A stretch of DNA of 64,000 nucleotides from Atopobium massiliense (GTDB lineage Bacteria; Actinomycetota; Coriobacteriia; Coriobacteriales; Atopobiaceae). The notes beneath the pieces are model-generated. The model had not been told where the DNA came from and did no database searches. It worked only from the letters and a program-made list of their open reading frames with translations. The stretch spans positions 82,051 to 146,050 of the forward strand of contig OPYK01000002.1 of the NCBI GenBank assembly GCA_900343135.1. Reading direction: 5' to 3'. A program made the translations under genes and the position numbers. This document shows, piece by piece, positions 1 to 64,000 of this stretch. Every line of letters begins with the position of its first letter. Within the stretch, counting starts at the first letter, position 1.

Positions 1-991
1 TTGCCTGCGACGATTTAAGCTGAGCATCAAGTGCAACACCAGCAAGCAACAGCTCCTCAAGCTCACCTTGTGCAAAGAGCCGCGCCCAGCCGCTATAACG
101 TTTTTGCTGCCATGCCTGAATGTGCAGCGCAGACAAAATATGTCCCGCATCACCCCGCGCTGTGCACGCCCGCGCGCACATAAGCGCACGAATACGCTGC
201 ACCATAAGACGCGCAAGCTGAATAGGTGAACTTGTGCTTTTAAGCTGCGCATATGCTGCAAGCGCCTGGGCTTTATTGCGCGCGCTGAGCGCATCTAAAA
301 ACTTCCACGGCGTAACTTCGGCGGTGCTATCAACAAGCACACACACGTCTTCGCGGGTAACACGAAGCAATGCCGGCGCGCCAGTGCCAGCAGCAGCGGT
401 TGCATCCACGGTGGAGCGTGACGCCTGCCGTGCATACATATGCGCCGCAATCATTTCAATTTGGCAGGTAAGCATGCGCGGCTGCGCACCTACACGTCCT
501 ATAAGCTCGGCTATTGCGTTTGCATCAAACTGCAGGTTTTTGCTACGCGCTACGCGCTCAACAAATACTGGTACCTCTTCTTTTTGAGCTGCCGCACACG
601 GAATAATGGCTTTTTGCCCTACGTGTGCTACTGCCTTATAAAGCGCGGTATTTTTTGCCATTTTTGTTGCCGAAAGAAACAACACACAATGCGTATTGGG
701 GTTTTGTACATACGAAACAAGCTGACTTAGCATATCACGAGCAAGCGCGTCAACGTTAAACAACACAACTATGCGCACATCATCGCCCATTGGCATAGCC
801 ATACAGCACGAAAGAACCTCCGAGATGTCACTGAGCTGCTGCGCATCGTACTCGTTATAGTTAAAAAACGCATACGCATCAAGCAAATAGGTGCGAAGCC
901 GCGATGCAGCGCGTTTAATTTTTACATCGTCGCTACCAACAGCAAGATATACATTCATAAGATTAGCAAGGTTTACGCGTGCTTGTTCCAC
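1..991 (-). CDS. holA: DNA polymerase III delta subunit (partial, 3' end outside window)
   Basis: Clamp-loader delta subunit; it opens the beta sliding clamp during loading. The translated frame runs open from a GTG at 991 to the window edge (330 codons). It begins VEQARVNLANLMNVYLAVG and later contains PWKFLDALSARNKAQAL and ILSALHIQAWQQKRYSGWA, typical of HolA domains II and III. The start is uncertain: GTG at 991 leaves 11 residues before the conserved YLAVGSDD, while the ATG at 958 would cut just before it. It lies 13 bp after the comEC stop, the usual comEA-comEC-holA order, so cotranscription is likely. The N-terminal P-loop-like region is degenerate, as is normal for delta. Confidence 0.88.
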   Translation of the reverse strand, partial: MEQARVNLANLMNVYLAVGSDDVKIKRAASRLRTYLLDAYAFFNYNEYDAQQLSDISEVLSCCMAMPMGDDVRIVVLFNVDALARDMLSQLVSYVQNPNTHCVLFLSATKMAKNTALYKAVAHVGQKAIIPCAAAQKEEVPVFVERVARSKNLQFDANAIAELIGRVGAQPRMLTCQIEMIAAHMYARQASRSTVDATAAAGTGAPALLRVTREDVCVLVDSTAEVTPWKFLDALSARNKAQALAAYAQLKSTSSPIQLARLMVQRIRALMCARACTARGDAGHILSALHIQAWQQKRYSGWARLFAQGELEELLLAGVALDAQLKSSQA

Positions 992-1004
992 GATGGCCAA
1001 CTTT

Positions 1005-3032
1005 CTACAACGTAGCGTATCGTTTAATAACGATACCACACAACACCACCGCGCACGCACATGCAACTAAACTCCAAAGGTAGCTGCACGCAATAGACGC
1101 GCCTGGAACCTGCGCAAACGCGCCAAGAATGCTACAGGTGCACAAGGCGGGCACGTCGATAAAAACCGCGCAGACGCTGCGTATAAGCGCTCCTCCAATC
1201 ATGCCGGACGCTACGGTTACGGCTGCAATGCACACAGCTGCAACCATAAAATAGTGCATGATGAAAGGCACCAGCAGTACATTTACCACAATGCCAATAA
1301 CAGACACGCTGCGAAACGCAAGAATGGTATATGCAAGGCAGCTAAGCTGCGCTGCAAGTGTAGTAGCAATTGTATTGGCAAGCGTGTTTGATAATGATGA
1401 AGCGCGCGTGTGATGTTTAGAACGCTGCGCATGATTGCTGCGCAGAACTCTCCAGCAACGCTCAAGAATCGATCGGATATGCGCAGGTAAACACCCGTCA
1501 TCGATGTTATATTCCAGTGCAGAAACAACACCTCTTTGCGTACTGGCGCAAAACCCCTGCAAACACGCAGCAAAGGGGCGCGCAAAGAGTGCAATCCCAT
1601 GTACGCAGAGCATGGATAAGATAAAAGCGGGCTGAACGACGCAGCTGTTATCCGCCACAATCATAACGATGCCAACGCAGCTAAGTGAAGAGAGGGTATG
1701 TTTTCTGCGATGAAGCACGCTGCACACACACTGCACGCACACAAGCATGCAGGCGCGTACAACCGAAATGGATGCACCGCTCAGTACGCAAAACACAAGG
1801 CACACGCACAAACAAAGGAGCTGCTGCGCGGCGTGAGGCACAGCAATGCGTTTAAGAAGCGAAGTTATAATAACGCTCAGCATAGCAAGATGAGCGCCCG
1901 AAACACTAATAACGTGCGCGATGCCGCAGGTAACAAAGAGTTCATTAAGATGGTTGGCATAAAGCGGCGCGCGATAGCCAAGAACACCTGCCGCAGCAAG
2001 CGCACGTAAGGACAAGACAGACATATCGCTCTTTGCAGACACAGCCTCGCGCGACAATGCACCCGCATCGGTTTTTCCCAATGCTGCAGAGTGGGGCGCC
2101 GCTGCGCGGATAGGTGAAGGAAGCTGCAGCAACGCCTCAGTGCACGCATACCGCAAGGCAGAAAGCGCGCCCACAACAGAGCGCGGCCAGCGGCGAACAT
2201 GCACCTTGCCTGGCGTAAGTTTAAGCGTTGTACCACGTGCAATAGAAGATAGCTGCGCGGTTGTACACGGAACAGGCGCAAGTGTTGCATCGAGCGTAAG
2301 CTCCTCACCTTGAACATATTCTTGCGAAAAGGAAACATGGGCAAAAAGCGCAGGTGTTGGTATAAATTCGCCTTCGGTACAATACGTGGCAGTAGATTCT
2401 TTGGCTTGAAGCGTCTTACACCTGCTGTCTGCATGGGCGGCGCGGGTGGCACCATGTGGAGATTGATAGCCAATAATACGTACGCGCGATACGTACGAAC
2501 CAAAGCGCTTATATGCATCGGATACCATCTGCACACGCACAGGCGCATGATGCACCGTTTCGCAAAGCTGCACTGTATTACGTGCTGTAGTGTAGAGTGA
2601 AAAAAGTGTAATTACACACCCTGTACTTATACCAACAACACACCACATAAAAGAGCTTGCTATACGCCTATAAAGCTGCGCGTGCGTATGCCACACGCAC
2701 ACATGTGCCGCCCACGCCGCGCATGCTGAAATACAAAGCGAGCACACCAGGCACACAAGCACCATGCGGCCGTCCCATGTGCCCACCAATGCGCTGCACG
2801 CGCATCGAATTGGCGCTGCAGCGAACGCGTCGCTAAACGTATGCTGAACAAGAACACACGATTGGCGCATATATGCACAGCTTAGATGCAGCGCAGCATA
2901 GCAGATACACACACCCGGAATATAAGTGCGCATATTCGCTGGATAGAGCGAAGAACGCTGCACGCGAGCACCAGGATATAGTGCAGGTATGTCTTGCGTT
3001 TCACGCACGCGTGCGCGTGTGTACGCCCCCAT
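1005..3032 (-). CDS. comEC: ComEC/Rec2 DNA-uptake channel, lacking the metallo-beta-lactamase domain
   Basis: Polytopic membrane channel that passes single-stranded DNA into the cytoplasm during transformation. The central competence domain carries the hallmark HVISVSGAHLAML, followed by many hydrophobic segments. The start ATG at 3032 has a strong ribosome site (GAGGTG, 5-6 nt upstream), so upstream TTG/ATG options were not used. The protein is about 675 aa and ends in membrane segments at RYATL. The C-terminal metallo-beta-lactamase (HxHxDH) domain of many ComEC proteins is absent, and holA follows immediately, leaving no room for it. Unusually Cys-rich. comEA lies directly upstream. The role assignment is secure; activity without the nuclease-like domain is unknown. 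Confidence 0.85.
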   Translation of the reverse strand: MGAYTRARVRETQDIPALYPGARVQRSSLYPANMRTYIPGVCICYAALHLSCAYMRQSCVLVQHTFSDAFAAAPIRCACSALVGTWDGRMVLVCLVCSLCISACAAWAAHVCVWHTHAQLYRRIASSFMWCVVGISTGCVITLFSLYTTARNTVQLCETVHHAPVRVQMVSDAYKRFGSYVSRVRIIGYQSPHGATRAAHADSRCKTLQAKESTATYCTEGEFIPTPALFAHVSFSQEYVQGEELTLDATLAPVPCTTAQLSSIARGTTLKLTPGKVHVRRWPRSVVGALSALRYACTEALLQLPSPIRAAAPHSAALGKTDAGALSREAVSAKSDMSVLSLRALAAAGVLGYRAPLYANHLNELFVTCGIAHVISVSGAHLAMLSVIITSLLKRIAVPHAAQQLLCLCVCLVFCVLSGASISVVRACMLVCVQCVCSVLHRRKHTLSSLSCVGIVMIVADNSCVVQPAFILSMLCVHGIALFARPFAACLQGFCASTQRGVVSALEYNIDDGCLPAHIRSILERCWRVLRSNHAQRSKHHTRASSLSNTLANTIATTLAAQLSCLAYTILAFRSVSVIGIVVNVLLVPFIMHYFMVAAVCIAAVTVASGMIGGALIRSVCAVFIDVPALCTCSILGAFAQVPGASIACSYLWSLVACACAVVLCGIVIKRYATL

Positions 3033-3087
3033 AGCTTCACCTCGTTTCCCGTTACAGCGCTGCGTGCAAATGCAGCGCCATATGCAG

Positions 3088-4062
3088 CTACAGTACAATG
3101 TGCGGCTTTATTTTTTCTAACTTCTTTTTACCAATGCCCTTAACGCGCATAAGATCCTCAAGGCGCTTAAATTTTCCGTGCTGAGCGCGGTCGGCAACAA
3201 TATGTTGCGCGGTGCTCGGCCCAATGCCGGGAATTGTTTCCAAATTAGCTGCGGACGCCTTATTAATTGATATTTTTCCAGCTCGCGGGCTCGCATGCGC
3301 GTTTTGTGTATCACCTTTTGCAGCTTTACCACCCGCGCGCCCGCGCGAAGATGAAGCGCCGCCACGCACACGCCCCGACCCAGCGGACGGAGCAGCGCCA
3401 TCATCTCCAGCACGAGCATTGTCCGTAGCGTCATCAGTGTTTGGCGCTCCCCGTGCAGGAATAGTTACTTTTTCGCCATCTTGCATAAGCTCCGCTACGT
3501 TTACGCAGGTCATGTCTGCATCGCTCGTAACGCCACCTGCAGCAGCAATGGCATCGTTAATGCGATGTTCCGTGGCAGAGAGCGTGTATAAGCCAGGTTT
3601 TTTCACGCAGCCATCAACATGTACCACAACTGCACCTTCTGTTTCGTCGCGACGCGCATCGGCAGCGTCACCTGCAGCTGCAGCAGAGCCTGATGCGGTG
3701 CCAGCATCGCCACCAGTACGTTCGCCCGTATTCTTTTTTGACGCGCCGGCAGAGGCAGGTGCACCTTTGGCGGTACTGTCAAACGCGCCTGCCGTGGCAG
3801 GAAGCTGCAGTGCAGGCTCAGCATAGCCAACAAGTATCACAGCAGCAACTACAAGCGCGGCAATGCCACACCCAAGCACATACGGATTTTTTTGAGAAAA
3901 CCACGTCGCCAGGCGTGCACCAAATCCAATGCCGCGGCGAGCGGGCGCGCGTGCTGATGCAGGTGCATCCAAAAGAGCACCGGTACGTGCAGATACGCGC
4001 GCAGGCACGCGCGGTCGTGTGCGCTGCGATATAGGTACTGTGTTATCGGGTAATTGAGCCAT
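3088..4062 (-). CDS. comEA: ComEA-type DNA-binding competence protein
   Basis: Membrane-anchored double-stranded DNA receptor that hands DNA to ComEC. 324 aa: a basic cytoplasmic N-terminus (about 1-70), one membrane segment near 75-95, a long Ala/Gly/Thr-rich linker, an SLBB domain (VVVHVDGCVKKPGLYTL, about 145-200), a second low-complexity linker and a C-terminal helix-hairpin-helix pair (INKASAANLETIPGIGPSTA and MRVKGIGKKKLEKI). ATG at 4062 has AAGGGAC five bases upstream. The N-terminal cytoplasmic extension and the linkers make it longer than the usual ComEA of about 200 aa. comEC starts about 55 bp downstream, so the two form an operon. Confidence 0.92.
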   Translation of the reverse strand: MAQLPDNTVPISQRTRPRVPARVSARTGALLDAPASARAPARRGIGFGARLATWFSQKNPYVLGCGIAALVVAAVILVGYAEPALQLPATAGAFDSTAKGAPASAGASKKNTGERTGGDAGTASGSAAAAGDAADARRDETEGAVVVHVDGCVKKPGLYTLSATEHRINDAIAAAGGVTSDADMTCVNVAELMQDGEKVTIPARGAPNTDDATDNARAGDDGAAPSAGSGRVRGGASSSRGRAGGKAAKGDTQNAHASPRAGKISINKASAANLETIPGIGPSTAQHIVADRAQHGKFKRLEDLMRVKGIGKKKLEKIKPHIVL

Positions 4063-4396
4063 GAGTTGTCCCTTCGATACGCGCTATGCATATCGTACGG
4101 TACTAACACTCAAAAAACCCGTGCGGCGCACATTATTGGTGCTATGCGGCAGATGTACCATGCACGTAGCTTGCATGCAATGTGAAGATAGCATGAAACG
4201 CACAAATAACCGCGCATGTGCGCAGCTAGAAGCCACTATAAAAAAAGAGCACGCCAACATAAAACTTAGCGTACTCATTTTCTCCATATGATGATTGATG
4301 TAAGGCAAACGCCGCACACACGATGTTCACGGTTGGACACAGCGCTGCAGGCATATCCAGCGCACAACCAGCGTATACCCAGCGCTCGCCCGCCCG
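4063..4396. other. Intergenic region between comEA and thiI
   Basis: About 330 bp without a convincing gene. It must hold the comEA promoter on the minus strand, but no hexamer pair is clear. A small minus-strand frame (4084-4284) starts near a GGAG and has a hydrophobic N-terminus, but codon use and low complexity do not convince me that it is real. Confidence 0.5.
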
Positions 4397-5710
4397 CTAC
4401 GCCGTAAGCGTTGCGTGAAAGTCTTTTTTCTCCTTGGGCGCACGATAACTTATGCACTGAGAAAAATCAACGTATTCAATAGCCTCTACCAACGAATCTA
4501 TCATGGCGTTATGGTCAAACGAATCCCAGGCAGCGTGCACCATCGAAGGCTTTGCGTGTGTTTCGGGATTTTTAGGCATAAACAGCGTGCAGCAATCGGG
4601 CGTAGGCTGGCAGCTTACATCAAAGGTGCCAATACGCTGCGCTTGTGCAATAATTTCCTGCTTATCAGAACCAATAAGCGGACGGAATACCGGTAGCGTA
4701 ACCATTTCGTTTACCACGGCAATATTATCAAGCGTTTGCGACGCCACCTGACCAAGCGACTCACCCGTTACCAGGGCTTTTGCTCCTTCAATATGAGCAA
4801 TACGCTCAGCTACCGCAAACATAATGCGCCGGTAGCAAATAATGCGCAACGACTGCGGAACAACAAGCGAAATTTCGCGCTGAACCTCACCCATAGGACA
4901 CACGTACAAACGACCAACACAGCCGTAGGGCTCAAGCGCACGGATAATATCCTGCGTGAGGTATTCGCTGGTATCTGCCACCATGGGGCGCCCAGAAAAG
5001 TGAATAGGCACACAAATGGCGCCGCGCCTCCCCACTTGCCAGCACGCAACAGGCGAATCAAAACCGCTCGAGAGCATAACCATAACTTTGCCAGCCGTAC
5101 CAACTGGCAAGCCACCTATGCCTACCTGCGTAATTGCTGCGTCTTCGTCTACATCGAAACTATCACGCGCGCCAAAACCCGCCACATGGTAGCCACGCTC
5201 AAGCGACGCGTACACATACACAACGTTGTTAACCACGGTAACGTGCACGGTTACATCGGGCGCCTTCATCTGTACGCGCTTGTGCGGAAACGCTTCGCAC
5301 AAGGCATCGCCAATAAGCGTATTAAGCTCGAGCGTGTGATATGCAATGGTTGAGGACGATTTATGAGCATGCACCTTAAAGGAAGAAAATTCACCCACAC
5401 GAGAAAGCACCGAAACCGCAAGAAAACGCATGTCATCAAGGGTAGGTGCACACTCGTACGCAAGTGAAACGCGCGCTACGCCTGGCACACACGCTGCTTT
5501 GCGTGCAAGCTCAAGTGAAGCAGAACCCTCATGTACGCGCACCAAAATATGCCCTGAAATGCGCTTTGGCTGCTCAATATGAAACGACTTAAGCGCATGA
5601 TGCAGGTTGTCACTCAGCTGCGCTTCAAATTTTTTGCGGTTTTTACCCTTAAGCCCAATTTCATGATAGTGGAGCAAACACACGCGTGTATATGATGAAA
5701 GTTGTTGCAT
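4397..5710 (-). CDS. thiI: tRNA 4-thiouridine synthetase ThiI
   Basis: Adenylates U8 of tRNA for sulfur insertion (4-thiouridine) and can feed thiamine thiazole synthesis. 437 aa: N-terminal ferredoxin-like/THUMP region (LLHYHEIGLKGKNRKKFE) and a PP-loop ATPase domain with SSGFDSPVACW near residue 195, a variant of the usual SGGIDSP. It stops after the PP-loop domain, so the C-terminal rhodanese domain of the E. coli enzyme is missing. In such short ThiI forms sulfur comes directly from a dedicated cysteine desulfurase, and one lies at 17172-18368. ATG at 5710 follows AGGA. It lies downstream of the rpoZ terminator, so it has its own promoter. Confidence 0.93.
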   Translation of the reverse strand: MQQLSSYTRVCLLHYHEIGLKGKNRKKFEAQLSDNLHHALKSFHIEQPKRISGHILVRVHEGSASLELARKAACVPGVARVSLAYECAPTLDDMRFLAVSVLSRVGEFSSFKVHAHKSSSTIAYHTLELNTLIGDALCEAFPHKRVQMKAPDVTVHVTVVNNVVYVYASLERGYHVAGFGARDSFDVDEDAAITQVGIGGLPVGTAGKVMVMLSSGFDSPVACWQVGRRGAICVPIHFSGRPMVADTSEYLTQDIIRALEPYGCVGRLYVCPMGEVQREISLVVPQSLRIICYRRIMFAVAERIAHIEGAKALVTGESLGQVASQTLDNIAVVNEMVTLPVFRPLIGSDKQEIIAQAQRIGTFDVSCQPTPDCCTLFMPKNPETHAKPSMVHAAWDSFDHNAMIDSLVEAIEYVDFSQCISYRAPKEKKDFHATLTA

Positions 5711-5791
5711 AGTATCCTAAAACCTTATAACCGTCCGCGTATGCACCATGCCTATATCGTGCACGTATACGCCGCGAAAACTCATGAAGAG

Positions 5792-5826
5792 AAAAAACGC
5801 GCAACAGGGCATGCTACCCTTGCGCG
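5792..5826 (-). terminator. Rho-independent terminator after mihF-gmk-rpoZ
   Basis: On the minus strand CGCGCAA pairs with TTGCGCG, extended by GGG/CCC across a two-base bulge, and is followed by six T. It lies about 110 bp after the rpoZ stop and before thiI, so it ends the mihF operon. Confidence 0.8.
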
Positions 5827-5937
5827 CGCTAACAATCAAAGCACAATTACACAATTACACTGTACATCAAAACACCTAAACCGTCACAAGCCGCAGCACG
5901 AGCAATGAATGCACGCGGTGTAATGCGTGTAACCAGC

Positions 5938-6249
5938 TTATAAATTGTGCTCAACAACTGCGTTGGAATTACGCAGTTCTTCGTCAAACTCATCTTTTAT
6001 ATAGGTAAGACAACCATCGTTAATTTCTTTCATGGCAGCAGATACCAAATCCCTACCCGAGATGTCGGTAGTAATGGTGTCGATGTCGTTAACCGAAGTA
6101 ACGCGCAGGTGCTGCGAGCGAATCATGCTCTTAAGATCGCACGCGCGCTTGGAAGCCATCGTGCACAGCAAAAACGGGTTTTGCTGCGTTTTGCTTAACA
6201 AACTGTCAATTTCGGGCTTAGTAATACTTGTTGCAGTATCAGATGCCAT
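5938..6249 (-). CDS. rpoZ: RNA polymerase omega subunit
   Basis: Small subunit that helps assemble RNA polymerase around beta-prime. 103 aa starting MASDTATSITKPEIDSLL. The conserved omega core (NPFLLCTMASKRACDLKSM) corresponds to the usual sequence around the KRARQ motif. The ATG at 6249 overlaps the gmk stop region, so it is translationally coupled. Gene order mihF-gmk-rpoZ is standard in Actinobacteria. The C-terminus (about 60-103) is acidic and diverged, ending VVEHNL. Confidence 0.88.
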   Translation of the reverse strand: MASDTATSITKPEIDSLLSKTQQNPFLLCTMASKRACDLKSMIRSQHLRVTSVNDIDTITTDISGRDLVSAAMKEINDGCLTYIKDEFDEELRNSNAVVEHNL

Positions 6250-6250
6250 A

Positions 6251-6826
6251 CTAGTTACGCTCCCTTGTTTCGCACATTTGAATAATTGATTGCAGTTTAG
6301 CAACTGCCTTATCAAGATTGTCGTTAACAATCGTAAAAGAATACCGAGGTGCAAGCTGCATTTCTTGAGCGGCATTATGCAAACGCAAGGCAAGCGACTG
6401 TTCGTCTTCGCTGCCTCGATGTACCAGGCGCTCTTTAAGCACTTGTAGTGATGGTGGCATAATAAAAATAAGAACGGCATCGGGATAAATTGCTTTTACG
6501 TTGAACGCACCTTGCGGGTCGATTTCGAAGATAACAGAACGACCCGTGTTAATATGCCGCTCTACTTCGCTTTTAAGGGTGCCATAGCAATGTCCGTGCA
6601 CGTGTGCCCATTCAAGAAATGCATCTTGTACTACTTTTTCGCTAAAAGCTTTGTCGGATAAAAAGTAATACGACTCGCCATCAACTTCTCCGTCACGTGG
6701 CTTTCGCGTAGTAGCCGAAACCGTCAAGGCAAGATTTGGCATGAGCTCGCGTATACGAGCAACAATAGTGCCCTTTCCTGCGCCTGACGGTCCTGAAATA
6801 ACAAATAAACGAGGTGTAGTTTCCAC
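6251..6826 (-). CDS. gmk: Guanylate kinase
   Basis: Phosphorylates GMP to GDP with ATP, which is essential for GTP and dGTP supply. 191 aa, full family length. P-loop GPSGAGKG at residues 12-19, the GMP-binding region SATTRKPRDGEVDGESYYF, and the lid segment with LVHRGSEDEQSLALRL. It starts with GTG at 6826, two bases after the mihF stop. rpoZ follows with its stop/start nearly overlapping, so mihF, gmk and rpoZ form one transcript. Confidence 0.97.
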   Translation of the reverse strand: METTPRLFVISGPSGAGKGTIVARIRELMPNLALTVSATTRKPRDGEVDGESYYFLSDKAFSEKVVQDAFLEWAHVHGHCYGTLKSEVERHINTGRSVIFEIDPQGAFNVKAIYPDAVLIFIMPPSLQVLKERLVHRGSEDEQSLALRLHNAAQEMQLAPRYSFTIVNDNLDKAVAKLQSIIQMCETRERN

Positions 6827-6828
6827 GG

Positions 6829-7137
6829 TTATTTAGAAAGAACCTCGATGAGCTGCTCACGTTGACGAGCGCCGAGACCCTTAACGCGGCGAGTAGCAGA
6901 AATGCCAAGCTCATCCATAATCTTTGAAGCTTTTGCTTTACCATAACCAGGAAGCGACTCGATAAGTGCAGAAACCTTCATACGAGTTGCAACTGCGTCG
7001 TCCGACTCAAGAACAGAGCTTAAAGTTACTTCGCCCTTTTTAATTTTCTCACGAAGCTCAGCGCGCGCATGACGAGCTGCTGCTGCCTTCTCCAGAGCTG
7101 CCTTACGCTGCTCATCAGTAAGCTGAGGTAATGCCAT
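6829..7137 (-). CDS. mihF: Actinobacterial integration host factor
   Basis: Nucleoid-associated DNA-binding protein of the Actinobacteria-specific family (mIHF, with a helix-two-turn-helix fold), unrelated to HU/IHF. 102 aa beginning MALPQLTDEQRKAALEKA, with the helical DNA-contacting motif LPGYGKAKASKIMDELGI and the C-terminal RRVKGLGARQREQLIE. ATG at 7137 follows an excellent GGAGG at five bases, which decides this start over an ATG-like codon 15 bp upstream. First gene of the mihF-gmk-rpoZ operon. It is a good taxonomic marker for this window. Confidence 0.95.
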   Translation of the reverse strand: MALPQLTDEQRKAALEKAAAARHARAELREKIKKGEVTLSSVLESDDAVATRMKVSALIESLPGYGKAKASKIMDELGISATRRVKGLGARQREQLIEVLSK

Positions 7138-7474
7138 CGTTCCTCCAAACATGTAGTGTTAGGTTAATGCCACATAACTAACAAAACTTTCATTACGTTG
7201 TGCAACCTTTTACGTGCACTCATATAGTTTGCTGATAACAAGCTAAATTTGCAAGCACTTTTTTGAAAAATCGCACGTCGATAGCGATATTACCACATTT
7301 CGCCACTGGTATACCCTGGTTTTTGTGCATTTTTGTAAAAAAAGTGTTACGAATCGCAAACCAGTTGAGTACCATAAGCGCCAGGGTACATCGCATACGC
7401 GCAGTACGTACGCGGTGAAACACCGTGCATACCCACTGCACGTACGCGCCGCAAACGTGCACAGTGTGCAGCTA
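7138..7474. other. Intergenic region between mihF and pyrF
   Basis: About 340 bp. It must contain the mihF promoter (minus strand) and the 3' end of the pyr operon. Several GC-rich inverted repeats built on CGTACGTG lie just after pyrF, but none has a clear T-run. No gene is supported. Confidence 0.5.
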
Positions 7475-8245
7475 CTAGCAGCGCTCCCAATCGGCTGCAA
7501 TCGCGTCAAAAGCCTCGCACATGTCGGGCGCTTGCAAAATGGGGCGACCAACAACAATATGCGTTGCGTGGTGACTTTTTGCAAACGACGGCGTAGCAAC
7601 ACGCTGCTGGTCGTTTGTTTCGCCATTAGTAAGACGAATGCCCGGCACCACAAACAAACCCTTGTGGCTAAACAGCTCAGAAAGACGTTCAACTTCCCAT
7701 GCCGAGCACACCATACCGTTAATACCAGCCTTTTTGGCAACGCGCGCGAGCGTTTCAACTTCATCAGCCACGGGCGCATGAATGCCAATATCGTTTAAGG
7801 CTTGCTCGTTCATTGACGTAAGCACCGAAATGGCAATAATGTTTGCGGCAGCTGCGCCGGCTTCGCGTGCCTCGTGAGCTGCAGTTATAGCGGCGTTCAT
7901 CATCTCATAGCCGCCAAGCGCGTGTATCGAAATAATATCGGCACCCGTTGCAATAGCGCTTTGGCACGCGCCGTGCACCTGGTGTGGAATGTCGTGTAGT
8001 TTAAGGTCGAGAAACACGTTGTAGCCCATGCTTTTAAGCTCGGCCACAATCGCTGGGCCTTCCTTGTAATACAAGGTCATCCCAACTTTAAGCCAGCGGG
8101 CACGCCCTTTAAGCGTGCGAGCAACATGAAGTGCTTCTTCCTTTGAACAATCGAGTGCAACAATAATGGCATCACGCGCATCGCTGGTGGCGCGACCGTC
8201 ACAGCTGCCGCTTGTTACCTGCGCATTGTGTGTATCTGTTAGCAT
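7475..8245 (-). CDS. pyrF: Orotidine 5'-phosphate decarboxylase
   Basis: Decarboxylates OMP to UMP, the last step of de novo pyrimidine synthesis. 256 aa. Catalytic signature VFLDLKLHDIPHQV (Asp-Lys-x-x-Asp type), substrate residues in IIVALDCS at the N-terminus and FVVPGIRL near the C-terminus, plus VVGRPI. ATG at 8245 has AGGAG seven bases upstream and overlaps the pyrD stop. Last gene of the pyr operon. Confidence 0.97.
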   Translation of the reverse strand: MLTDTHNAQVTSGSCDGRATSDARDAIIVALDCSKEEALHVARTLKGRARWLKVGMTLYYKEGPAIVAELKSMGYNVFLDLKLHDIPHQVHGACQSAIATGADIISIHALGGYEMMNAAITAAHEAREAGAAAANIIAISVLTSMNEQALNDIGIHAPVADEVETLARVAKKAGINGMVCSAWEVERLSELFSHKGLFVVPGIRLTNGETNDQQRVATPSFAKSHHATHIVVGRPILQAPDMCEAFDAIAADWERC

Positions 8246-9303
8246 CGTACCGCTCCTATTATTTCTGACATAGTTGATACGCCCTGACGTTGTGCCCACT
8301 GTTTAAACTCATGCAAAATACGGTGAGCGCTGGATGGGTCGTACAAATTGGCAAGACCAACCGACACCGCCGTAGCTCCTGCAAGCATAAACTCAGCAAC
8401 ATCTTCGCCGCAGGTAACGCCACCAACACCGCAAATAGGAATGTCAACGGCATTGTGCGCTTCCCACACCATACGCACCGCAATAGGATGAATAGCAGGG
8501 CCACTCATGCCGCCTGTTGGTCTGGAAATTTTGCTTTTGTAGGTATGTGTGTTAATAGCCATACCCGGAATAGAATTGATAAGCGTAAGCGCATCGGCAC
8601 CTTCCGACTCGCACGCTTTTGCAATCTCGGCAATGCGCTGAGCACCCATTTTAATGAGCAAGGGACGTGTGGTGCACGGACGAAGCGCGCGCACAATTTC
8701 CGCTGCTCCTTGCGGTGTTGCACCCATGGCAACGCCACCGCACGCAATATTTGGACAGCTGATATTAATTTCAAACCCGCTGGCAAACGGCGCGTGCTCT
8801 TCAAAATACAAAAGCGCCGCCTTATACTCATCAATGGCATGGCCAGCAACCTGGCAAATTACCTTGCACCCGCGCTGAGAAAGCGATGTTAAATAGGCGC
8901 CGTATTGTTCAAGCAAACCCGCAACACCCGGATTTTGCAAGCCAACCGAGTTGATAACGCCGCTTGTAACTTCACACATACGCGGCGCGGGATTTCCCGG
9001 CCACGCCTCGATAGCTGCACCTTTTGTGGTAATAGCACCAAGCTCCGCTACGTTGTAAAATGCTTCGAAGGGCTCAGCTGCCGCAAACGTACCCGAAGCA
9101 GTGTTCACTGGGTTTGCCATGTGAATGCCGCCGAGATTAACCGAAAAATCGATTGCACTCGTGTCACACGTGTCGCACGTGTCACCCTCGTTATCCGCGG
9201 CGCTCGTGTCGCTCATACATGGATGCAAATGCACCTCTTCGCCTACAACAGTGCGCATAATTTCATCGTGTAATTCATCGGTATGACAACAATGCGCTAC
9301 CAT
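8239..9303 (-). CDS. pyrD: Dihydroorotate dehydrogenase, type 1B catalytic subunit
   Basis: FMN enzyme that oxidises dihydroorotate to orotate and, through PyrK, passes electrons to NAD. 354 aa with a TIM-barrel containing NPVNTASGTF, NSVGLQNPGV, EINISCPNI (catalytic Cys region) and CGVGGVTCGEDV. The start is decided by AAAGGAGG four bases before ATG 9303. This gives a roughly 45-residue N-terminal extension before VNLGGIHMANP that is acidic and holds a short DTCDTCDTS repeat, unusual for the family. It overlaps pyrK by 7 bp, as expected for a coupled heterotetramer. Confidence 0.96.
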   Translation of the reverse strand: MVAHCCHTDELHDEIMRTVVGEEVHLHPCMSDTSAADNEGDTCDTCDTSAIDFSVNLGGIHMANPVNTASGTFAAAEPFEAFYNVAELGAITTKGAAIEAWPGNPAPRMCEVTSGVINSVGLQNPGVAGLLEQYGAYLTSLSQRGCKVICQVAGHAIDEYKAALLYFEEHAPFASGFEINISCPNIACGGVAMGATPQGAAEIVRALRPCTTRPLLIKMGAQRIAEIAKACESEGADALTLINSIPGMAINTHTYKSKISRPTGGMSGPAIHPIAVRMVWEAHNAVDIPICGVGGVTCGEDVAEFMLAGATAVSVGLANLYDPSSAHRILHEFKQWAQRQGVSTMSEIIGAVRC

Positions 9304-10088
9304 GCTACCTCCTTTGCGTCAAATACCGGGCCTGCCGTACAACAGCCTTTGTAGCCGCCTTGTGCCATGGCAACATTACAGGTGTTGCACACACCAAAAC
9401 CGCAGGTCATCATACGTTCAAGTGACGCTTGACATGCAATGTTATATTCTGCAGCGAGCGCTGCCACGCCCTTCATCATGGGCGCAGGGCCGCAGGTAAA
9501 AAGTGTTCCATAGCTACGCTCATCAAGCAGGCGCTTGGCTACACTTGTGGTAAATCCCTTAACGCCGCAGCTTCCGTCGTCGGTTGAAATAAAGAGCTCG
9601 CGCGCACCTGCGGCAGATACCTGCGTGACCCCCCACAACTTGTCTTTTGTTTGCGCGCCGAGAATAACGTCGCACACAATGCCGTGCTCGTGCAACAGCG
9701 AAGCCGCTGCAATAATGGGAGGAGCGCCAACACCGCCTGCAATAAGCAGTGCAGGTTTTGTGCTTTGAGGTAGCTGCCAGCCGTGACCGCACGGCCCTAG
9801 TACATTGAGCTTTGTTTTTACCGGCAGCTGCGATAAGCGCTTTGTTGCAGAGCCTACAACAGCATAGGTTATGTAAATCATGCCCGCATGGGTATCTACC
9901 TGTGAATACGAAAGTGGCACGCGCACAAGCTGTGTTTCTGAGCCCGGCACCGCTAACTCCAAAAATTGTCCCGGCCTAATTGTTTGTGCCAGCTTGCCTG
10001 CAAGCAAAACAACTTCATAAATATTGGTGGCTACCTGCATGTTTGAAACAATGTAACAATCATAGAGCCCGATATGTGTTTGTTGCAC
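9297..10088 (-). CDS. pyrK: Dihydroorotate dehydrogenase electron-transfer subunit
   Basis: FAD and [2Fe-2S] subunit that connects type 1B PyrD to NAD(H). 263 aa: N-terminal FAD domain with GQFLEL and RVPLSYS, an NAD-binding region (LLIAGGVGAPPI and FTCGPAPMMKGV), and a C-terminal iron-sulfur loop with four cysteines (CGFGVCNTC...CC). It starts with GTG at 10088 behind AAGGAGAGG. pyrD overlaps its 3' end. It is separated from pyrC by a strong hairpin with a T-run. Confidence 0.95.
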   Translation of the reverse strand: MQQTHIGLYDCYIVSNMQVATNIYEVVLLAGKLAQTIRPGQFLELAVPGSETQLVRVPLSYSQVDTHAGMIYITYAVVGSATKRLSQLPVKTKLNVLGPCGHGWQLPQSTKPALLIAGGVGAPPIIAAASLLHEHGIVCDVILGAQTKDKLWGVTQVSAAGARELFISTDDGSCGVKGFTTSVAKRLLDERSYGTLFTCGPAPMMKGVAALAAEYNIACQASLERMMTCGFGVCNTCNVAMAQGGYKGCCTAGPVFDAKEVAW

Positions 10089-10128
10089 GCGTAGTCCTCT
10101 CCTTGTACTATCGCAACGCTTCTGTGGT

Positions 10129-10186
10129 AAAAACGCCCTCTCACAAGCGCCCGGCTTGCGTTGTGCGCACGCGCGCTTATGAGAGG
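10129..10186 (-). terminator. Strong terminator-like hairpin inside the pyr operon
   Basis: On the minus strand CCTCTCATAAGCGC pairs over 14 bp (one G-U) with GCGCTTGTGAGAGG, then GCG and five T. It sits between pyrC and pyrK and should reduce or stop transcription into pyrKDF unless relieved. No second PyrR-binding loop is obvious nearby. Confidence 0.7.
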
Positions 10187-10203
10187 AGTATCAACCTATA
10201 ACC

Positions 10204-11523
10204 TTAGCAAACACAACCCTCGTGCATCACGCGCACGCCGTCGACAAACACATCTTGCGCACATCCGGTGAGCTTCTCGCCCAACCATGCCGAGTTGCAT
10301 GCCTTGCTTTCAAAGTACTCAGGCGTAATGCTTACCTGCGCCGATGGGTCGATAAGCGTAAGATTTGCGGCATAGCCCGGCTCAATTTTTACCGCGTCAA
10401 GGCGAAGCAGGCGGCGCGGAGCTATAGCCATAACCTCAACAAGACGCTGCCAGCTTAAGTGGTTGGTATGAATCATATGCGTAAGCATAAGCGGCAATGA
10501 CGTTTCAAGGCCGGTAATGCCATTTAAGGCAATTTCCCACTCACAATCTTTTTCGTGCTGAGCGTGAGGTGCGTGATCGGTTGCGACGGCATCGATAGTG
10601 CCATCGATAAGACCTTGCTGCAGCGCAAGCATGTCGTCGTGCGTGCGCAGAGGCGGGTTCATTTTATAGTTTGTGTTGTATGCATCGGTAATGTCGTCCT
10701 CGCACAAAAACAGGTGGTGCGGAGTAACTTCGCAGCTCACCGGCAAGCCTTCGCGCTTTGCTGCACGAACCATATCCAAGCTTTTTGCGGTTGAAATGTG
10801 GGCAATGTGAAGCGGGCAGCCCGTAAGGCGGCACAGCTCAATGTCGCGGTACACTTCAAGCTCTTCGGCAAGGGCAGGAATGCCAAACATACCCAGCTTG
10901 CTTGAGGGACGGCCCTCGTTAATCACACCGTGACCTGCAAGGCTTTCATCTTCACAGTGAGCGATAACGAGCTTATCAAACTGCGACACATATCCCATAG
11001 CAACGCGCATCATGCCCGCTTTTTGCACACCGTGGCCGTCGTCCGAGAATGCAACAGCACCTTCGAGCACCATGTCGCCAATTTCGGCGAGGTTTTCGCC
11101 CTCTTCACCACGGGTAAGTGCGCCAATAGGACGAACGTGGCAGAGTTTTGCCGCACGAGCGCGGTCGATTTGGTAGCGAATGCCGGTACCCGTATCGGTA
11201 ACAGGGTCGGTGTTAGGCATGGTAGCTACATCGGTAAAACCACCGTGCACCGCAGCGCGGCAGCCCGATTCGATGGTTTCTTTGTACTCATAACCCGGGT
11301 CGCGGAAATGAACGTGCATGTCAACTAAACCAACAGTAAGCACGCGCCCTTTTGCGTCGATAACCTCAACGTTGGCCTCAGCATCGCCTTCAACAATAAA
11401 GTCTTTTTCACTAATGCTTTTTTCGACCTTGGCAATAAAACCGTTGTCGATAAGCACATCACATACGTCGTCTAAATTAATTTGTGGGTCGATAACACGC
11501 GCGCCTTTAACGAGATACTTCAT
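10204..11523 (-). CDS. pyrC: Dihydroorotase
   Basis: Zinc amidohydrolase that cyclises carbamoyl aspartate to dihydroorotate. 439 aa, type I (bacterial PyrC) length. Metal-site motif DMHVHFRDPGYEYKE near residue 60, later HCEDESLAGHG, HIAHIST and ATDHAPHAQHEKDCE. The start ATG at 11523 is chosen by GGGAGG nine bases upstream. The longer upstream frame lies inside pyrB. It overlaps the 3' end of pyrB by 17 bp, so translation is coupled to ATCase. Confidence 0.97.
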   Translation of the reverse strand: MKYLVKGARVIDPQINLDDVCDVLIDNGFIAKVEKSISEKDFIVEGDAEANVEVIDAKGRVLTVGLVDMHVHFRDPGYEYKETIESGCRAAVHGGFTDVATMPNTDPVTDTGTGIRYQIDRARAAKLCHVRPIGALTRGEEGENLAEIGDMVLEGAVAFSDDGHGVQKAGMMRVAMGYVSQFDKLVIAHCEDESLAGHGVINEGRPSSKLGMFGIPALAEELEVYRDIELCRLTGCPLHIAHISTAKSLDMVRAAKREGLPVSCEVTPHHLFLCEDDITDAYNTNYKMNPPLRTHDDMLALQQGLIDGTIDAVATDHAPHAQHEKDCEWEIALNGITGLETSLPLMLTHMIHTNHLSWQRLVEVMAIAPRRLLRLDAVKIEPGYAANLTLIDPSAQVSITPEYFESKACNSAWLGEKLTGCAQDVFVDGVRVMHEGCVC

Positions 11524-12442
11524 TGTTTTGTCCTCCCAAAAGTAGATACATTTCTGCCATACGAGTAAGTACACCTGCATGTACCTGGTCTAGGATGCGT
11601 GCACGCGCGCAATCGGCAACGTCGGCATTAATCTCCATACCGCGGTTCATAGGACCGGGGTGGCAAATGATGGCGTTTTCTTTCATGCGATGAACACGCT
11701 GCATGTCAAGACCCCAAAGGCGGTTATACTCACGGCGTGATGGAATACTTGCACCTTCCATGCGCTCGAGCTGAACACGAAGCATATACACAACGTCAAC
11801 TGCATCGACAACATCGTCAAAATTGGACGTTTGATCGCAGCCAAACCACGTTGGATCGCTTACCTGGAACGTTGGAGGACCAACGAGCGTTACTTTTGCG
11901 CCCATTGTTTTTAAGGCAGGAACAAGGGAGCCAACTACGCGGCTGTGCGAAAGGTCGCCGACAATTGCCACGTGAAGGCCGTTAAGATGGCCAAAGTGTT
12001 TGCGAATGGTGTACAGGTCGAGCATTGCTTGCGTGGGGTGCTGGTGCTTGCCATCACCTGCGTTAATAACAATAGCGTCGGTGTTTTCGATAATTTTTTG
12101 CGGGGTGCCAGCAAGGCGTGCGCGGCACACAAACATGTCAACATTCATTGCCGAAATAGTTTGAATGGTATCGGCAAGCGATTCGCCCTTAACAACAGAC
12201 GACGTAGAGCCGCCCATGCTAAGCGAGTCGGCACTCAGGCGCTTTTCTGCCAGCTCAAAAGAGCTTTTCGTGCGCGTTGAAGGCTCGAGGAACAAATTTA
12301 CAATGGTGCGTCCGCGCAGCGCGGGAACTTTTTTAATTTCGCGGTTGGTTACTTCTTCAAACGATGCCGCCGTATCAAGAATGCTCGTGATGTCTTGTGC
12401 GGTGAGGCTGTTTGTATCAATAAGGTGTTTTACTGATAACAT
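11507..12442 (-). CDS. pyrB: Aspartate carbamoyltransferase catalytic subunit
   Basis: Condenses carbamoyl phosphate and aspartate, the committed pyrimidine step. 311 aa. Carbamoyl-phosphate loop EPSTRTKSSFE (about 53-63), HQHPTQAMLD, and the aspartate-domain motif HPGPMNRGMEI. No PyrI regulatory subunit is present, in keeping with Gram-positive PyrR-regulated operons. ATG at 12442 follows AGGAGCAGG. It lies between pyrR and pyrC. Confidence 0.97.
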   Translation of the reverse strand: MLSVKHLIDTNSLTAQDITSILDTAASFEEVTNREIKKVPALRGRTIVNLFLEPSTRTKSSFELAEKRLSADSLSMGGSTSSVVKGESLADTIQTISAMNVDMFVCRARLAGTPQKIIENTDAIVINAGDGKHQHPTQAMLDLYTIRKHFGHLNGLHVAIVGDLSHSRVVGSLVPALKTMGAKVTLVGPPTFQVSDPTWFGCDQTSNFDDVVDAVDVVYMLRVQLERMEGASIPSRREYNRLWGLDMQRVHRMKENAIICHPGPMNRGMEINADVADCARARILDQVHAGVLTRMAEMYLLLGGQNNEVSR

Positions 12443-12539
12443 ACCTGCTCCTGATTCATATAAAAACCCTGGTTAATGGTGGTGTTACTGTATTGGTACC
12501 GTGGCTGTAGAGCTTTGGCAAAGCAAACACACATGCGCA

Positions 12540-13079
12540 TTACGAACGCGACCAAATTTCAACAGCGTCGCTATTGTCAAATTCGCTCACCAATACACGC
12601 ACGTCTTCTTCGCGCGACGACGGAATATTTTTGCCTACGTAATCGGCACGAATGGGAAGCTCGCGGTGACCTCTGTCAACCATAACGGCAAGCTGTACCG
12701 ATTGCGGACGACCAAAATCCATAAGGGCGTTAAGTGCAGAGCGCACGGTGCGTCCTGTGAACAATACGTCGTCTACCAGCACAATGTGGGCTTTATCAAG
12801 TGAAAATGGAATATTTGTTGCGTGCAACACGGGTGAAATGGAGCGATCGATATCATCGCGATAAAAACTAATATCAAGCTCGCCTACCTGAGGTTTTTCG
12901 CCTTCGATTTTTTCGATTTCGTTAGCAAGACGATGAGCAAGCGTAACACCGCGGCGAATAACGCCTACCAGGCACACGCGCTCCCCTTCGTTGTGCTCAA
13001 CAATTTCGTGTGCAATTCGCACCAGTGCTCGCTGCATTGCTTGTGCATCCATAAGAGATGCTTTGAGTTTGGCTTGCAT
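12540..13079 (-). CDS. pyrR: Bifunctional pyr operon attenuator / uracil phosphoribosyltransferase
   Basis: UMP-dependent RNA-binding protein that promotes termination in the pyr leader; also has uracil phosphoribosyltransferase activity. 179 aa from ATG 13079, chosen by AAGGAG five bases upstream. PRPP-binding motif VLVDDVLFTGRTVRSAL, the family segment FYRDDIDR and VGVIRRG. First gene of the pyr operon, directly behind an attenuator leader at 13097-13260, so it controls its own expression. Confidence 0.96.
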   Translation of the reverse strand: MQAKLKASLMDAQAMQRALVRIAHEIVEHNEGERVCLVGVIRRGVTLAHRLANEIEKIEGEKPQVGELDISFYRDDIDRSISPVLHATNIPFSLDKAHIVLVDDVLFTGRTVRSALNALMDFGRPQSVQLAVMVDRGHRELPIRADYVGKNIPSSREEDVRVLVSEFDNSDAVEIWSRS

Positions 13080-13100
13080 AGCTCTCCTTTCGAACCATGT

Positions 13101-13260
13101 TGCCGAATAATATCGGCACATGAAAAAAGCCTCACCCACAAGCAGCGGATGAGACTTGAAACAGGCTATGTAAGAGCAAATATACCGTTTGCCGCTTATG
13201 CGCGCAGAAGCAGTATATAAGCGCTCCTTGCCGGTATCTCGTACCGCGCTTAAAGGTCGA
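13101..13260 (-). promoter_or_regulatory. pyr attenuator leader with terminator (13123-13156)
   Basis: Upstream of pyrR on the minus strand. A 10-bp hairpin (AGTCTCATCC / GGGTGAGGCT, two G-U) is followed at once by six T: a Rho-independent terminator before the first gene. Upstream in the leader is ACCGGCAAGGAGCGCT, a loop-like sequence that may be the PyrR anti-antiterminator site, though it fits the Bacillus consensus only loosely. A second small hairpin (TGCCGA/TCGGCA, 13101-13118) lies between the terminator and the ribosome site. With pyrR first in the operon, PyrR attenuation is the natural reading. No convincing -35/-10 pair could be fixed within 13260-13408. Confidence 0.7.
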
Positions 13261-13408
13261 GTTAATAATACACGCGCCTGCAGCTGACACGCAGCACGAC
13301 ACGCAGGTTCACAATATATTCACACGAAGCTATGTACAGCTCAAATAGCGCTCTATACAACGCATATACACAGGTAGATTAGGCATACAGTTACGTATTG
13401 CTAGGAAG

Positions 13409-14110
13409 TTACACCCCGGCAGGAATCTCACCTATATAAGGCTCTTTTACCAGGGTAATAATCGAGGACGATACTGAATTTACAAGCAGCTCGGCAACCA
13501 TGCTCGCACGTGTGGGCTCAGACTGGCGCGCATCGGGCGCAGCCGCAGCAAAAGTTGCCTCAAGCTCAACACCTGCAGAAAACGTGGTGTCGATTATCAC
13601 TCCCCCATTATGTGTAATAACGTGCACAGTTTTATCAAAATGAGCATAGCTAACAGACACTACGAGTGTTTGCAGCCAGCCAAATGAAACGAGCGCCTGC
13701 GCGTGCGTTAACGCGTGCAGCCCCTGCAAAGCAGCGTCGCTATACGCACGCACAAGCCCGCCTTTTCCTAGCAATGTGCCACCAAAATACCGCACAACAC
13801 ACATGCAAACATCGCACATGTGATGAGCAGAAAGCACAGTATGCATAGGAAGCGCAGCAGTTGATGAAGGCTCACCATCATCGGAAAGGTGCATCTCACC
13901 TGTGGACAAAAGCCACACCGAGCATACGTGACGAGCATCAGGGTGAGCAGCGCGCACCTGTGCTATAGCCTCTTCTGCCTGGTGTTTTGTTGTTGCACGC
14001 GCAGCATACGCAATAAACACACTTTTTTTAACAACAACACGCGCAAGCTCATCGAGCATAGCGTGCGAAGAAGCAATACTTATGGATGTATGTGAAGCTG
14101 AATTATTCAT
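13409..14110 (-). CDS. YigZ/IMPACT family protein
   Basis: Family with an N-terminal UPF0029/IMPACT domain and a C-terminal DUF1949 domain; in other bacteria linked to translation or proline dipeptide handling, but the molecular role is not settled. 233 aa from ATG 14110 (a TTG 18 bp upstream is less likely). Seen: FIAYAARATTKHQAEEAI, the signature LSDDGEPSSTAALPM, and VVRYFGGTLLGKGGLVRAY. It lies alone between the pyr leader and tRNA-Val, and the tRNA 3' T-run is immediately upstream, so it may be read through from the tRNA promoter. Confidence 0.88.
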   Translation of the reverse strand: MNNSASHTSISIASSHAMLDELARVVVKKSVFIAYAARATTKHQAEEAIAQVRAAHPDARHVCSVWLLSTGEMHLSDDGEPSSTAALPMHTVLSAHHMCDVCMCVVRYFGGTLLGKGGLVRAYSDAALQGLHALTHAQALVSFGWLQTLVVSVSYAHFDKTVHVITHNGGVIIDTTFSAGVELEATFAAAAPDARQSEPTRASMVAELLVNSVSSSIITLVKEPYIGEIPAGV

Positions 14111-14135
14111 AACGCACCAAACGTGCAAAAAAAAA

Positions 14136-14211
14136 TGGTGGGCGTTACAAGATTTGAACTTGTGACCTCTTCCGTGTCAGGGAAGCGCTCATCCCCCTGA
14201 GCTAAACGCCC
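14136..14211 (-). tRNA. tRNA-Val (GAC)
   Basis: On the minus strand: acceptor GGGCGTT/AACGCCC, D-arm GCTC...GAGC, anticodon stem CTTCC/GGAAG with loop CTGACAC giving anticodon GAC, T-arm ACAAG TTCAAAT CTTGT, discriminator A and an encoded CCA. Nine T follow the CCA directly. Confidence 0.97.
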
Positions 14212-14261
14212 ACGTACAAACAGGGGTATCGCGGCAGTGCCGCTTACAAAACCGAATAATT

Positions 14262-14290
14262 ATTGTAACCCAAAAAAAGCGTACACGCAA
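14262..14290 (-). promoter_or_regulatory. Promoter of tRNA-Val
   Basis: Minus strand: -35 TTGCGT (14285-14290), 17-bp spacer, -10 TACAAT (14262-14267). It places the transcript start about 45 bp before the mature tRNA 5' end. Confidence 0.6.
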
Positions 14291-14318
14291 GACTGAACAC
14301 GATGTACACAAGCCACCC

Positions 14319-15800
14319 TTAAGGTCGCGGACGATGAGAGGTGGATGCGTGTGGCTCGTCTATGATAATGCGCGGACTCTTACGGGTGTGTAGCTGCGAA
14401 TTTACCCGCGTGCTTGCGTGCGGGCGTGAGGGACGTGCAGGTGCGTTTGGATTGAGCACTACCTTGCGAACATAGTCGCTCGAAATAGCTGCATGCTTTA
14501 CACCGGGTGTGCTTTTAATAACAACGCGTCCGCCAGACCCAACATGCACGCGCACACCAGCGGCTTGCGTGCGTGATGGTCCATCAATAATGCGCCTGCT
14601 TATGCGCATCCACGCTGCGCGCACGCGGTGATAGCGCGCATACACGGTAATACCACTATGCGAACGCATGCCAAGCAGCGGAATGGAGCACAAGATAGGC
14701 AAGAAATATTCAACCAAACGCCAAATAACATAACCGGCAGGTGTAGACACACCAAACATGGGCGAAAACAAAAACGCAAAGCCACCTTCGGCACCAAAGG
14801 TTCCACCAGGAAGAGGAATTGCGCTGGTAAGAAGCTCAAGCATGGAGCCACATGCCAAACAGGTTAATAAGTCGGCGGGCAAATCGAACGCGCGCAACAC
14901 AAACCACGGAAGCGCGTACAAACAACCCAGCTGAAAGAGGGTAACAACAAGGGTGATAAGCATCTCGGGCACATTTTTTGCCGCATTTTTAAAGCCCTCG
15001 GAAAACTCCAAGATGTGCAAATCGAGAGCTTCCGTCCACGATTCGCAACGCTTGGTAAGTACAGGAATGTGCGCAAGAAGCCGCAGAATACCGCGACCCA
15101 ATTTGGAAATAACTTGTGGCCAAAAACACACTGCAAGCAGGAAAAACACCTCAAGTATTTTAAAGCCAAACAGCAGCGATGCAATAAAAAACACATCGCC
15201 ATAGGTTTCGATAAAATAGGCGCCACGAAACAGAAGCATGAGTGCCGCAAAAATGCCCTCGCCCGCTTCGTAAATAATAAAGCGCGTGTATTGGAGCGCG
15301 CCTGCCGCGCCAACCGAAAGACCAGCACGTATAAGGCGGTAAATTTGGGAGGGCGGCCCTCCAGCACCATTAGGAGTAAGGTTATAAAAGAAGATGCCCG
15401 AAGCTTCAACGCTCATAAGATCGCGAATACCCACCTTGCATGTGGGGTCGGCTACAACAGCCAGCGCATACGCCGAAACACCAAGAACGTAGTAAAGACC
15501 ATAGCACACAAGCGCAAGACACACCCACGAGGTGTCAACGCCTGCAAGCGCGGTAACGAATTCATCGAGCTGGCCAGAAAGCACGAGGTACAAGCCATAT
15601 GCAACGCCAACAGCCAGTACAAACAGTACCGATTTGCGCGCAACTGTCATGCTTTGCGCTTCTGCCTGAGCTTGCTGTTCGCTTACGCGTACGTTTGCCG
15701 AAACGCTCACGGCAACTTTACTGCGGTTTGGTCGAGAAGACAGCACGCGTTGCGGTTTTTGCTGCTTCCCCGCGGGTTGCGGTTTTGGCTGCTGTGCCAT
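14319..15800 (-). CDS. LPG-synthase-TM / flippase-like integral membrane protein
   Basis: Polytopic protein of the lysylphosphatidylglycerol-synthase transmembrane family (UPF0104), without the C-terminal aminoacyl-transferase domain of MprF. 493 aa: a basic Gln/Pro-rich cytoplasmic N-terminus (1-50), about seven to eight membrane segments (55-400) with the family motifs FFYNLTPNGAGGPPSQIYRL and AIPLPGGTFGAEGGFA, then a basic Ser/Arg/His-rich cytoplasmic tail of roughly 100 residues. Such proteins are proposed to flip lipid or lipid-linked substrates, but the substrate here is unknown. ATG follows AAAGGAGGT. It stands between mnmA and tRNA-Val. Its long charged tails are not typical of the family. 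Confidence 0.8.
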   Translation of the reverse strand: MAQQPKPQPAGKQQKPQRVLSSRPNRSKVAVSVSANVRVSEQQAQAEAQSMTVARKSVLFVLAVGVAYGLYLVLSGQLDEFVTALAGVDTSWVCLALVCYGLYYVLGVSAYALAVVADPTCKVGIRDLMSVEASGIFFYNLTPNGAGGPPSQIYRLIRAGLSVGAAGALQYTRFIIYEAGEGIFAALMLLFRGAYFIETYGDVFFIASLLFGFKILEVFFLLAVCFWPQVISKLGRGILRLLAHIPVLTKRCESWTEALDLHILEFSEGFKNAAKNVPEMLITLVVTLFQLGCLYALPWFVLRAFDLPADLLTCLACGSMLELLTSAIPLPGGTFGAEGGFAFLFSPMFGVSTPAGYVIWRLVEYFLPILCSIPLLGMRSHSGITVYARYHRVRAAWMRISRRIIDGPSRTQAAGVRVHVGSGGRVVIKSTPGVKHAAISSDYVRKVVLNPNAPARPSRPHASTRVNSQLHTRKSPRIIIDEPHASTSHRPRP

Positions 15801-15935
15801 GGTGTACCTCCTTTCTTAACTACATGCTAACGTGGTTACATACTGAGTGCATACGTATGTGGCATGCAAACAAGCAGATTAATTTTACTCTATTACACGC
15901 GTGCTCATGAAAGATGCAGCAATTTTTCGCGAGCC

Positions 15936-17114
15936 TTACGCGTAGTGCTTTGCGATAAACCCGCCACCGCACACACGCCGACCGTCATACAACACAGCGC
16001 TCTGACCTGGCGCAATGCGCATTATTGGCTCGTCAAACTCCAAAGTGGGCTGCTCGCCGGCATACCTAACGGTGCACGGAACCAAAGCGCCCGTATGACG
16101 CAGACGAACACAGTACCGCGCACCTGGAGTGGGCGCCGCTCCAAGCCAGTGCGCACGCTCAAGGGCAAGCGAGGTGCAGTGGAGCTCCTCACATGCAATG
16201 TTGCTGCTTACATACACAATATTGCGCGCGGTATCGGTGCGCACCACGTAGCGCGCAGGACCTCCACCCAAGTTAAGGCCACGCCGTTGACCAATCGTGT
16301 ACAAAAACGCACCGTCATGCTGCCCAAGCACGGTACCCGTTTCCCACTCAACAATATCGCCTGCTTTTTGCGAAAGCGTATCAAGCAAAAACGTACGTAT
16401 ACCAACCTCGCCAACAAAACAAATGCCGTCTGAGTCGGGTTTTTTTTCAACACCTAAGCCAAATTCGCGACACAGCTCGCGTACCTGCTTTTTGGTGGGA
16501 ATATCACCAATAGGAAAAATGGTTTTTGCAATGCGCGACGCGGGTACGCGCCACAAAAAGTAGGTTTGGTCTTTATGCTCGTCGGCGGCGCGAATAAGGG
16601 GTGATACAGAATATGTCGCATCGGCATTACCACTGTCCGCGCTGCTGGCTACGTTAGCATCAGCGACATCAGCGGTAGCACCCGCAAGTGCACCAGCATC
16701 TACCTGGGCATAATGCCCCGTAGCAATAAAATCAGCACCGTGGGCAAACGCCTTTTCGGCAAAGGTACCAAACTTAATAGTTTGGTTGCACATAACGTCG
16801 GGGTTTGGCGTATAACCACGCGCATACGCATCAATAAGATAGTCAACAACCGTCGACTTATACTCCTGCTCGCAATCCCACACGTCGAGCGTGAGCCCTA
16901 AGGTAACGCACACGCGCTCGGCATCAGCCAAATCATCGGCCCACCGACAGGTAAAACCGGGCAAATCGCGCGACCAATTGCGCATGTACACAGCATGCAC
17001 GGTATATCCCCATTCTTTAAGCAGGGCAGCTGAGCAGGCTGAATCAACGCCGCCGCTCATACCAAGGTACACGGTTGCGCCTTTTGGGGCGTATGTTGGC
17101 ATGGAAATGTTCAC
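15936..17114 (-). CDS. mnmA: tRNA-specific 2-thiouridylase MnmA
   Basis: Makes 2-thiouridine at wobble position 34 of Lys, Glu and Gln tRNAs. 392 aa. PP-loop GMSGGVDSACSAALL near 18-32; two catalytic cysteines in NPDVMCNQTIKFG and DGICFVGE; ATGHYA and IGQRRGLNLGGG are also conserved. A 35-residue Ala/Asp/Ser-rich insertion (about 145-180) follows ATGHYAQVDAG. It starts with GTG 17114 with AAAGGAG six bases upstream; the ATG at the fifth codon is the alternative. The cysteine desulfurase that supplies its sulfur is just upstream, so the pair is a sulfur-relay operon. Confidence 0.96.
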   Translation of the reverse strand: MNISMPTYAPKGATVYLGMSGGVDSACSAALLKEWGYTVHAVYMRNWSRDLPGFTCRWADDLADAERVCVTLGLTLDVWDCEQEYKSTVVDYLIDAYARGYTPNPDVMCNQTIKFGTFAEKAFAHGADFIATGHYAQVDAGALAGATADVADANVASSADSGNADATYSVSPLIRAADEHKDQTYFLWRVPASRIAKTIFPIGDIPTKKQVRELCREFGLGVEKKPDSDGICFVGEVGIRTFLLDTLSQKAGDIVEWETGTVLGQHDGAFLYTIGQRRGLNLGGGPARYVVRTDTARNIVYVSSNIACEELHCTSLALERAHWLGAAPTPGARYCVRLRHTGALVPCTVRYAGEQPTLEFDEPIMRIAPGQSAVLYDGRRVCGGGFIAKHYA

Positions 17115-17171
17115 CAGGAGCTCCTTTGGGTTACTACAAACGTTGCGTTACTTCAAACTACGTAAGGCTCA

Positions 17172-18368
17172 TTACCAAACGCACGCATCAGCGCGGGCTT
17201 GCATGTCGCATGCGGTTAGATCCATACGTTGCATTTCTTCTTGAATTGCTTCGTCTACACACGAAATAGCATAGGTAAGCTCGTCTTTTGTAGTTGGCCT
17301 ACCAAGCGTAAAACGAAGCGAACCTGTTGCAACATATTCGGGCATGCCAAGCGCAGAAAGTACGTGCGAGATGCGCATACTACTTGCAGCACATGCCGAG
17401 CCAGTTGCAACGTACACGCCTTTACGCTCAAGCAAAATAATAAGTCGGCGCGCCTCGATACCTGGGAACGAAATATGAAGCACGTGCGGCAGGCGACGCT
17501 TACGCGCGTGCGGGCCAGAAACGCGCGCCCATGGATAGCGCGCACACAGCTCATGCTGCAGATAGTCGCGCAACGCTTCGATGCGCTTTTCGCCACCATC
17601 TGCACGCCACGCGCAGGCAAGCTCAAAAGCTTTCGCGCAGGCAATAGTACCTGCAACATTCTCGGTACCACTACGTATGTTATGCTCTTGCCCCCCGCCA
17701 TAAAGCAGCGGCTGCAAGCGCACGCGATCGGACGTATATAACACGCCAACTTGTTTGGGACCGTAAATTTTTGCGGCAGATAAGGTCATGGCGTCTACGC
17801 CAAGTGACGAAACATTAAGCGAAATAGCATCAGCTGCTTGCGAAGCATCGGTGTGAAACACGAGAGGCGTTTGGTTACCCGCAGCAAGACGACGGGCACG
17901 CTCAGCCTGAACTACCTGCGCTAACGCGCGAATAGGTTGCAGGGTACCAATCTCTCCATTAGCAGCTTCAATGCACACAAGCTCAGTGTGCGGACTAAGC
18001 GCCTGCGCCAGTGCTTCGGGAGTAATTATTCCTTCGCGTGTGGGCTGTACAAGCACGTGCGGGTGGCGCGTTACACACGCAAGCACACTTTCGTGTTCAA
18101 GCGGCGACGACACAATTTCGCCCTGTGTACTTGCACAAATAATATTATTGGCTTCAGTTGCACCTGCCACCATAATGAGATTATCGCGTTTTGCACCAAT
18201 TGCATGTGCAATGGCATCTTTTGCCGCGTTTACATCGGCACGCACCTGACGTGCAGCGCTATACGCAGCAGAAGGATTATAAAAGAGCGAAGTTAGATAT
18301 GGCTTTTGAGCTTCGTATACGCGCGGATCCATAGGCGTTGCCGCCGCATAATCTAAGTAAACTTGCAT
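17172..18368 (-). CDS. Cysteine desulfurase (NifS/IscS family)
   Basis: PLP enzyme that takes sulfur from cysteine for tRNA thiolation or iron-sulfur clusters. 398 aa from ATG 18368 (MQVYLDYAAATPMDP). Motifs: LDYAAATP start, AGATEANN, HTDASQA, the PLP lysine in SAAKIYGPKQVG, and the sulfur-carrying Cys in ATGSACAASS within a short loop, which suggests the group II-like loop form. mnmA follows by 57 bp and ThiI in this window lacks rhodanese, so this enzyme is a likely donor for both. A good promoter lies at 18460-18488. A further 11-residue extension from an upstream ATG is possible. Confidence 0.92.
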   Translation of the reverse strand: MQVYLDYAAATPMDPRVYEAQKPYLTSLFYNPSAAYSAARQVRADVNAAKDAIAHAIGAKRDNLIMVAGATEANNIICASTQGEIVSSPLEHESVLACVTRHPHVLVQPTREGIITPEALAQALSPHTELVCIEAANGEIGTLQPIRALAQVVQAERARRLAAGNQTPLVFHTDASQAADAISLNVSSLGVDAMTLSAAKIYGPKQVGVLYTSDRVRLQPLLYGGGQEHNIRSGTENVAGTIACAKAFELACAWRADGGEKRIEALRDYLQHELCARYPWARVSGPHARKRRLPHVLHISFPGIEARRLIILLERKGVYVATGSACAASSMRISHVLSALGMPEYVATGSLRFTLGRPTTKDELTYAISCVDEAIQEEMQRMDLTACDMQARADACVW

Positions 18369-18459
18369 GCGAAAGTAACCTTCTTTTCTGTAAGCAGCCA
18401 TACACTCACCCATAGCTGCGTGAACGTAACGAGTAAGGCGCCGCGCATTGCGGTGAGTA

Positions 18460-18488
18460 TGTATAGCATACCAAACCGACGCTTGCAA
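18460..18488 (-). promoter_or_regulatory. Promoter of nifS-mnmA
   Basis: Minus strand: -35 TTGCAA (18483-18488), 17-bp spacer, -10 TATACA (18460-18465) with TG just before it (TGCTATACA). The start would lie about 85 bp before the nifS ATG. Confidence 0.6.
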
Positions 18489-18602
18489 AAAACGCAGGCA
18501 CCAAGCGGCTACAAAATTAAAGCAACAAACGGTGTAGGGGCGCCGGGGTGCATTGGCTTTAGCGTGTTACACCCTGCGTATTAAAGCTGTACAACCACCA
18601 CC

Positions 18603-18640
18603 AAAAAAAGCATGACTGCTCACCACGAACAGTCATGCTT
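18603..18640 (-). terminator. Rho-independent terminator of the histidine-triad gene
   Basis: Minus strand AAGCATGACTG pairs perfectly (11 bp) with CAGTCATGCTT across an 11-base loop, then continuous T. It lies 80 bp after the stop of the triad gene. Confidence 0.88.
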
Positions 18641-18722
18641 ATACAAAAGGCTCTATATGCTGCTAGAATTGTGCGTAGTGCGCATAGTATGCAAAGCGCG
18701 CGTCAAACACACGCAACCGCAC

Positions 18723-21089
18723 TTACTTGCGTGCAGCTAAAAGACGCTCAAGCTGTGCTACCTCTTCGGGCGAAATAAGATCGCCGCGGCTGCGCTGCTT
18801 TTTTGCTGTAGGCGCGTGTGTAGCACGTTGCTCATCGGTATCGTGAGGGCGCGCAGCACGTTCGCGCACGCGAGTTGCTGTAGCATCGTTACGCTGCGTG
18901 AGGGCAGGCGCGCTGGTAGAAGGCACACTGGCAGATGGCGTGCTCGTTGAAGATGTAGGCTGCTGATCCTTGTGCTGCGCTGGTAGTTTACCATTAAGGA
19001 ACGGTACAGTCATACCGTAGAAGGAAGCCGAACCATCACTATTAACAGTAAGGTTATAGATTGATGGCGTAACACCTAATGCAAGCCATGCATCATTAAA
19101 CGTCTGTTCATCAATACCAAGACTTTTAATTAAAGCTGCTCTAAACGTATCAGGATCCTTGCTACGATCGCCGCGCATAGAATAATCAGTTACAGGAACA
19201 TTGCTATAAAGGCTCTTAAACGTGCTTGTCATAACGCGCTGGTATGTGTTGTCGTCAAACTTAACCCAATAGAACACTTGACCATATTCTTTATCCTTAA
19301 TAGCCGAAACCGCAGTGTGTTCTTTTTGGAAATCTAACCCCTTGCCGTTATACGTTGCCTGATAGTCGTCGCTTTGCGCTTGCTTATCGGGGTGTTCCAT
19401 GTAGTATTTCAGCGTTGCTACAATGTCACGTGCCGTAATGTTCATCTTGTCATATGTTGCTTGTTGCCACTTTACCGCACGAATAATGTCTTCAATGCTG
19501 TGTTTGTGAATGTGCGGATTTCCGGCCATATGCCATGCATAAAACGTTTGTGCATCCTCATTAAACGCACGCATATATTTGAGATCTTCGTAAGGAAAAT
19601 ACTCAGGTTTTACCTTGTTTTCGGCAGTAACTTCGGCATAGCTAAACATATCTTCCTTAGTTACGGTAACTGTGTCAGGAATCTTGGGTTCATATTCACC
19701 TTGAATTATCTGCGGAAATAGGATTTTTGGATCGGAGTGCACTACGTACTCTTTACCGGTACTATCGTAGCAATGCCAGTGGTCTTCATGCTTCAGGATT
19801 TTTACAATGGATTTGCCTTTTATTGCGTCTAACCCCTTATGCACTTCAATAAGCCCGCCGTGAGAGTCGTGGTGATGGTCACTTTCTCCTTCGTGGCTGC
19901 TGCTATCGGGGTATGTTGGCACCGATGGGTAAGACGGGGTAACACTAGGTGATGTATGATCGTGGCTCGTACTTGATGAGCCGTGGTCGGGGCCAGTATA
20001 CTCACCCACCGAAGCATTTGGATACATAGAAGGTGCATCGCCGTAATAAATAAACTCGCGGCCATCGGCAGTGTAGCAGTGCCAGTGATCTTGATGGCGT
20101 AGCACGCGCACAATACGCGGCTCGTCTTGTGTGTTAGATTGTTCACCTGCATGTGGAACGAGGGGGTTACCCTGCGGGAATTGCGGGAATTGCGGAAGCG
20201 CCTGCCCTGGCTGCTGAGGCTGGGCACCAGGCTGCTGCTGCGGCACCTGTGGCTGCGGCGTGCCATGATTACCCACATAGGTACCTACCGTAACACCGGG
20301 AAAATAAGGTGACGGATCGTCGTACGTAACATACTCGGTGCCATTTGCTGTGTAGCAATGGTAGTGATCGCCGTGCTTCAAAATTTTTGTAATAGGTATG
20401 CGCGAAATTTGATTGCCGTCTACCACTTGCACAATACCGCCCCGCTGCTGCTGAGCGCCTTGAGGCGGCTGAGCAGGCACGAATGTCCCCGCGTGCATGG
20501 TATGCTTGCCGACAGCGCCATGCGAGCCCGTATATACACCCACCTGTGCATGTGGATACATTGCGCGCGGATCTGAGTAGGTAATAAACTCGTTGCCGTC
20601 GGCGGTGTACACGTGCCAGTGATCGCCATGCTTTAAGAGTTTAACTACCTGCGAGCCAACCTCTTTAAGCTGCTTTTTTGTGAGAACTTTGTGCACCGAT
20701 TGCAGCTCTTTTGTGCTGTGTGCGTGTGTTGGGTCTTTGTAGGTAATAATTTCGCGTCCATCTTTGGTAAAAACGTGCCAGTGATCACCGTGCTTCACCA
20801 CACGGTCGATTTCTGCCTCATCTACCTCGGGCGCATCGATAAGCACGTCGGTCGTATCGTCGCTTGCAAATTTTGTTTGTTTTTGGGGTAGCTGCGCTGC
20901 TACAAGCGCTTGCTGCAAGCGCTGAATCTGCTGCGTTTGTTGGCTTTGTGCCGAATTTACATACGCATTCATACCAACAGCACCTGCAGCGCCAACGCCT
21001 GCCGATACCAGGGTAACGCCTGCCATCACCGAGGCAGTGGCCTGACCGCCAGCTATCTTGGTCAACAAACTTGGGATTAACGATTTCAT
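18723..21089 (-). CDS. Histidine-triad (Pht-like) surface protein in a zinc operon
   Basis: 788 aa from ATG 21089 (AAAGGAG upstream). One N-terminal hydrophobic segment (about 18-42) anchors it; the rest is probably extracellular. Five copies of the HxxHxH motif occur at residues 100, 154, 239, 332 and 434 (HGDHWH, HGDHWH, HGDHYH, HQDHWH, HEDHWH). Each begins a repeat of the form HGDHWHxxTxDGxExITYxDP. Pro/Gln and His/Ser-rich spacers (about 275-320, 365-415) separate the repeats. The region after 470 is an unrecognised domain and the tail is charged. The HxxHxH motif matches pneumococcal histidine-triad proteins, which bind zinc and work with an Adc/Znu importer. It follows znuB by 114 bp, so a zinc-scavenging role is inferred. 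Confidence 0.8.
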   Translation of the reverse strand: MKSLIPSLLTKIAGGQATASVMAGVTLVSAGVGAAGAVGMNAYVNSAQSQQTQQIQRLQQALVAAQLPQKQTKFASDDTTDVLIDAPEVDEAEIDRVVKHGDHWHVFTKDGREIITYKDPTHAHSTKELQSVHKVLTKKQLKEVGSQVVKLLKHGDHWHVYTADGNEFITYSDPRAMYPHAQVGVYTGSHGAVGKHTMHAGTFVPAQPPQGAQQQRGGIVQVVDGNQISRIPITKILKHGDHYHCYTANGTEYVTYDDPSPYFPGVTVGTYVGNHGTPQPQVPQQQPGAQPQQPGQALPQFPQFPQGNPLVPHAGEQSNTQDEPRIVRVLRHQDHWHCYTADGREFIYYGDAPSMYPNASVGEYTGPDHGSSSTSHDHTSPSVTPSYPSVPTYPDSSSHEGESDHHHDSHGGLIEVHKGLDAIKGKSIVKILKHEDHWHCYDSTGKEYVVHSDPKILFPQIIQGEYEPKIPDTVTVTKEDMFSYAEVTAENKVKPEYFPYEDLKYMRAFNEDAQTFYAWHMAGNPHIHKHSIEDIIRAVKWQQATYDKMNITARDIVATLKYYMEHPDKQAQSDDYQATYNGKGLDFQKEHTAVSAIKDKEYGQVFYWVKFDDNTYQRVMTSTFKSLYSNVPVTDYSMRGDRSKDPDTFRAALIKSLGIDEQTFNDAWLALGVTPSIYNLTVNSDGSASFYGMTVPFLNGKLPAQHKDQQPTSSTSTPSASVPSTSAPALTQRNDATATRVRERAARPHDTDEQRATHAPTAKKQRSRGDLISPEEVAQLERLLAARK

Positions 21090-21203
21090 AGCGCTCCTTT
21101 CAAGGGCGTATTTCACAACAGATCCTACGCACGTGCGTGGCGCACGCGGCTGCAAAGCGTACGTATGCAATGTGCACACAAAGCAGGCACATGCCTTTTA
21201 AAC

Positions 21204-22010
21204 TTATAACGTTCGCTTTTTGCAAAGTAGCACTACAAGCAGGGTTGCTGTAGCGATAATAACGGTAATTGAGCCAGGCATGAGGTTAAACTTAAACGAC
21301 AAGCAAAGGCCGCTATACACAAACACAAGCGACAACACAATCGACACCAGCAGCGTAGACTTGTAGGTTTTACAGCACTGCATAGCGCAAATAGAAGGAA
21401 TAACCAACAAAGAGCTCACGATAAGCGAACCTATTGTTTTTGCTGCAATTGACACGGCGATAGCAACAAGCAAGGCAAAACACACGTTAAGAACGCGCTG
21501 GTTAATACCCATAAGCTCGGCAGATTGCGGGTCGAACACGCTTAAATACAGCCGGTTATACATCCAGGCATACGCGGCAATAATAAGACAGCTTGCAATA
21601 CCAACAATGATGAGCTCGGTTGTATCGATAGTAATAATCGAGCCAAACAAATACGAACCAATCGTACGCGAAGAGCCGTTAAGACTTGTAAAAATACCGG
21701 CTAAACCAATGGATGCGGCAAGCACCACCACCGTTGAAATTTCCTGGTAGCTAGCCAGTTTTGAGATGATGGCCTCAACCGAAAGCGCTGCAATAACGCA
21801 GGCGGCAATAGAACCCAAAATAGGGTTAAAGCCAAAGCACAGCCCGATGGCAACGCCGGCAAGCGACGCGTGCGCGAGCGTGTCGCCCATCATCGAAAGG
21901 CGTTTGAGCGTCACTGGCAAACCAATAAGCGGCAACACCACCGCAAGCGCAAAGCCTACGATAAACGCACGCTGCATAAAGTCGTAGCTGAGCATATCGA
22001 AAAGACTCAT
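21204..22010 (-). CDS. znuB: Zinc/manganese ABC transporter permease (ZnuB/AdcB type)
   Basis: ABC-3 family permease of a divalent-metal importer. 268 aa from the ATG at 22010, which overlaps the znuC stop as ATGA; a GTG two codons upstream is the alternative. About eight membrane segments. Motifs DTLAHASLAGVAIG (early cytoplasmic loop) and KTIGSLIVSSLLVIPSICA are characteristic. Substrate zinc rather than manganese is inferred from the His-rich ZnuA and the histidine-triad gene downstream. Confidence 0.92.
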   Translation of the reverse strand: MSLFDMLSYDFMQRAFIVGFALAVVLPLIGLPVTLKRLSMMGDTLAHASLAGVAIGLCFGFNPILGSIAACVIAALSVEAIISKLASYQEISTVVVLAASIGLAGIFTSLNGSSRTIGSYLFGSIITIDTTELIIVGIASCLIIAAYAWMYNRLYLSVFDPQSAELMGINQRVLNVCFALLVAIAVSIAAKTIGSLIVSSLLVIPSICAMQCCKTYKSTLLVSIVLSLVFVYSGLCLSFKFNLMPGSITVIIATATLLVVLLCKKRTL

Positions 22011-22759
22011 GCGCACTCATCTGCCTTCCACGTATCGCTTACCGGGCGCTTAATAGCGCCGTCTTTAAGTTCAACCACGCGATCGACCATGCCGTGCAGC
22101 TCGTGTACGTGGTGCGTGATGATAACCACGCTGGTACCGCCACGCGCAAGCTGCGCCAAAAGGCCATAGAGTTCGTGAGAAAACTTGGCATCAATGCCGC
22201 TTGTTGGTTCATCGAGCAAAATAAGCTGCGCCTGCTTTAATAGAGCAAGCAGCACACCCACGCGCTGGAGCTGACCGCCCGAAAGCTCGCGCAAGCGCTT
22301 ATCGATGTGGGAATTAAGCTGTACCAGCGACAACAGATCGTCTACCTGCTTTGTACAATGCAAATAGCGGCAGTGTACTTCGATGAGCTCACGAATTGTG
22401 GTTGGAAACGCGCGATACGCGAGCACCGAATTTTGCGACACGTACGCAACCTTCCGCAAAAAACTGCGGTTGTGCGCGGCCTTGCCGTACACCACAGGCT
22501 CATCAAAGAGCGTTATATGCCCTGCTTGCGGCTTTAAGCTGCCCAAAATGAGCTTCATAAGTGTAGACTTGCCTACACCATTGTCGCCAATAATGGCAAG
22601 AAACTCCCCTGCATGCACCGTTAAGTTCGCGTGCGAAAAAATGGGTTTATCGGCGTACGAAAAGCTCAGGTTTTCTATGCGGCACACGTCAGTGCTGGTA
22701 GCAGCATCGGCGCTGGTAGTGGCATCAACGCTGCAGGCGTAGTCGGCGTGCTCACTCAT
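22007..22759 (-). CDS. znuC: Zinc ABC transporter ATP-binding protein
   Basis: ATPase of the metal importer. 250 aa: Walker A GDNGVGKST, Q-loop SQNSV, signature LSGGQLQRV, Walker B LILLDEPTSGID and H-loop ITHHVHE. The first 25 residues are an Ala/Thr/Ser-rich extension. Its ATG overlaps the znuA stop (ATGA), and its own stop overlaps the znuB start, giving tight translational coupling in order znuA-znuC-znuB. Confidence 0.94.
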   Translation of the reverse strand: MSEHADYACSVDATTSADAATSTDVCRIENLSFSYADKPIFSHANLTVHAGEFLAIIGDNGVGKSTLMKLILGSLKPQAGHITLFDEPVVYGKAAHNRSFLRKVAYVSQNSVLAYRAFPTTIRELIEVHCRYLHCTKQVDDLLSLVQLNSHIDKRLRELSGGQLQRVGVLLALLKQAQLILLDEPTSGIDAKFSHELYGLLAQLARGGTSVVIITHHVHELHGMVDRVVELKDGAIKRPVSDTWKADECA

Positions 22760-23859
22760 TTAAACGACTCCATCAAACTCTCGAGGTTCTTTTCCATAAG
22801 AGCAAGGTAGCCCATTTGGATCTCGTCGTCGGTAAGACTTTCCATCGTGTAGAGCGTGCCCGTTTTTGCACCAGTTGAGCGCGCGAGCGTTTCAGCTACC
22901 TTAGGCGTTGCTTTTCCTTCAAAAAAGATAGTAGTAATCTTGTGTTCTTTTACAAAGTCGGCAATTTTTGCGAGTTGCTCAGCCGTTGGCTCATCTTCGG
23001 GCGAAATACCTGTTACGGCAATTTGTTTTAAGCCGTAGTCTTTGGCAAGGTAATTAAACGCCGCGTGCGAAGCGATAAAGTAGCGGCGGTCTTTTGGCAC
23101 CGACGAAAGCGTTTCGGCAAACTTGGCGTCGAGGTCCTTAAAACGTTGCACTGCAGCTTCGTAATTTTTTTGATAGTCATCGGCATGTTCAGGGTCGATT
23201 TGCGACACTTTTTTGCAAATGGTATCAAGCTCGGTTATGGCATTGCGGATGCTCAGCCATGTGTGCGGGTTTACACCATCGAGTTCGTGTTCATGGTTGT
23301 GTGCGTGTTTGCGCGCCGCTTTAAGCTCTTTGAGCTGCTCATCATTACCCGCACTATCGCCTTCAGGCTCTTCTGGCTCTTCATCGTGCTCGGTTTTAAG
23401 CAGCGTAAGCCCTTGTGAGAGGTCGAGGAACTTTGAATCGTCACCAATACTGTGTTTAAGGTCGTCTATAAACGACTCCATACCAGCGCCGTTATACATA
23501 AACAAATCGGCGTTCCTCATAGCCGCCATATCTTGCGCCTTAAGCTCAAAATCGTGCGGCTCCTGGTTGCCTTTAATAATGGTTTCAACCGTCATATGGT
23601 CGCCTACAATTTGACGGGCAAGGTCGGCAACAGGGAAAAATGTTGCGTAAATTGTTTTCTTTGCGCCTGCTTGCGCGGCCGAGGAACCAGGATGCGCACT
23701 ACAACCTGCAAGTACGCACGCGCCCATAAGTACGCAGGCTATAACAGCGTGAAAAATCCAGTGCGTGTTGTGTTTGAGTGATTGCATTGCTGCATGCAAG
23801 CAAAGCCTGCGTGCATTAAGGCAAGATTGTGCCTTGCGTACGTTCGAGTTCGTATTCAT
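22756..23859 (-). CDS. znuA: Zinc-binding lipoprotein ZnuA/AdcA
   Basis: Substrate-binding lipoprotein (cluster A-I). 367 aa from ATG 23859, chosen by GGAAGG five bases upstream. The signal sequence ends in a lipobox (VLAGC) near residue 53. Metal ligands: PHDFEL, GVNPHTW, ASHAAFNYLAKDYG and the late Asp/Glu region FFEGKATPKVAETLA. Between the first two ligand regions is a His/Glu-rich loop (KHAHNHEHELDG preceded by EEPEEPEG), typical of zinc-specific ZnuA. First gene of the operon, with palindromic boxes around its promoter. Confidence 0.93.
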   Translation of the reverse strand: MNTNSNVRKAQSCLNARRLCLHAAMQSLKHNTHWIFHAVIACVLMGACVLAGCSAHPGSSAAQAGAKKTIYATFFPVADLARQIVGDHMTVETIIKGNQEPHDFELKAQDMAAMRNADLFMYNGAGMESFIDDLKHSIGDDSKFLDLSQGLTLLKTEHDEEPEEPEGDSAGNDEQLKELKAARKHAHNHEHELDGVNPHTWLSIRNAITELDTICKKVSQIDPEHADDYQKNYEAAVQRFKDLDAKFAETLSSVPKDRRYFIASHAAFNYLAKDYGLKQIAVTGISPEDEPTAEQLAKIADFVKEHKITTIFFEGKATPKVAETLARSTGAKTGTLYTMESLTDDEIQMGYLALMEKNLESLMESFK

Positions 23860-24015
23860 ACGTGCCTTCCCTACTTTACGCATATCGCAGTACTCGTGGA
23901 TAACGCTGCCTGGCGCTAGCCTGATGTACATGGACAATCCGACGCAGGTGCGCAATGCTATACGAGCGATATGCTCCTTCTCTTAAAAAACCAATTCGCA
24001 TTGCTAATGATTTGG

Positions 24016-24088
24016 AATTGATTTTCAATTTATAAAAACTATACCACGTCTTGAAACGTATGCAAGAACAAATCTGAAATTGATTTCA
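24016..24088 (-). promoter_or_regulatory. znu promoter with two palindromic metal-regulator boxes
   Basis: Minus-strand promoter: -35 TTGCAT (24060-24065), 16-bp spacer, -10 TATAGT (24038-24043). A palindrome AATTGA-TTT-TCAATT (24016-24030) lies just downstream of the start, and TGAAAT-TG-ATTTCA (24075-24088) lies just upstream of the -35. Both resemble Zur/Fur-type operators (TGAAAAT..ATTTTCA class). The placement around the promoter suits zinc-dependent repression. The regulator is not in this window. Confidence 0.65.
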
Positions 24089-24217
24089 TTTTCAAAAAAT
24101 GATACTAAAAAGCCGGAGAACTCGTAGTGCAGGATAACGTGTAATAAGCTATGGCACACGTACTATACGTGCGCATATGCACACAGCTGCGCGCTAACAA
24201 CGCGCCTTAGCTTGCAC

Positions 24218-24248
24218 AAAAAGCGCGCTCGCCAAACGATGAGCGCGC
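24218..24248 (-). terminator. Terminator of the ATP-grasp gene
   Basis: Minus strand GCGCGCTC pairs with GAGCGCGC across a ten-base loop, followed by five T. It lies 125 bp after the stop. Confidence 0.75.
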
Positions 24249-24373
24249 AGAATGTAGCAACTGGTATGCAGGTTTATAAAACGGTTATGCAAGTTTATAC
24301 ATCAGGTGTGCAAGACAGAGTGCATCAGCAAACGCATACGCACGCGCACTCTCCTACTCACGTACGTACACAG

Positions 24374-25816
24374 CTACGCGCTTTTTTGTGCGCGGTCGCG
24401 TACATCCCACAAGTAGCGCTTGTATTTTACAATTGAGTGCCAATAGGTGCACGCCGCCCAAAAGTTGTGAGCCAAACTATCACTTCGGTTAAACAAGGGC
24501 GAATGCTCATGGTGCGAGGTAAACCCGCTGCGTACGCGTTTTAGCAGCTCGCTATCACGAAGGGAGCGTGCAACCACATACCACGGCACGCAGGTGTACA
24601 AAAATGGCTGCGTAAGCGCGCGCTCGGGCAGTGATTGCTCAAGACGTGCCAATATGTGCTCATCGTTTGTATGTGCGCGCACGTAGGGCTTAAGGTAAAA
24701 CTCATAAAGCTGCGGCTCAACAAAATTATGACCGGCAAGACTCACATAATACGTATTGCGACCAGGACGTGTGTTAATTTCAAAAAAGCGATACGAACCA
24801 TCACGCGGATCGTATTTTACGTCGAAATTGGCATAGCCAACATAGCCCACACGCTGCAAAAATTGCTTAGCATTGCTGATAACATCCTCTACCCGATGCT
24901 GAACCATACAAACGGGATTACCAATAGCTGCAGGATCGTGATCCTGCAGGGCAACGCGCGCCATGCAGCTTAACGTGCATACGCTATGTTCGTCGGCAAA
25001 AAGCGTAACGCTGCAAAGCCCGTCATCATCGCCCGGTATAAAGTCTTGCACTAAAAGCTCGTTGGTATACGTTGACGCAGCAAGCCGTGTAACAATAGTT
25101 TGAAGCTCCTGAGCCGTTTGCACTTCGAAGATTTTTTTCTTGCCTTCAAACTCAGCATAGTGATATTCAGCAGAGTTAGCCGGCTTTGCAATTACAGGAA
25201 AATGAAGCTCATCAAAAGGAATGTGCGGCGCAGGATCGGCGCAGCTAATACGCCATGTATGAGGATACGGAATGCCAAGCTCCTCGCAAATCGCATAAAA
25301 ACGGCTTTTTTGCGTAATGTCATTCAATAAGTCGAAGGGAATGTAAGGCACGACAAAATAGGGTGCAAGCTCGTCTTTGTGTTGAGAAAGTATGCGGGCA
25401 TACCAATCGCCCGAACCCACAACAAAGCCTTTCTTGCCGCGAGCAGCAAGCTCTTTTCCAAGCGAAAGCAGCGTTGGAATAAGCACCTCTTCACGATCGA
25501 CATGTTCAACTACGCGGTAATCGCACAATTTGCTAGACGAGGTAAGTTTAATGTTTGCGCAGGACAACACAATAGATTTGAGTTTCCATCCACGCCAAAA
25601 CTCGCGCACGTAGGAATATCCAAGAATGTCACCACTTACAACAACAGGCTGAAGCTTTGCCATAGCTTCGCGATAGAGGCTTTCGGGGATGGGCGAAGTG
25701 GTATGGCTGGCGGGTGCAGGCGCAGGCATAGCTGCAGGTGCGGGCGCAGCTGTATCCACGAGTGGAGCTTGCGTATTGGTTGCGCGGCCAGGATTGGGTG
25801 ATGGTTGGTGTTCCAC
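24374..25816 (-). CDS. ATP-grasp carboxylate-amine ligase (D-aspartate-ligase-like)
   Basis: 480 aa. After a Pro/Ala-rich N-terminus (1-50) comes a Rossmann-like pre-ATP-grasp segment (VVVSGDILGYSYVREFW, VVGSGDWYARIL), then YFVVPYIPFDLLNDITQKS, GIPYPHTW, the ATP-lysine region FPVIAKPANSAEYHY, VQDFIPGDDDG and the metal-binding FEINTRPGRNTYY. This is the COG3919 group, which includes D-aspartate ligases that add D-Asp to the Lys of peptidoglycan precursors. That exact substrate is inference. It starts with GTG 25816 behind AAGGGG. Only about 15 bp separate it from the T-run of the tRNA-Asn terminator, so it has no room for its own promoter. Confidence 0.72.
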   Translation of the reverse strand: MEHQPSPNPGRATNTQAPLVDTAAPAPAAMPAPAPASHTTSPIPESLYREAMAKLQPVVVSGDILGYSYVREFWRGWKLKSIVLSCANIKLTSSSKLCDYRVVEHVDREEVLIPTLLSLGKELAARGKKGFVVGSGDWYARILSQHKDELAPYFVVPYIPFDLLNDITQKSRFYAICEELGIPYPHTWRISCADPAPHIPFDELHFPVIAKPANSAEYHYAEFEGKKKIFEVQTAQELQTIVTRLAASTYTNELLVQDFIPGDDDGLCSVTLFADEHSVCTLSCMARVALQDHDPAAIGNPVCMVQHRVEDVISNAKQFLQRVGYVGYANFDVKYDPRDGSYRFFEINTRPGRNTYYVSLAGHNFVEPQLYEFYLKPYVRAHTNDEHILARLEQSLPERALTQPFLYTCVPWYVVARSLRDSELLKRVRSGFTSHHEHSPLFNRSDSLAHNFWAACTYWHSIVKYKRYLWDVRDRAQKSA

Positions 25817-25831
25817 GTAAGGCCCCTTTAC

Positions 25832-25862
25832 AAAAAAAGCCGGAGCTTCGAAGCGTCCGGCT
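25832..25862 (-). terminator. Terminator between tRNA-Asn and the ATP-grasp ligase
   Basis: Minus strand AGCCGGA pairs with TCCGGCT, and the inner CGCTTCGAAGC can extend the stem, followed by seven T. It is ten bases after the tRNA CCA and 15 bases before the GTG of the ligase, so it could act as an attenuator for that gene. Confidence 0.85.
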
Positions 25863-25872
25863 GGAATTTCGA

Positions 25873-25947
25873 TGGCTCCCCGAGTAGGATTCGAACCTAC
25901 GACACGCTGATTAACAGTCAGCTGCGCTACCGCTGCGCCATCGGGGA
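25873..25947 (-). tRNA. tRNA-Asn (GTT)
   Basis: Minus strand: acceptor TCCCCGA/TCGGGGA, D-arm GCGC...GCGC, anticodon stem GCTGA/TCAGC with loop CTGTTAA giving GTT, T-arm GTAGG TTCGAAT CCTAC, discriminator G, encoded CCA. Confidence 0.97.
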
Positions 25948-25998
25948 AAATGTAGCTTGCTTAACAGTAAAAACTACTCTTCGTAAGCACGAGAATTT

Positions 25999-26026
25999 AT
26001 AATAGCAAACTGACAAAAAAGTGCAA
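25999..26026 (-). promoter_or_regulatory. Promoter of tRNA-Asn
   Basis: Minus strand: -35 TTGCAC (26021-26026), 16-bp spacer, -10 TATTAT (25999-26004), about 45 bp before the tRNA after allowing for the start site. Confidence 0.55.
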
Positions 26027-26034
26027 GCGTCAAT

Positions 26035-26604
26035 TTAGTGTTTTGGATGTGCTTCCACCAAGGCTACAAACTTATCGATGTAGCTTTGCAAAAACTCGCG
26101 CGTAGATTCGTTGGCAATCGTGCCGTCTTCATTAAGAAGCGAGGGTGATTTACCAAGGAATACCTCGGGCTGACCCATAATTGGCATATCAAAGTATGAC
26201 AGCGCCAAGCGCAGGTTTTTCTGCGAGCTGTAGCCACCCATAGCACCAACAGAATGGCTCATAAGAGCACAGGGCGTGCCCTTCCAAGCAACATTACCAG
26301 CAGGTTTTGAGCACACGTCTACAGCATTTTTAAGGCAGGCAGGAATGGTGCGGTTGTTTTCGGGAGTAACGAACAACACGCCATCGCTGTTTGCAATTGT
26401 GTTGCGAAATGCCGTGTAGATTTCGGGAAGCGGCTTTTCGGTGTTTGCAGGGTCGTCATAATCGGCATCGTAAAGCGGCAAATCGCGAATTTCAACAATC
26501 GTTGCTTCGTAATCGCTCGGGAACATCCGCAGTACGTTTTGCGCGATTTTACGCGCGTAGGAGCCACTGCGCAGACTACCAACAAGTACACTTATGTGTT
26601 TCAT
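26035..26604 (-). CDS. NADPH-dependent FMN reductase family protein
   Basis: Flavodoxin-fold oxidoreductase of the azoreductase/chromate-reductase type. 189 aa beginning MKHISVLVGSLRSGSYARKI, the FMN phosphate-binding loop, then DGVLFVTPENNRTIPACLKN (usual form PEYN) and LMSHSVGAMGGY. Reduces FMN or quinones with NAD(P)H; the natural substrate is not apparent. ATG has AGGAGG upstream. It stands alone between rpoD and tRNA-Asn. Confidence 0.88.
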   Translation of the reverse strand: MKHISVLVGSLRSGSYARKIAQNVLRMFPSDYEATIVEIRDLPLYDADYDDPANTEKPLPEIYTAFRNTIANSDGVLFVTPENNRTIPACLKNAVDVCSKPAGNVAWKGTPCALMSHSVGAMGGYSSQKNLRLALSYFDMPIMGQPEVFLGKSPSLLNEDGTIANESTREFLQSYIDKFVALVEAHPKH

Positions 26605-26702
26605 GTTTCCTCCTGTTGTACGCTATTACTAGCCGTATACCCCAAACAACAACGTGTTATACGTGTGCACGGCTGCAATTTCATGCCACGCGGCATGCGC
26701 CG

Positions 26703-28028
26703 TCAGTCGCCCACGTAGTCTTTCAGGCGTGCAGAACGCGAAGGATGACGCAGTTTAGCGAGGGTTTTACTTTCAATTTGACGAATGCGCTCACGCGTAA
26801 CACCAAACTCACGCCCTACTTCTTCGAGCGTGCGTGGATGACCATCTTCAAGACCAAAACGGAACTTAATTACCTTGCGTTCACGATCGGCAAGACTATC
26901 AAGCACCTGATTGAGCTGTTCGCGAAGCATCGAATCGCTTGCCGCATCGGGAGGAGCAACAGCGGTTGAGTCTTCAATAAAGTCGCCTAGCGAAGAATCT
27001 TCCTCTTCACCAATAGGCGTTTCGAGCGACACCGGCTCCTGACTAATCTTTTGGATTTCGCGGATTTTATCGGGCGACATATTCATTTCTTTGCCGATTT
27101 CCTCTGGCGAAGGATCGCGACCGAGCTCCTGCAACAGCTGACGCTGGATGCGCACCAGTTTATTGATGGTTTCGACCATGTGAACCGGAATACGAATCGT
27201 GCGCGCCTGGTCGGCAATAGCACGGGTAATTGCCTGACGTATCCACCAGGTAGCATAGGTTGAAAACTTAAAGCCCTTTGTGTAGTCAAATTTTTCTACC
27301 GCACGAATAAGACCAAGGTTGCCTTCCTGAATAAGATCCAAAAACAGCATGCCACGGCCAACGTAACGCTTAGCAATTGACACCGTAAGACGCAAGTTTG
27401 CAGAGGTAAGAGCCTGTTTTGCATCGAGACCAACCTGCTCTTCGCGCATCAGGCGACGCATCTCGCTGCGGGAAAGTTCAATCTCCCCTTTTTCGGCTTT
27501 TTCGAGCTGCTCAGTTGCTTTATTGCCCGCTTCGATTTTCATAGCAAGATGAACTTCGTCGTCGGCAGTAAGCAAATCGACCTTACCAATTTCTTTCAGA
27601 TACATACGAACCGGATCGCCGGTAAGCATTACCGTTGAAGAATCGATGCGACGTGCACGGCTTCTGCGTGAACGCTTAGACGATTTGCGTTTTGCTGCCG
27701 CACGAAGCTCCTCGTTAGCAACGCGTGCTTCTTCACGTGCAGCCGCAAGCTCGGGGTTGTCCTCGTCGTCGACGTCCTTAAATTCGTCGTCTAATACATC
27801 GTCAATGTCTACATCTTCGTCGTCGAGCGAAACGCCGCGCTCACGCAGCGCCTCAAACACCATGTTGATGTCATCGTCCGAGGTAATGTCGCGTGCAAGG
27901 CATTCTACCTGCACGGTGTTCATATCAATGGAATTAGTGTCGTCTGTTAACTTAGATACAACCGTATCTACAATAGATTGCAATTCCTCTGAGAGTTGGA
28001 TGTCTTGATCTGCTTTTTTTGCCGCCAC
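26703..28028 (-). CDS. rpoD: Primary sigma factor RpoD/SigA
   Basis: Housekeeping sigma factor that directs RNA polymerase to -35/-10 promoters. 441 aa. N-terminal acidic region 1.1 ([18 protein letters not shown] near 72-90), a basic [15 protein letters not shown] linker, region 1.2 ([11 protein letters not shown]), regions 2.1-2.4 ([35 protein letters not shown]), region 3 and region 4.2 ([18 protein letters not shown]). It starts with GTG 28028 behind AAAGGA. It follows dnaG, the conserved dnaG-rpoD arrangement, without rpsU. Confidence 0.97.
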
Positions 28029-28096
28029 AGAAATCCTTTCATCACATGTACACTTGCAAATATACTAGGTTACATTGATATACCCAATATTTCAAA

Positions 28097-30013
28097 TTAT
28101 ACGTCATTTGACAATGACTTCTTCAGATTATTTACATTCTTTTGCAAGGCAGTTGCCTGTTTTAGCAATGCTTGACTTTCTTCAAACGAGAGTGTTTGGC
28201 TGTTGCGTTTTAAGTACGATTTTATTTCTTGCATCCTCATGGTTGACGACACAATTTGAATAGACGTAAGCAAAAACGAAATGGCATCGTCTTGCGAAAG
28301 CGTAGTGGTACTGGGAATCCGTCCCGATGCCAGAATATACGCAGCCGACGGCAACTGCGCACAAATAGTATCGATAAGCTGCGGGATGTCCATTTGAGAG
28401 GCATGCTGACAAATAAACTGAGCGATGCGTTTGTGATCATCATCTATCCACGGAATTGCAGCGAGTGGCTGAGCATAACGCGCATACGCGCCAGGCGTAC
28501 GCACGAGCAAACACAACAGTTCCTCTTCGGCTTTGTACTGGCGTTTAGCGTCGCTACTCAAAAGCTGCATGTGCGGAGCCTGTGATGCAGATGCTCCCTG
28601 GGGCGCTGCCTGTTTGTCAGCTGACTGCGCTCCATGTTGGAATGGTGTAGCCTGCGGCGCCGCTGCCGGAGTTGCTGCCGGCGTAGCTGCCGACGCTGAG
28701 GGTGCAGGCTCATCAGAAAACGATGCATGAGTCATTGGCTGCGTTTTCATAATTTGCTCTTTTACGCGCGTTACATCAAGCGCGAGCATGTCGGCAAGCT
28801 GCGTTGCAAAATCATCAATAAGCAGCGAATGCTTAACCGCGCTCAAAATACGTGCAGCACTCTTAAGCGCCTCAATGCGCTGACCAGGCACACGCATATC
28901 AAAGCGTGCAAGCGTATGGCGAAGCACAAAATTCATAAGCGGCTCAGCCTGCGAAAGGTATGACGCAAGCTCCTCTTTTGGGTGGCTCATTAAAAACTCA
29001 CACGGATCTTGATTGTTGGGTAGAACCACACACATCAGTGCCAAACTCGTTTGATCGATAAATTGAATAGCGCGCTCGGCAGCCTTTTGACCTGCAGCAT
29101 CGCCGTCAAACATACAAATAATACGCGTGCGAGCAAAACGCTCAATAAGGCGTATATGGTTAAGGGTAAGTGCCGTGCCAAGCGCTGCTACCGTGTTGGT
29201 AAAACCGTGAGTGTGCATGGCTATAACGTCGGTGTAGCCCTCGCACACAATAACTTCGCCCGTTTGAATAATGCCGTCTTTTGCCTTGTCAATAGCGTAA
29301 AGATGCTTGCCTTTATGAAACAGCGGTGTTTCTTTTGTGTTGAGGTATTTTGGTTTGCCGTCGTTGATAACACGGCCACCAAAGCCAATGCATTTGCCCT
29401 GTTCATCGTGGATAGCAAACATAACACGGTTAAAAAAGCGGCTACGAAGTCCATACGCGCCTGCATGTGCAACGTCGCACGCAAGCAGCTCTTTTCGCGA
29501 AAATCCGCTGCGTGTAAGCGCGGCAATAAGGTTATCGTCGCCTTTGGCATAGCCAATAGACCACGCCTTGCAAATTTCGCTTGTAAGACCACGATTATGA
29601 AGATAACTGCGCGCGGCCGACACATCATCTTGAGGGCAGGTAAACAGCGTGTGCATAAAATGCTGTTCAGCGGCAGCTAAACAAGCAAACAAGCGATTGC
29701 GCCGAATGCCATCGCGCGCATGCGGCGTATGCGAAAGCTCAATACCATACTTATCGGCCAAATACTGCATTGCACCTGCAAAGTTGAGGTTTTCTGCACG
29801 CATAACATAGGCAAACATGTCGCCACCAGCGCCGCAGCCAAAACATTTCCACAACCCCGTTTGCGGGTTAATGTGAAACGACGCGCTTTTTTCGTGATGA
29901 AACGGACAACAACCCCAAAGGTCGCTGCCTTTACGCGTAAGCTGCACGTGCTCGCCTACAAGCTGCTCAAAATTAACCGCTTGTCGAATTTTTTCTCTAT
30001 CGTCGTCTACCAC
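28097..30013 (-). CDS. dnaG: DNA primase
   Basis: Makes RNA primers at replication forks. 638 aa: N-terminal CHC2 zinc finger (C36, H39, C57, C60), RNA-polymerase core, TOPRIM motif VCEGYTDVIAMHTHGF and FDGDAAGQKA, then an Ala/Pro-rich linker (about 425-480) and a C-terminal DnaB-interaction domain. It starts with GTG 30013, with AGGTGA six bases upstream. It lies 16 bp after ribF and 68 bp before rpoD. Confidence 0.97.
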   Translation of the reverse strand: MVDDDREKIRQAVNFEQLVGEHVQLTRKGSDLWGCCPFHHEKSASFHINPQTGLWKCFGCGAGGDMFAYVMRAENLNFAGAMQYLADKYGIELSHTPHARDGIRRNRLFACLAAAEQHFMHTLFTCPQDDVSAARSYLHNRGLTSEICKAWSIGYAKGDDNLIAALTRSGFSRKELLACDVAHAGAYGLRSRFFNRVMFAIHDEQGKCIGFGGRVINDGKPKYLNTKETPLFHKGKHLYAIDKAKDGIIQTGEVIVCEGYTDVIAMHTHGFTNTVAALGTALTLNHIRLIERFARTRIICMFDGDAAGQKAAERAIQFIDQTSLALMCVVLPNNQDPCEFLMSHPKEELASYLSQAEPLMNFVLRHTLARFDMRVPGQRIEALKSAARILSAVKHSLLIDDFATQLADMLALDVTRVKEQIMKTQPMTHASFSDEPAPSASAATPAATPAAAPQATPFQHGAQSADKQAAPQGASASQAPHMQLLSSDAKRQYKAEEELLCLLVRTPGAYARYAQPLAAIPWIDDDHKRIAQFICQHASQMDIPQLIDTICAQLPSAAYILASGRIPSTTTLSQDDAISFLLTSIQIVSSTMRMQEIKSYLKRNSQTLSFEESQALLKQATALQKNVNNLKKSLSNDV

Positions 30014-30029
30014 GTGCGCTCACCTGCCT

Positions 30030-31445
30030 TTACCCTACCTTGCGCGCGCCACCGAGAAGCGTTTGAATGGCTGCTATATTTGCCTTAACGCAGCGGGAAA
30101 GCTCGTCTGTAGATGAGAAGTGCTGCTCGCCGCGGATGTATGCAATAACCATAACAGATACAACCCTACCATACAAATTGCCATCAAAATCGATGAGATG
30201 TGCCTCAAGAAAACCGCGATGCGCAACGTTTGACGCGTGAAGCGCACAATACGCCTGCGACGAAAACGATTCGGGCAAACCCATATTAATGGCCGCCGGA
30301 TACAGCACGCCATCTGTTAAAACAAATCCAGCATACACACCAGCGGCGGGCACACACACATCGGGGCGCGTAAGAATATTTGCGGTGGCAAAGCCCATAG
30401 ACGCACCCTTACCTCTACCGTGCATAACAGTACCTTCAAGGCAATATGGCCGCGTGAGCGCACGCGCCGCACACAGCACGTGACCGTTTGCTATGAGCTC
30501 GCGTATGTAGGTTGACGAAATGGTAGTTACCGGTAACGCTCTAGTTGAGGGTTTGGATATGGGTGAGGTTGAGCGTGTAGTTGAGGGTTCGGGTGCAGAT
30601 GCAGATGCACCTAAAGCGTAAAGTTCCGGTGATGTTGAGGGTGCATCTATAGCTAAAGCATTAGTTGAGAGTTTGGTTACCGTACACGAATCGGGCTCAT
30701 CGGCACCAGCAGCAGCTGCCACACCAGTGTTTACCAGTGCAAATGGATGTACATCCATACCAATCGTCTTGCCATACTCAGAAAGCGCAGCAATAGTGCC
30801 TGCGCCCTTATAACCAAGACGAAAATTACTACCTACATGAAGTTCATAGGGAAACGCTAGCTTAGTTTGCACAAAGCTAAAAAATTCCTCATACGAAAGA
30901 CGCGCAAAATCCCAGGTAAACGGTATTACGATAATAAAGTCAACCTGCGTTCGTGCCACATACTCAAGGCGAGCAGCAAGGCTCATAAGATGCGTGTGCT
31001 CAACCGCAATGGCTGACGCCGCTTCTGTAGCGGACGGTACGTGTGTACCATCAGATGTGCGAGCAGCAGTTCGAAGCACGTCCGCAGGATCGGGATTAAA
31101 TGTAATAACACAGGATGGAAGCCTACGAGCCCGTGCTGCACGTTTTGTTTCGCGAATAAGTGCCTGATGCCCTTTATGAAAACCGTCGTACACGCCAATG
31201 GATACAACGGCTTGAATACCAGGCTTCCATATGCGCCCTTCTCGCACATACACCGCAATGCCATCAGCATCCAAGCGCTCATACGCAGAAAGTGCACCTG
31301 CACCCATCGCAACACTCGCTTCGGGCGGATTGCTTGCAAGAAACGCCGCTACACACGCGGGCGCCTCACAGCCAGGAAGCGTGCTCGTGGGTGTGGTAGG
31401 TTGGGTAGATTGAATATGCTGCATATCTGCTGCGGGCAGGGTCAT
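30030..31445 (-). CDS. ribF: Bifunctional riboflavin kinase / FAD synthetase, enlarged
   Basis: Phosphorylates riboflavin to FMN and adenylates FMN to FAD. 471 aa against a usual 300-320. The nucleotidylyltransferase motif VSIGVYDGFHKGHQ begins only near residue 82, after an Ala-rich extension, and about 65 residues of Ser/Thr/Ala/Pro-rich sequence are inserted near 250-310, before TTISSTYIRELIANG. The riboflavin-kinase domain is normal (GTVMHGRGKGASMGFATANI, AAINMG, EAHLIDFDG). The start overlaps the truB stop (TAATG), which fixes it and couples translation. Confidence 0.94.
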   Translation of the reverse strand: MTLPAADMQHIQSTQPTTPTSTLPGCEAPACVAAFLASNPPEASVAMGAGALSAYERLDADGIAVYVREGRIWKPGIQAVVSIGVYDGFHKGHQALIRETKRAARARRLPSCVITFNPDPADVLRTAARTSDGTHVPSATEAASAIAVEHTHLMSLAARLEYVARTQVDFIIVIPFTWDFARLSYEEFFSFVQTKLAFPYELHVGSNFRLGYKGAGTIAALSEYGKTIGMDVHPFALVNTGVAAAAGADEPDSCTVTKLSTNALAIDAPSTSPELYALGASASAPEPSTTRSTSPISKPSTRALPVTTISSTYIRELIANGHVLCAARALTRPYCLEGTVMHGRGKGASMGFATANILTRPDVCVPAAGVYAGFVLTDGVLYPAAINMGLPESFSSQAYCALHASNVAHRGFLEAHLIDFDGNLYGRVVSVMVIAYIRGEQHFSSTDELSRCVKANIAAIQTLLGGARKVG

Positions 31446-32494
31446 TATACACCAGCTCCATCTATTCCTTGCAATAGATTAACAGCGCAGGTTAACGTGC
31501 CATTGTTATAACGATACACGCCATATAAGGTTGAATGCTGAACGCAGCCTACATAGTGCTCATTGTCTGCAGCCGCGTGCACGTCTGCACCCTGCTCAAC
31601 TACAGTGCGCTCGTCTAAGCACGCTGCAAATCCATCGGGACGCGCTGCAAAGGGTATGCCGCGTTCCATTGCTGTACGCTCACTGTCGGTAACGTTGTAA
31701 CGCGTAAGCGACGCCGCGACAAGAGGGTTTAGCATATGTGCGACTAAAAACTCCTGCATAGAATCCTTCGATTGGGGCGTATCGGCAGTACATGTAGGTT
31801 CTGCGTGGGCGCATGCCTCTAGCTCAGGGAGCGTCAGTGCACACGACGTATCAATAGCGCCCAAAGATGTACGCTCAAGAAACGAAAGATGTGCGGCGCT
31901 TTTGGCACATCTGCCAATGTCGCGCGCCAAACTGCGAATGTACGTACCCTTCGACACGCAAAATTTCACGCGCCACACCGGCTGCGCGGGGCTATCAGTT
32001 GTGGTAATACGCACAAGCTCTGCACTATACACGTGCACAGGGCGTGCTTCAAGCTCAAGCGCAACGCCATTACGTGCAGCGTTGTAGCTACGCACGCCAT
32101 TTTTTGAGATAGCTGAATAGATGGGCGGCACCTGCTGTATATCGCCCAAAAACTGTGCCAATATGCGTTGCGCATATGCAGGATTTGTAAGCTGAGCGTG
32201 TGGAGCAGCGCTTTGTGTGGGCGTGCCTTCGGCATCGTCGGTTGTGGTTTCGCAGCCAAAACAAATATCGGCAACGTAGGTTTTTTTACGTGCAGTTACA
32301 TAGGGCAACAGGCGCGTTGCCACACCAACACCGCACACAAGCAGCCCTTGTGCCAGCGGATCGAGCGTACCTGCATGGCCAATGCGTCGTTCGCTAAGTG
32401 CGCGACGCAGCTTATTTATGCAATCGTGACTACTCATACCAGCGGGTTTATACACCGCAAGCAGGCAATTATAGCGAGAAGGCAATCGTTTCAT
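31445..32494 (-). CDS. truB: tRNA pseudouridine-55 synthase
   Basis: Converts U55 in the T-loop of tRNAs to pseudouridine. 349 aa. VYKPAGMSSHDCINKLRR, catalytic-Asp motif GHAGTLDPLAQGLL, PPIYSAISKNGVRSY and VSKGTYIRSLARDIG. The C-terminal region (about 230-349) is longer than in short TruB forms and probably is the PUA-like part. ribF is translationally coupled downstream. Two tandem 19-bp repeats lie just upstream of its start. Confidence 0.96.
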   Translation of the reverse strand: MKRLPSRYNCLLAVYKPAGMSSHDCINKLRRALSERRIGHAGTLDPLAQGLLVCGVGVATRLLPYVTARKKTYVADICFGCETTTDDAEGTPTQSAAPHAQLTNPAYAQRILAQFLGDIQQVPPIYSAISKNGVRSYNAARNGVALELEARPVHVYSAELVRITTTDSPAQPVWRVKFCVSKGTYIRSLARDIGRCAKSAAHLSFLERTSLGAIDTSCALTLPELEACAHAEPTCTADTPQSKDSMQEFLVAHMLNPLVAASLTRYNVTDSERTAMERGIPFAARPDGFAACLDERTVVEQGADVHAAADNEHYVGCVQHSTLYGVYRYNNGTLTCAVNLLQGIDGAGV

Positions 32495-32506
32495 GTGGTA
32501 CCGTTC

Positions 32507-32544
32507 GTGTTGAGTGTTGTGTTATGTGTTGAGTGTTGTGTTAT
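32507..32544. repeat. Two perfect tandem 19-bp repeats upstream of truB
   Basis: GTGTTGAGTGTTGTGTTAT occurs twice in direct contact (32507-32525, 32526-32544), 12 bp before the truB start, in its 5' leader. A recent slippage duplication is the simplest explanation. Confidence 0.9.
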
Positions 32545-32604
32545 GTTACGTTACGTGGTGTATTGAGTTAGGTTGATGAAAACGTGCTGCTACAAAAAAG
32601 CACG

Positions 32605-33648
32605 CTATTCGTCGCTAACCGTAAGCGCACGACGCAAATGAGGCAATACCTGGGCAAACGCCTCGTCCACCGATCCGGTAACCGTAAAGCCGGCAGCAGC
32701 AGCGTGACCTCCCCCGCCAAACACTGCAGCAACACGGGCAACATTGCGATTTGTTTTGGAACGCAAATTGCCACGCACGGTGCCATCAGCAATTTCTTTA
32801 AGAAATAGAATAATTTCGGCGCCAGATACACTGCGCACCGCGTCTACCAGGCCTTCCGATTCTTCGAGCGTGGCGCCGCAGCGATCAAAATCGCTTACCG
32901 TGGCATAGCTGTAGGCAATCTTGCCGTGTTCAAACGTGGCGATACGGCTCATAACCAGCGCTTTTAAGTGCAAATACGAAAGCGTTGCATTTTGATAGAT
33001 ATTAAGCGACACTTCAGTGGGCGATGCTCCTAAATGCACCAAGTCGCTTGCCACGCGAAACGCCTGCGGATTGGCATTTTGATACTGAAAACGACCCGAG
33101 TCGGTCATAAGCGCACAAAAGAGCAGCTGAGCGCAGGTGGCAGGAATGTGCACGCCCAAATATTGCGCGAAAGCGTAAATAACAACACCCGCAGCGGCTG
33201 CACGTGGTTCAATAACATAGGTATCGCAAAAAGGCGTATCACATGGATGATGGTCGAGAATAGCAGCATGATGCGCGCGCTCAAGCACGGCAGCAGCGTT
33301 GTTTAAGCGGTGAGCATACGAAAGATCAACCGCAATAAACAAATCGGGCGTTTCGGCATAATCGGCAGCATGAACCATGGACGAAATACCTGGTAAAAAG
33401 GTGTAAATCCTACCGGGGCTTACCGAGTCGGCAAGCAAATTGATAACACGCTTTTCGGGCCATTTAGTTTTGATAACTTCGCCCAAACCCAAATTGCTAC
33501 CAAGCGCATCGCCGTCGGGGTTAGTGTGTCCGCAAATAGCAACGGTGTGCGCCTGGCTAACGGCAGCAGCTATACGCGCAAACGCCTCACGGTGCGCATC
33601 AATTAAATCCTGCGTTGCACATGGAGTACTACATGCTGATTCGTTCAT
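32605..33648 (-). CDS. nrnA: DHH/DHHA1 phosphoesterase (nanoRNase/pAp-phosphatase NrnA-like)
   Basis: Degrades short oligoribonucleotides or pAp. About 347 aa. DHH motifs: GHTNPDGDALGSNLGL, FIAVDLSYAHRL, ILDHHPCD, MTDSGRFQYQN; DHHA1 motif GGGGHAAAAG near the C-terminus. The position between rbfA and truB is the standard Gram-positive order. The start is ambiguous: ATG at 33648 has AAGGA at about 11 bases; ATG at 33660 has the same AAGGA too close. Confidence 0.9.
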   Translation of the reverse strand: MNESACSTPCATQDLIDAHREAFARIAAAVSQAHTVAICGHTNPDGDALGSNLGLGEVIKTKWPEKRVINLLADSVSPGRIYTFLPGISSMVHAADYAETPDLFIAVDLSYAHRLNNAAAVLERAHHAAILDHHPCDTPFCDTYVIEPRAAAAGVVIYAFAQYLGVHIPATCAQLLFCALMTDSGRFQYQNANPQAFRVASDLVHLGASPTEVSLNIYQNATLSYLHLKALVMSRIATFEHGKIAYSYATVSDFDRCGATLEESEGLVDAVRSVSGAEIILFLKEIADGTVRGNLRSKTNRNVARVAAVFGGGGHAAAAGFTVTGSVDEAFAQVLPHLRRALTVSDE

Positions 33649-33675
33649 GGGAAAATACATCCTTATCTAACGGAA

Positions 33676-33701
33676 CGCATCGTGCACGTATGCACGATGC
33701 G
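33676..33701 (-). other. Perfect 11-bp hairpin between rbfA and nrnA
   Basis: Minus strand CGCATCGTGCA, loop TACG, TGCACGATGCG. There is no T-run, so it is not a simple terminator; it may be an RNA-processing or stability hairpin. Confidence 0.6.
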
Positions 33702-33729
33702 CTGTGTAGGTTGTACGGTATGCGTGGCA

Positions 33730-34194
33730 TCAACGCGCGTTAACGTCCGATGCAGCAGTAGAGCCTGCAGCTTCGGCAACGTCACCGAGGTCACCGGACG
33801 CAGTGGCGACAGCCTCAGCGTTAGTGGTAACGGTAGCGTCTTCGCGAGCGCGCATCGAGGGCGGCACATTTGTTAACGCACGTGAAATTGCCTGTGCTTC
33901 GTCGATAGTAGTATCAATACGAAACACCAGCTCAGGTGTGGTGCGCCAGGTGAGCGCACGGCCAAGCAGACGGCGCAGACGACCCTTTGCACGCTCAAAC
34001 GCACACATAACCTCATCATATTGAGCGCTGTCGCAGCTTACATATACAATCATAAGCGACTTATCAACCGACACATACACATCGGTAATAGCAATCATTT
34101 CGAGCGCCGGGTCGCTAATGTTGTTCGTTAAAATGCTTGCAAGCTTTTCGCGTGCAATGTGATTGGTTCTTCGGGAAAACTGATTTTGCTTCAT
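33730..34194 (-). CDS. rbfA: Ribosome-binding factor A
   Basis: Late 30S maturation and cold-adaptation factor that binds 16S rRNA near helix 1. 154 aa. Starts with the family segment FSRRTNHIAREKLASILTNN, then DPALEMIAITDVYVSVDKS, RRLLGRALTWRTTPELVFRI. The last 40 residues are an Ala/Thr/Ser-rich tail beyond the normal KH-like fold. It follows infB by 17 bp, so it belongs to the rimP-nusA-infB-rbfA run. Confidence 0.94.
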   Translation of the reverse strand: MKQNQFSRRTNHIAREKLASILTNNISDPALEMIAITDVYVSVDKSLMIVYVSCDSAQYDEVMCAFERAKGRLRRLLGRALTWRTTPELVFRIDTTIDEAQAISRALTNVPPSMRAREDATVTTNAEAVATASGDLGDVAEAAGSTAASDVNAR

Positions 34195-34211
34195 GGTTGC
34201 TGCTTCCTTAC

Positions 34212-37046
34212 CTATTCGGTACGTGCAACTTCATCAATACGGTACGACTCAATGGTATCACCCACATGAATGTCTTGGAAGTTGTCAAGACCAACACCGC
34301 ATTCAAAACCAGCTTTTACGCTCTTAACATCGTCTTTATAGCGACGAAGCGACGCAATGGCGCCTTCGTACACAACAATGCCATCGCGAACCAAACGACA
34401 CTTGTCGGTGTGTGCAATTTCGCCCTCTTGAACCATACAACCTGCAGCAATACCAACTTTTGGCACCTTAAACGTGCTGCGTACTTCAAGCGTAGCGGTT
34501 TGCACTTCTTGTTCGGTTGGCTTAAGCATACCAATACGAGCAGCGTCGATGTCTTCGATTGCCTTATAAATAATGCTATAGGTACGAATTTCAACGCCCT
34601 GACGTGCAGCGGCAACCTTTGCCTTAGCCTCGGGACGCACGCCAAAGCCAACGATAACAGCATTCGATGCATCGGCGAGTACAACGTCGGTTTCAGAAAT
34701 GGCACCAACCGCAGAGTGAATGGTGTTAATGCGCACTTCCGACTGATCCATTTTGTCGAGAGCGTCCTGCAAAGCCTCAATGGAGCCTTGAACGTCAGCC
34801 TTAATAATAAGGTTGAGCTCTTTAACTTCGGCATCTGCCATAGTGTCAAAGAGGTTTTCAAGCGTTACGTGACGTACGCGGTTTTGTTCCTCAATACGTG
34901 CCTTGAGCTGGCGCGATTCGGCAAGCGCACGTGCCTCACGTTCATCCTGGAACACGCGGAACTCATCGCCCGCCATAGGCACCGACTGCAATCCGAGAAC
35001 CTCAACAGGATCGGAAGGAAGCGCCTGCGTTACGGCATTGCCGCGCGGATCGGTCATAGCGCGGATTTTACCAAACGCAAGACCAGCAACAATAGCGTCA
35101 CCAACATGGAGCGTACCACGGTTTACCAAAAGCGTTGCAACCGAGCCGCGACCGCGGTCGAGCTTTGCTTCGAGCACATGACCCGATGCAAACGTATTTG
35201 GATTTGCTTTAAGCTCAAGCACATCGGCCTCAAGCAGCACCGATTCGAGCAATGTATCGATACCCAGGTGTTTCTTTGCCGAGATATCAACAAACATAGT
35301 ATCGCCACCCCACTCTTCGGGGATAACGCCGTGCTCGGTAAGCTCTTGGCGCACGCGATTGGGATCGGCGCCGGGCTTATCAATTTTGTTTACCGCAACA
35401 ATAATGGGCACGTCAGCTGCTTTTGCGTGGTTGATAGACTCAATTGTTTGAGGCATAACACCGTCGTCGGCAGCAACGATAAGGATAACGATGTCGGTAA
35501 CTTTTGCACCACGGGCGCGCATGGCAGTAAACGTGGCGTGACCAGGCGTATCGATAAACGTAATGGTGCGGCCGTTAATGTGTACCTGCGAAGCACCAAT
35601 CGCCTGCGTAATACCACCTGCTTCACCTGCGGCAACGCCGGTATGACGAATGGCGTCAAGAAGCGACGTTTTACCGTGGTCAACGTGACCCATAACCGTA
35701 ACAACCGGTGAACGCGGCTGCAGGTCTTTTGGATCGTCGTAAAACGTAAAGGAATTCTCTTCTTCCTTCGTCATAATCTTAATTTCGCGATTAAGGTCGT
35801 CGGCAACAAGTTCGATAAGGTCGTCGGACATCGACTCGGTAAGCGTAAGCGGGTTACCAAGCAAGAACAGGCGCTTGATGATGTCGTTTGCAGGCACGCC
35901 CAAAAGCTCCGCAAGCTTAGATACGCTGCAGCCCTGCGGAACTTTAACGGTGTCGAGTTGCGAGAGGTCTTGGTCGTTTGCAAGCGCTTCTTGAATGCGC
36001 TGCTGCTCAGCAGCCTCTTTTTGCTGAATTTTACGGTGCTCTTTGCGCTTTTTGCGGCGACCAACCGAGCTGCGGTTTGCTTCTTCAACAGCCTCGCGCG
36101 CCTCTTCGAGCACATGAGAGCGGCTATAACGGGATGCATCGCGGCCAATTTCGTCTTGATCGAGCTCATTGCGGCGACGGCTACGGCTTTTACGCGCGCC
36201 ATACGACTCTTCGGAAGAGAAGTCGTCGCGTTGCGAAGAGCGCTGATTGCGACGATGCTTATTGCCTTCGTTTGAGCTGTCGTTATATGATGCGCTATCT
36301 GCACCAAACGAACCGCGCGATGAGCCAAATTGCTTTTTACCCTTGGAAGCTGGATTTTCTACATGTACGCCTGCGCCTGCTTGTTTGCTGCTCGCACTAC
36401 GTGCGGCAGCCGCATCTTGCGCGCCGGCTCCTGCATGCTGGTTTTGCTTATCTGCCTTATCCTGCGCAAACTTCTGGCCCGCATGCTCCGCGTGCTTGCC
36501 TTGCGCTTTTTTCGCTTTTGCTTCGGCTTTGCGTGCTTGCTTTTCTTCTTCCTCTTTTTTGCGCTGCTCAAGCACTTCTGTTTGTGCAGCTATTTGATCG
36601 AGCAAGCTTGAGAAATTCGGAATCGAACGCGGTGCTGTGTCTTTTGGACGTGCACGCTTCTCGGCTTCTGCCGCCGCGCGTTCCTTTTCCTTGCGCTGTT
36701 CTTCTTTTACACGCGCCGCTTCTGCAGCTTTGCGCTTTTGCTCCTCAAGCGCGCGCTCTTGCTCACGGCGCTTTTCAATTTCGAGGCGCTCTTGTTCGGC
36801 TTGCGCAACAGCAGCCTTTTCTTGCTCCTCTTGCGCCTTTTTCTCTTCGAGCTTATTTGCTTCAATTTGCGCGGCGCGTGCCTCTAAAATTGGCTTTAGA
36901 CTCTTTTTAATCAGCGGAATATACGCGTCTTCCAAGGTAGACGACGCACTTTTTGCGGGAATCTTAAGTGCCGCTAAGTGGTCGAGCATTTCTTTAGACG
37001 ACATGCCGTATTCTTTGGCGAGGTTATGTACGCGGGTTTTTGCCAT
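34212..37046 (-). CDS. infB: Translation initiation factor IF-2
   Basis: GTPase that brings initiator tRNA to the 30S subunit and promotes subunit joining. 944 aa from ATG 37046, preceded by AAAGG. IF2-N domain VHNLAKEYGMSSKEMLDHL at the N-terminus, a long charged Glu/Lys/Ala helix (about 70-190), a Ser/Arg-rich low-complexity region, a second IF2-N (GCSVSKLAELLGV) and the GTPase core: G1 GHVDHGKTS near 452, G3 DTPGHATF, G4 NKID. The C-terminal domains run to the end. No ylxR gene lies between it and nusA. Confidence 0.97.
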   Translation of the reverse strand: MAKTRVHNLAKEYGMSSKEMLDHLAALKIPAKSASSTLEDAYIPLIKKSLKPILEARAAQIEANKLEEKKAQEEQEKAAVAQAEQERLEIEKRREQERALEEQKRKAAEAARVKEEQRKEKERAAAEAEKRARPKDTAPRSIPNFSSLLDQIAAQTEVLEQRKKEEEEKQARKAEAKAKKAQGKHAEHAGQKFAQDKADKQNQHAGAGAQDAAAARSASSKQAGAGVHVENPASKGKKQFGSSRGSFGADSASYNDSSNEGNKHRRNQRSSQRDDFSSEESYGARKSRSRRRNELDQDEIGRDASRYSRSHVLEEAREAVEEANRSSVGRRKKRKEHRKIQQKEAAEQQRIQEALANDQDLSQLDTVKVPQGCSVSKLAELLGVPANDIIKRLFLLGNPLTLTESMSDDLIELVADDLNREIKIMTKEEENSFTFYDDPKDLQPRSPVVTVMGHVDHGKTSLLDAIRHTGVAAGEAGGITQAIGASQVHINGRTITFIDTPGHATFTAMRARGAKVTDIVILIVAADDGVMPQTIESINHAKAADVPIIVAVNKIDKPGADPNRVRQELTEHGVIPEEWGGDTMFVDISAKKHLGIDTLLESVLLEADVLELKANPNTFASGHVLEAKLDRGRGSVATLLVNRGTLHVGDAIVAGLAFGKIRAMTDPRGNAVTQALPSDPVEVLGLQSVPMAGDEFRVFQDEREARALAESRQLKARIEEQNRVRHVTLENLFDTMADAEVKELNLIIKADVQGSIEALQDALDKMDQSEVRINTIHSAVGAISETDVVLADASNAVIVGFGVRPEAKAKVAAARQGVEIRTYSIIYKAIEDIDAARIGMLKPTEQEVQTATLEVRSTFKVPKVGIAAGCMVQEGEIAHTDKCRLVRDGIVVYEGAIASLRRYKDDVKSVKAGFECGVGLDNFQDIHVGDTIESYRIDEVARTE

Positions 37047-37122
37047 GTATGCGACCTTTCTAACACACACGAAATGGATTGTAACAAGGGTGAATTCTCG
37101 AGCTTACGCGCCCGCATGCCGG

Positions 37123-38364
37123 CTAGATAAGCGAAATAGGCTCATCGGATGCAGCGCTATGTTCGCTATCTTCTTGCTCATGCAAGCCACAGAAGCGACT
37201 GTTTGGACGAGCCATATTGCGGCATTGTCCTTGTTCGCCTTCAAACTCACAACGATGCTCCGATTCAATGGTTTCGGGAACCTGCTTCATTGTGTCTAGT
37301 TCGTGCAGTATATCGGCTGCAAGGGATTCGTTTTTAATGTCAATGTGCATGCCCGTAAGTGATGCAGCAAGGCGCGCGTTTTGGCCGCCCTTGCCAATAG
37401 CCAACGACAGCTGATCATCAGGCACGATAACAGTGGCATGGTTGTGCTCTTCATCAACCAATACACGCGTAACAGTTGCGGGCGAAAGTGCGCTGGCTAC
37501 ATTTTGAGCTGGATCGTCGTACCATTGCACTACGTCCACGCGCTCGCCGCGCAGCTCGCTTACCACCGTGCGCACACGTGCGCCCTTAGGACCAACGCAC
37601 GCACCAACGGGGTCGAGGTGCGGATCTTGCGAGCTTACCGCAATTTTTGAACGCACACCTGCATCACGGGCAACCGAACGAATGGTTACCACGCCATCAT
37701 AAATTTCGGGAACTTCAAGCTCAAACAAGCGGCTGATGAGCTCACGGCGCGCACGCGAAACAACAATTGAAGGACGCTGACGCTCGCCGCGCACAGGCGC
37801 CGACGTGCTACTTGGGTTGCGTACATCCACAATAAGCGCATGTAAGCGCTGGTTGTGCACGTAATACTCGTGAGGCGGACGCTCATTGCGCTCCTCAGGA
37901 TAGCGATGTGGGTCGAAGTATGGCAGCTCGGCCTCAACACCGTCGCGAATTTTAATAATTGCAAAATCGGACGTTGTTTGAAGCACGGTACCCGTAATAA
38001 GGTCACCAATGCGGTTAGAAAACTCCTCGTAAATTTGCTGACGCTGCGAGTTGCGAATGATTTCGGCAAGCTCCTGCTTTACATGCTGAACAACAAGACG
38101 GCTCGCCTCCTTTGGCGTAACGTCGCGCTCTTCAAAGTCTTCGTACTCGCCCGTTTGCTCGTCGGGCTCGCCTTTTGGCACAAGCTCGTACACATACACC
38201 TTACCGGTTGCGCGGTCGATAGTAACGCGCGCGCCATATTCAAGGTGCAGGATGTCTGCGTAGTTTTTTGCAAGCGTTTGCTCAAGACGGTCGATGATGT
38301 ACAGTTCGTCCAAGTGCGTTTTCTTGCAGATGTCAATAAGTGCTTCTACCATATTTGATGCCAT
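37123..38364 (-). CDS. nusA: Transcription factor NusA with a C-terminal Cys/His motif
   Basis: Binds RNA polymerase and modulates pausing, termination and antitermination. 413 aa from ATG 38364 (GAAGGGGA six bases upstream; an ATG two codons earlier is too close to it). N-terminal domain (1-130), S1 domain (TGTVLQTTSDFAIIKIRDG), KH1 (VGACVGPKGARVRTVV) and KH2 (LAIGKGGQNARLAASLTG). After KH2 the tail has C372-x8-C381-x10-C392-x2-H395, a possible zinc-binding knuckle that I do not know from standard NusA. The gene between rimP and infB is normally followed by ylxR, which is missing. Confidence 0.95.
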   Translation of the reverse strand: MASNMVEALIDICKKTHLDELYIIDRLEQTLAKNYADILHLEYGARVTIDRATGKVYVYELVPKGEPDEQTGEYEDFEERDVTPKEASRLVVQHVKQELAEIIRNSQRQQIYEEFSNRIGDLITGTVLQTTSDFAIIKIRDGVEAELPYFDPHRYPEERNERPPHEYYVHNQRLHALIVDVRNPSSTSAPVRGERQRPSIVVSRARRELISRLFELEVPEIYDGVVTIRSVARDAGVRSKIAVSSQDPHLDPVGACVGPKGARVRTVVSELRGERVDVVQWYDDPAQNVASALSPATVTRVLVDEEHNHATVIVPDDQLSLAIGKGGQNARLAASLTGMHIDIKNESLAADILHELDTMKQVPETIESEHRCEFEGEQGQCRNMARPNSRFCGLHEQEDSEHSAASDEPISLI

Positions 38365-38418
38365 TATCATTCCCCTTCGTGAACGGTTGTGGTTGCGTTG
38401 ATGTGTACGGTGCGACGC

Positions 38419-38892
38419 CTAAAACTCGGGCTTAATGGTGCACGAAACAATGGTGTTTCGTGGGAATTGTATGTCTTCGCCATCAACAGCAACGGTTACA
38501 ACGTCGTTGTCATCAATGCCGCAAAGCTCGCCAGAAAAACGCTTCCTACCTTCGGTATTGTTAGTTTGAAGTTGCACCGTTTCGTGAGCAAAGCGCTCAA
38601 AGTCGTGATGCTTGCGAAGCGGGCGCGCAAGTCCGGGCGACGAAACCTCAAGCGTGTAGGAACCTTCGATGGGATCCATCTCGTCTAGCGTGGCGTTAAT
38701 CCACTCGTGCTGCTGTGCTACCTCATCTAAGCTGATGGTAGGCAACGATTCGTCGGCGTTATCGATACGCAAACGAATAATTGGTGCACGAGAAGAGCCT
38801 GCAATTTCTACATCGACAATATCAATGCCGTGTGCAGGTGCTGCTTGTTCTAATGCAGATAAAAGCGCCGTGCGTAAGGCTTCTGGTGTCAT
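38419..38892 (-). CDS. rimP: Ribosome maturation factor RimP
   Basis: Needed for 30S assembly. 157 aa with HGIDIVDVEIAGSSRAPIIR, LDEMDPIEGSYTLEVSSPGL (family signature) and RFAHETVQLQTN. First gene of the rimP-nusA-infB-rbfA run; nusA starts 54 bp downstream. ATG 38892 follows a weak GAGGG. Confidence 0.95.
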   Translation of the reverse strand: MTPEALRTALLSALEQAAPAHGIDIVDVEIAGSSRAPIIRLRIDNADESLPTISLDEVAQQHEWINATLDEMDPIEGSYTLEVSSPGLARPLRKHHDFERFAHETVQLQTNNTEGRKRFSGELCGIDDNDVVTVAVDGEDIQFPRNTIVSCTIKPEF

Positions 38893-39016
38893 CGCTCGCC
38901 CTCTTTTCCCTGGTGGAGTGGCACGATTGTACGGGTTGCCGTGTGCGTTCGCATGTGCGCGTGCGTATGCGGTTTGCGTGCGGGCGCAACGTGGTACATC
39001 GTGTCGTTACATATTA

Positions 39017-39052
39017 AAAGGAAGCGGGGCAATTGCTCACCCCACTTCCTTT
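39017..39052 (-). terminator. Terminator on the left of the surface-protein locus
   Basis: Minus strand AAAGGAAGTGGGG pairs over 13 bp (one G-U) with CCCCGCTTCCTTT, ending in TTTT. It would stop leftward transcripts from the surface-protein locus before rimP. Confidence 0.75.
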
Positions 39053-39233
39053 CAAAAAGTCGAATATTACAGGAGATATAGTACCATACTGCAGGAATTT
39101 ATACAATATATGCACAATTATATATGCACAATACAAGCAACTCAAAGGTACATTATGCACTTACCACAGATACAAATAGCAAGGCGGCGCACGCAGTTTT
39201 AATTTGGAGTGTGCGTATGCAGGTGCATTGCAG

Positions 39234-39264
39234 GCAAATGACTCTCACAGCTGTAACGCGGATA
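39234..39264 (+). repeat. Left end of a 31-bp imperfect inverted repeat bounding the locus
   Basis: Its last 14 bp, CTGTAACGCGGATA (39251-39264), are a perfect inverted match to TATCCGCGTTACAG at 41790-41803. The outer 17 bp match at about 10 positions, including ATG and CTCTC. Confidence 0.75.
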
Positions 39265-39268
39265 CGAG

Positions 39269-39420
39269 GAGACTGAAGAGCAATTAGTGCACTGCCTAGC
39301 AGCAGCTAGGCAGTGCGTTTTAGAGGATATTTGAAACGGCCTTGCCGCTTACTAAAACCCATTAAACGCGCCGTTTTGCGATTTTTGCAAGACGGCGCAC
39401 TCATTGCTCTTCAGTCTTCT
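39269..39420. repeat. Element B: branched structure of two head-to-head hairpin units
   Basis: A 20-bp outer stem (39271-39290 with 39397-39416, one mismatch) encloses three hairpins: GCACTGCCTAGC/GCTAGGCAGTGC (12 bp, loop AGCA, 39289-39316), GTTTTAG/CTAAAAC (39317-39323 with 39352-39358) with a small CGGC/GCCG hairpin inside, and GCGCCGTTTTGC/GCAAGACGGCGC (12 bp, 39368-39398). It reads as two inverted copies of one unit (conserved flank, variable hairpin, GTTTTAG). A third single unit is at 41496-41552. The hairpins followed by TTTT could terminate transcription in both directions. Confidence 0.75.
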
Positions 39421-39439
39421 TGTATTGGTGATGTAGAAA

Positions 39440-39540
39440 GTAAATGAGATACACAAACGGGCAGCTGGGAGCTTTGTTGTGGCGAAGTTTCGCGAAAGCG
39501 CACTTCGCAGACAACAAAGCGTCTGCCCGTTTGTGTTTAC
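39440..39540. repeat. Element A: long multi-segment hairpin, copy 1
   Basis: Outer stem ACACAAACGGGCAG/CTGCCCGTTTGTGT (14 bp, 39451-39464 with 39523-39536), a 6/2 internal loop, GCTTTGTTGT/ACAACAAAGC (10 bp), a 1/2 internal loop, GCGAAGT/ACTTCGC (7 bp), a TT/C internal loop and CGC-GAAA-GCG capped by a GNRA tetraloop read on the plus strand. Geometry is identical to copy 2 at 41720-41799. It lies just after the surface-protein stop. Confidence 0.85.
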
Positions 39541-39551
39541 ATATAACAGAC

Positions 39552-41315
39552 TTACTTAACAGCGCTGACTGGCAGAGTGCACCATTTTACTTCTTCTTTA
39601 CGCCATCCAGCTTTTACCATTTGTTCTATCTCTTTAGCATCTGCTGTGTAGTGATGGTAGAACTTCTTCTCGTACGGGTTGTACATGCTATAAAGTTTAT
39701 TGAGCGTTTTGTCTTTATCTTGTGCGCTAAACCACTTTACACCCTCGTTTTTCCAGCCATCCTTAACACATGATGCTACTTCATCTTCATTCATGGTGTA
39801 GTGATGCTCACCTGTGGTTGGGTTGTACAGGCGGTATACGCCGCCTTTTTCTGCATGCTTGTAAATGTAGCCTACTCCACCTTCACTTTTCCAGCCAAGA
39901 CGTACAAGGTTATCGTTTTCAGTCGTTTCTGCAGTAAAGAAATGCTCATGCGTGTAGGGATTGTATAGGCGGTACAGCGTTCCAACACGCGGGTCGGTTT
40001 CTTTCTTTTTAACATCTACCGGTTTGTCGAACTGCGCATACACGGTTATGGTGCTGGTTACGGGTGTTGTGTCGCTAAACGCCTCACCCGTTCCATCGGG
40101 CTTTGTATTCCAGCCCATGAACGTATGCCCTTCTTTTTTAGGATTAGCAGGCATCACACCACCATTAACGGCACCTGTTGAAATGGGTTGCCCTTTTCTT
40201 ACACGTACACTACTTAACACTGCATCATCGTTTTTAAATGTAACAGTACACAGAGATCCCTTGGGCAAAATTTCGTATGTGAATGCACACATAGCAATTG
40301 GGCTTGTCTCACCACCTCGTATATCAAACACAAGCATTTGTCCATCAATAGTACCTGGCTTTTGTGCAACAAACGCGCCATCTTTCAATTTAAAATACGA
40401 GGAGCCCGAAATAAGTGTAGGTCTTCCGTTTTCCTTAAAACCACCGTAATACGTTATCTTTTCTTGTTTATTGCCCGCTTGCTGTATAGTTATCGGATAC
40501 TCAAATTTTTCACCAACTTCAATGGTTGTAGTACCAAGTTGTTGATTGTCAAACGGACCTGGATCTGGATTTGGATTATTGGTATCAGGTTTATCGAAAC
40601 GGAAATTAAAATCACCAAGATTACCTGGCACAACGATCTCTTTAATTTTATTTTTTTGGAAAACACGCGATCCTATACCGGCAAGATAATATGGCTGATT
40701 ATCTGATTCGTTAAGTTTTCCTTTTTCATCGATTATGCCTTCAAACACTACTTTCTCAATCTGATTCCCAATAAACGCAGTGCTATGTAGCGAAACCACA
40801 TTTTTTGGAATAACGAGTGTGCCTTTTATTGTATTGTATCCAAACGCTCCGTACTCAATAACCTTTAAGGATTTTGGCAACACCAGCGTATCTATAAAAT
40901 TATCGGGTTTGCCACTTGTTCTCCCAATAAAAGCAGTTGCCTTAATCGCTTGGATACCCTCAGGAATTACAACATGTCTTGTTTTCTTTAATTTAGCAAA
41001 CCCTTTTTCACTAAAACCTTCCATAGCAACATTTTCCGTATAGGCAGCATGTCCAGGAGTAGCAGGGTGATTTATGTTCATACGACCGCCGATACACTTG
41101 CCCAGCTCTGGATCTTCCGTAATATTAAAGTCTTCTAATGTCCATTGGATAGATTCATCCGTAGATGAGGGTTGAGAACTGGATGAGCTTGGCTCGGCAA
41201 ACGCAGTGTTGCAAAGGAAGAATGGCTGTGCCGACGTGAGCGCGCAAACAACAGAAAGAGCTGCTATGCTCCAGGGTAAGCGCCGATGATGAGTACGAAT
41301 AAGCTGAGTTTTCAT
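39552..41315 (-). CDS. Secreted BspA/InlB-like modular surface protein
   Basis: 587 aa from ATG 41315 (TTGGAG five bases upstream). Signal peptide with cleavage near TAFAEP (about residue 40). Then BspA-type leucine-rich repeats (HVVIPEGIQAIKATAFIG, LVLPKSLKVIEYGAFG, LVIPKNVVSLHSTAFIG; about 115-235), an unassigned beta-rich section, an InlB B-repeat/Flg_new module (EGHTFMGWNTKPDGTGEAF, ending VYAQFDK; about 360-440) and three DUF5648-type repeats (YRLYNPYTHEHFFTA, YRLYNPTTGEHHYTM, YSMYNPYEKKFYHHYTA). No LPXTG signal is seen, so cell attachment may be through the repeats. Adhesin-like role is inferred. Its promoter has a G9 tract and its locus is ringed by hairpin repeats. Confidence 0.88.
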   Translation of the reverse strand: MKTQLIRTHHRRLPWSIAALSVVCALTSAQPFFLCNTAFAEPSSSSSQPSSTDESIQWTLEDFNITEDPELGKCIGGRMNINHPATPGHAAYTENVAMEGFSEKGFAKLKKTRHVVIPEGIQAIKATAFIGRTSGKPDNFIDTLVLPKSLKVIEYGAFGYNTIKGTLVIPKNVVSLHSTAFIGNQIEKVVFEGIIDEKGKLNESDNQPYYLAGIGSRVFQKNKIKEIVVPGNLGDFNFRFDKPDTNNPNPDPGPFDNQQLGTTTIEVGEKFEYPITIQQAGNKQEKITYYGGFKENGRPTLISGSSYFKLKDGAFVAQKPGTIDGQMLVFDIRGGETSPIAMCAFTYEILPKGSLCTVTFKNDDAVLSSVRVRKGQPISTGAVNGGVMPANPKKEGHTFMGWNTKPDGTGEAFSDTTPVTSTITVYAQFDKPVDVKKKETDPRVGTLYRLYNPYTHEHFFTAETTENDNLVRLGWKSEGGVGYIYKHAEKGGVYRLYNPTTGEHHYTMNEDEVASCVKDGWKNEGVKWFSAQDKDKTLNKLYSMYNPYEKKFYHHYTADAKEIEQMVKAGWRKEEVKWCTLPVSAVK

Positions 41316-41383
41316 GGCAACTCCAATAGGTACATATGTGGGTATTTGCCGTCCTTGCACAAACATGTAGGACAGGCATCGAT

Positions 41384-41413
41384 AGTATAACCCCCCCCCG
41401 CAGCATTTTTCAA
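41384..41413 (-). promoter_or_regulatory. Surface-protein promoter with a G9 homopolymer in the spacer
   Basis: Minus strand: -35 TTGAAA (41408-41413), 18-bp spacer that includes nine consecutive G (41391-41399), -10 TATACT (41384-41389). The leader to the ATG is about 62 nt. With eight G the spacer would be the optimal 17 bp and with ten it would be 19, so slippage would tune or switch expression. Confidence 0.85.
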
Positions 41414-41495
41414 GTGTCGCCATGGTAGGTTTTGTCAATATATGTGCAATATGTGCTGATAGAATACCCTGACGTACCAGCAATGCACAGTTCCA

Positions 41496-41552
41496 CTAAA
41501 ACGCGTTGCCTAGCTACTGCTAGACAACGCACTCATTGCTTTTTAGTCTTCC
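41496..41552 (-). repeat. Element B single unit (B')
   Basis: Read on the minus strand: a conserved flank GGAAGACTAAAAAGCAATGA, then GCGTTGTCTAGC/GCTAGGCAACGC (12-bp hairpin, one G-U, loop AGTA), then GTTTTAG. The flank matches element B at 39269-39290, but the hairpin stem is a different sequence. It is a likely terminator 80 bp upstream of the surface-protein promoter. Confidence 0.75.
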
Positions 41553-41593
41553 TTGCTTTGAACAGTAAACCCAAGCTGCACTAAAGCAGGCGC

Positions 41594-41700
41594 CGGAGAG
41601 CTGTTTTGATGTGAAGTTTCGCGTTTATAGACGTGCGTATTTGAATGAAAAACGTGCGCTGCTAGGAGCTACTCAATTTCGAAGTTTCGCGTTGAAAAGA
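41594..41700. repeat. Two degenerate copies of the element A core
   Basis: GGAGAGCT followed by GAAGTTTCGCG (41595-41623) and GGAGCT followed by GAAGTTTCGCG (41665-41691) repeat the left half of the element A core (GGAGAGCT...GCGAAGTTTCGCG at 41732-41760), without the matching right arms. Confidence 0.6.
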
Positions 41701-41719
41701 CACACGGTTGCAATGCATA

Positions 41720-41799
41720 AACGCGGATAGCGGAGAGCTTTGTTGTAGCGAAGTTTCGCGCAAGCGCACTTCGCTTACAACAAAGCGCCTATCCGCGTT
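41720..41799. repeat. Element A: long multi-segment hairpin, copy 2
   Basis: Outer stem AACGCGGATAG/CTATCCGCGTT (11 bp), 6/2 internal loop, GCTTTGTTGT/ACAACAAAGC (10 bp), 1/2 internal loop, GCGAAGT/ACTTCGC, TT/C internal loop, CGC-GCAA-GCG (GNRA loop on the plus strand). The inner stems match copy 1 at 39440-39540, while the outer stem is entirely different yet fully paired. It lies 74 bp after the whiA stop. Confidence 0.85.
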
Positions 41800-41820
41800 A
41801 CAGTGACGAGAGACATGCGC
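41790..41820 (-). repeat. Right end of the 31-bp imperfect inverted repeat
   Basis: TATCCGCGTTACAG (41790-41803) is the perfect inverted partner of 39251-39264. The inner part doubles as the right arm of element A copy 2. Confidence 0.75.
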
Positions 41821-41872
41821 CTGCCTTACATCAATAGAATTCTTATGAGGTTGTTTACTGGTTACAGCATCC

Positions 41873-42916
41873 TTACGGATGTGACGTGCGCGCAAGCTCC
41901 TGCAAACGACAAAGACGATGGTACATTGCCGATTTTGACGCGCGCGGCACAACATACTCGCCGAGCTCGGCAAGCGATACATCAGGGTGCTGCAGCCGCG
42001 CTGTGCAAAATTGCACAAGCGCGCCCGTAAGCTCGTTGGGCGTATACATCGCCTGCACGCGTTTAATAACCTCAATTTGCTCAAGCGCCGAAGCCGAACT
42101 GCGTGCCTGATTTGCAAGCTCAGCATTTACGCGCCTGTTAACATCATTTTTTACGTGCTTAAACTTGCGCACACCCTCGAACGCACGCGCAATGGTGTGC
42201 ACGCCCAAAAAATTCAAAAACCGCACCATACTGTCAAAACTTTTAATGTAGAGCGCAATGCTTGTTTTGCGCTGATTGAGCTTAAACGTAATGCCAACCT
42301 TAGCGGCAAGTTGCACAATACCCTGCGCAAACGCAAGCGACGTGGTAGCAATTTCGAGATGCGACGTTGTGCGCGGATCGGCTATAAACCCACCCGCCAT
42401 AAAACAGCCACGCAAAAACGCCTGCTTGCAGCAGGTATGCGTAAGCAATGCCCAAGGTACGTCACGGTGAAGTGTGCCGGTAGCCGTAAGAATTTGCAGC
42501 TTTGACAAATAGCTATCCATGCGCGGCTGTGTAGGAATTTGTATCATGTAATTGCGCGTTTTGTGCAGGTTGGAATGGCGCACCGTAAGGTACGTTTCCA
42601 TATTAAACAGCTTATGGCTAAGGTTAATAACCAAGCGTGCAATAACGCCCGTTTCGGTTGAAATAATAAGCGACGGCGCAAGGGTTCGAGCACCACCCAT
42701 CCCGCGCGATGCACTATCGCCCGTACTATCGCCCACGGCACCATCTGCAGCAATGCCGCCCGACTCGCCCACACCAGTAGCCTGATGCGTAGTCACCTGC
42801 TCCAACGACAAACTTCCGCAAATGCGAATAATGCCTGATAGCAGGGCATATTCACAGGAAGGACAGCCCGGAGTAATACGTGATAGTTCATCTTTAACCG
42901 ACGCGGTAAATGACAT
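41873..42916 (-). CDS. whiA: WhiA sporulation/cell-division regulator family protein
   Basis: Gram-positive DNA-binding protein (sporulation control in Streptomyces, cell division in Bacillus). 347 aa: LAGLIDADG-like N-terminal domain (MSFTASVKDELSRITPG, RGCFMAGGFIADPRTTSHLE) and C-terminal HTH (HPDVSLAELGEYVVPRASKS). A Gly/Ala-rich insertion at about 45-75 interrupts the first domain. ATG 42916 follows AAAGGCG. It comes 17 bp after rapZ; the yvcK gene that usually stands between them is absent. Confidence 0.95.
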   Translation of the reverse strand: MSFTASVKDELSRITPGCPSCEYALLSGIIRICGSLSLEQVTTHQATGVGESGGIAADGAVGDSTGDSASRGMGGARTLAPSLIISTETGVIARLVINLSHKLFNMETYLTVRHSNLHKTRNYMIQIPTQPRMDSYLSKLQILTATGTLHRDVPWALLTHTCCKQAFLRGCFMAGGFIADPRTTSHLEIATTSLAFAQGIVQLAAKVGITFKLNQRKTSIALYIKSFDSMVRFLNFLGVHTIARAFEGVRKFKHVKNDVNRRVNAELANQARSSASALEQIEVIKRVQAMYTPNELTGALVQFCTARLQHPDVSLAELGEYVVPRASKSAMYHRLCRLQELARTSHP

Positions 42917-42933
42917 GCGAGCGCCTTTACTGG

Positions 42934-43959
42934 TTAGTGCTGCTCATCGGTGTGCGTGCGAGCATTGCCCGCAAGATGCAAATCGCGATGAGAAACAACA
43001 ACGTTGTACTGTTTGGTGCTTAGATATTCTGCGGTTTTCTCGGCAATGGCAACACTTCTGTGCTGGCCTCCTGTGCAGCCAATACCAATGGAAAGCTGGG
43101 TTTTACCTTCGGCAATATATCCCGGCATTACCACGTCGAGCAAATTAAACCACGCAACCATAAAGCGTTTGGTAACTTCGTTATGAAGCACAAAGTTGGC
43201 AACCTGCGGATCTTTACCCGTAAGGGTACGCATAACCGGGTCGTAAAACGGATTGGGCAAAAAGCGCACGTCGATAACCACGTCCGCCTCGATAGGTGCG
43301 CCATACTTAAACCCAAACGAAAACACGTTAACGCCAAGCAGCTGAATTTCTGATTTATCGCTGTAATGCGTGTGAATGAGCGTGCGCAGCGCCTGCGTGC
43401 GCAGATGCGACGTGTCGATAATAAGGTCGGCACGGCTGCGAACACCCTCAAGCTGCTTTCGCTCGCGGGCAAGTGCGTGCGTGATGTGCTCACCGGCATG
43501 CGCAAGCGGATGGCGACGACGCGTTTCGGAATAGCGGCGAATTAAAATATCATCTGCACAATCTAAAAACAACACCTGCACACTAAAAGATGCCACTTTA
43601 AGCTGGTCTAATGCGTCGAGAAGTTCATCAAACAATCCCTGACTGCGAAGATCGCACGTAACAGCAAGATGACGGCTTACGCCCGTATTTATGCCCACCA
43701 CCTGCGCCAAGCTCAAAATAAGACGCGGCGGCAGGTTGTCGATACAGTAGTAGCCCATATCCTCAAACACGTGGAGCGCCTGCGTACGCCCGCTACCCGA
43801 CATGCCCGTAATAACAACAACGTCGGGTATGTGCAGGGTGAGTGTACTGGCGGCGGTGTTTGGTTCGCGTGATGTGGTCGATTCACTTAACGTGCTCGGA
43901 CTACTCGCATTACTCGCATTGCGTGCATCACTTGCGACTTCGTGAGATGGGTGTGACAT
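42934..43959 (-). CDS. rapZ: RapZ/YvcJ nucleotide-binding protein
   Basis: P-loop protein of the RNase adapter/YvcJ family. 341 aa. A Ser/Thr-rich 45-residue N-terminal tail precedes VVVITGMSGSGRTQALHVFE (Walker A GMSGSGRT), then YYCIDNLPPRLI, RRYSETRRRHPL, FGFKYGAPIEADVVIDVRFLP and the C-terminal IGIGCTGGQHRSVAIAE. ATG 43959 has AGGA six bases upstream, within a tandem repeat. It stands between nanE and whiA. Confidence 0.95.
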   Translation of the reverse strand: MSHPSHEVASDARNASNASSPSTLSESTTSREPNTAASTLTLHIPDVVVITGMSGSGRTQALHVFEDMGYYCIDNLPPRLILSLAQVVGINTGVSRHLAVTCDLRSQGLFDELLDALDQLKVASFSVQVLFLDCADDILIRRYSETRRRHPLAHAGEHITHALARERKQLEGVRSRADLIIDTSHLRTQALRTLIHTHYSDKSEIQLLGVNVFSFGFKYGAPIEADVVIDVRFLPNPFYDPVMRTLTGKDPQVANFVLHNEVTKRFMVAWFNLLDVVMPGYIAEGKTQLSIGIGCTGGQHRSVAIAEKTAEYLSTKQYNVVVSHRDLHLAGNARTHTDEQH

Positions 43960-43961
43960 TC

Positions 43962-44016
43962 GCTATCCTACCTTAGCTTTTCTACCTTGGCTATCCTACC
44001 TTAGCTTTTCTACCTT
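43962..44016. repeat. Tandem 28-bp repeat carrying the rapZ ribosome site
   Basis: A 27-bp sequence (43962-43988) recurs at 43990-44016. On the minus strand each copy contains AAGGTAGGATAGC, so the Shine-Dalgarno region of rapZ is duplicated; only the proximal copy is at the right distance from the ATG. Confidence 0.9.
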
Positions 44017-44023
44017 AGATTTC

Positions 44024-44722
44024 CTACTTTTGCATAGCAGCAACAAACCATTTCGTAAGGCTCGTTGGGTGCGTAATGCCGGTGCCAACCACAACCGACC
44101 AGGCACCTGCCTGGTTTGCCGCAGCAGCGTCGGCGGGAGTGTGCACGTGTCCCTCACAAATGATGGGAACATCGGGAAATTCGCGTGTCGCCTGTTCAAG
44201 AAGGGCAATGTCTGGGCCTTCATCCATAGTGGTGTTAATTGCTGCTTTGTTGTGCGACAGCGTGGTAGAAATAAAATCAAAGCCAAGTGCAACGGCACGA
44301 CGAATATCGTCGATGGTCATGCAATCAGCCATAAGCAAGCATTCACACTGCTTGCGTGCCTCGTGCAATGTTTGTTCAAGCGTGCGACCATCGGGACGCG
44401 GACGGCTGGTAGCATCAAACGCCACAACATCAGCGCCTGCATGTGCGCACGCAATAATATGCCGCAGCGTAGGCGTAATATACACGCCATCGTGGCCCTC
44501 TTTCCACAAGCCAAACACCGGCACGTCAACGCGACCTTTAATAGCAGCAATATCGGCCAAGCCCTGACACCTAATAGCACATGCACCACCTTCCTCACAC
44601 GCCTGCGCCATCTGCGCCATAGTTTCGGGGTGACGCAAAGGCTCGCCGGGGTAGGCTTGCACGCTCACGATAAGTTTGTGGTGAATTGCTTCTTTAATAG
44701 CTGATAGGTCTGCTACACGCAT
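44024..44722 (-). CDS. nanE: N-acetylmannosamine-6-phosphate 2-epimerase
   Basis: Converts ManNAc-6-P to GlcNAc-6-P in sialic acid/ManNAc use. 232 aa from ATG 44722 (AAGAAGGT upstream), which excludes a long upstream frame. Motifs LIVSVQAYPGEPLRHPE, GACAIRCQGLADIAAIK, PVFGLWKEG, DVVAFDATSRPRPDG, LMADCMTIDD and IICEGHVHTPADA. No other nan genes are in the window. Its insertion between uvrC and rapZ, genes normally adjacent, is unusual. Confidence 0.93.
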   Translation of the reverse strand: MRVADLSAIKEAIHHKLIVSVQAYPGEPLRHPETMAQMAQACEEGGACAIRCQGLADIAAIKGRVDVPVFGLWKEGHDGVYITPTLRHIIACAHAGADVVAFDATSRPRPDGRTLEQTLHEARKQCECLLMADCMTIDDIRRAVALGFDFISTTLSHNKAAINTTMDEGPDIALLEQATREFPDVPIICEGHVHTPADAAAANQAGAWSVVVGTGITHPTSLTKWFVAAMQK

Positions 44723-44935
44723 AGGTACCTTCTTTTTTCGTGAGTTACTACGGTGCCCAACAAGGACATCTCCATCGTAGCGCAAAACATACAACTGCGG
44801 ATAACGCGGGCGATAAAACACATCGCCACACGTGCAAATTCTGCAGAGCGCACACATCCTTCCCGCTTGCCGCAGGTGCGCGCGCACGCGGGCGGACGCG
44901 ACCGGCTGAAGCCAGCCACACGCCGCACGCACCGT

Positions 44936-47014
44936 TTACCAGGTTTGCAGCGTTTGCCACACTGCACGGGCAACATCCTTGGGTATGCCCGCTACCTGCT
45001 CAATATCGGCAACTGTTGCGCTACGCAGGCGTTTCATGGAGCCAAAGTGCGCAAGGAGCTGTTTTTTACGCTTGGGACCTACGCCTTCAACTTCGTCCAA
45101 AATAGATTTACTCATGGCTTTATCGCGCAAGTAGCGATGAAACGTAATGGCAAAGCGGTGCGACTCGTCGCGAATGTACTTAATGAGATACAGCGACGCC
45201 GAACCCGAAGGAAGCACGATGGGCGTGGTATCCCACGGCACAAACACTTCCTCGTCCGACTTTGCAAGTCCGCACACGTTAAGCGAAATACCCAAGGCTT
45301 TAAGCTGCGTTAATGCGGCTGTGAGCTGCGGTTTTCCGCCGTCGAGCACAAGTAGCTGCGGCGCGGGGCCAAAGGCGCTGCTGGCAAGATTTTTTGCGGA
45401 ATATCGCCGTCCCAACACTTCGCTCATCGACACAAAGTCGTTGGCTTCATCAAGTTTCGTGCGTATTTTAAAATGACGATACAAGTGCTTTGCCGGCTTG
45501 CCGTTAATAAACACCACCATCGAAGCCACAGTAAAATACCCATGCAACGTTGATATGTCAAAACACTCAATACGCTGCGGAATTGCAGGAAGCGCCAGAG
45601 CACTTTCAAGTTCAAGCAGCGCGGTATTTGTTCTATCGTCGCTATACCCGGTGCGCACCATATAGCGCACAAGCGCGTGCTGCGCGTTACGCATCGCTGT
45701 TTCGAGCAGTTTTTTCTTTTCGCCACGCTGCGGAACGTGGAGATTGCAGGCATGACCCGCGCGGCACGAAAGCCACTGCGTAAGCGCACATTCATCATCG
45801 AGTGCGCACGAAAGCTGTATTTCGGCAGGTATATCATCTGTTTTTTCGTAATAACGCTTAATAAAACTTTCTTGAAGCTCAACTTCGGGCACGTCCATGC
45901 CGCTATTCAATATAAAATCGTTGGCACGAATAACGCTTCCTTCGCGCACGATAAACACGCATACAGCCGATATAGTTTCTTGTCGATAAAAGCCAATAAC
46001 GTCTGTCGATGTATTAGACGAAAGCACAACCTGCTGAGAATCTTGCAGAGAAGAAAGCACATCAAGGCGACGTTTAATGCGTGCTGCCTGCTCAAAAGCC
46101 AAATCGGCGGCAGCGTCGTGCATCTGCTGGGTAAGCGTTTCATATATGGATGTACGTTTGCCGCGCAAAAAGTCGCGCACAAGAGCAACGTGCTGCGCAT
46201 ATTCTTCCCTGCTTATGGCGCCCACGCATACACCCGGCGCTTTTCCCACGTGATAATCAAAGCAGCTTTTTTCCGAAGTTGCGAGTGTTAGCTGCGCTAC
46301 CTGCACGTCCTCGGGGTGTTTTGCAAAATGCTTTGTCATCTTTCGCCACACGGGACAGGTTGTAGCACAAATGGGTGCTGCTTTGCGCAAAATTTCTATC
46401 GTTTCGCGTGCGGCATGCGAATCGGTGTAAGGACCAAAATACAAGCTCGACTTATCGTGCTGCTCACGGGTGTATTTAATAGCAGGAAAAGGTGTTCCCA
46501 TGGTAAGCGCAATGTAGGGATAACTTTTATCATCCTTAAAATCAACGTTATAGTAAGGTTTGTAGTAACCAATGAGGTTACGCTCAAGCACAAGTGCCTC
46601 GTGCTCGGTTTCTACCACAATGTAATCGAAGCCTGCTACCTCAAGCATCATACGCGGAATTTTAAGACGATCGTCGCTGAGCTGCACGTATTGTGTCATA
46701 CGTGCGCGTAAATTTTTTGCTTTGCCAACATAAATAACGGTATCGTGAACGTTTTTCCACAGGTAGCAGCCGGGCTCTTCGGGCACGTGCGCTACTTGTT
46801 CGGCAAGGGACACGCCCTCGGCAGGTGCGCTGTGAATAGCGCGTTTTACGTAGTATTTAAGGGAGTTAGTATACACAACAGGTGTATGCGCACGGGGGAC
46901 GTCACGTAAAGAAGACGTAGGCAGAGCATCCATGCGCGCAGGCAGATGTGAGGATTGATTTTTGCTCTGTTCGTGATACATGCTATCATCTACCATACAT
47001 AGAGTGGCGTACAT
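44936..47014 (-). CDS. uvrC: Excinuclease ABC subunit C
   Basis: Makes both incisions in nucleotide excision repair. Up to 692 aa: GIY-YIG nuclease (PGCYLWKNVHDTVIYVGKAK), Cys-rich linker (CATTCPVWRK...CFDYHVGKAPGVCVG), UVR motif (FEQAARIKRRLDVL), RNase H-like domain (ECFDISTLHGYFTVASMV) and C-terminal helix-hairpin-helix pair (LLAHFGSMKRLRSATVADIE). Several in-frame ATG codons exist at 47014, 46996 and 46981, none with a strong ribosome site, so the start is uncertain. It is divergent from the flavoprotein gene at 47102. Confidence 0.94.
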   Translation of the reverse strand: MYATLCMVDDSMYHEQSKNQSSHLPARMDALPTSSLRDVPRAHTPVVYTNSLKYYVKRAIHSAPAEGVSLAEQVAHVPEEPGCYLWKNVHDTVIYVGKAKNLRARMTQYVQLSDDRLKIPRMMLEVAGFDYIVVETEHEALVLERNLIGYYKPYYNVDFKDDKSYPYIALTMGTPFPAIKYTREQHDKSSLYFGPYTDSHAARETIEILRKAAPICATTCPVWRKMTKHFAKHPEDVQVAQLTLATSEKSCFDYHVGKAPGVCVGAISREEYAQHVALVRDFLRGKRTSIYETLTQQMHDAAADLAFEQAARIKRRLDVLSSLQDSQQVVLSSNTSTDVIGFYRQETISAVCVFIVREGSVIRANDFILNSGMDVPEVELQESFIKRYYEKTDDIPAEIQLSCALDDECALTQWLSCRAGHACNLHVPQRGEKKKLLETAMRNAQHALVRYMVRTGYSDDRTNTALLELESALALPAIPQRIECFDISTLHGYFTVASMVVFINGKPAKHLYRHFKIRTKLDEANDFVSMSEVLGRRYSAKNLASSAFGPAPQLLVLDGGKPQLTAALTQLKALGISLNVCGLAKSDEEVFVPWDTTPIVLPSGSASLYLIKYIRDESHRFAITFHRYLRDKAMSKSILDEVEGVGPKRKKQLLAHFGSMKRLRSATVADIEQVAGIPKDVARAVWQTLQTW

Positions 47015-47101
47015 TACCGCGCGCGTGCGCTGGTATAACTATACCCCACTTGGCAGCATTTAATTAAAACGCAAGGCCTGCGCTGTGAATCGAGGATACA
47101 C

Positions 47102-49015
47102 GTGCATATAGAACACATACAAGTAGACGTCCTTGTTATTGGCGCGGGGCTCGCCGGCACGCAAGCAGCATATTGCGCAGCAAAGCAGGGTCTTCGAGTT
47201 GCTATTAGCACACGCACCCATATGTTTTCGGGCTTGAGTTTTTCTAACCACACGTGGGGGATGCGGGTTATTTCGCCACAAAATGAGGATGATGCAGACG
47301 ATCTTATTGATGTAGTGCGCGATGTTGGTCAAGCGTGCACGAAAGACGAGCTCTCGTCGTTTTTTATTCGCCATATACCGCAAGCCATAAAACAGCTAAA
47401 AGACCAAGGCGTTAAGCTCGTCGAACCAAAAGATGCAAACACAGCGCACACGCTTCCCTACTTTGACAGGCACAAACGTACATGGTATGGCATTCATCAC
47501 AAGTATTATGAGCATGCGCTGCGCCGGCGTATGCAAGAGCTCGACATATTGGAACTTGCGCACACACAGCTTATCGACGTGCTTGAGGCAAATCAAAAAA
47601 CCGTTGCCGAAGATGTATGGGATAGACGGTTTCGCACGAGCTGCACAACGGATACGCCGCCTACGTGCGCCGATGCTGCTGATATACGTAAGCAACAGGC
47701 GCCGTACGATGTACATCCTGCTCAAACTGCGCAAACTGCGCAAACAAACAGCACCGCAAACGCGCGTATTATTACAGGAGCTGTCCTCTACGACTTGCAA
47801 AAACGACAATTTATTGCCGTTGAAACGCCCGCGGTGGTGCTTGCGTGCGGTGGTATTGGCGGTATTTATCGCGATAGCTATGCTCCGCACGCCGGTTATG
47901 GCACAAGCCATGCGATTGGTCTTGCTCACGAACTCTACCTTACGAATATTGAGTTTATGCAGCTTATGCCTACGTTTGTGCATAACAATAACGCGTGCAT
48001 GGTAAACGAAAAAACCTACAAGTGGGCAAGCGTGTACAATGCCGAAAAAGTAGCGCTTGGCGAATGCGATACGCAAAAGTGGCATGAGCGCCTGTTGCAA
48101 CGTGCAACCTATGGCCCGTTTACGTCGCGCTTAGCCGGAAAAACTATTGATTTGGCACTTGCGGGCATTGTAACCGATACCAATACGCCCGCAAAAACAC
48201 CTGGTAGCACACGCCGCGGGCGCAGTACAAAACCAACCGCATATGTAAAGTATGACAAGCTCCCTTCGCAACTTCCCGAGTTTGCCAAAACTGCCTTTGC
48301 CGCCATGCAGCAACATCACCTTGATATAAAAGGATTGCTCCCTGTTGTGCATGTTGCACACGCCTCAAATGGTGGCATAGCTATTGATACCTGCGCACAT
48401 GCGCAAACAACAACGCAGGCGCCACTGCAGGGGTTATTTGCTGCGGGCGAATGTACGGGCGGCATGTATGGTGCCGATAGAATAGGCGGGCTCTCAAGTG
48501 CAAATTGTTTGGTATTTGGGCAAATAGCAGGTACGCGCGCGGCGCTCTATGCAAAGCAGCATATGCGCGATATTCAAGCAGAAGAGCAAACACCCTTCGA
48601 AACAAGCATTACCAATACGGCGCCCGCTCATGCAAAACACTATCGCTACCAGCACACCATGGTAATAGACCATGCACGTTTAGCACTTGCTAGTGCAGCA
48701 AATGCGCAGGATATTGCCAGAGCATTACGTGAGATAATGACTAACAACGCCCTGTTGTATAAAAATTCAGCCACCATGATACGCGCCCTAAACGAGCTGG
48801 CGCGCCTGCACGCGCTATTGGTAGATTCGAAACAAGCAAGCGACGACATGGATGCCGTAGTGGCAACCATAACAACCCAGCAGCAGCTTGTGATAGCAAA
48901 ATGTATGCTTACCTGCATGCTTGCGCGCACGGAGAGCAGAGGCGCTTTTTGGCGTGAAGATTTTCAAAAACGTGTAGCAAGCCTTGCGTTTCCAAGTTAT
49001 AGCTGGCTTGAATAG
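47102..49015 (+). CDS. FAD-dependent oxidoreductase, L-aspartate oxidase / fumarate reductase type
   Basis: 637 aa. FAD-binding motif VLVIGAGLAGTQAAYCAAKQG at the N-terminus, a second FAD contact VVLACGGIGGIY, and the conserved AGECTGGMYGADRIGGLSSA found in NadB, FrdA and SdhA. The C-terminal helical domain (ALREIMTNNALLYKNSATM) parallels NadB. No nadA, nadC or iron-sulfur partner lies nearby. A 30-residue Thr/Ala/Gln spacer (AQTAQTAQT) is inserted near 195-225. It starts with GTG 47102 with GAGG six bases upstream. The substrate cannot be fixed from sequence. It is the first of only three plus-strand genes. Confidence 0.8.
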   Translation: MHIEHIQVDVLVIGAGLAGTQAAYCAAKQGLRVAISTRTHMFSGLSFSNHTWGMRVISPQNEDDADDLIDVVRDVGQACTKDELSSFFIRHIPQAIKQLKDQGVKLVEPKDANTAHTLPYFDRHKRTWYGIHHKYYEHALRRRMQELDILELAHTQLIDVLEANQKTVAEDVWDRRFRTSCTTDTPPTCADAADIRKQQAPYDVHPAQTAQTAQTNSTANARIITGAVLYDLQKRQFIAVETPAVVLACGGIGGIYRDSYAPHAGYGTSHAIGLAHELYLTNIEFMQLMPTFVHNNNACMVNEKTYKWASVYNAEKVALGECDTQKWHERLLQRATYGPFTSRLAGKTIDLALAGIVTDTNTPAKTPGSTRRGRSTKPTAYVKYDKLPSQLPEFAKTAFAAMQQHHLDIKGLLPVVHVAHASNGGIAIDTCAHAQTTTQAPLQGLFAAGECTGGMYGADRIGGLSSANCLVFGQIAGTRAALYAKQHMRDIQAEEQTPFETSITNTAPAHAKHYRYQHTMVIDHARLALASAANAQDIARALREIMTNNALLYKNSATMIRALNELARLHALLVDSKQASDDMDAVVATITTQQQLVIAKCMLTCMLARTESRGAFWREDFQKRVASLAFPSYSWLE

Positions 49016-49041
49016 GTGCAATCGTTATGAATTGTTTACGA

Positions 49042-49077
49042 AAAATCGGCTGCTTACCTGCGCAAACAACCGATTTT
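49042..49077. terminator. Bidirectional terminator between convergent genes
   Basis: AAAATCGGCTG pairs over 11 bp (one wobble on the minus strand) with CAACCGATTTT, giving A-rich and T-rich flanks on both sides. It serves the plus-strand flavoprotein and the minus-strand relB. Confidence 0.8.
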
Positions 49078-49119
49078 ATACACACTTTTGTCCTATAGCC
49101 CGAATTTTATGATGCTCTT

Positions 49120-49425
49120 TCATTTATAATCCTTACGGATATCTGCAAACACGGCACTTGCATCTCTTGTTCTTCCCGCTTCGATATCCGCATATCCTTT
49201 CTCAAGTTCTACATCCAGTTCTGCCTTTGATAAAGCAGACATATCTATAAGACGAGAAGATGGAAGCTTCACATCAAACGGAAGTCCTCTCTGAAGAATA
49301 ATCTGTTTATAAAACATATTAATAGCATTTGATGCGGGAATACCAAGTGCAGATAAAACGCTTTCCGCCTTTTCTTTTACATCTGGTTCAATACGTGCAT
49401 AAAGATTTGCTGATTTTGCTGCCAT
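49120..49425 (-). CDS. RelB/DinJ-family antitoxin, no toxin partner
   Basis: Ribbon-helix-helix antitoxin family. 101 aa beginning MAAKSANLYARIEPDVKEKA, with the DinJ-like GIPASNAINMFYKQIILQRG and LPFDVKLPS. Such genes are nearly always followed by a yafQ/relE toxin, but here a terminator and a convergent gene follow at once, and no toxin frame exists on either side. ATG 49425 has AGGTGG upstream. The surrounding DNA is more AT-rich than the genome, suggesting acquisition from a low-GC donor. Confidence 0.85.
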   Translation of the reverse strand: MAAKSANLYARIEPDVKEKAESVLSALGIPASNAINMFYKQIILQRGLPFDVKLPSSRLIDMSALSKAELDVELEKGYADIEAGRTRDASAVFADIRKDYK

Positions 49426-49719
49426 ATAAAGCACCACCTTTTAAATTCTTTCTAACTCTATTATACACATTTGTACGCACAAGAGAAATACATTTGACCC
49501 TAGTGTCAATTCTAGTCTATAGTTATGTTCCCACTCAACCTTATTTTCCTCAAATAATAAGACTTACTCCAAACTCCCGATACGTTTTAGCGATAGCCTA
49601 TGAATAAGCTTTTATTTTCTACACTTTTTTTAATTTTTGGACGCACAACTTTTGACATCAAAACAACGCGCTCCACACGCCTTGTACGTTGCAAAAACGC
49701 TCGCTCTTCTTGAAAACTA
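49426..49719. other. AT-rich intergenic region between relB and murJ
   Basis: About 290 bp, clearly more AT-rich than its surroundings. It holds the relB promoter and palindrome; otherwise no gene or clear structure is seen. Confidence 0.6.
49460..49509 (-). promoter_or_regulatory. relB promoter and upstream palindrome
   Basis: Minus strand -10 TATAAT (49460-49465) without a good -35. Upstream is the near-palindrome TTGACCCTAGTGTCAA (49494-49509), a possible autoregulatory operator. Confidence 0.45.
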
Positions 49720-51558
49720 CTACCTTACCTGAGCACGGCGACGTGCCAAGAACATGCGCAACTCGGGTACGCGCAAGACAAACGCGCCGCCAAAACACAC
49801 CACAAGCGCCGCAATACCACTCAAACAAATATAAGCAAATAGCTGCGCTAAACTAAGCGCAACACCCGCGTCAAAAAAGAGCGCATGCATGTGCAGAGCA
49901 AAAAGAACGCCATATGCAGCAAAAACGCCAAGCGCGCCAAACACTATGCCGCGAAGGCAGCTTGCCACAATGTGGAGTATGCCGATGTGCGAAAAGCGCA
50001 GGTGAAGCATAATGAAGCACGCAATATCAACAAACGAAAAAATGACAACGCTCGACGCAGCAGGAACACACAATCCCCAAAGCGGCGTTGCCCACAAACA
50101 CACCAAAATTTGCAAAATGCTACCAATAACAACAAAGGCGGCATATTGCATCATAACACGCAGCGACGAGCACACTTTTTGCAGGTACATAGCCACAGCA
50201 TAAGACGGCAGCGCAGCGCTTAGGAAAAACAAATACCACGATGTTTGAATGATATTATCGTGCGTAAACTTGCCCGCCGCCATAAAACGCACGAGCGGAA
50301 TGGCAAAGAGCATAAGCAGCATCATGCACGGAATCATAAAGAAAAGCACGCGGCAAGTGCCCTCAACAATACGCGTTTTGTAGCGCTCGATGTTGCGAGC
50401 AGCAATGTCGTGCGAAAGCTCGGTAAAAAGCGCTGTTGTAATGGGAACAGCGATGATGGCATATGGCAGCGTAAACCATAAGCGCGCGTAAAATGCAACG
50501 GAGGCGCCATCAGCAGAAACGGAAAGCGCCGAGCTCGTTTGCACCGAAACGGTGGCAAACGCACACGCCATAACAACAAGCGAGCCTACACCAATACCAA
50601 GCGTTTCTTTAAGCGCAGGATCTTTGAAATTAATGTACAAACGAAGATGAATGCCGTGCCGCGCGAGCGAAGGCACTTGCATAACAACCTGAATGAGAAC
50701 GCCCAACGGATTGCCAAGCGCCAGACACAAAAGGGCAAGGTCGCTGTGTGTTGCTGCAAGCGCGCTATACAGGAAAAACGACGTAATGGTAACAACGTTA
50801 TTAAAAATGGGAGCCGCGCTGCTCCAAAAATAGTCGCGTTCGGCATTAAGCACACCCGAAAAGATGGAGCTCAGTGCATAGAGCACAACTTCGATGGCAA
50901 AGAAGCGGAAGAAATACACACACAAATCGGCATTAAATTCACTGTGTGCCGAAAACGACTGAGTATACACCACCTGATAAGCAAAAATAAAACCAACAAC
51001 GCACACCAAGCCCATAAGAAGCAAAACAATGCTTACCAAATTTGACGCGTAGTCGCTGGCTGCGCGGGTGCCTAATTTCTTTTTTACCGAAAGATACACC
51101 GGCAAAAACGCCGTAACAAGCATACCGCCTACCACCAGTTCGTAGAGCTGATTGGGCAGGTTGTTGGCAACAGAATAGCAGCTTGCAAGCACCGTAACGC
51201 CAAGCGCGTACGCTTGCGCCCACGTGCGCACAAAGCCCGTAATGCGGCTAATCATAACAAGCACGCTCATTAGCAGCGTGTTTTTACCAAGCTGTCGCTC
51301 ATTTGCCGCGGCATCGGCTGAAGGCGACGTAGATGTATTCGTGCTGGTAGATGGCGTAGGAGCGGTAGGGTCGACTGCAGTGCGACGCAGGTGCAACGCT
51401 GGCGCGCGCCCATGCGTGCCCGCTGCATGCGCAGGTGCATTCTTCTCACTCGTAGCGAAGGCGCTACGGGCAGTATGTACGCTATGCTCTGTTACGTTAG
51501 AAGCCAACTTACGTTTTGCCTTTCTGTTGTGTACAAGCAGGATACATGTACGTATCAT
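49720..51558 (-). CDS. murJ: MurJ/MviN lipid II flippase
   Basis: MOP-superfamily flippase that moves lipid II across the membrane for peptidoglycan synthesis. 612 aa: a hydrophilic Thr/Ser/Ala-rich N-terminus (1-90), then 13-14 membrane segments starting LLMSVLVMISRITGFVRTWA, with ANNLPNQLYELVVGGMLVTA, a signature of the family. The N-terminal extension is longer than in most MurJ. In Actinobacteria MurJ often carries a C-terminal kinase-like domain; here it ends after the membrane domain. It stands between ybaK and relB. Confidence 0.93.
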   Translation of the reverse strand: MIRTCILLVHNRKAKRKLASNVTEHSVHTARSAFATSEKNAPAHAAGTHGRAPALHLRRTAVDPTAPTPSTSTNTSTSPSADAAANERQLGKNTLLMSVLVMISRITGFVRTWAQAYALGVTVLASCYSVANNLPNQLYELVVGGMLVTAFLPVYLSVKKKLGTRAASDYASNLVSIVLLLMGLVCVVGFIFAYQVVYTQSFSAHSEFNADLCVYFFRFFAIEVVLYALSSIFSGVLNAERDYFWSSAAPIFNNVVTITSFFLYSALAATHSDLALLCLALGNPLGVLIQVVMQVPSLARHGIHLRLYINFKDPALKETLGIGVGSLVVMACAFATVSVQTSSALSVSADGASVAFYARLWFTLPYAIIAVPITTALFTELSHDIAARNIERYKTRIVEGTCRVLFFMIPCMMLLMLFAIPLVRFMAAGKFTHDNIIQTSWYLFFLSAALPSYAVAMYLQKVCSSLRVMMQYAAFVVIGSILQILVCLWATPLWGLCVPAASSVVIFSFVDIACFIMLHLRFSHIGILHIVASCLRGIVFGALGVFAAYGVLFALHMHALFFDAGVALSLAQLFAYICLSGIAALVVCFGGAFVLRVPELRMFLARRRAQVR

Positions 51559-51608
51559 ACCAAGGCTAGCTGCCAGCGCGCAAAAATACGCGAGAGCTAC
51601 ACGGGTTC

Positions 51609-52109
51609 CTACACGTGAATAATATCGATAACCTGCGCAGATGTTGCGTCAATAAGCCCCTGAGGCGCCAGCTTAAGCGTAAGGCCTCTCCTACCTCCCG
51701 AAATATACATCTCAGAGAAAAGCATGCAGCTCTCGTCGATAAACACGGGGTAGGCTTTTTTCATGCCAATAGGCGAACAACCCCCGCGCACATAGCCGCA
51801 CGCCTGCTCCAACTGCGCGGGCGGCAGCATGCTGAGGGATTTTTCATGCGCCGCAGCGCTCACTTTTTTAAGATCTAACTCACACGATGAAGGTATGCAG
51901 CATACAAAACAATCGCCATGAGTATTGTGCAACACCAAGGTTTTAAAGCAGCAATCGGGGTTAAGACCTAACACATCGGCTACTCTCACCCCTATGCCTA
52001 CGTGCAAATTTTCGTGGTCAACGTCGTATTCAAATGCCTCAAAGGCAATCTGCTGCTGCGCCAATATGCGCTCAGCGTTCGTTTTATGCGTATGTGCTGT
52101 ATGTTTCAT
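51609..52109 (-). CDS. ybaK: Cys-tRNA(Pro)/Cys-tRNA(Cys) deacylase YbaK
   Basis: Trans-editing enzyme that hydrolyses mischarged Cys-tRNA(Pro). 166 aa from ATG 52109 (AAAGGT upstream). Family motifs FKTLVLH (catalytic Lys), LDLKKVSAAAHEKSLSM, GYVRGGCSPIGMKKAYPVFI and ISGGRRGLTLKLAP. It stands between uvrA and murJ. Confidence 0.93.
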   Translation of the reverse strand: MKHTAHTHKTNAERILAQQQIAFEAFEYDVDHENLHVGIGVRVADVLGLNPDCCFKTLVLHNTHGDCFVCCIPSSCELDLKKVSAAAHEKSLSMLPPAQLEQACGYVRGGCSPIGMKKAYPVFIDESCMLFSEMYISGGRRGLTLKLAPQGLIDATSAQVIDIIHV

Positions 52110-52209
52110 GGTGTACCTTTGGTTGAAGTGAATATCGTGAACAGGTTTGCGCAGCATGTCAGCCACAGCGCGTCAGTTTCCGCAGGGTGACAGTAGCAGC
52201 ATCAAAACG

Positions 52210-55098
52210 TCATTGTTTTGCACTGCATTGTTTTGCACTATCGTGCGCAAGATAACGCGCAAGGTAGCGACCCGTATAGCTTTTAGGCTCGCGACAAACT
52301 GCTTCGGGCGTTCCTTCTGCCACAATATATCCGCCCTTATCGCCGCCTTCAGGACCAAGATCGATAATGCGATCGGCAACCTTAATAACGTCGAGGTTGT
52401 GCTCAATAACAATAACGGTGTTACCGGCATCTACCAGCGCCTGGAGCACGCAAATAAGCATGCGAACATCCTCAAAATGAAGACCACATGTAGGCTCATC
52501 TAAAATGTAAATCGTTTTGCCTGTTTGCACACGGTGCAGCTCCTTGGCAAGTTTTATGCGCTGGGCTTCGCCGCCCGAAAGTGTGGTTGAGCTTTGCCCC
52601 AAATGAATGTAGCCTAAGCCCACTTGCGAGAGCATATCAAGCTTGCGTTTAATTTTTGGAATGGCAGCAAAAAACTCCAGCGCTTCAAACACAGTCATAT
52701 CAAGCACATCGGCAATGGTTTTACCCTTATATGTAACGGCAAGCGTTTCATTGTTGTAGCGTTTGCCCTGGCAGGCCTCGCATGGCACAAACACATCGGG
52801 CAAAAAGTTCATTTCAATTTTGAGCTGACCGTCGCCCTTGCACACTTCACAGCGGCCACCCGGCACATTAAACGAAAAACGCCCCTTGCCATACCCGCGC
52901 GCCTTCGATTCGGGAAGTGAACTAAACAAATCGCGCAAATCGTCCCACAAGCCAATGTACGTGGCTGGATTGGAGCGTGGTGTTCTGCCAATAGGGCTTT
53001 GATCGATATCGATAACCTTGTCAACAAGCATGTGCTCGTCTTCATCTTCGAGCCCAAGAATCTCAAGGTACGGGCCTGTCGGATAGTTTGTGTGATACAC
53101 CTCATTTGCTAATGCTTTTGAAAGCGTATCTTCGATAAGCGACGATTTGCCCGAGCCAGACACGCCTGTAACCACGGTAAACAAACCATAATCGATGGTG
53201 AGATCAACGTCTTTTAGATTGTGCGCAGTAGCCCCTATAAGCGTAAATGAGCCTTTTTTTGGCTTGCGGCGAGGCGCAGGCACAGGAATCATCGCATCAC
53301 CGCGCAGGTACGCGCCGGTAAGCGACTCTTTTGATGCAGCAATATCTTTGGGCGTGCCCGCACACACCACGTGTCCACCCAAACTACCAGCACCGGGACC
53401 CATATCAACCACCCAATCGGCAGCACGGATGGTGTCTTCGTCGTGCTCAACCACAATAACGGTGTTACCCATATCACGCAGGCGCTTGAGCGTTTCGATA
53501 AGTCGATCGTTATCACGTTGATGCAGCCCAATTGATGGCTCGTCCAAAATATAGAGCACGCCTACCAGACCCGAGCCAATTTGCGTTGCTAAGCGAATGC
53601 GCTGCGCTTCGCCACCGGAAAGCGTATGTGCACTACGCGAAAGTGTAAGGTAATCGAGCCCTACATGCACCATAAACTCAAGGCGCGCAGAAATTTCCTT
53701 GCAAATGGGCTTTGCAATAAGAGCGTCGTGGTCGCTAAAGTGCAGGTTATCAAGGTAGTCTTTTGCTTGCGCGCACGACATGTCACAAAATTCGATAATG
53801 TTTTTATCGCCCACGGTAACTGCCAAATATGCAGGTTTAAGGCGGGCACCCTTGCATGTGGGACACACGTCGCGACGCAGCATTTTTGCAAAGTGTGCGC
53901 GCATAGTTTCGGACGTCGTTTCGTTAAGTTTTTCGAGAATAATGGCTCGTAAACCCTTAAACGTTGCCTGCCATTGGGTGTTGCGGCCGTCGAGCGTGTG
54001 ATAGCTTACATCAATTTTAGTGTCGCCAAGCCCATAAATAAGCGCCTCTTGCGTTTTGGGCGATAGTTTATTCCAGGGAGTACGCGTGCTTTCGCCCATA
54101 TACTTCACAACCGCACGCACAATTTGCTGGTAGTAATTGGAGCGCCCCACTACCCCACCAAGCACGCCCTGGTTAATGGAGAGATTGGGATTGCTAATAA
54201 GCTGAGAAGCGTCGAGCGTTTGTTTTGAGCCAATACCCTCGCAATCGGGACAGGCACCAAAGGGCGAATTAAACGAAAAATCACGCGGCTCAAGCTCACA
54301 AATGGAGTGGCCGTGAAGCGGGCATGCAAGTGCCAAAGCATACGTAAGCTCACATGCATCTGCTGCAGACGCGTCCGGTAGCACGTACACGCTCAGCGCA
54401 CCTTGAGCAAGCTTCGATGCCTGTTCACAGGCTTCAACCACACGCGACCGTGCCTGCGCTTTTATTACAATTCTATCAACGACAACATCAATCGAATGCT
54501 TTTGTTGTTTTTTAAGCGTAATCTCGTCTTCGAGCATGTCCATGTCGCCGTCGATGCGCACGCGACTAAAACCCTGCTCACGAAGACCACAAAGCAGCTT
54601 TGCAAACTCGCCTTTTTTACCACGCACAACAGGCGCCAGCACGTATGCGCGCCTTCCTTCCGCGTTGCGTATAATGTCGTCTGCCACCTGATCGCAGGTT
54701 TGTTGCTTTATTTCTACCCCACACTCCGGACAATGCGCTACGCCCACACGTGCATACAGCAAGCGCAAATAATCGTAAATTTCGGTAACAGTGCCTACCG
54801 TAGAGCGCGGGTTATGGCTTGTTGATTTTTGATCGATGCATATAGCGGGCGAAAGACCACTAATGCTTTCAACAGCAGGTTTATGCATGCGTCCCAAAAA
54901 CATGCGCGCATAACTCGACAACGATTCAACATAACGACGCTGCCCTTCGGCATAAATCGTATCAAACGCAAGGCTCGACTTGCCCGAACCGGAAAGACCG
55001 GTGATAACAGTAAATGAATTGCGCGGTATCGTGAGTGACACATGCTGTAAATTGTGCTCGCACGCACCTTGTATGCAAATATCTTGCTGATTCACCAT
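52210..55098 (-). CDS. uvrA: Excinuclease ABC subunit A
   Basis: Damage-recognition ATPase of nucleotide excision repair. 962 aa with two ABC modules: first Walker A GLSGSGKSSLAFDT (about 33), zinc finger CPECGVEIKQQ and CPDCEG..., LSGGEAQRIRLATQIG; second Walker A GVSGSGKSS (about 640), CEVCKGDG...CEACQGKRYN and LSGGEAQRIKLAKEL. ATG 55098 follows GAAGGGAC. uvrC is at 44936; uvrB is not in the window. Confidence 0.97.
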   Translation of the reverse strand: MVNQQDICIQGACEHNLQHVSLTIPRNSFTVITGLSGSGKSSLAFDTIYAEGQRRYVESLSSYARMFLGRMHKPAVESISGLSPAICIDQKSTSHNPRSTVGTVTEIYDYLRLLYARVGVAHCPECGVEIKQQTCDQVADDIIRNAEGRRAYVLAPVVRGKKGEFAKLLCGLREQGFSRVRIDGDMDMLEDEITLKKQQKHSIDVVVDRIVIKAQARSRVVEACEQASKLAQGALSVYVLPDASAADACELTYALALACPLHGHSICELEPRDFSFNSPFGACPDCEGIGSKQTLDASQLISNPNLSINQGVLGGVVGRSNYYQQIVRAVVKYMGESTRTPWNKLSPKTQEALIYGLGDTKIDVSYHTLDGRNTQWQATFKGLRAIILEKLNETTSETMRAHFAKMLRRDVCPTCKGARLKPAYLAVTVGDKNIIEFCDMSCAQAKDYLDNLHFSDHDALIAKPICKEISARLEFMVHVGLDYLTLSRSAHTLSGGEAQRIRLATQIGSGLVGVLYILDEPSIGLHQRDNDRLIETLKRLRDMGNTVIVVEHDEDTIRAADWVVDMGPGAGSLGGHVVCAGTPKDIAASKESLTGAYLRGDAMIPVPAPRRKPKKGSFTLIGATAHNLKDVDLTIDYGLFTVVTGVSGSGKSSLIEDTLSKALANEVYHTNYPTGPYLEILGLEDEDEHMLVDKVIDIDQSPIGRTPRSNPATYIGLWDDLRDLFSSLPESKARGYGKGRFSFNVPGGRCEVCKGDGQLKIEMNFLPDVFVPCEACQGKRYNNETLAVTYKGKTIADVLDMTVFEALEFFAAIPKIKRKLDMLSQVGLGYIHLGQSSTTLSGGEAQRIKLAKELHRVQTGKTIYILDEPTCGLHFEDVRMLICVLQALVDAGNTVIVIEHNLDVIKVADRIIDLGPEGGDKGGYIVAEGTPEAVCREPKSYTGRYLARYLAHDSAKQCSAKQ

Positions 55099-55174
55099 TG
55101 TCCCTTCTATATGAGCCTCACAGACTATAGCCGCTGGTTTGTGTAACCATTACATGCACGCGCGCGTGAGCGCG

Positions 55175-56134
55175 TTATTGCGGCGTGTTATTGCGTCGTG
55201 TGTTCCATGATGCCCAAAACGCAAGCTCCGACCAATCAGCAGTAGCAGAAAGCGTAGTTCCTACAAATATGGCAACGCAGCACACAAGCTCAAGGGCATC
55301 GGGCATAATTTGAGTGTAGAGCGCCGAAAAGATGAGTGCCCACGCACAGTACGAAATGTTAAATGCCATCGCGCGCGCGGCACCAATGGCAACAATTGCC
55401 TTGTAATACCACATGTACGAAGCCATACCCGCAACAGCAGCAGCAACCACATACCAGGTTGCGCCAGCTGTAGCCATAGTTGCAACCGCAGGATAGCACC
55501 CAATAATAGGAAGAACAACGGCGCCATACACAACCGCTGAAGTTACTTCACGCAAAAAGAGCGCTGTTGTTGTATCGAGTTCTTCTGTTTCGCGCAAACC
55601 CCATGCCAAAAATACCGCCTCAGAGCCCCAGCCAAACACGCACAAAAGTGCAGCTGCAACACCTAAAATAATATTTCCTTCAACACTTGCAGAGCTTGTA
55701 TGAAGCCCAATGACAATAACGCCTGCAAGCGCCACGCACAGCGCAACAACACGCTGCCAGGTTATATGCTCGCGAAGCAACACTACCGCAAAAAAGCTAC
55801 CCACAGCAGGATAAAACGCCGAGATAATTGCCGTATGTGCACTACCAATGGTGTTAATGGCGGCAATGTAGCCGCTCATACCAAGTGGACCTCCCAAAAG
55901 CGCGCCCAACATTACCACAATGGCACCGCGCGTGCGCAGACGAGCCGCACAAGACGCCAGCGACCCGTTTTTAATCATGAGACACAAAAGCAACAGCGCG
56001 CAACACACATCGTGAATAAATGCGCAGGTTAAAGCCGCATTTGAGTTGTCGCTAAACGGCGGCAACAAAAACGCAAGACCTAAGATGAAGGTGTCAAGAC
56101 CCCACAATATACCGCTGAACAGCCCGTATTTCAT
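55175..56134 (-). CDS. licB: LicB-like choline transporter (EamA/DMT family)
   Basis: Ten-segment drug/metabolite-type permease. 319 aa with two EamA halves; GPLGMSGYIAAINTIGSAH and SAFYPAVGSFFAVVLLREHI resemble LicB of pneumococcus and Haemophilus, which import choline. The ATG overlaps the stop of the choline kinase/cytidylyltransferase fusion (ATGA), so the products are made together. Choline as substrate rests on this context and family similarity. Confidence 0.82.
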   Translation of the reverse strand: MKYGLFSGILWGLDTFILGLAFLLPPFSDNSNAALTCAFIHDVCCALLLLCLMIKNGSLASCAARLRTRGAIVVMLGALLGGPLGMSGYIAAINTIGSAHTAIISAFYPAVGSFFAVVLLREHITWQRVVALCVALAGVIVIGLHTSSASVEGNIILGVAAALLCVFGWGSEAVFLAWGLRETEELDTTTALFLREVTSAVVYGAVVLPIIGCYPAVATMATAGATWYVVAAAVAGMASYMWYYKAIVAIGAARAMAFNISYCAWALIFSALYTQIMPDALELVCCVAIFVGTTLSATADWSELAFWASWNTRRNNTPQ

Positions 56135-57909
56135 CGCGCGTCCTTTTCATACCAGGCAAGCAGCCAGTCAACATACTGCGTTGCATACCGATAATAAATG
56201 TAGAGCCATTCTGCTACGTGCTCGCCTTCGGCCTCTTTTTCGAGCGACCACACATACCAGCACCAACCCGCAAGCACCACGTACGACCAAAAATGACGGC
56301 GCTCGCTATCGGTTGCAGTGCGACCAAAGTAGTAGTCGATGCAGCGGTTTGCCGTATCATCATCAAGCGAACAACACACGCAAAACGTACCAAAGTCGTT
56401 TGCAACGTCGGACATGCCCGCGTACTCCCAATCGATAAGATTGATGGTGCCGTTATCTTCAATAAGGAAATTAAGCATGAAAAAGTCGTTGTGCGAAATA
56501 CACACAGGATAGCCGTCTTTATCGGCAAAGGCTTTGAGGCGCGTTACCTTGTTTTTTAGCTCGTCATAGCCAGGAATATCAATAGTTCCATGCTCACGCA
56601 AGAGCGACTCGTAGCGCAAACCCTCGTGATAAAAATCAAAGTGACGCGCCAGCGTTGCACCCGATTCGTGCAGCGTGCGACACATGGTCATGGCGCGGCG
56701 CAAATGTTCTTCATTTGAGGTGTCGAGCGTGTGCGCATGCGGAATAAAGCGCGAAATTTTCCAGCCTTTTGCCTCGTCCTCATAAATAAACGTGGTATCA
56801 AGCCCCAGGTCGCGCGCCTTAATGAGCGCCTGTTTTTCGCTTTTGCGGTCGATCATCTTATCGGTGCCAGCACCAGGATGACGATACACATACTCCTTGC
56901 CATCTACCTCAAAATGGCACGAGAGGTTGGTAAGCCCCTGCTTAAGGGGATAAAAGCCCGTAATGTCCTCTTTATTACAATGCAAAACGGCGCAAATGTT
57001 GTCAAACACTTCCGAATCAACGTTGGCAATAAAATCGGGGTCAAAACTGCGCAAATCGTCGAGCGAGTCAAACTCCAAAATGTCCGACGCCGGATAGCAA
57101 CGCGCATACATCGGCAACTCTTTTATGTGTTCAAGATAAATGGTTTCCCACAGCTTAGATGCGCACTCAGGCTTTGGAAATTCCTCCGTTAAAATACGGG
57201 CAAACGTTTTTGAAAAACTGCGGCTAAAGTACACGTGGCCAAGCATAATATCGCCGTCAGCGCCGCCAATATCCACCTTGGTAATAAGGCCTTTTGCGCC
57301 CGTTGTAACAACCCATTCATCGGTTGTACCTTCGTGGTGCTGCACCGCGTAGTACGAATCGTATACGTAGCGCTCAAAGGGATTGTGTACAAAGTAGTTG
57401 TCCGACGAGCAAATGTACGTGTTGTCCAAACGGTCGCGCACATACCATAAGGTTGAGTTATTGTTTTTTGTGGCGTAGTCGGGGTTAATAACAATGTCCA
57501 CGCCATATTTTACCGAAAGATAAAAGAAGTACTCTTTTTTGTAGCCAACAACAACGCAGATGTTATGAATACCAACTTCGAGCAGCTGTTTTATCTGGCG
57601 CTCAATGAGCACTTCGCCTTTTACGCGCAAGGTACCTTTAGGGCGCTCATACGAAATAGGCGCAAATCGCGAGGAGAGCCCCGCCGCCATAATAATGGCA
57701 TTTGTTACTTTGTAGGGTTCAAGTGCAGCAATACCCGCATCGGTTATACGCCCTTGTGCAACATAGCCCTTTGCGTGCGCATCCTTGAGCGCACGATTTA
57801 CCGATCCAAGTGAGAGATTGGTTTTTTCGCACAGCTCACGCTGCGTATACGATTTGCTTGCATTACCAATCGCGCGAAGAACCAAAAAAAGTGTGTACGA
57901 AAGTTTCAT
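56131..57909 (-). CDS. licCA: Fusion of wHTH regulator, phosphocholine cytidylyltransferase (LicC) and choline kinase (LicA)
   Basis: 592 aa with three parts. Residues 1-65: winged-helix HTH (YTQRELCEKTNLSLGSVNRA). Residues about 68-300: nucleotidyltransferase with IIMAAGLSSRFAPISYERPK, SDNYFV and IVINPDYATKNNNSTLW, the LicC type that makes CDP-choline. Residues about 305-592: choline kinase with YRHPGAGTDKMIDR, catalytic ISHNDFFMLNFL and metal-binding INLIDWEYAG. The two enzymes catalyse consecutive steps, choline to phosphocholine to CDP-choline. ATG 57909 follows AAAGGA. The HTH may control its own promoter, where palindromes overlap the -35. Cotranscribed with licB. Confidence 0.9.
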   Translation of the reverse strand: MKLSYTLFLVLRAIGNASKSYTQRELCEKTNLSLGSVNRALKDAHAKGYVAQGRITDAGIAALEPYKVTNAIIMAAGLSSRFAPISYERPKGTLRVKGEVLIERQIKQLLEVGIHNICVVVGYKKEYFFYLSVKYGVDIVINPDYATKNNNSTLWYVRDRLDNTYICSSDNYFVHNPFERYVYDSYYAVQHHEGTTDEWVVTTGAKGLITKVDIGGADGDIMLGHVYFSRSFSKTFARILTEEFPKPECASKLWETIYLEHIKELPMYARCYPASDILEFDSLDDLRSFDPDFIANVDSEVFDNICAVLHCNKEDITGFYPLKQGLTNLSCHFEVDGKEYVYRHPGAGTDKMIDRKSEKQALIKARDLGLDTTFIYEDEAKGWKISRFIPHAHTLDTSNEEHLRRAMTMCRTLHESGATLARHFDFYHEGLRYESLLREHGTIDIPGYDELKNKVTRLKAFADKDGYPVCISHNDFFMLNFLIEDNGTINLIDWEYAGMSDVANDFGTFCVCCSLDDDTANRCIDYYFGRTATDSERRHFWSYVVLAGWCWYVWSLEKEAEGEHVAEWLYIYYRYATQYVDWLLAWYEKDAR

Positions 57910-58010
57910 ACTCATCCTTTGTTACTCGTGGGTATCCAATGTAAACAGCAGCGCTAACGTGTGGGTAGCTGCATGGATATCCTGCGGATAGCTTGTGTGT
58001 TCATAAAACG

Positions 58011-58073
58011 ATTATAGTAAAGTTATTTTGAACGTTCAATAATTAATTTTTACTGAATATTTTGAACACTTGA
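58011..58073 (-). promoter_or_regulatory. licCA-licB promoter with palindromic operator
   Basis: Minus strand: -35 TTGAAC (58034-58039), 17-bp spacer, -10 TATAAT (58011-58016), near consensus. The 12-bp perfect palindrome TTGAACGTTCAA (58028-58039) covers the -35. A related half-palindrome TTGAACACTTGA lies at 58062-58073, 34 bp upstream. Candidate regulator: the HTH of LicCA itself. Confidence 0.75.
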
Positions 58074-58109
58074 TGTACATATTCAAAGCAAATATAATGA
58101 TACTGCAGC

Positions 58110-59444
58110 TTATGCAGGATAATCCTTAGACGCGGCATTGTCGCCAGAGGTAATAGTACCAGGCACGTTTGCAGCAGACATGGTATCGCCATGCTCATGA
58201 GCTGGCATGCGCTTTGATACATCTACCAGGTAGTATATACACGCAAGCAAAAAGCACACAGCACACAAGCCCATTGCAATGTCGTAGAGGACGGCTGCGC
58301 CCATAAGACCAAAGCGTTCAACAAGAGCTGACGCACCATAACATGCAATGCAACTTATGCCATACGCACCATAGATAACGCGCTGGTGGCGCATGGTAAC
58401 AATGGCGTAGTACAAAATAATACCAAGGGCATTAAACAACCCGCCCACAAGCAATACCTGCAGCTCAAGGGCATATGCCGCCAAATCGATACCCGATAGA
58501 GTCGAGAGCACCTGAATCCCAATAAGCCCCGCAGCAATCATGGTAACCACAGTAGCCACACACACCGCGGCAAAGCCTTTTACAATAATGCTGATAAACG
58601 CCCGTATATTGTGGTTACTAAACGATGTAGACATTTCGGTTAACAGCGGCTTAAACACAAAGCCGCTTAGCAAATTGATAACAAGTGACGGCATAAACAA
58701 GTAGGAATACAGTGCTTGGACCTGCGGCGTAAGATAGGCATCGATGGCATATTTTGGTGCATTGGTAATGTACACGAGCATAAACGACCCACAGAAAAGC
58801 GGCAGGCACGCAAGCAGCAAACGCGCGATGGGGCGCACACGAAACGACGGTACCAGTGCAACAAAGCGCCGTGCAGGAATGATATTGCACACAAAGCAGG
58901 TAACCGCACCTACAATAAGTGCAACAACGCAGCTTACTTGCAAATCGCGAGAAAGCCAGGCGGCAAGCGTAAAGCCCAGCATCATCGCGCAAATGCGGAA
59001 GAAAAATGCCTTTCCTGCAATGTCGAGACGTCCTTTTTGCTGAAACATACCGTGAAACACGTCTTCAAACGCATCAAAAATACGAAGCAGCGCAACAAGT
59101 ATTACCACACAGGCCTCGGCGGTAAAGCCTTTTGTAATAAGCGTGTATGTCATAATCGTAAGAACCATAATTGTGCAGGTAACAATGCGTGCACCGTAAT
59201 ACACCGCAAAGCTAAAGCGCTCGTTTGCATCGGTTGCTTGGTATGAGCGAATCTCAAAATGGCCAAGCACCTGAAACTGCTGAGCCAGCGCAAACGCAAG
59301 TGAAAACAGACCAGCAGCCTCAACACCAATAAGACGCGTGCACGCAAGCAGCATACACACGCTCGAAAACGCATTGGCAAGCGAGCCAAGCGTATTCCAC
59401 AGGTAATTCTTTTTGAGCTGGGCGGTGTCGGTTGTAGCGCTCAC
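58110..59444 (-). CDS. Polysaccharide / teichoic-acid flippase (Wzx/TacF-like)
   Basis: MOP-superfamily membrane protein, 444 aa, about 12-14 segments, beginning LKKNYLWNTLGSLANAFSSV and FSLAFALAQQFQVLGHFEIR, typical of polysaccharide-repeat exporters. In the pneumococcal lic2 locus the gene beside licD1 and licD2 is tacF, a flippase for choline-loaded teichoic-acid units, and the position here is equivalent. It starts with GTG 59444 behind AAAGGA. The C-terminal 30 residues are hydrophilic. It follows licD1 by 77 bp. Confidence 0.82.
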   Translation of the reverse strand: MSATTDTAQLKKNYLWNTLGSLANAFSSVCMLLACTRLIGVEAAGLFSLAFALAQQFQVLGHFEIRSYQATDANERFSFAVYYGARIVTCTIMVLTIMTYTLITKGFTAEACVVILVALLRIFDAFEDVFHGMFQQKGRLDIAGKAFFFRICAMMLGFTLAAWLSRDLQVSCVVALIVGAVTCFVCNIIPARRFVALVPSFRVRPIARLLLACLPLFCGSFMLVYITNAPKYAIDAYLTPQVQALYSYLFMPSLVINLLSGFVFKPLLTEMSTSFSNHNIRAFISIIVKGFAAVCVATVVTMIAAGLIGIQVLSTLSGIDLAAYALELQVLLVGGLFNALGIILYYAIVTMRHQRVIYGAYGISCIACYGASALVERFGLMGAAVLYDIAMGLCAVCFLLACIYYLVDVSKRMPAHEHGDTMSAANVPGTITSGDNAASKDYPA

Positions 59445-59521
59445 GCATATCCTTTCGGCAGGTAACAGGGGTGTTTGTGGGGCGGTAGTTGTAGATGGCT
59501 ACGCTAGTAGTTGGTTTGCGA

Positions 59522-60487
59522 TTAGTGAGTGGTCGTTTCTGTAGTTGAGCTAGCGGCGGGTGCACCTTCCCCATCCGACTTGACAGCTGTAGACTCTCCA
59601 TCAGCCACCACATCAACAACCACACTATCCGCCGTATAGGGACCAAAGTTGAGCTTTGACGGGTGATGATTTTTTCTATCGTCCAAAGGTGGAAGCTGCA
59701 TATAATCGCCAAACCCGCGGCGCAACATGGTGTCGTATTCCTTGGGCAAATTCACCGTAATCGATTCGAAGGGCACGCGATGCGCAGGATAGGCTTCTTT
59801 GCGCGTACATGCCCAGGCCATCGGGTCTCTATCCATAAAATCGCAATAGATGTCCGTATTCTCGTGCGCGCCGCTTGTTGCCGCTTTTTCCCACTGCTTA
59901 TGAATCCACAAGGGCGAAACACAACAAAGCTTCATCACACCATAAGCAATGTAGCACAGTGCACGTGCAAGCTGCTTGTAGGGCGCCGCAAGCGACAGAT
60001 GCGGACGCGGCGTAGCACGCAAGAAAGCAAGACGCGCCCAAAACCAGCACGCACGCTTTTGGGCACGATAGGCACGCGGGTTGGTGTGGGGTTTATCAAG
60101 CGCAAAAAGTCCAATACCAATAGGATACTGAAATGGACAGACATCAAACTCATCAGGCACGCACAAGGTGTTACGCAGTGAAAAATTTGCATTGCATGCA
60201 GGGAAAAACGGTTCATTGCGGCCACTTATAAGCTCATACTCGCTGCTCATCACAGCCGGTGCCTCGGCCATAAAACGTTCGTAGTCTTCACGAAACAGCG
60301 CAATATCAACGTCGTCATCCCAAGGAATAAAACCCTTGTGACGCACGGTGCCAATAGCGGTGCCGCCATATACAAAATATGGAATATTGAGCTTTTGGCA
60401 AATTGCATCAAATTCACCAAGAATGCGCGTAGAAACAAGCTGTAGATGGCGCAGCTCAGCGGGGTTTTCATATTGTTTGTATGCCAT
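59522..60487 (-). CDS. licD: LicD-family phosphocholine transferase 1
   Basis: Transfers phosphocholine from CDP-choline to a surface glycan. 321 aa from ATG 60487. Nucleotidyltransferase-fold core YFVYGGTAIGTVRHKGFIPW then DDDVDIALFREDYERF, the LicD signature with catalytic Asp cluster; FGDYMQLPPLDDRKNHHPSK near the end is also conserved. A Ser/Thr/Ala-rich tail of about 35 residues follows. Promoter at 60575-60604. The acceptor sugar is unknown. Confidence 0.9.
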   Translation of the reverse strand: MAYKQYENPAELRHLQLVSTRILGEFDAICQKLNIPYFVYGGTAIGTVRHKGFIPWDDDVDIALFREDYERFMAEAPAVMSSEYELISGRNEPFFPACNANFSLRNTLCVPDEFDVCPFQYPIGIGLFALDKPHTNPRAYRAQKRACWFWARLAFLRATPRPHLSLAAPYKQLARALCYIAYGVMKLCCVSPLWIHKQWEKAATSGAHENTDIYCDFMDRDPMAWACTRKEAYPAHRVPFESITVNLPKEYDTMLRRGFGDYMQLPPLDDRKNHHPSKLNFGPYTADSVVVDVVADGESTAVKSDGEGAPAASSTTETTTH

Positions 60488-60574
60488 ATCAACCAACTTT
60501 TCGAACAACAAGTAACAGAGCGTTGTGATACCATGTGCAACGCGCTAGAACGAAAGACGCAAGAACTTTATACT

Positions 60575-60604
60575 AGTATAGGTAATTGCCACGCGCACGT
60601 GCAA
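60575..60604 (-). promoter_or_regulatory. Promoter of licD1-flippase
   Basis: Minus strand: -35 TTGCAC (60599-60604), 18-bp spacer, -10 TATACT (60575-60580). The -10 lies in the palindrome TATACTAGTATA (60569-60580), which also offers a TATACT to the divergent plus-strand glycosyltransferase. Confidence 0.55.
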
Positions 60605-60640
60605 TATACTTCGCTCACGACAAAAACAAGGATGGAACTC

Positions 60641-61456
60641 GTGTATACATCGCAAGACCACACGTTTGTAATTTGTGCTTACAAAGACAGCCCCTACCTG
60701 CAGGCATGTATGGAGTCGCTTGCTGGGCAAACGCAGCGCTCGCGCATTATCCTGGTTACATCGACGCCGTCGCGCGCCATAGAAGCAGCATGTGAGCATT
60801 TTGGCATTCCTATGCACATAAACACCACCGCGCATCACGGAATTGCAGGTGACTGGAATTTTGGTGTTGCGTGCGCACACAGCGCGCTTGTTACCATTGC
60901 GCATCAAGACGACGTGTATAAACCACGCTACACTGCCGACATGCTGCAAGCGCTCAATCGTGCTAAAGCGCATGAACCCCTTCTCTATTTTACAAATTAT
61001 GCAGAATTACGTAACGGTGCCGAACAAGCGCAAAACAGGCTGCTTGCCATAAAACGCTGCATGCTTACGCCGTTTTTGAGCCCGCTGCTGTCACGTATGC
61101 GATGGGTGCGCAAACTGGTGCTTGGCTCGGGCAACCCCATCTGCTGCCCCTCAGTTACGCTTATACAATCTACCTGCGAAAAGCTTGGCAGAAACGAATT
61201 TTTTGATGCAGAATTTGGGAGCAATCTCGACTGGCAAACCTGGCTTTTAATTGCAAAACTTCCCGGCATGTTTGTGTACAACCCCACCATCGAAATGTGC
61301 CATCGCATTCACGAAGGTTCGGAAACGTCGCGGCTCATCGAAAATCAAACGCGTGATGCCGAAGATTTAGCAATGCTAGGCTCGTTTTGGCCGCGACCGA
61401 TAGCGCGCATGCTGCATGTGCTCTACAAACACGGACAAGACAGCAATCGCTCGTAG
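60641..61456 (+). CDS. Family 2-like glycosyltransferase
   Basis: GT-A fold transferase, about 271 aa. FVICAYKDSPYLQACMESL and ILVTSTPSR form the nucleotide-binding start; the metal site is IAHQDDVYKPRYTADML; LDWQTWLLIAKLPG follows. GTG 60641 has AAGGA eight bases upstream; the ATG three codons before overlaps that site. It is divergent from licD1 and lies between the two licD genes, so it probably builds the glycan that is decorated. Confidence 0.85.
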   Translation: MYTSQDHTFVICAYKDSPYLQACMESLAGQTQRSRIILVTSTPSRAIEAACEHFGIPMHINTTAHHGIAGDWNFGVACAHSALVTIAHQDDVYKPRYTADMLQALNRAKAHEPLLYFTNYAELRNGAEQAQNRLLAIKRCMLTPFLSPLLSRMRWVRKLVLGSGNPICCPSVTLIQSTCEKLGRNEFFDAEFGSNLDWQTWLLIAKLPGMFVYNPTIEMCHRIHEGSETSRLIENQTRDAEDLAMLGSFWPRPIARMLHVLYKHGQDSNRS

Positions 61457-61572
61457 CTCGTAGCCAATTGCAACAAACCACCTGCTCGCAGCTACACCTC
61501 ACGCTGCCCGTGCACGATGGAACTTGAATCTACAAGCACGAATCTACAAGCGCGGGCACAGGCGTATCAGCG

Positions 61573-62418
61573 TTACCAATTGCCAAATTCAAGACGCGCG
61601 GGATAGTGATTTTTACGCTGCTCTACCGGCGGCATCTGCATATAATCGCCATAAAATGCCGTAAGATGCTCGTGAATATTTGCAGGGAAATTTACCATCA
61701 TGCCTTCAAACTCAAGCTGCTTTAAGGGATACACTTCGTCGTGCGTCCACACAAGGTTGTAGGGCGTGGTGTCGTTCATATACGCAATGCGATTGGTGGA
61801 AGTATCCATATACATACGCCGCGCACGGGTTTCGTTTTCAACACAGCGTTCAAGCGAAATGGGAATAAGCTGCACAAGCGCACCTGCTGCATACGTTGCC
61901 GCACGTACAAGTGCACCTTTAAAGCCGTGATACACAATTGTGGGGCGCGGTATGAGCTTAAGCAAGCGCAAATGCGACCAAAACCAGGCGCGACGTGCTT
62001 GTTTTCTAAATTCTGCCTCGTTATCGCTAATGGGGTCGAGCTCGTAAATATCAAGAAAAATGCCAAGCGAAAGCGGTAAGTCTTTAAGCGCCTCTTCGCA
62101 AAACTGCGTGCCTTTTATCATAATGCGCGACGTAGGAAGCGGGTACATAGGATTTTTGTGCGCGTTAATAACCTCATATTTATCGGCATATTCCTGCTCA
62201 AACACAGAAAGCAACGTGTCGTAATCGCGCGCGGGCAAACACACGTCGATGTCATCGTCCCAGGGAATAAACCCTTTATGACGAAAGGCGCCTATACCCG
62301 TGCCACCGTATGCAAAGTAAGTAAGTTTATGGGTAACACACACCTGGATAAAATCTTTTAGAATCATAAGCTCCAAGCGTTGCACGTGGTGGAGCGTTTC
62401 GTCGTCGTATTCAGTCAT
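61573..62418 (-). CDS. licD: LicD-family phosphocholine transferase 2
   Basis: 281 aa from ATG 62418 (AAAGGTG upstream). YFAYGGTGIGAFRHKGFIPW then DDDIDVCLPARDYDTL, YPLPTSRIMIKGTQF, IFLDIYELDPI and FYGDYMQMPPVEQRKNHYPA. It clearly resembles licD1 through the whole length but is not a recent duplicate. In pneumococcus two LicD enzymes add phosphocholine to two different GalNAc residues, so two acceptors are plausible here. Confidence 0.9.
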   Translation of the reverse strand: MTEYDDETLHHVQRLELMILKDFIQVCVTHKLTYFAYGGTGIGAFRHKGFIPWDDDIDVCLPARDYDTLLSVFEQEYADKYEVINAHKNPMYPLPTSRIMIKGTQFCEEALKDLPLSLGIFLDIYELDPISDNEAEFRKQARRAWFWSHLRLLKLIPRPTIVYHGFKGALVRAATYAAGALVQLIPISLERCVENETRARRMYMDTSTNRIAYMNDTTPYNLVWTHDEVYPLKQLEFEGMMVNFPANIHEHLTAFYGDYMQMPPVEQRKNHYPARLEFGNW

Positions 62419-62567
62419 GCAGCACCTTTCAAACATGTATCAAAGTTGCATAGAAAATGTGTCTGAATTATTGTAAACTAAGCGTATGAATTACGTATAA
62501 AACTAACGAATGTGTCACATTTTTAGGCATAGCAGAAGTAGTGTTGTGCAGCAATTTGGGAGGATTT

Positions 62568-63812
62568 ATGCCACGTGCATCCATAGTTATACCATGCTAC
62601 AACGCAGAGGCATATATTTCTCAAACGATAGATTCGGCATGCGCGCAAACCGTGTCTGACATCGAAATTATTGTGGTTGATGATGGTTCAACCGATAATA
62701 CACCGCGCATTCTTGCTCAAAAAGCCGAAGCCGACCCTCGTATTCACGTGTATCAACAGAACAATGCTGGTGAAGGTCCCGCACGCGAAGCCGGACGCGT
62801 CCGCGCATGTGGCACGTGGCTGTACTTTTTAGATGCCGATGACATTATGGAGCCAACGCTCATTGAAGACGCAATAGCGCAGGGCGAACGTACGCGCGCC
62901 GACATCGTTATTTTTAAAACGCGCGAACTCGACAATCAAACCGGTGAGCTGCGTAGTTTTCCCTGGTCGTTTGTTACCGATTGGCTCGAAGTACCTGCAG
63001 GAACCCAAGGCTTTCAGGGAAAAAGCGGTATTGACCGCATTGTTATCGGCGATATGTCTGGCGTGTTTTGTCCACGCGAACATCCGCTGCGCATTTTTAA
63101 TTCGTTTCAAAATTGGGTGCATAACAAGCTGTTTCGCAAGAGCTTTGTTGATGGCCGCAAGCTGCAATTTCAGCCGATTCACCGCACAGCCGATTTGTTA
63201 TTTGTGTGCCGTGCGCTTGCCGAAGCCGACCGTATTGCGCTTGTTGACAAAGAACTTCATCGCTACCGTGTAAACAATGCTCTCTCGGCTCTCAACAGCA
63301 GCGATGCGTGGCCACTCGACTTTTATGAAGCGTTTTTAGCGCTGCGTAAAAGCCTAGAAGAGCACGGCCTGTGGCTTTTGTACCACGACTCGTTTATCAA
63401 TTGGGTGCAAGAAGGCGTTGCGATGAATTTGCAGCGTGCGCGCTCGTTTGATGCATTTATGGCAATTGTGCATTGCATGCGCGATGAGCGCGGGCTTATC
63501 AAACTCGATTTTCTTACTGCAACCAAAACAGGTGCAATAAATCCCGATAGATGGGAGCGCTGCTGCGCGATACTAAACGCGCCGATAGAAGAGCTGCTCT
63601 ACATGTACTTTGCGCGTGAGCGCAGGCAGGCAGAACTTTATGCTACGCAGGCATCAGCGCTGCGGCGTGAGTGCAAAAAGCTTGCAAATAGTAGAGAGCA
63701 GCGCGTGGGCGAAGCCATGATTCCGCTTATCGATAAGCCCATAACGCGCACGCTTATTAACACGTTTCATTTGGGCGAACGAGTAGGTATGCGTCATACC
63801 GAGCAGGAATAG
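62568..63812 (+). CDS. Family 2 glycosyltransferase
   Basis: GT2 enzyme, 414 aa from ATG 62568 (GGGAGG four bases upstream). ASIVIPCYNAEAYISQTIDS, IEIIVVDDGSTDNTPRIL, NAGEGPAREAG and the DxD site LYFLDADDIMEPTL. The C-terminal part (about 280-414) is helical and ends with a basic segment; it may bind a partner or the membrane. It is divergent from licD2. Part of the phosphocholine glycan locus by position. Confidence 0.92.
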   Translation: MPRASIVIPCYNAEAYISQTIDSACAQTVSDIEIIVVDDGSTDNTPRILAQKAEADPRIHVYQQNNAGEGPAREAGRVRACGTWLYFLDADDIMEPTLIEDAIAQGERTRADIVIFKTRELDNQTGELRSFPWSFVTDWLEVPAGTQGFQGKSGIDRIVIGDMSGVFCPREHPLRIFNSFQNWVHNKLFRKSFVDGRKLQFQPIHRTADLLFVCRALAEADRIALVDKELHRYRVNNALSALNSSDAWPLDFYEAFLALRKSLEEHGLWLLYHDSFINWVQEGVAMNLQRARSFDAFMAIVHCMRDERGLIKLDFLTATKTGAINPDRWERCCAILNAPIEELLYMYFARERRQAELYATQASALRRECKKLANSREQRVGEAMIPLIDKPITRTLINTFHLGERVGMRHTEQE

Positions 63813-63904
63813 CGCCAGCACGGTACATCTACCAACAGCACATCTACCAACACGCGCAGGCGCACAAGCGCGCATGTCAGCATATACAGGCATACACACG
63901 CACA

Positions 63905-64000
63905 CTACCATTGCAACTGATAATAATTGCTAAATCCGTTAACCTGAGCGTTCACAAACTCATCGGGCTGTGCAAAAAATGCGGGATGCTTTGCCAGCAT
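63905..64000 (-). CDS. C-terminal end of an unidentified protein (partial)
   Basis: The minus-strand frame is open from the window edge to a TAG at 63905. The 31 visible residues include FFAQPDEFVNAQVNGFSNYY and end QLQW. Composition fits a real C-terminus of a glycan-locus gene, but the family cannot be named from so little. Convergent with the glycosyltransferase at 62568. Confidence 0.5.
   Translation of the reverse strand: MLAKHPAFFAQPDEFVNAQVNGFSNYYQLQW

Follow-up and report, generated by a model that had tools for sequence, protein, structure and literature searches.

Capped palindromic hairpins past gene ends: a repeat family of the Atopobiaceae

Two strong hairpins in a 64,000-nucleotide stretch of the Atopobium massiliense genome (the window; contig OPYK01000002.1) raise the question of what kind of element they represent, and whether it is as RNA or as DNA that their shape is maintained. 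The genome is 1.55 Mb in 16 contigs, and the GC content of the window is 50%. Element A (39451–39536, with the minus strand as its sense or RNA strand) is located 3′ of a minus-strand surface-protein gene (39552–41315) with LRR_5, List_Bact_rpt and C-terminal DUF5648 domains, the stop codon of which precedes it. The second hairpin, element A′ (41720–41799, minus), is found 74 nt past the stop codon of whiA (41873–42916, minus), the gene upstream of it on the sense strand, and is sense to that gene.

In plus-strand letters, the outer stem of element A (ACACAAACGGGCAG at 39451–39464 and CTGCCCGTTTGTGT at 39523–39536) consists of 14 perfect base pairs. It is followed by a 6/2 loop (ctggga/gt), a first inner stem (GCTTTGTTGT at 39471–39480 and ACAACAAAGC at 39511–39520), a 1/2 loop (g/ag), a second inner stem (GCGAAGT at 39482–39488 and ACTTCGC at 39502–39508), a tt/c loop and the tip CGC-GAAA-GCG (39491–39500). 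The conserved cap (39482–39508, minus) reads GCGAAGT-G-CGC-TTTC-GCG-AA-ACTTCGC in the sense direction. Element A′ has a perfect outer stem of 11 bp (AACGCGGATAG at 41720–41730 and CTATCCGCGTT at 41789–41799), the loops cggaga/gc, a/tt and tt/c, inner stems identical to those of element A and the tip CGC-GCAA-GCG. When each strand of both elements was folded as RNA, the described structure or nearly so was obtained; free energies were −47 to −53 kcal/mol and z-scores −8.1 to −9.8, and no shuffled sequence folded equally well. The shared 27-base half-site was matched twice in the window and not once in 100 shuffles. The original prediction of two hairpins with common inner stems on unrelated, perfectly paired outer stems was thus reproduced in both positions and pairing.

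Remnants of further elements were also detected in the window. Next to A′, which is whole, a type-B element (41651–41691, minus; tip arm, inner arm and outer arm CAGCGCACGTT) and a type-C element (41583–41622, minus; tip arm, inner arm ATCAAAACAG and outer arm GCCTGCTTT) are reduced to their 3′ halves. A 5′ half-copy on the plus strand (39194–39264) comprises the inner 5′ arm of C, a linker and the outer 5′ arm of A′ (AACGCGGATA) and has no hairpin body; a comparison of position 39255 with the copy at C8:70062 suggests that the body was apparently lost between two GCGGATA repeats. The 3′ half-copies at 41583–41691 are diverged.

The window also contains ordinary terminator-like hairpins. One is located downstream of element A (39364–39419, minus; conserved flank GACTGAAGAGCAATGAGTGC) and was recognised by eye, outside the consensus scan, another with the same flank is downstream of the A′/B/C array (41492–41549, minus), and an inverted copy of the module is at 39270–39327 (plus). 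These three and about ten more sites share a fixed 5′ flank, GACTGAAGAGCAATkAGTGC, and a fixed 3′ flank, GTTTTAGTGG, around stems that are fully complementary but unrelated to one another in sequence (GCGCCGTTTTGC, GTTGCCGCRGTGC, GCGCTGCCTTGC, GCACTGCCTGGC). Inverted composites are present on both sides of the surface-protein gene (39230–41824), as if this were a unit with inverted ends: 39230–39264 and 41790–41824 are 80% complementary over 35 nt, and 39270–39327 and 41492–41549 are 83% complementary over 58 nt.

Copies in the genome of A. massiliense were counted from searches and from individually retrieved sequence stretches. A DNA search revealed approximately 10 near-identical copies of element A, 83–99% identical to one another, all in the sense orientation with GAAGTGCGC on the gene strand. 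With the copy at C12:18.5 kb left aside, they are situated just 3′ of the stop codons of paralogous DUF5648 surface-protein genes, about 20 nt past the stop. Mean conservation among the A copies was 91% in the hairpin, 72% in the preceding 260 nt (the gene end) and 67% in the following 140 nt. One copy displayed a compensated outer-stem change (CGGCCAG/CTGGCCG), and several carried uncompensated changes. DUF5648 C-terminal repeats were found in at least 13 reading frames (C8, C9, C10, C12 and C15), some of them open for more than 1200 aa, a large paralogous surface-protein family for a 1.5 Mb genome.

Five sub-types, A, A′, B, C and D, were identified in this genome. A′ has another copy at C8:70 kb. 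Type B has the outer stem AACGTGTGTTG, the inner stem GCTCTATTTTGAAGT and the tip arms GAAGTGCGC and GCGAAACTTC; type C has the outer stem AAAGCAGGC, the inner stem CAGTTTTGAT and the tip arms GGAGTGCGC and GCGAAACTCC; type D (C8:70399) has again a different stem. The single architecture proposed for the two window hairpins holds, but with the half-copies and the further A copies they are no two-copy set, and their outer stems, unrelated as sequences, mark two sub-types that each have copies elsewhere. Since the two belong to different sub-types, the covariation originally read from them is not provable from these two copies and has to rest on relatives.

Six hairpins from other Atopobiaceae genomes were reached by a core-pattern scan of the family and by DNA search. 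All six were 100% paired, and 11 of their 13 outer pairs were compensated. A covariance model (R1) built from these six alone, with the A. massiliense genome excluded, matched element A with an E-value of 4.6e-8 and A′ with 1.1e-8. At E 1e-3 or better, it found matches in 41 of 140 Atopobiaceae genomes; nearly every genome of one genus carries between 1 and 27 copies, and weaker relatives of the hairpin occur in other families of the order. In an alignment of 58 copies, 98.4% of the cells were paired, 18 of 22 pairs showed double changes, and double-change cells (185) far outnumbered single changes (6), a result that none of 500 shuffles reached; selection of copies by the model favours paired stems, and evidence from orthologous sites consequently weighs more. 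G–U pairs were nearly absent from the modelled stems, to which the bias of the model contributes. The near-absence would nevertheless be unusual for a constraint acting at the RNA level.

The part common to all these hairpins is the cap, made up of a 7-bp stem, an internal loop with a G opposite RA, a 3-bp stem and a terminal loop of 3–4 nt. The G opposite RA was found in 87 of 88 measured tips, and 80 of the 88 had a TNC triloop on the sense strand. The stems are variable, with CGC/GCG, CAC/GTG, CTC/GAG and TGC/GCA in the 3-bp stem (P3) and GAAGT/ACTTC, GAGGT/ACCTC, GGAGT/ACTCC and others in the stem below it (P2). Fixed loops on free stems suggest recognition of, or a need for, a particular shape. 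The loop below the cap is mostly TNC/TNC in the relatives. On the opposite strand the loops become GNA, and the TNC/TNC loops give GNAG on both sides of the cap, within a longer stem and not at its end; the A elements of A. massiliense have no GNAG. Antisense folds were slightly more stable in 76 of 93 copies with DNA parameters and in 69 of 93 with RNA parameters, and this small predicted edge does not decide which strand matters.

Among 95 distinct copies, 75 had an ORF stop 13–39 nt upstream in the sense direction, copies starting about 29 nt past the stop codons; 66 copies were sense-only relative to an ORF stop and 2 antisense-only, as counted with a crude ORF caller that confuses some loci. 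The sense-strand form is GAAGTGCGC...GCGRAACTTC across the family. The plus strand, on which the original prediction had read the GNRA tips, is accordingly the antisense strand, as the window genes next to them are read from the minus strand. Nor does the GNRA tip hold as a signature: the exact tips in the genome (n = 14, on the strand read originally) comprised TTTA and GCAA, with 5 each, and GAAA, with 4, and relatives mostly have triloops (TNC in sense).

The carrier genes are mixed and mostly of housekeeping function, and include groEL, pnp, rplX, ftsX and genes for ABC ATPases, IMPDH, a class I tRNA synthetase, a histidine phosphatase, a metallo-hydrolase, malic enzyme, HIT and a pyridine-nucleotide oxidoreductase. 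Two carriers at first considered to be hup and tuf proved to be the histidine-phosphatase family gene and pnp, respectively. At 15 loci the hairpins form inverted pairs, in all of which the sense strands face each other; some are located between convergent genes (L184) and others are not, the second member not always being beside a gene end. A TTTT directly past the hairpin was present in 3 of 93 copies, with a mean of 2.8 T in 10 nt, and this weak enrichment argues that most copies are not canonical intrinsic terminators.

Two orthologous sites allowed the fate of the hairpin to be followed from species to species. Between rplX and rplE, the capped hairpin is kept in most of 28 readable species. 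An ordinary U-tract terminator occupies its place in G104 and G119, the stem is kept and the cap gone in G109 (CCCCCGGTTCATC-TCTTC-GATGAACCGGGGG), the caps are decayed in G111 and G117, and G116 has a fully compensated cap. Downstream of groEL, plain hairpins were found in G112 and G126, with the same basal stem GAGCCCCCGG as in G102; the cap is inverted in place in G101, and the capped hairpin is followed by TTTTT in G103 and G119. An alignment of 20 groEL sites showed 99.5% pairing in the cap helix, with double changes in 7 of 10 pairs and no single changes; in its outer helix, six rows with a different lower loop are out of register by one column. The cap stem was swapped among CGC/GCG, CAC/GTG and CTC/GAG with the G/RA loop retained, and the 130 nt of the 3′ region at capped groEL sites fold into multi-tier hairpins of −63 to −85 kcal/mol. 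Together with the 58-copy alignment, these sites bear out the original proposal that the outer stems are compensated and the structure selected; further copies, which it had put forward as a check, were found in the genome as well as in relatives. In the Olsenella-like genus (e.g. L316 and L307), the strong hairpin or ordinary terminator between rplX and rplE lies within what usually forms one ribosomal-protein operon.

From these sequence comparisons we read the hairpins, with moderate confidence, as a family of capped palindromic 3′-UTR elements of the Atopobiaceae that would act as 3′-end hairpins in the mRNA of the upstream gene and turn over as DNA repeats. Where the hairpins lie, their bias towards one strand and their replacement by ordinary terminators point to a 3′-end element of the upstream mRNA; at both orthologous sites some species carry a cap-less or ordinary hairpin instead. 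In that mRNA the hairpin may end, or help to end, transcription and may protect the 3′ end against exonucleases. The cap may be recognised as a shape by a putative protein or RNase, or may stabilise the hairpin. At the DNA level, elements would be gained, lost and nested within each other's tips. That the elements are transcribed, that they terminate or stabilise the transcript, that the cap has a ligand and how copies spread are all inferred here. Counting against a 3′-end role are the scarcity of TTTT tracts, the separate terminator-like hairpin after element A, the inverted groEL cap in G101, the uncompensated changes within the A set and the inverted-pair loci at which the second member is away from a gene end.

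Evidence of turnover as DNA comes from nesting. At C12:50120–50720 the arms are ordered C5-B5-A′5-A′3-B3-C3, i.e. C(B(A′)), and at C12:18900–19500 the order is A′5-B5-B3-A′3, i.e. A′(B); at both loci the tip arms of one element enclose a second, whole element together with its linkers. The placement of A′ within B is supported by folding. A third array (C8:174050–174560) has the order C5-B5-B3-C3inner-A′3. Nesting in both orders needs at least two events, and nesting, losses and inversion together argue for repeat-like turnover of the DNA.

These observations also lend themselves to a purely DNA-level explanation, in which a mobile palindrome similar to REPs or MITEs, consisting of either hairpin or cap, would be moved as a folded single strand by a transposase acting in trans into hairpin tips near gene ends, any effect on RNA being incidental. 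We consider this possible but rather unlikely. Besides nesting in both orders, it would account for the cap-less rplX stem in G109, the inverted pairs, the near-absence of G–U pairs and the GNA loops of the antisense strand with their slightly higher stability under DNA parameters. REP and BIME sequences, with an unpaired GTAG- or CGTC-like tag at one end, are likewise short palindromes near 3′ ends that occur singly and in inverted pairs (PMC3733652), and the capped hairpins resemble them in being dispersed, intergenic and imperfectly palindromic, with an internal loop close to the tip. The multi-tier stems of 25–40 bp described here, however, exceed the 6–13 bp of REP stems, and their outer stem is unconstrained in sequence; the copies are few, almost without exception sense to the gene, and nested in tips. 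REPs go with a RAYT/Y1 transposase (PF01797), whose gene is flanked by the repeats in the GTAG class. This transposase is absent from the A. massiliense genome (G000) and from G003, G103 and G136, eight such genes in other genomes have no hairpin within 1.5 kb, and viral contigs gave no match to the exact core. Mobility alone would also leave the marked strand bias, the narrow distance to the stop codon and the conservation by descent, with compensated changes, at rplX and groEL to be explained. With the RAYT link failing and the GNAG around the cap an equivocal counterpart of the REP tag, the hairpins are classed as palindromic 3′ repeats and not as REPs.

Reconciling the RNA and DNA sides of the 3′-UTR reading, the cap might be a structure-specific address at two levels, bound at the mRNA 3′ end and, in folded single-stranded DNA, serving as the entry point for elements that insert into the tips of other copies, which would yield Russian-doll palindromes without a RAYT-type transposase. 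This is speculative and has a small chance of being right.

It is improbable that the hairpins are ordinary terminators with a functionless cap, their tips alike only through a few segmental duplications and gene conversion. The A copies do accompany paralogous genes at 83–99% identity, but their hairpins are better conserved than the gene ends and downstream flanks, and across genera caps are kept on unrelated stems and flanks and change by compensated pairs. Rho-independent terminators similarly form a strong hairpin soon after the stop codon, and those with U-tracts occupy the same sites in some species, whereas here there is a conserved cap with defined internal loops and the U-tract is mostly missing. 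It is quite improbable that a dedicated RNA-binding regulator recognises the hairpin and joins the carrier mRNAs into one regulon: the non-canonical G/RA loop is fixed while adjacent pairs covary, yet the carriers are functionally mixed, no candidate protein was identified, and caps decay or disappear at single sites.

Other gene-end repeats differ from the capped hairpins as well. The uptake-signal terminators of Neisseria and Haemophilus (DUS/USS) carry a conserved sequence in gene-end hairpins, hundreds per genome, whereas each hairpin here has one asymmetric cap that changes by compensated pairs, in 1–27 copies per genome. Integron attC sites are folded single-strand hairpins just past stop codons, with R and L boxes, in a cassette array accompanied by an integrase; by eye, the stem bases here show no conserved R boxes or RYYYAAC–GTTRRRY pair, and the carriers are scattered housekeeping genes without a cassette array. 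BOX-like repeats are modular intergenic arrays in which fixed modules at the ends enclose hairpin modules that vary in number; the modular array is common to both, but the sequence here is unrelated and the modules are nested. At gathering and E-value thresholds, Rfam returned only tRNAs for the window and only chance-level miRNA models below their cut-offs for the relatives' hairpins, in agreement with the initial impression of no recognised family. An exact-core scan of GTDB species representatives gave five matches, one of them in an uncultured member of Olsenella, a genus of the Atopobiaceae; the other four came from outside the class, had no outer stem and were taken as chance. Searches of the open-access literature found no description of such hairpins in Coriobacteriia.

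The family, previously unlisted, adds a compact, covarying RNA or DNA shape that accompanies the 3′ ends of groEL, pnp, rplX (immediately ahead of rplE) and other core genes across an actinobacterial genus. It may represent an undescribed means by which Coriobacteriia form or protect the 3′ ends of their mRNAs. With the cap present, decayed, inverted, lost or replaced by an ordinary terminator at a given orthologous site, its effect is directly testable, and the nested copies preserve a natural record of palindromic repeats spreading with no obvious transposase.

Finally, a related hairpin, GGGAACTGCGCTTCGCGAAAGTTCCC within GGTGGCATAG..CTATGCCACC, occurs in about 27 copies in G267, a genome from another family of the order. 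These copies were considered as IS ends and rejected as such, since the 1.7–2 kb between inverted copies are non-coding repeats without a transposase-like ORF. The hairpins are located inside non-coding composite repeats of about 2 kb (e.g. L324 at 900–2900, L325 and L329), often as inverted pairs 1.7–2 kb apart.
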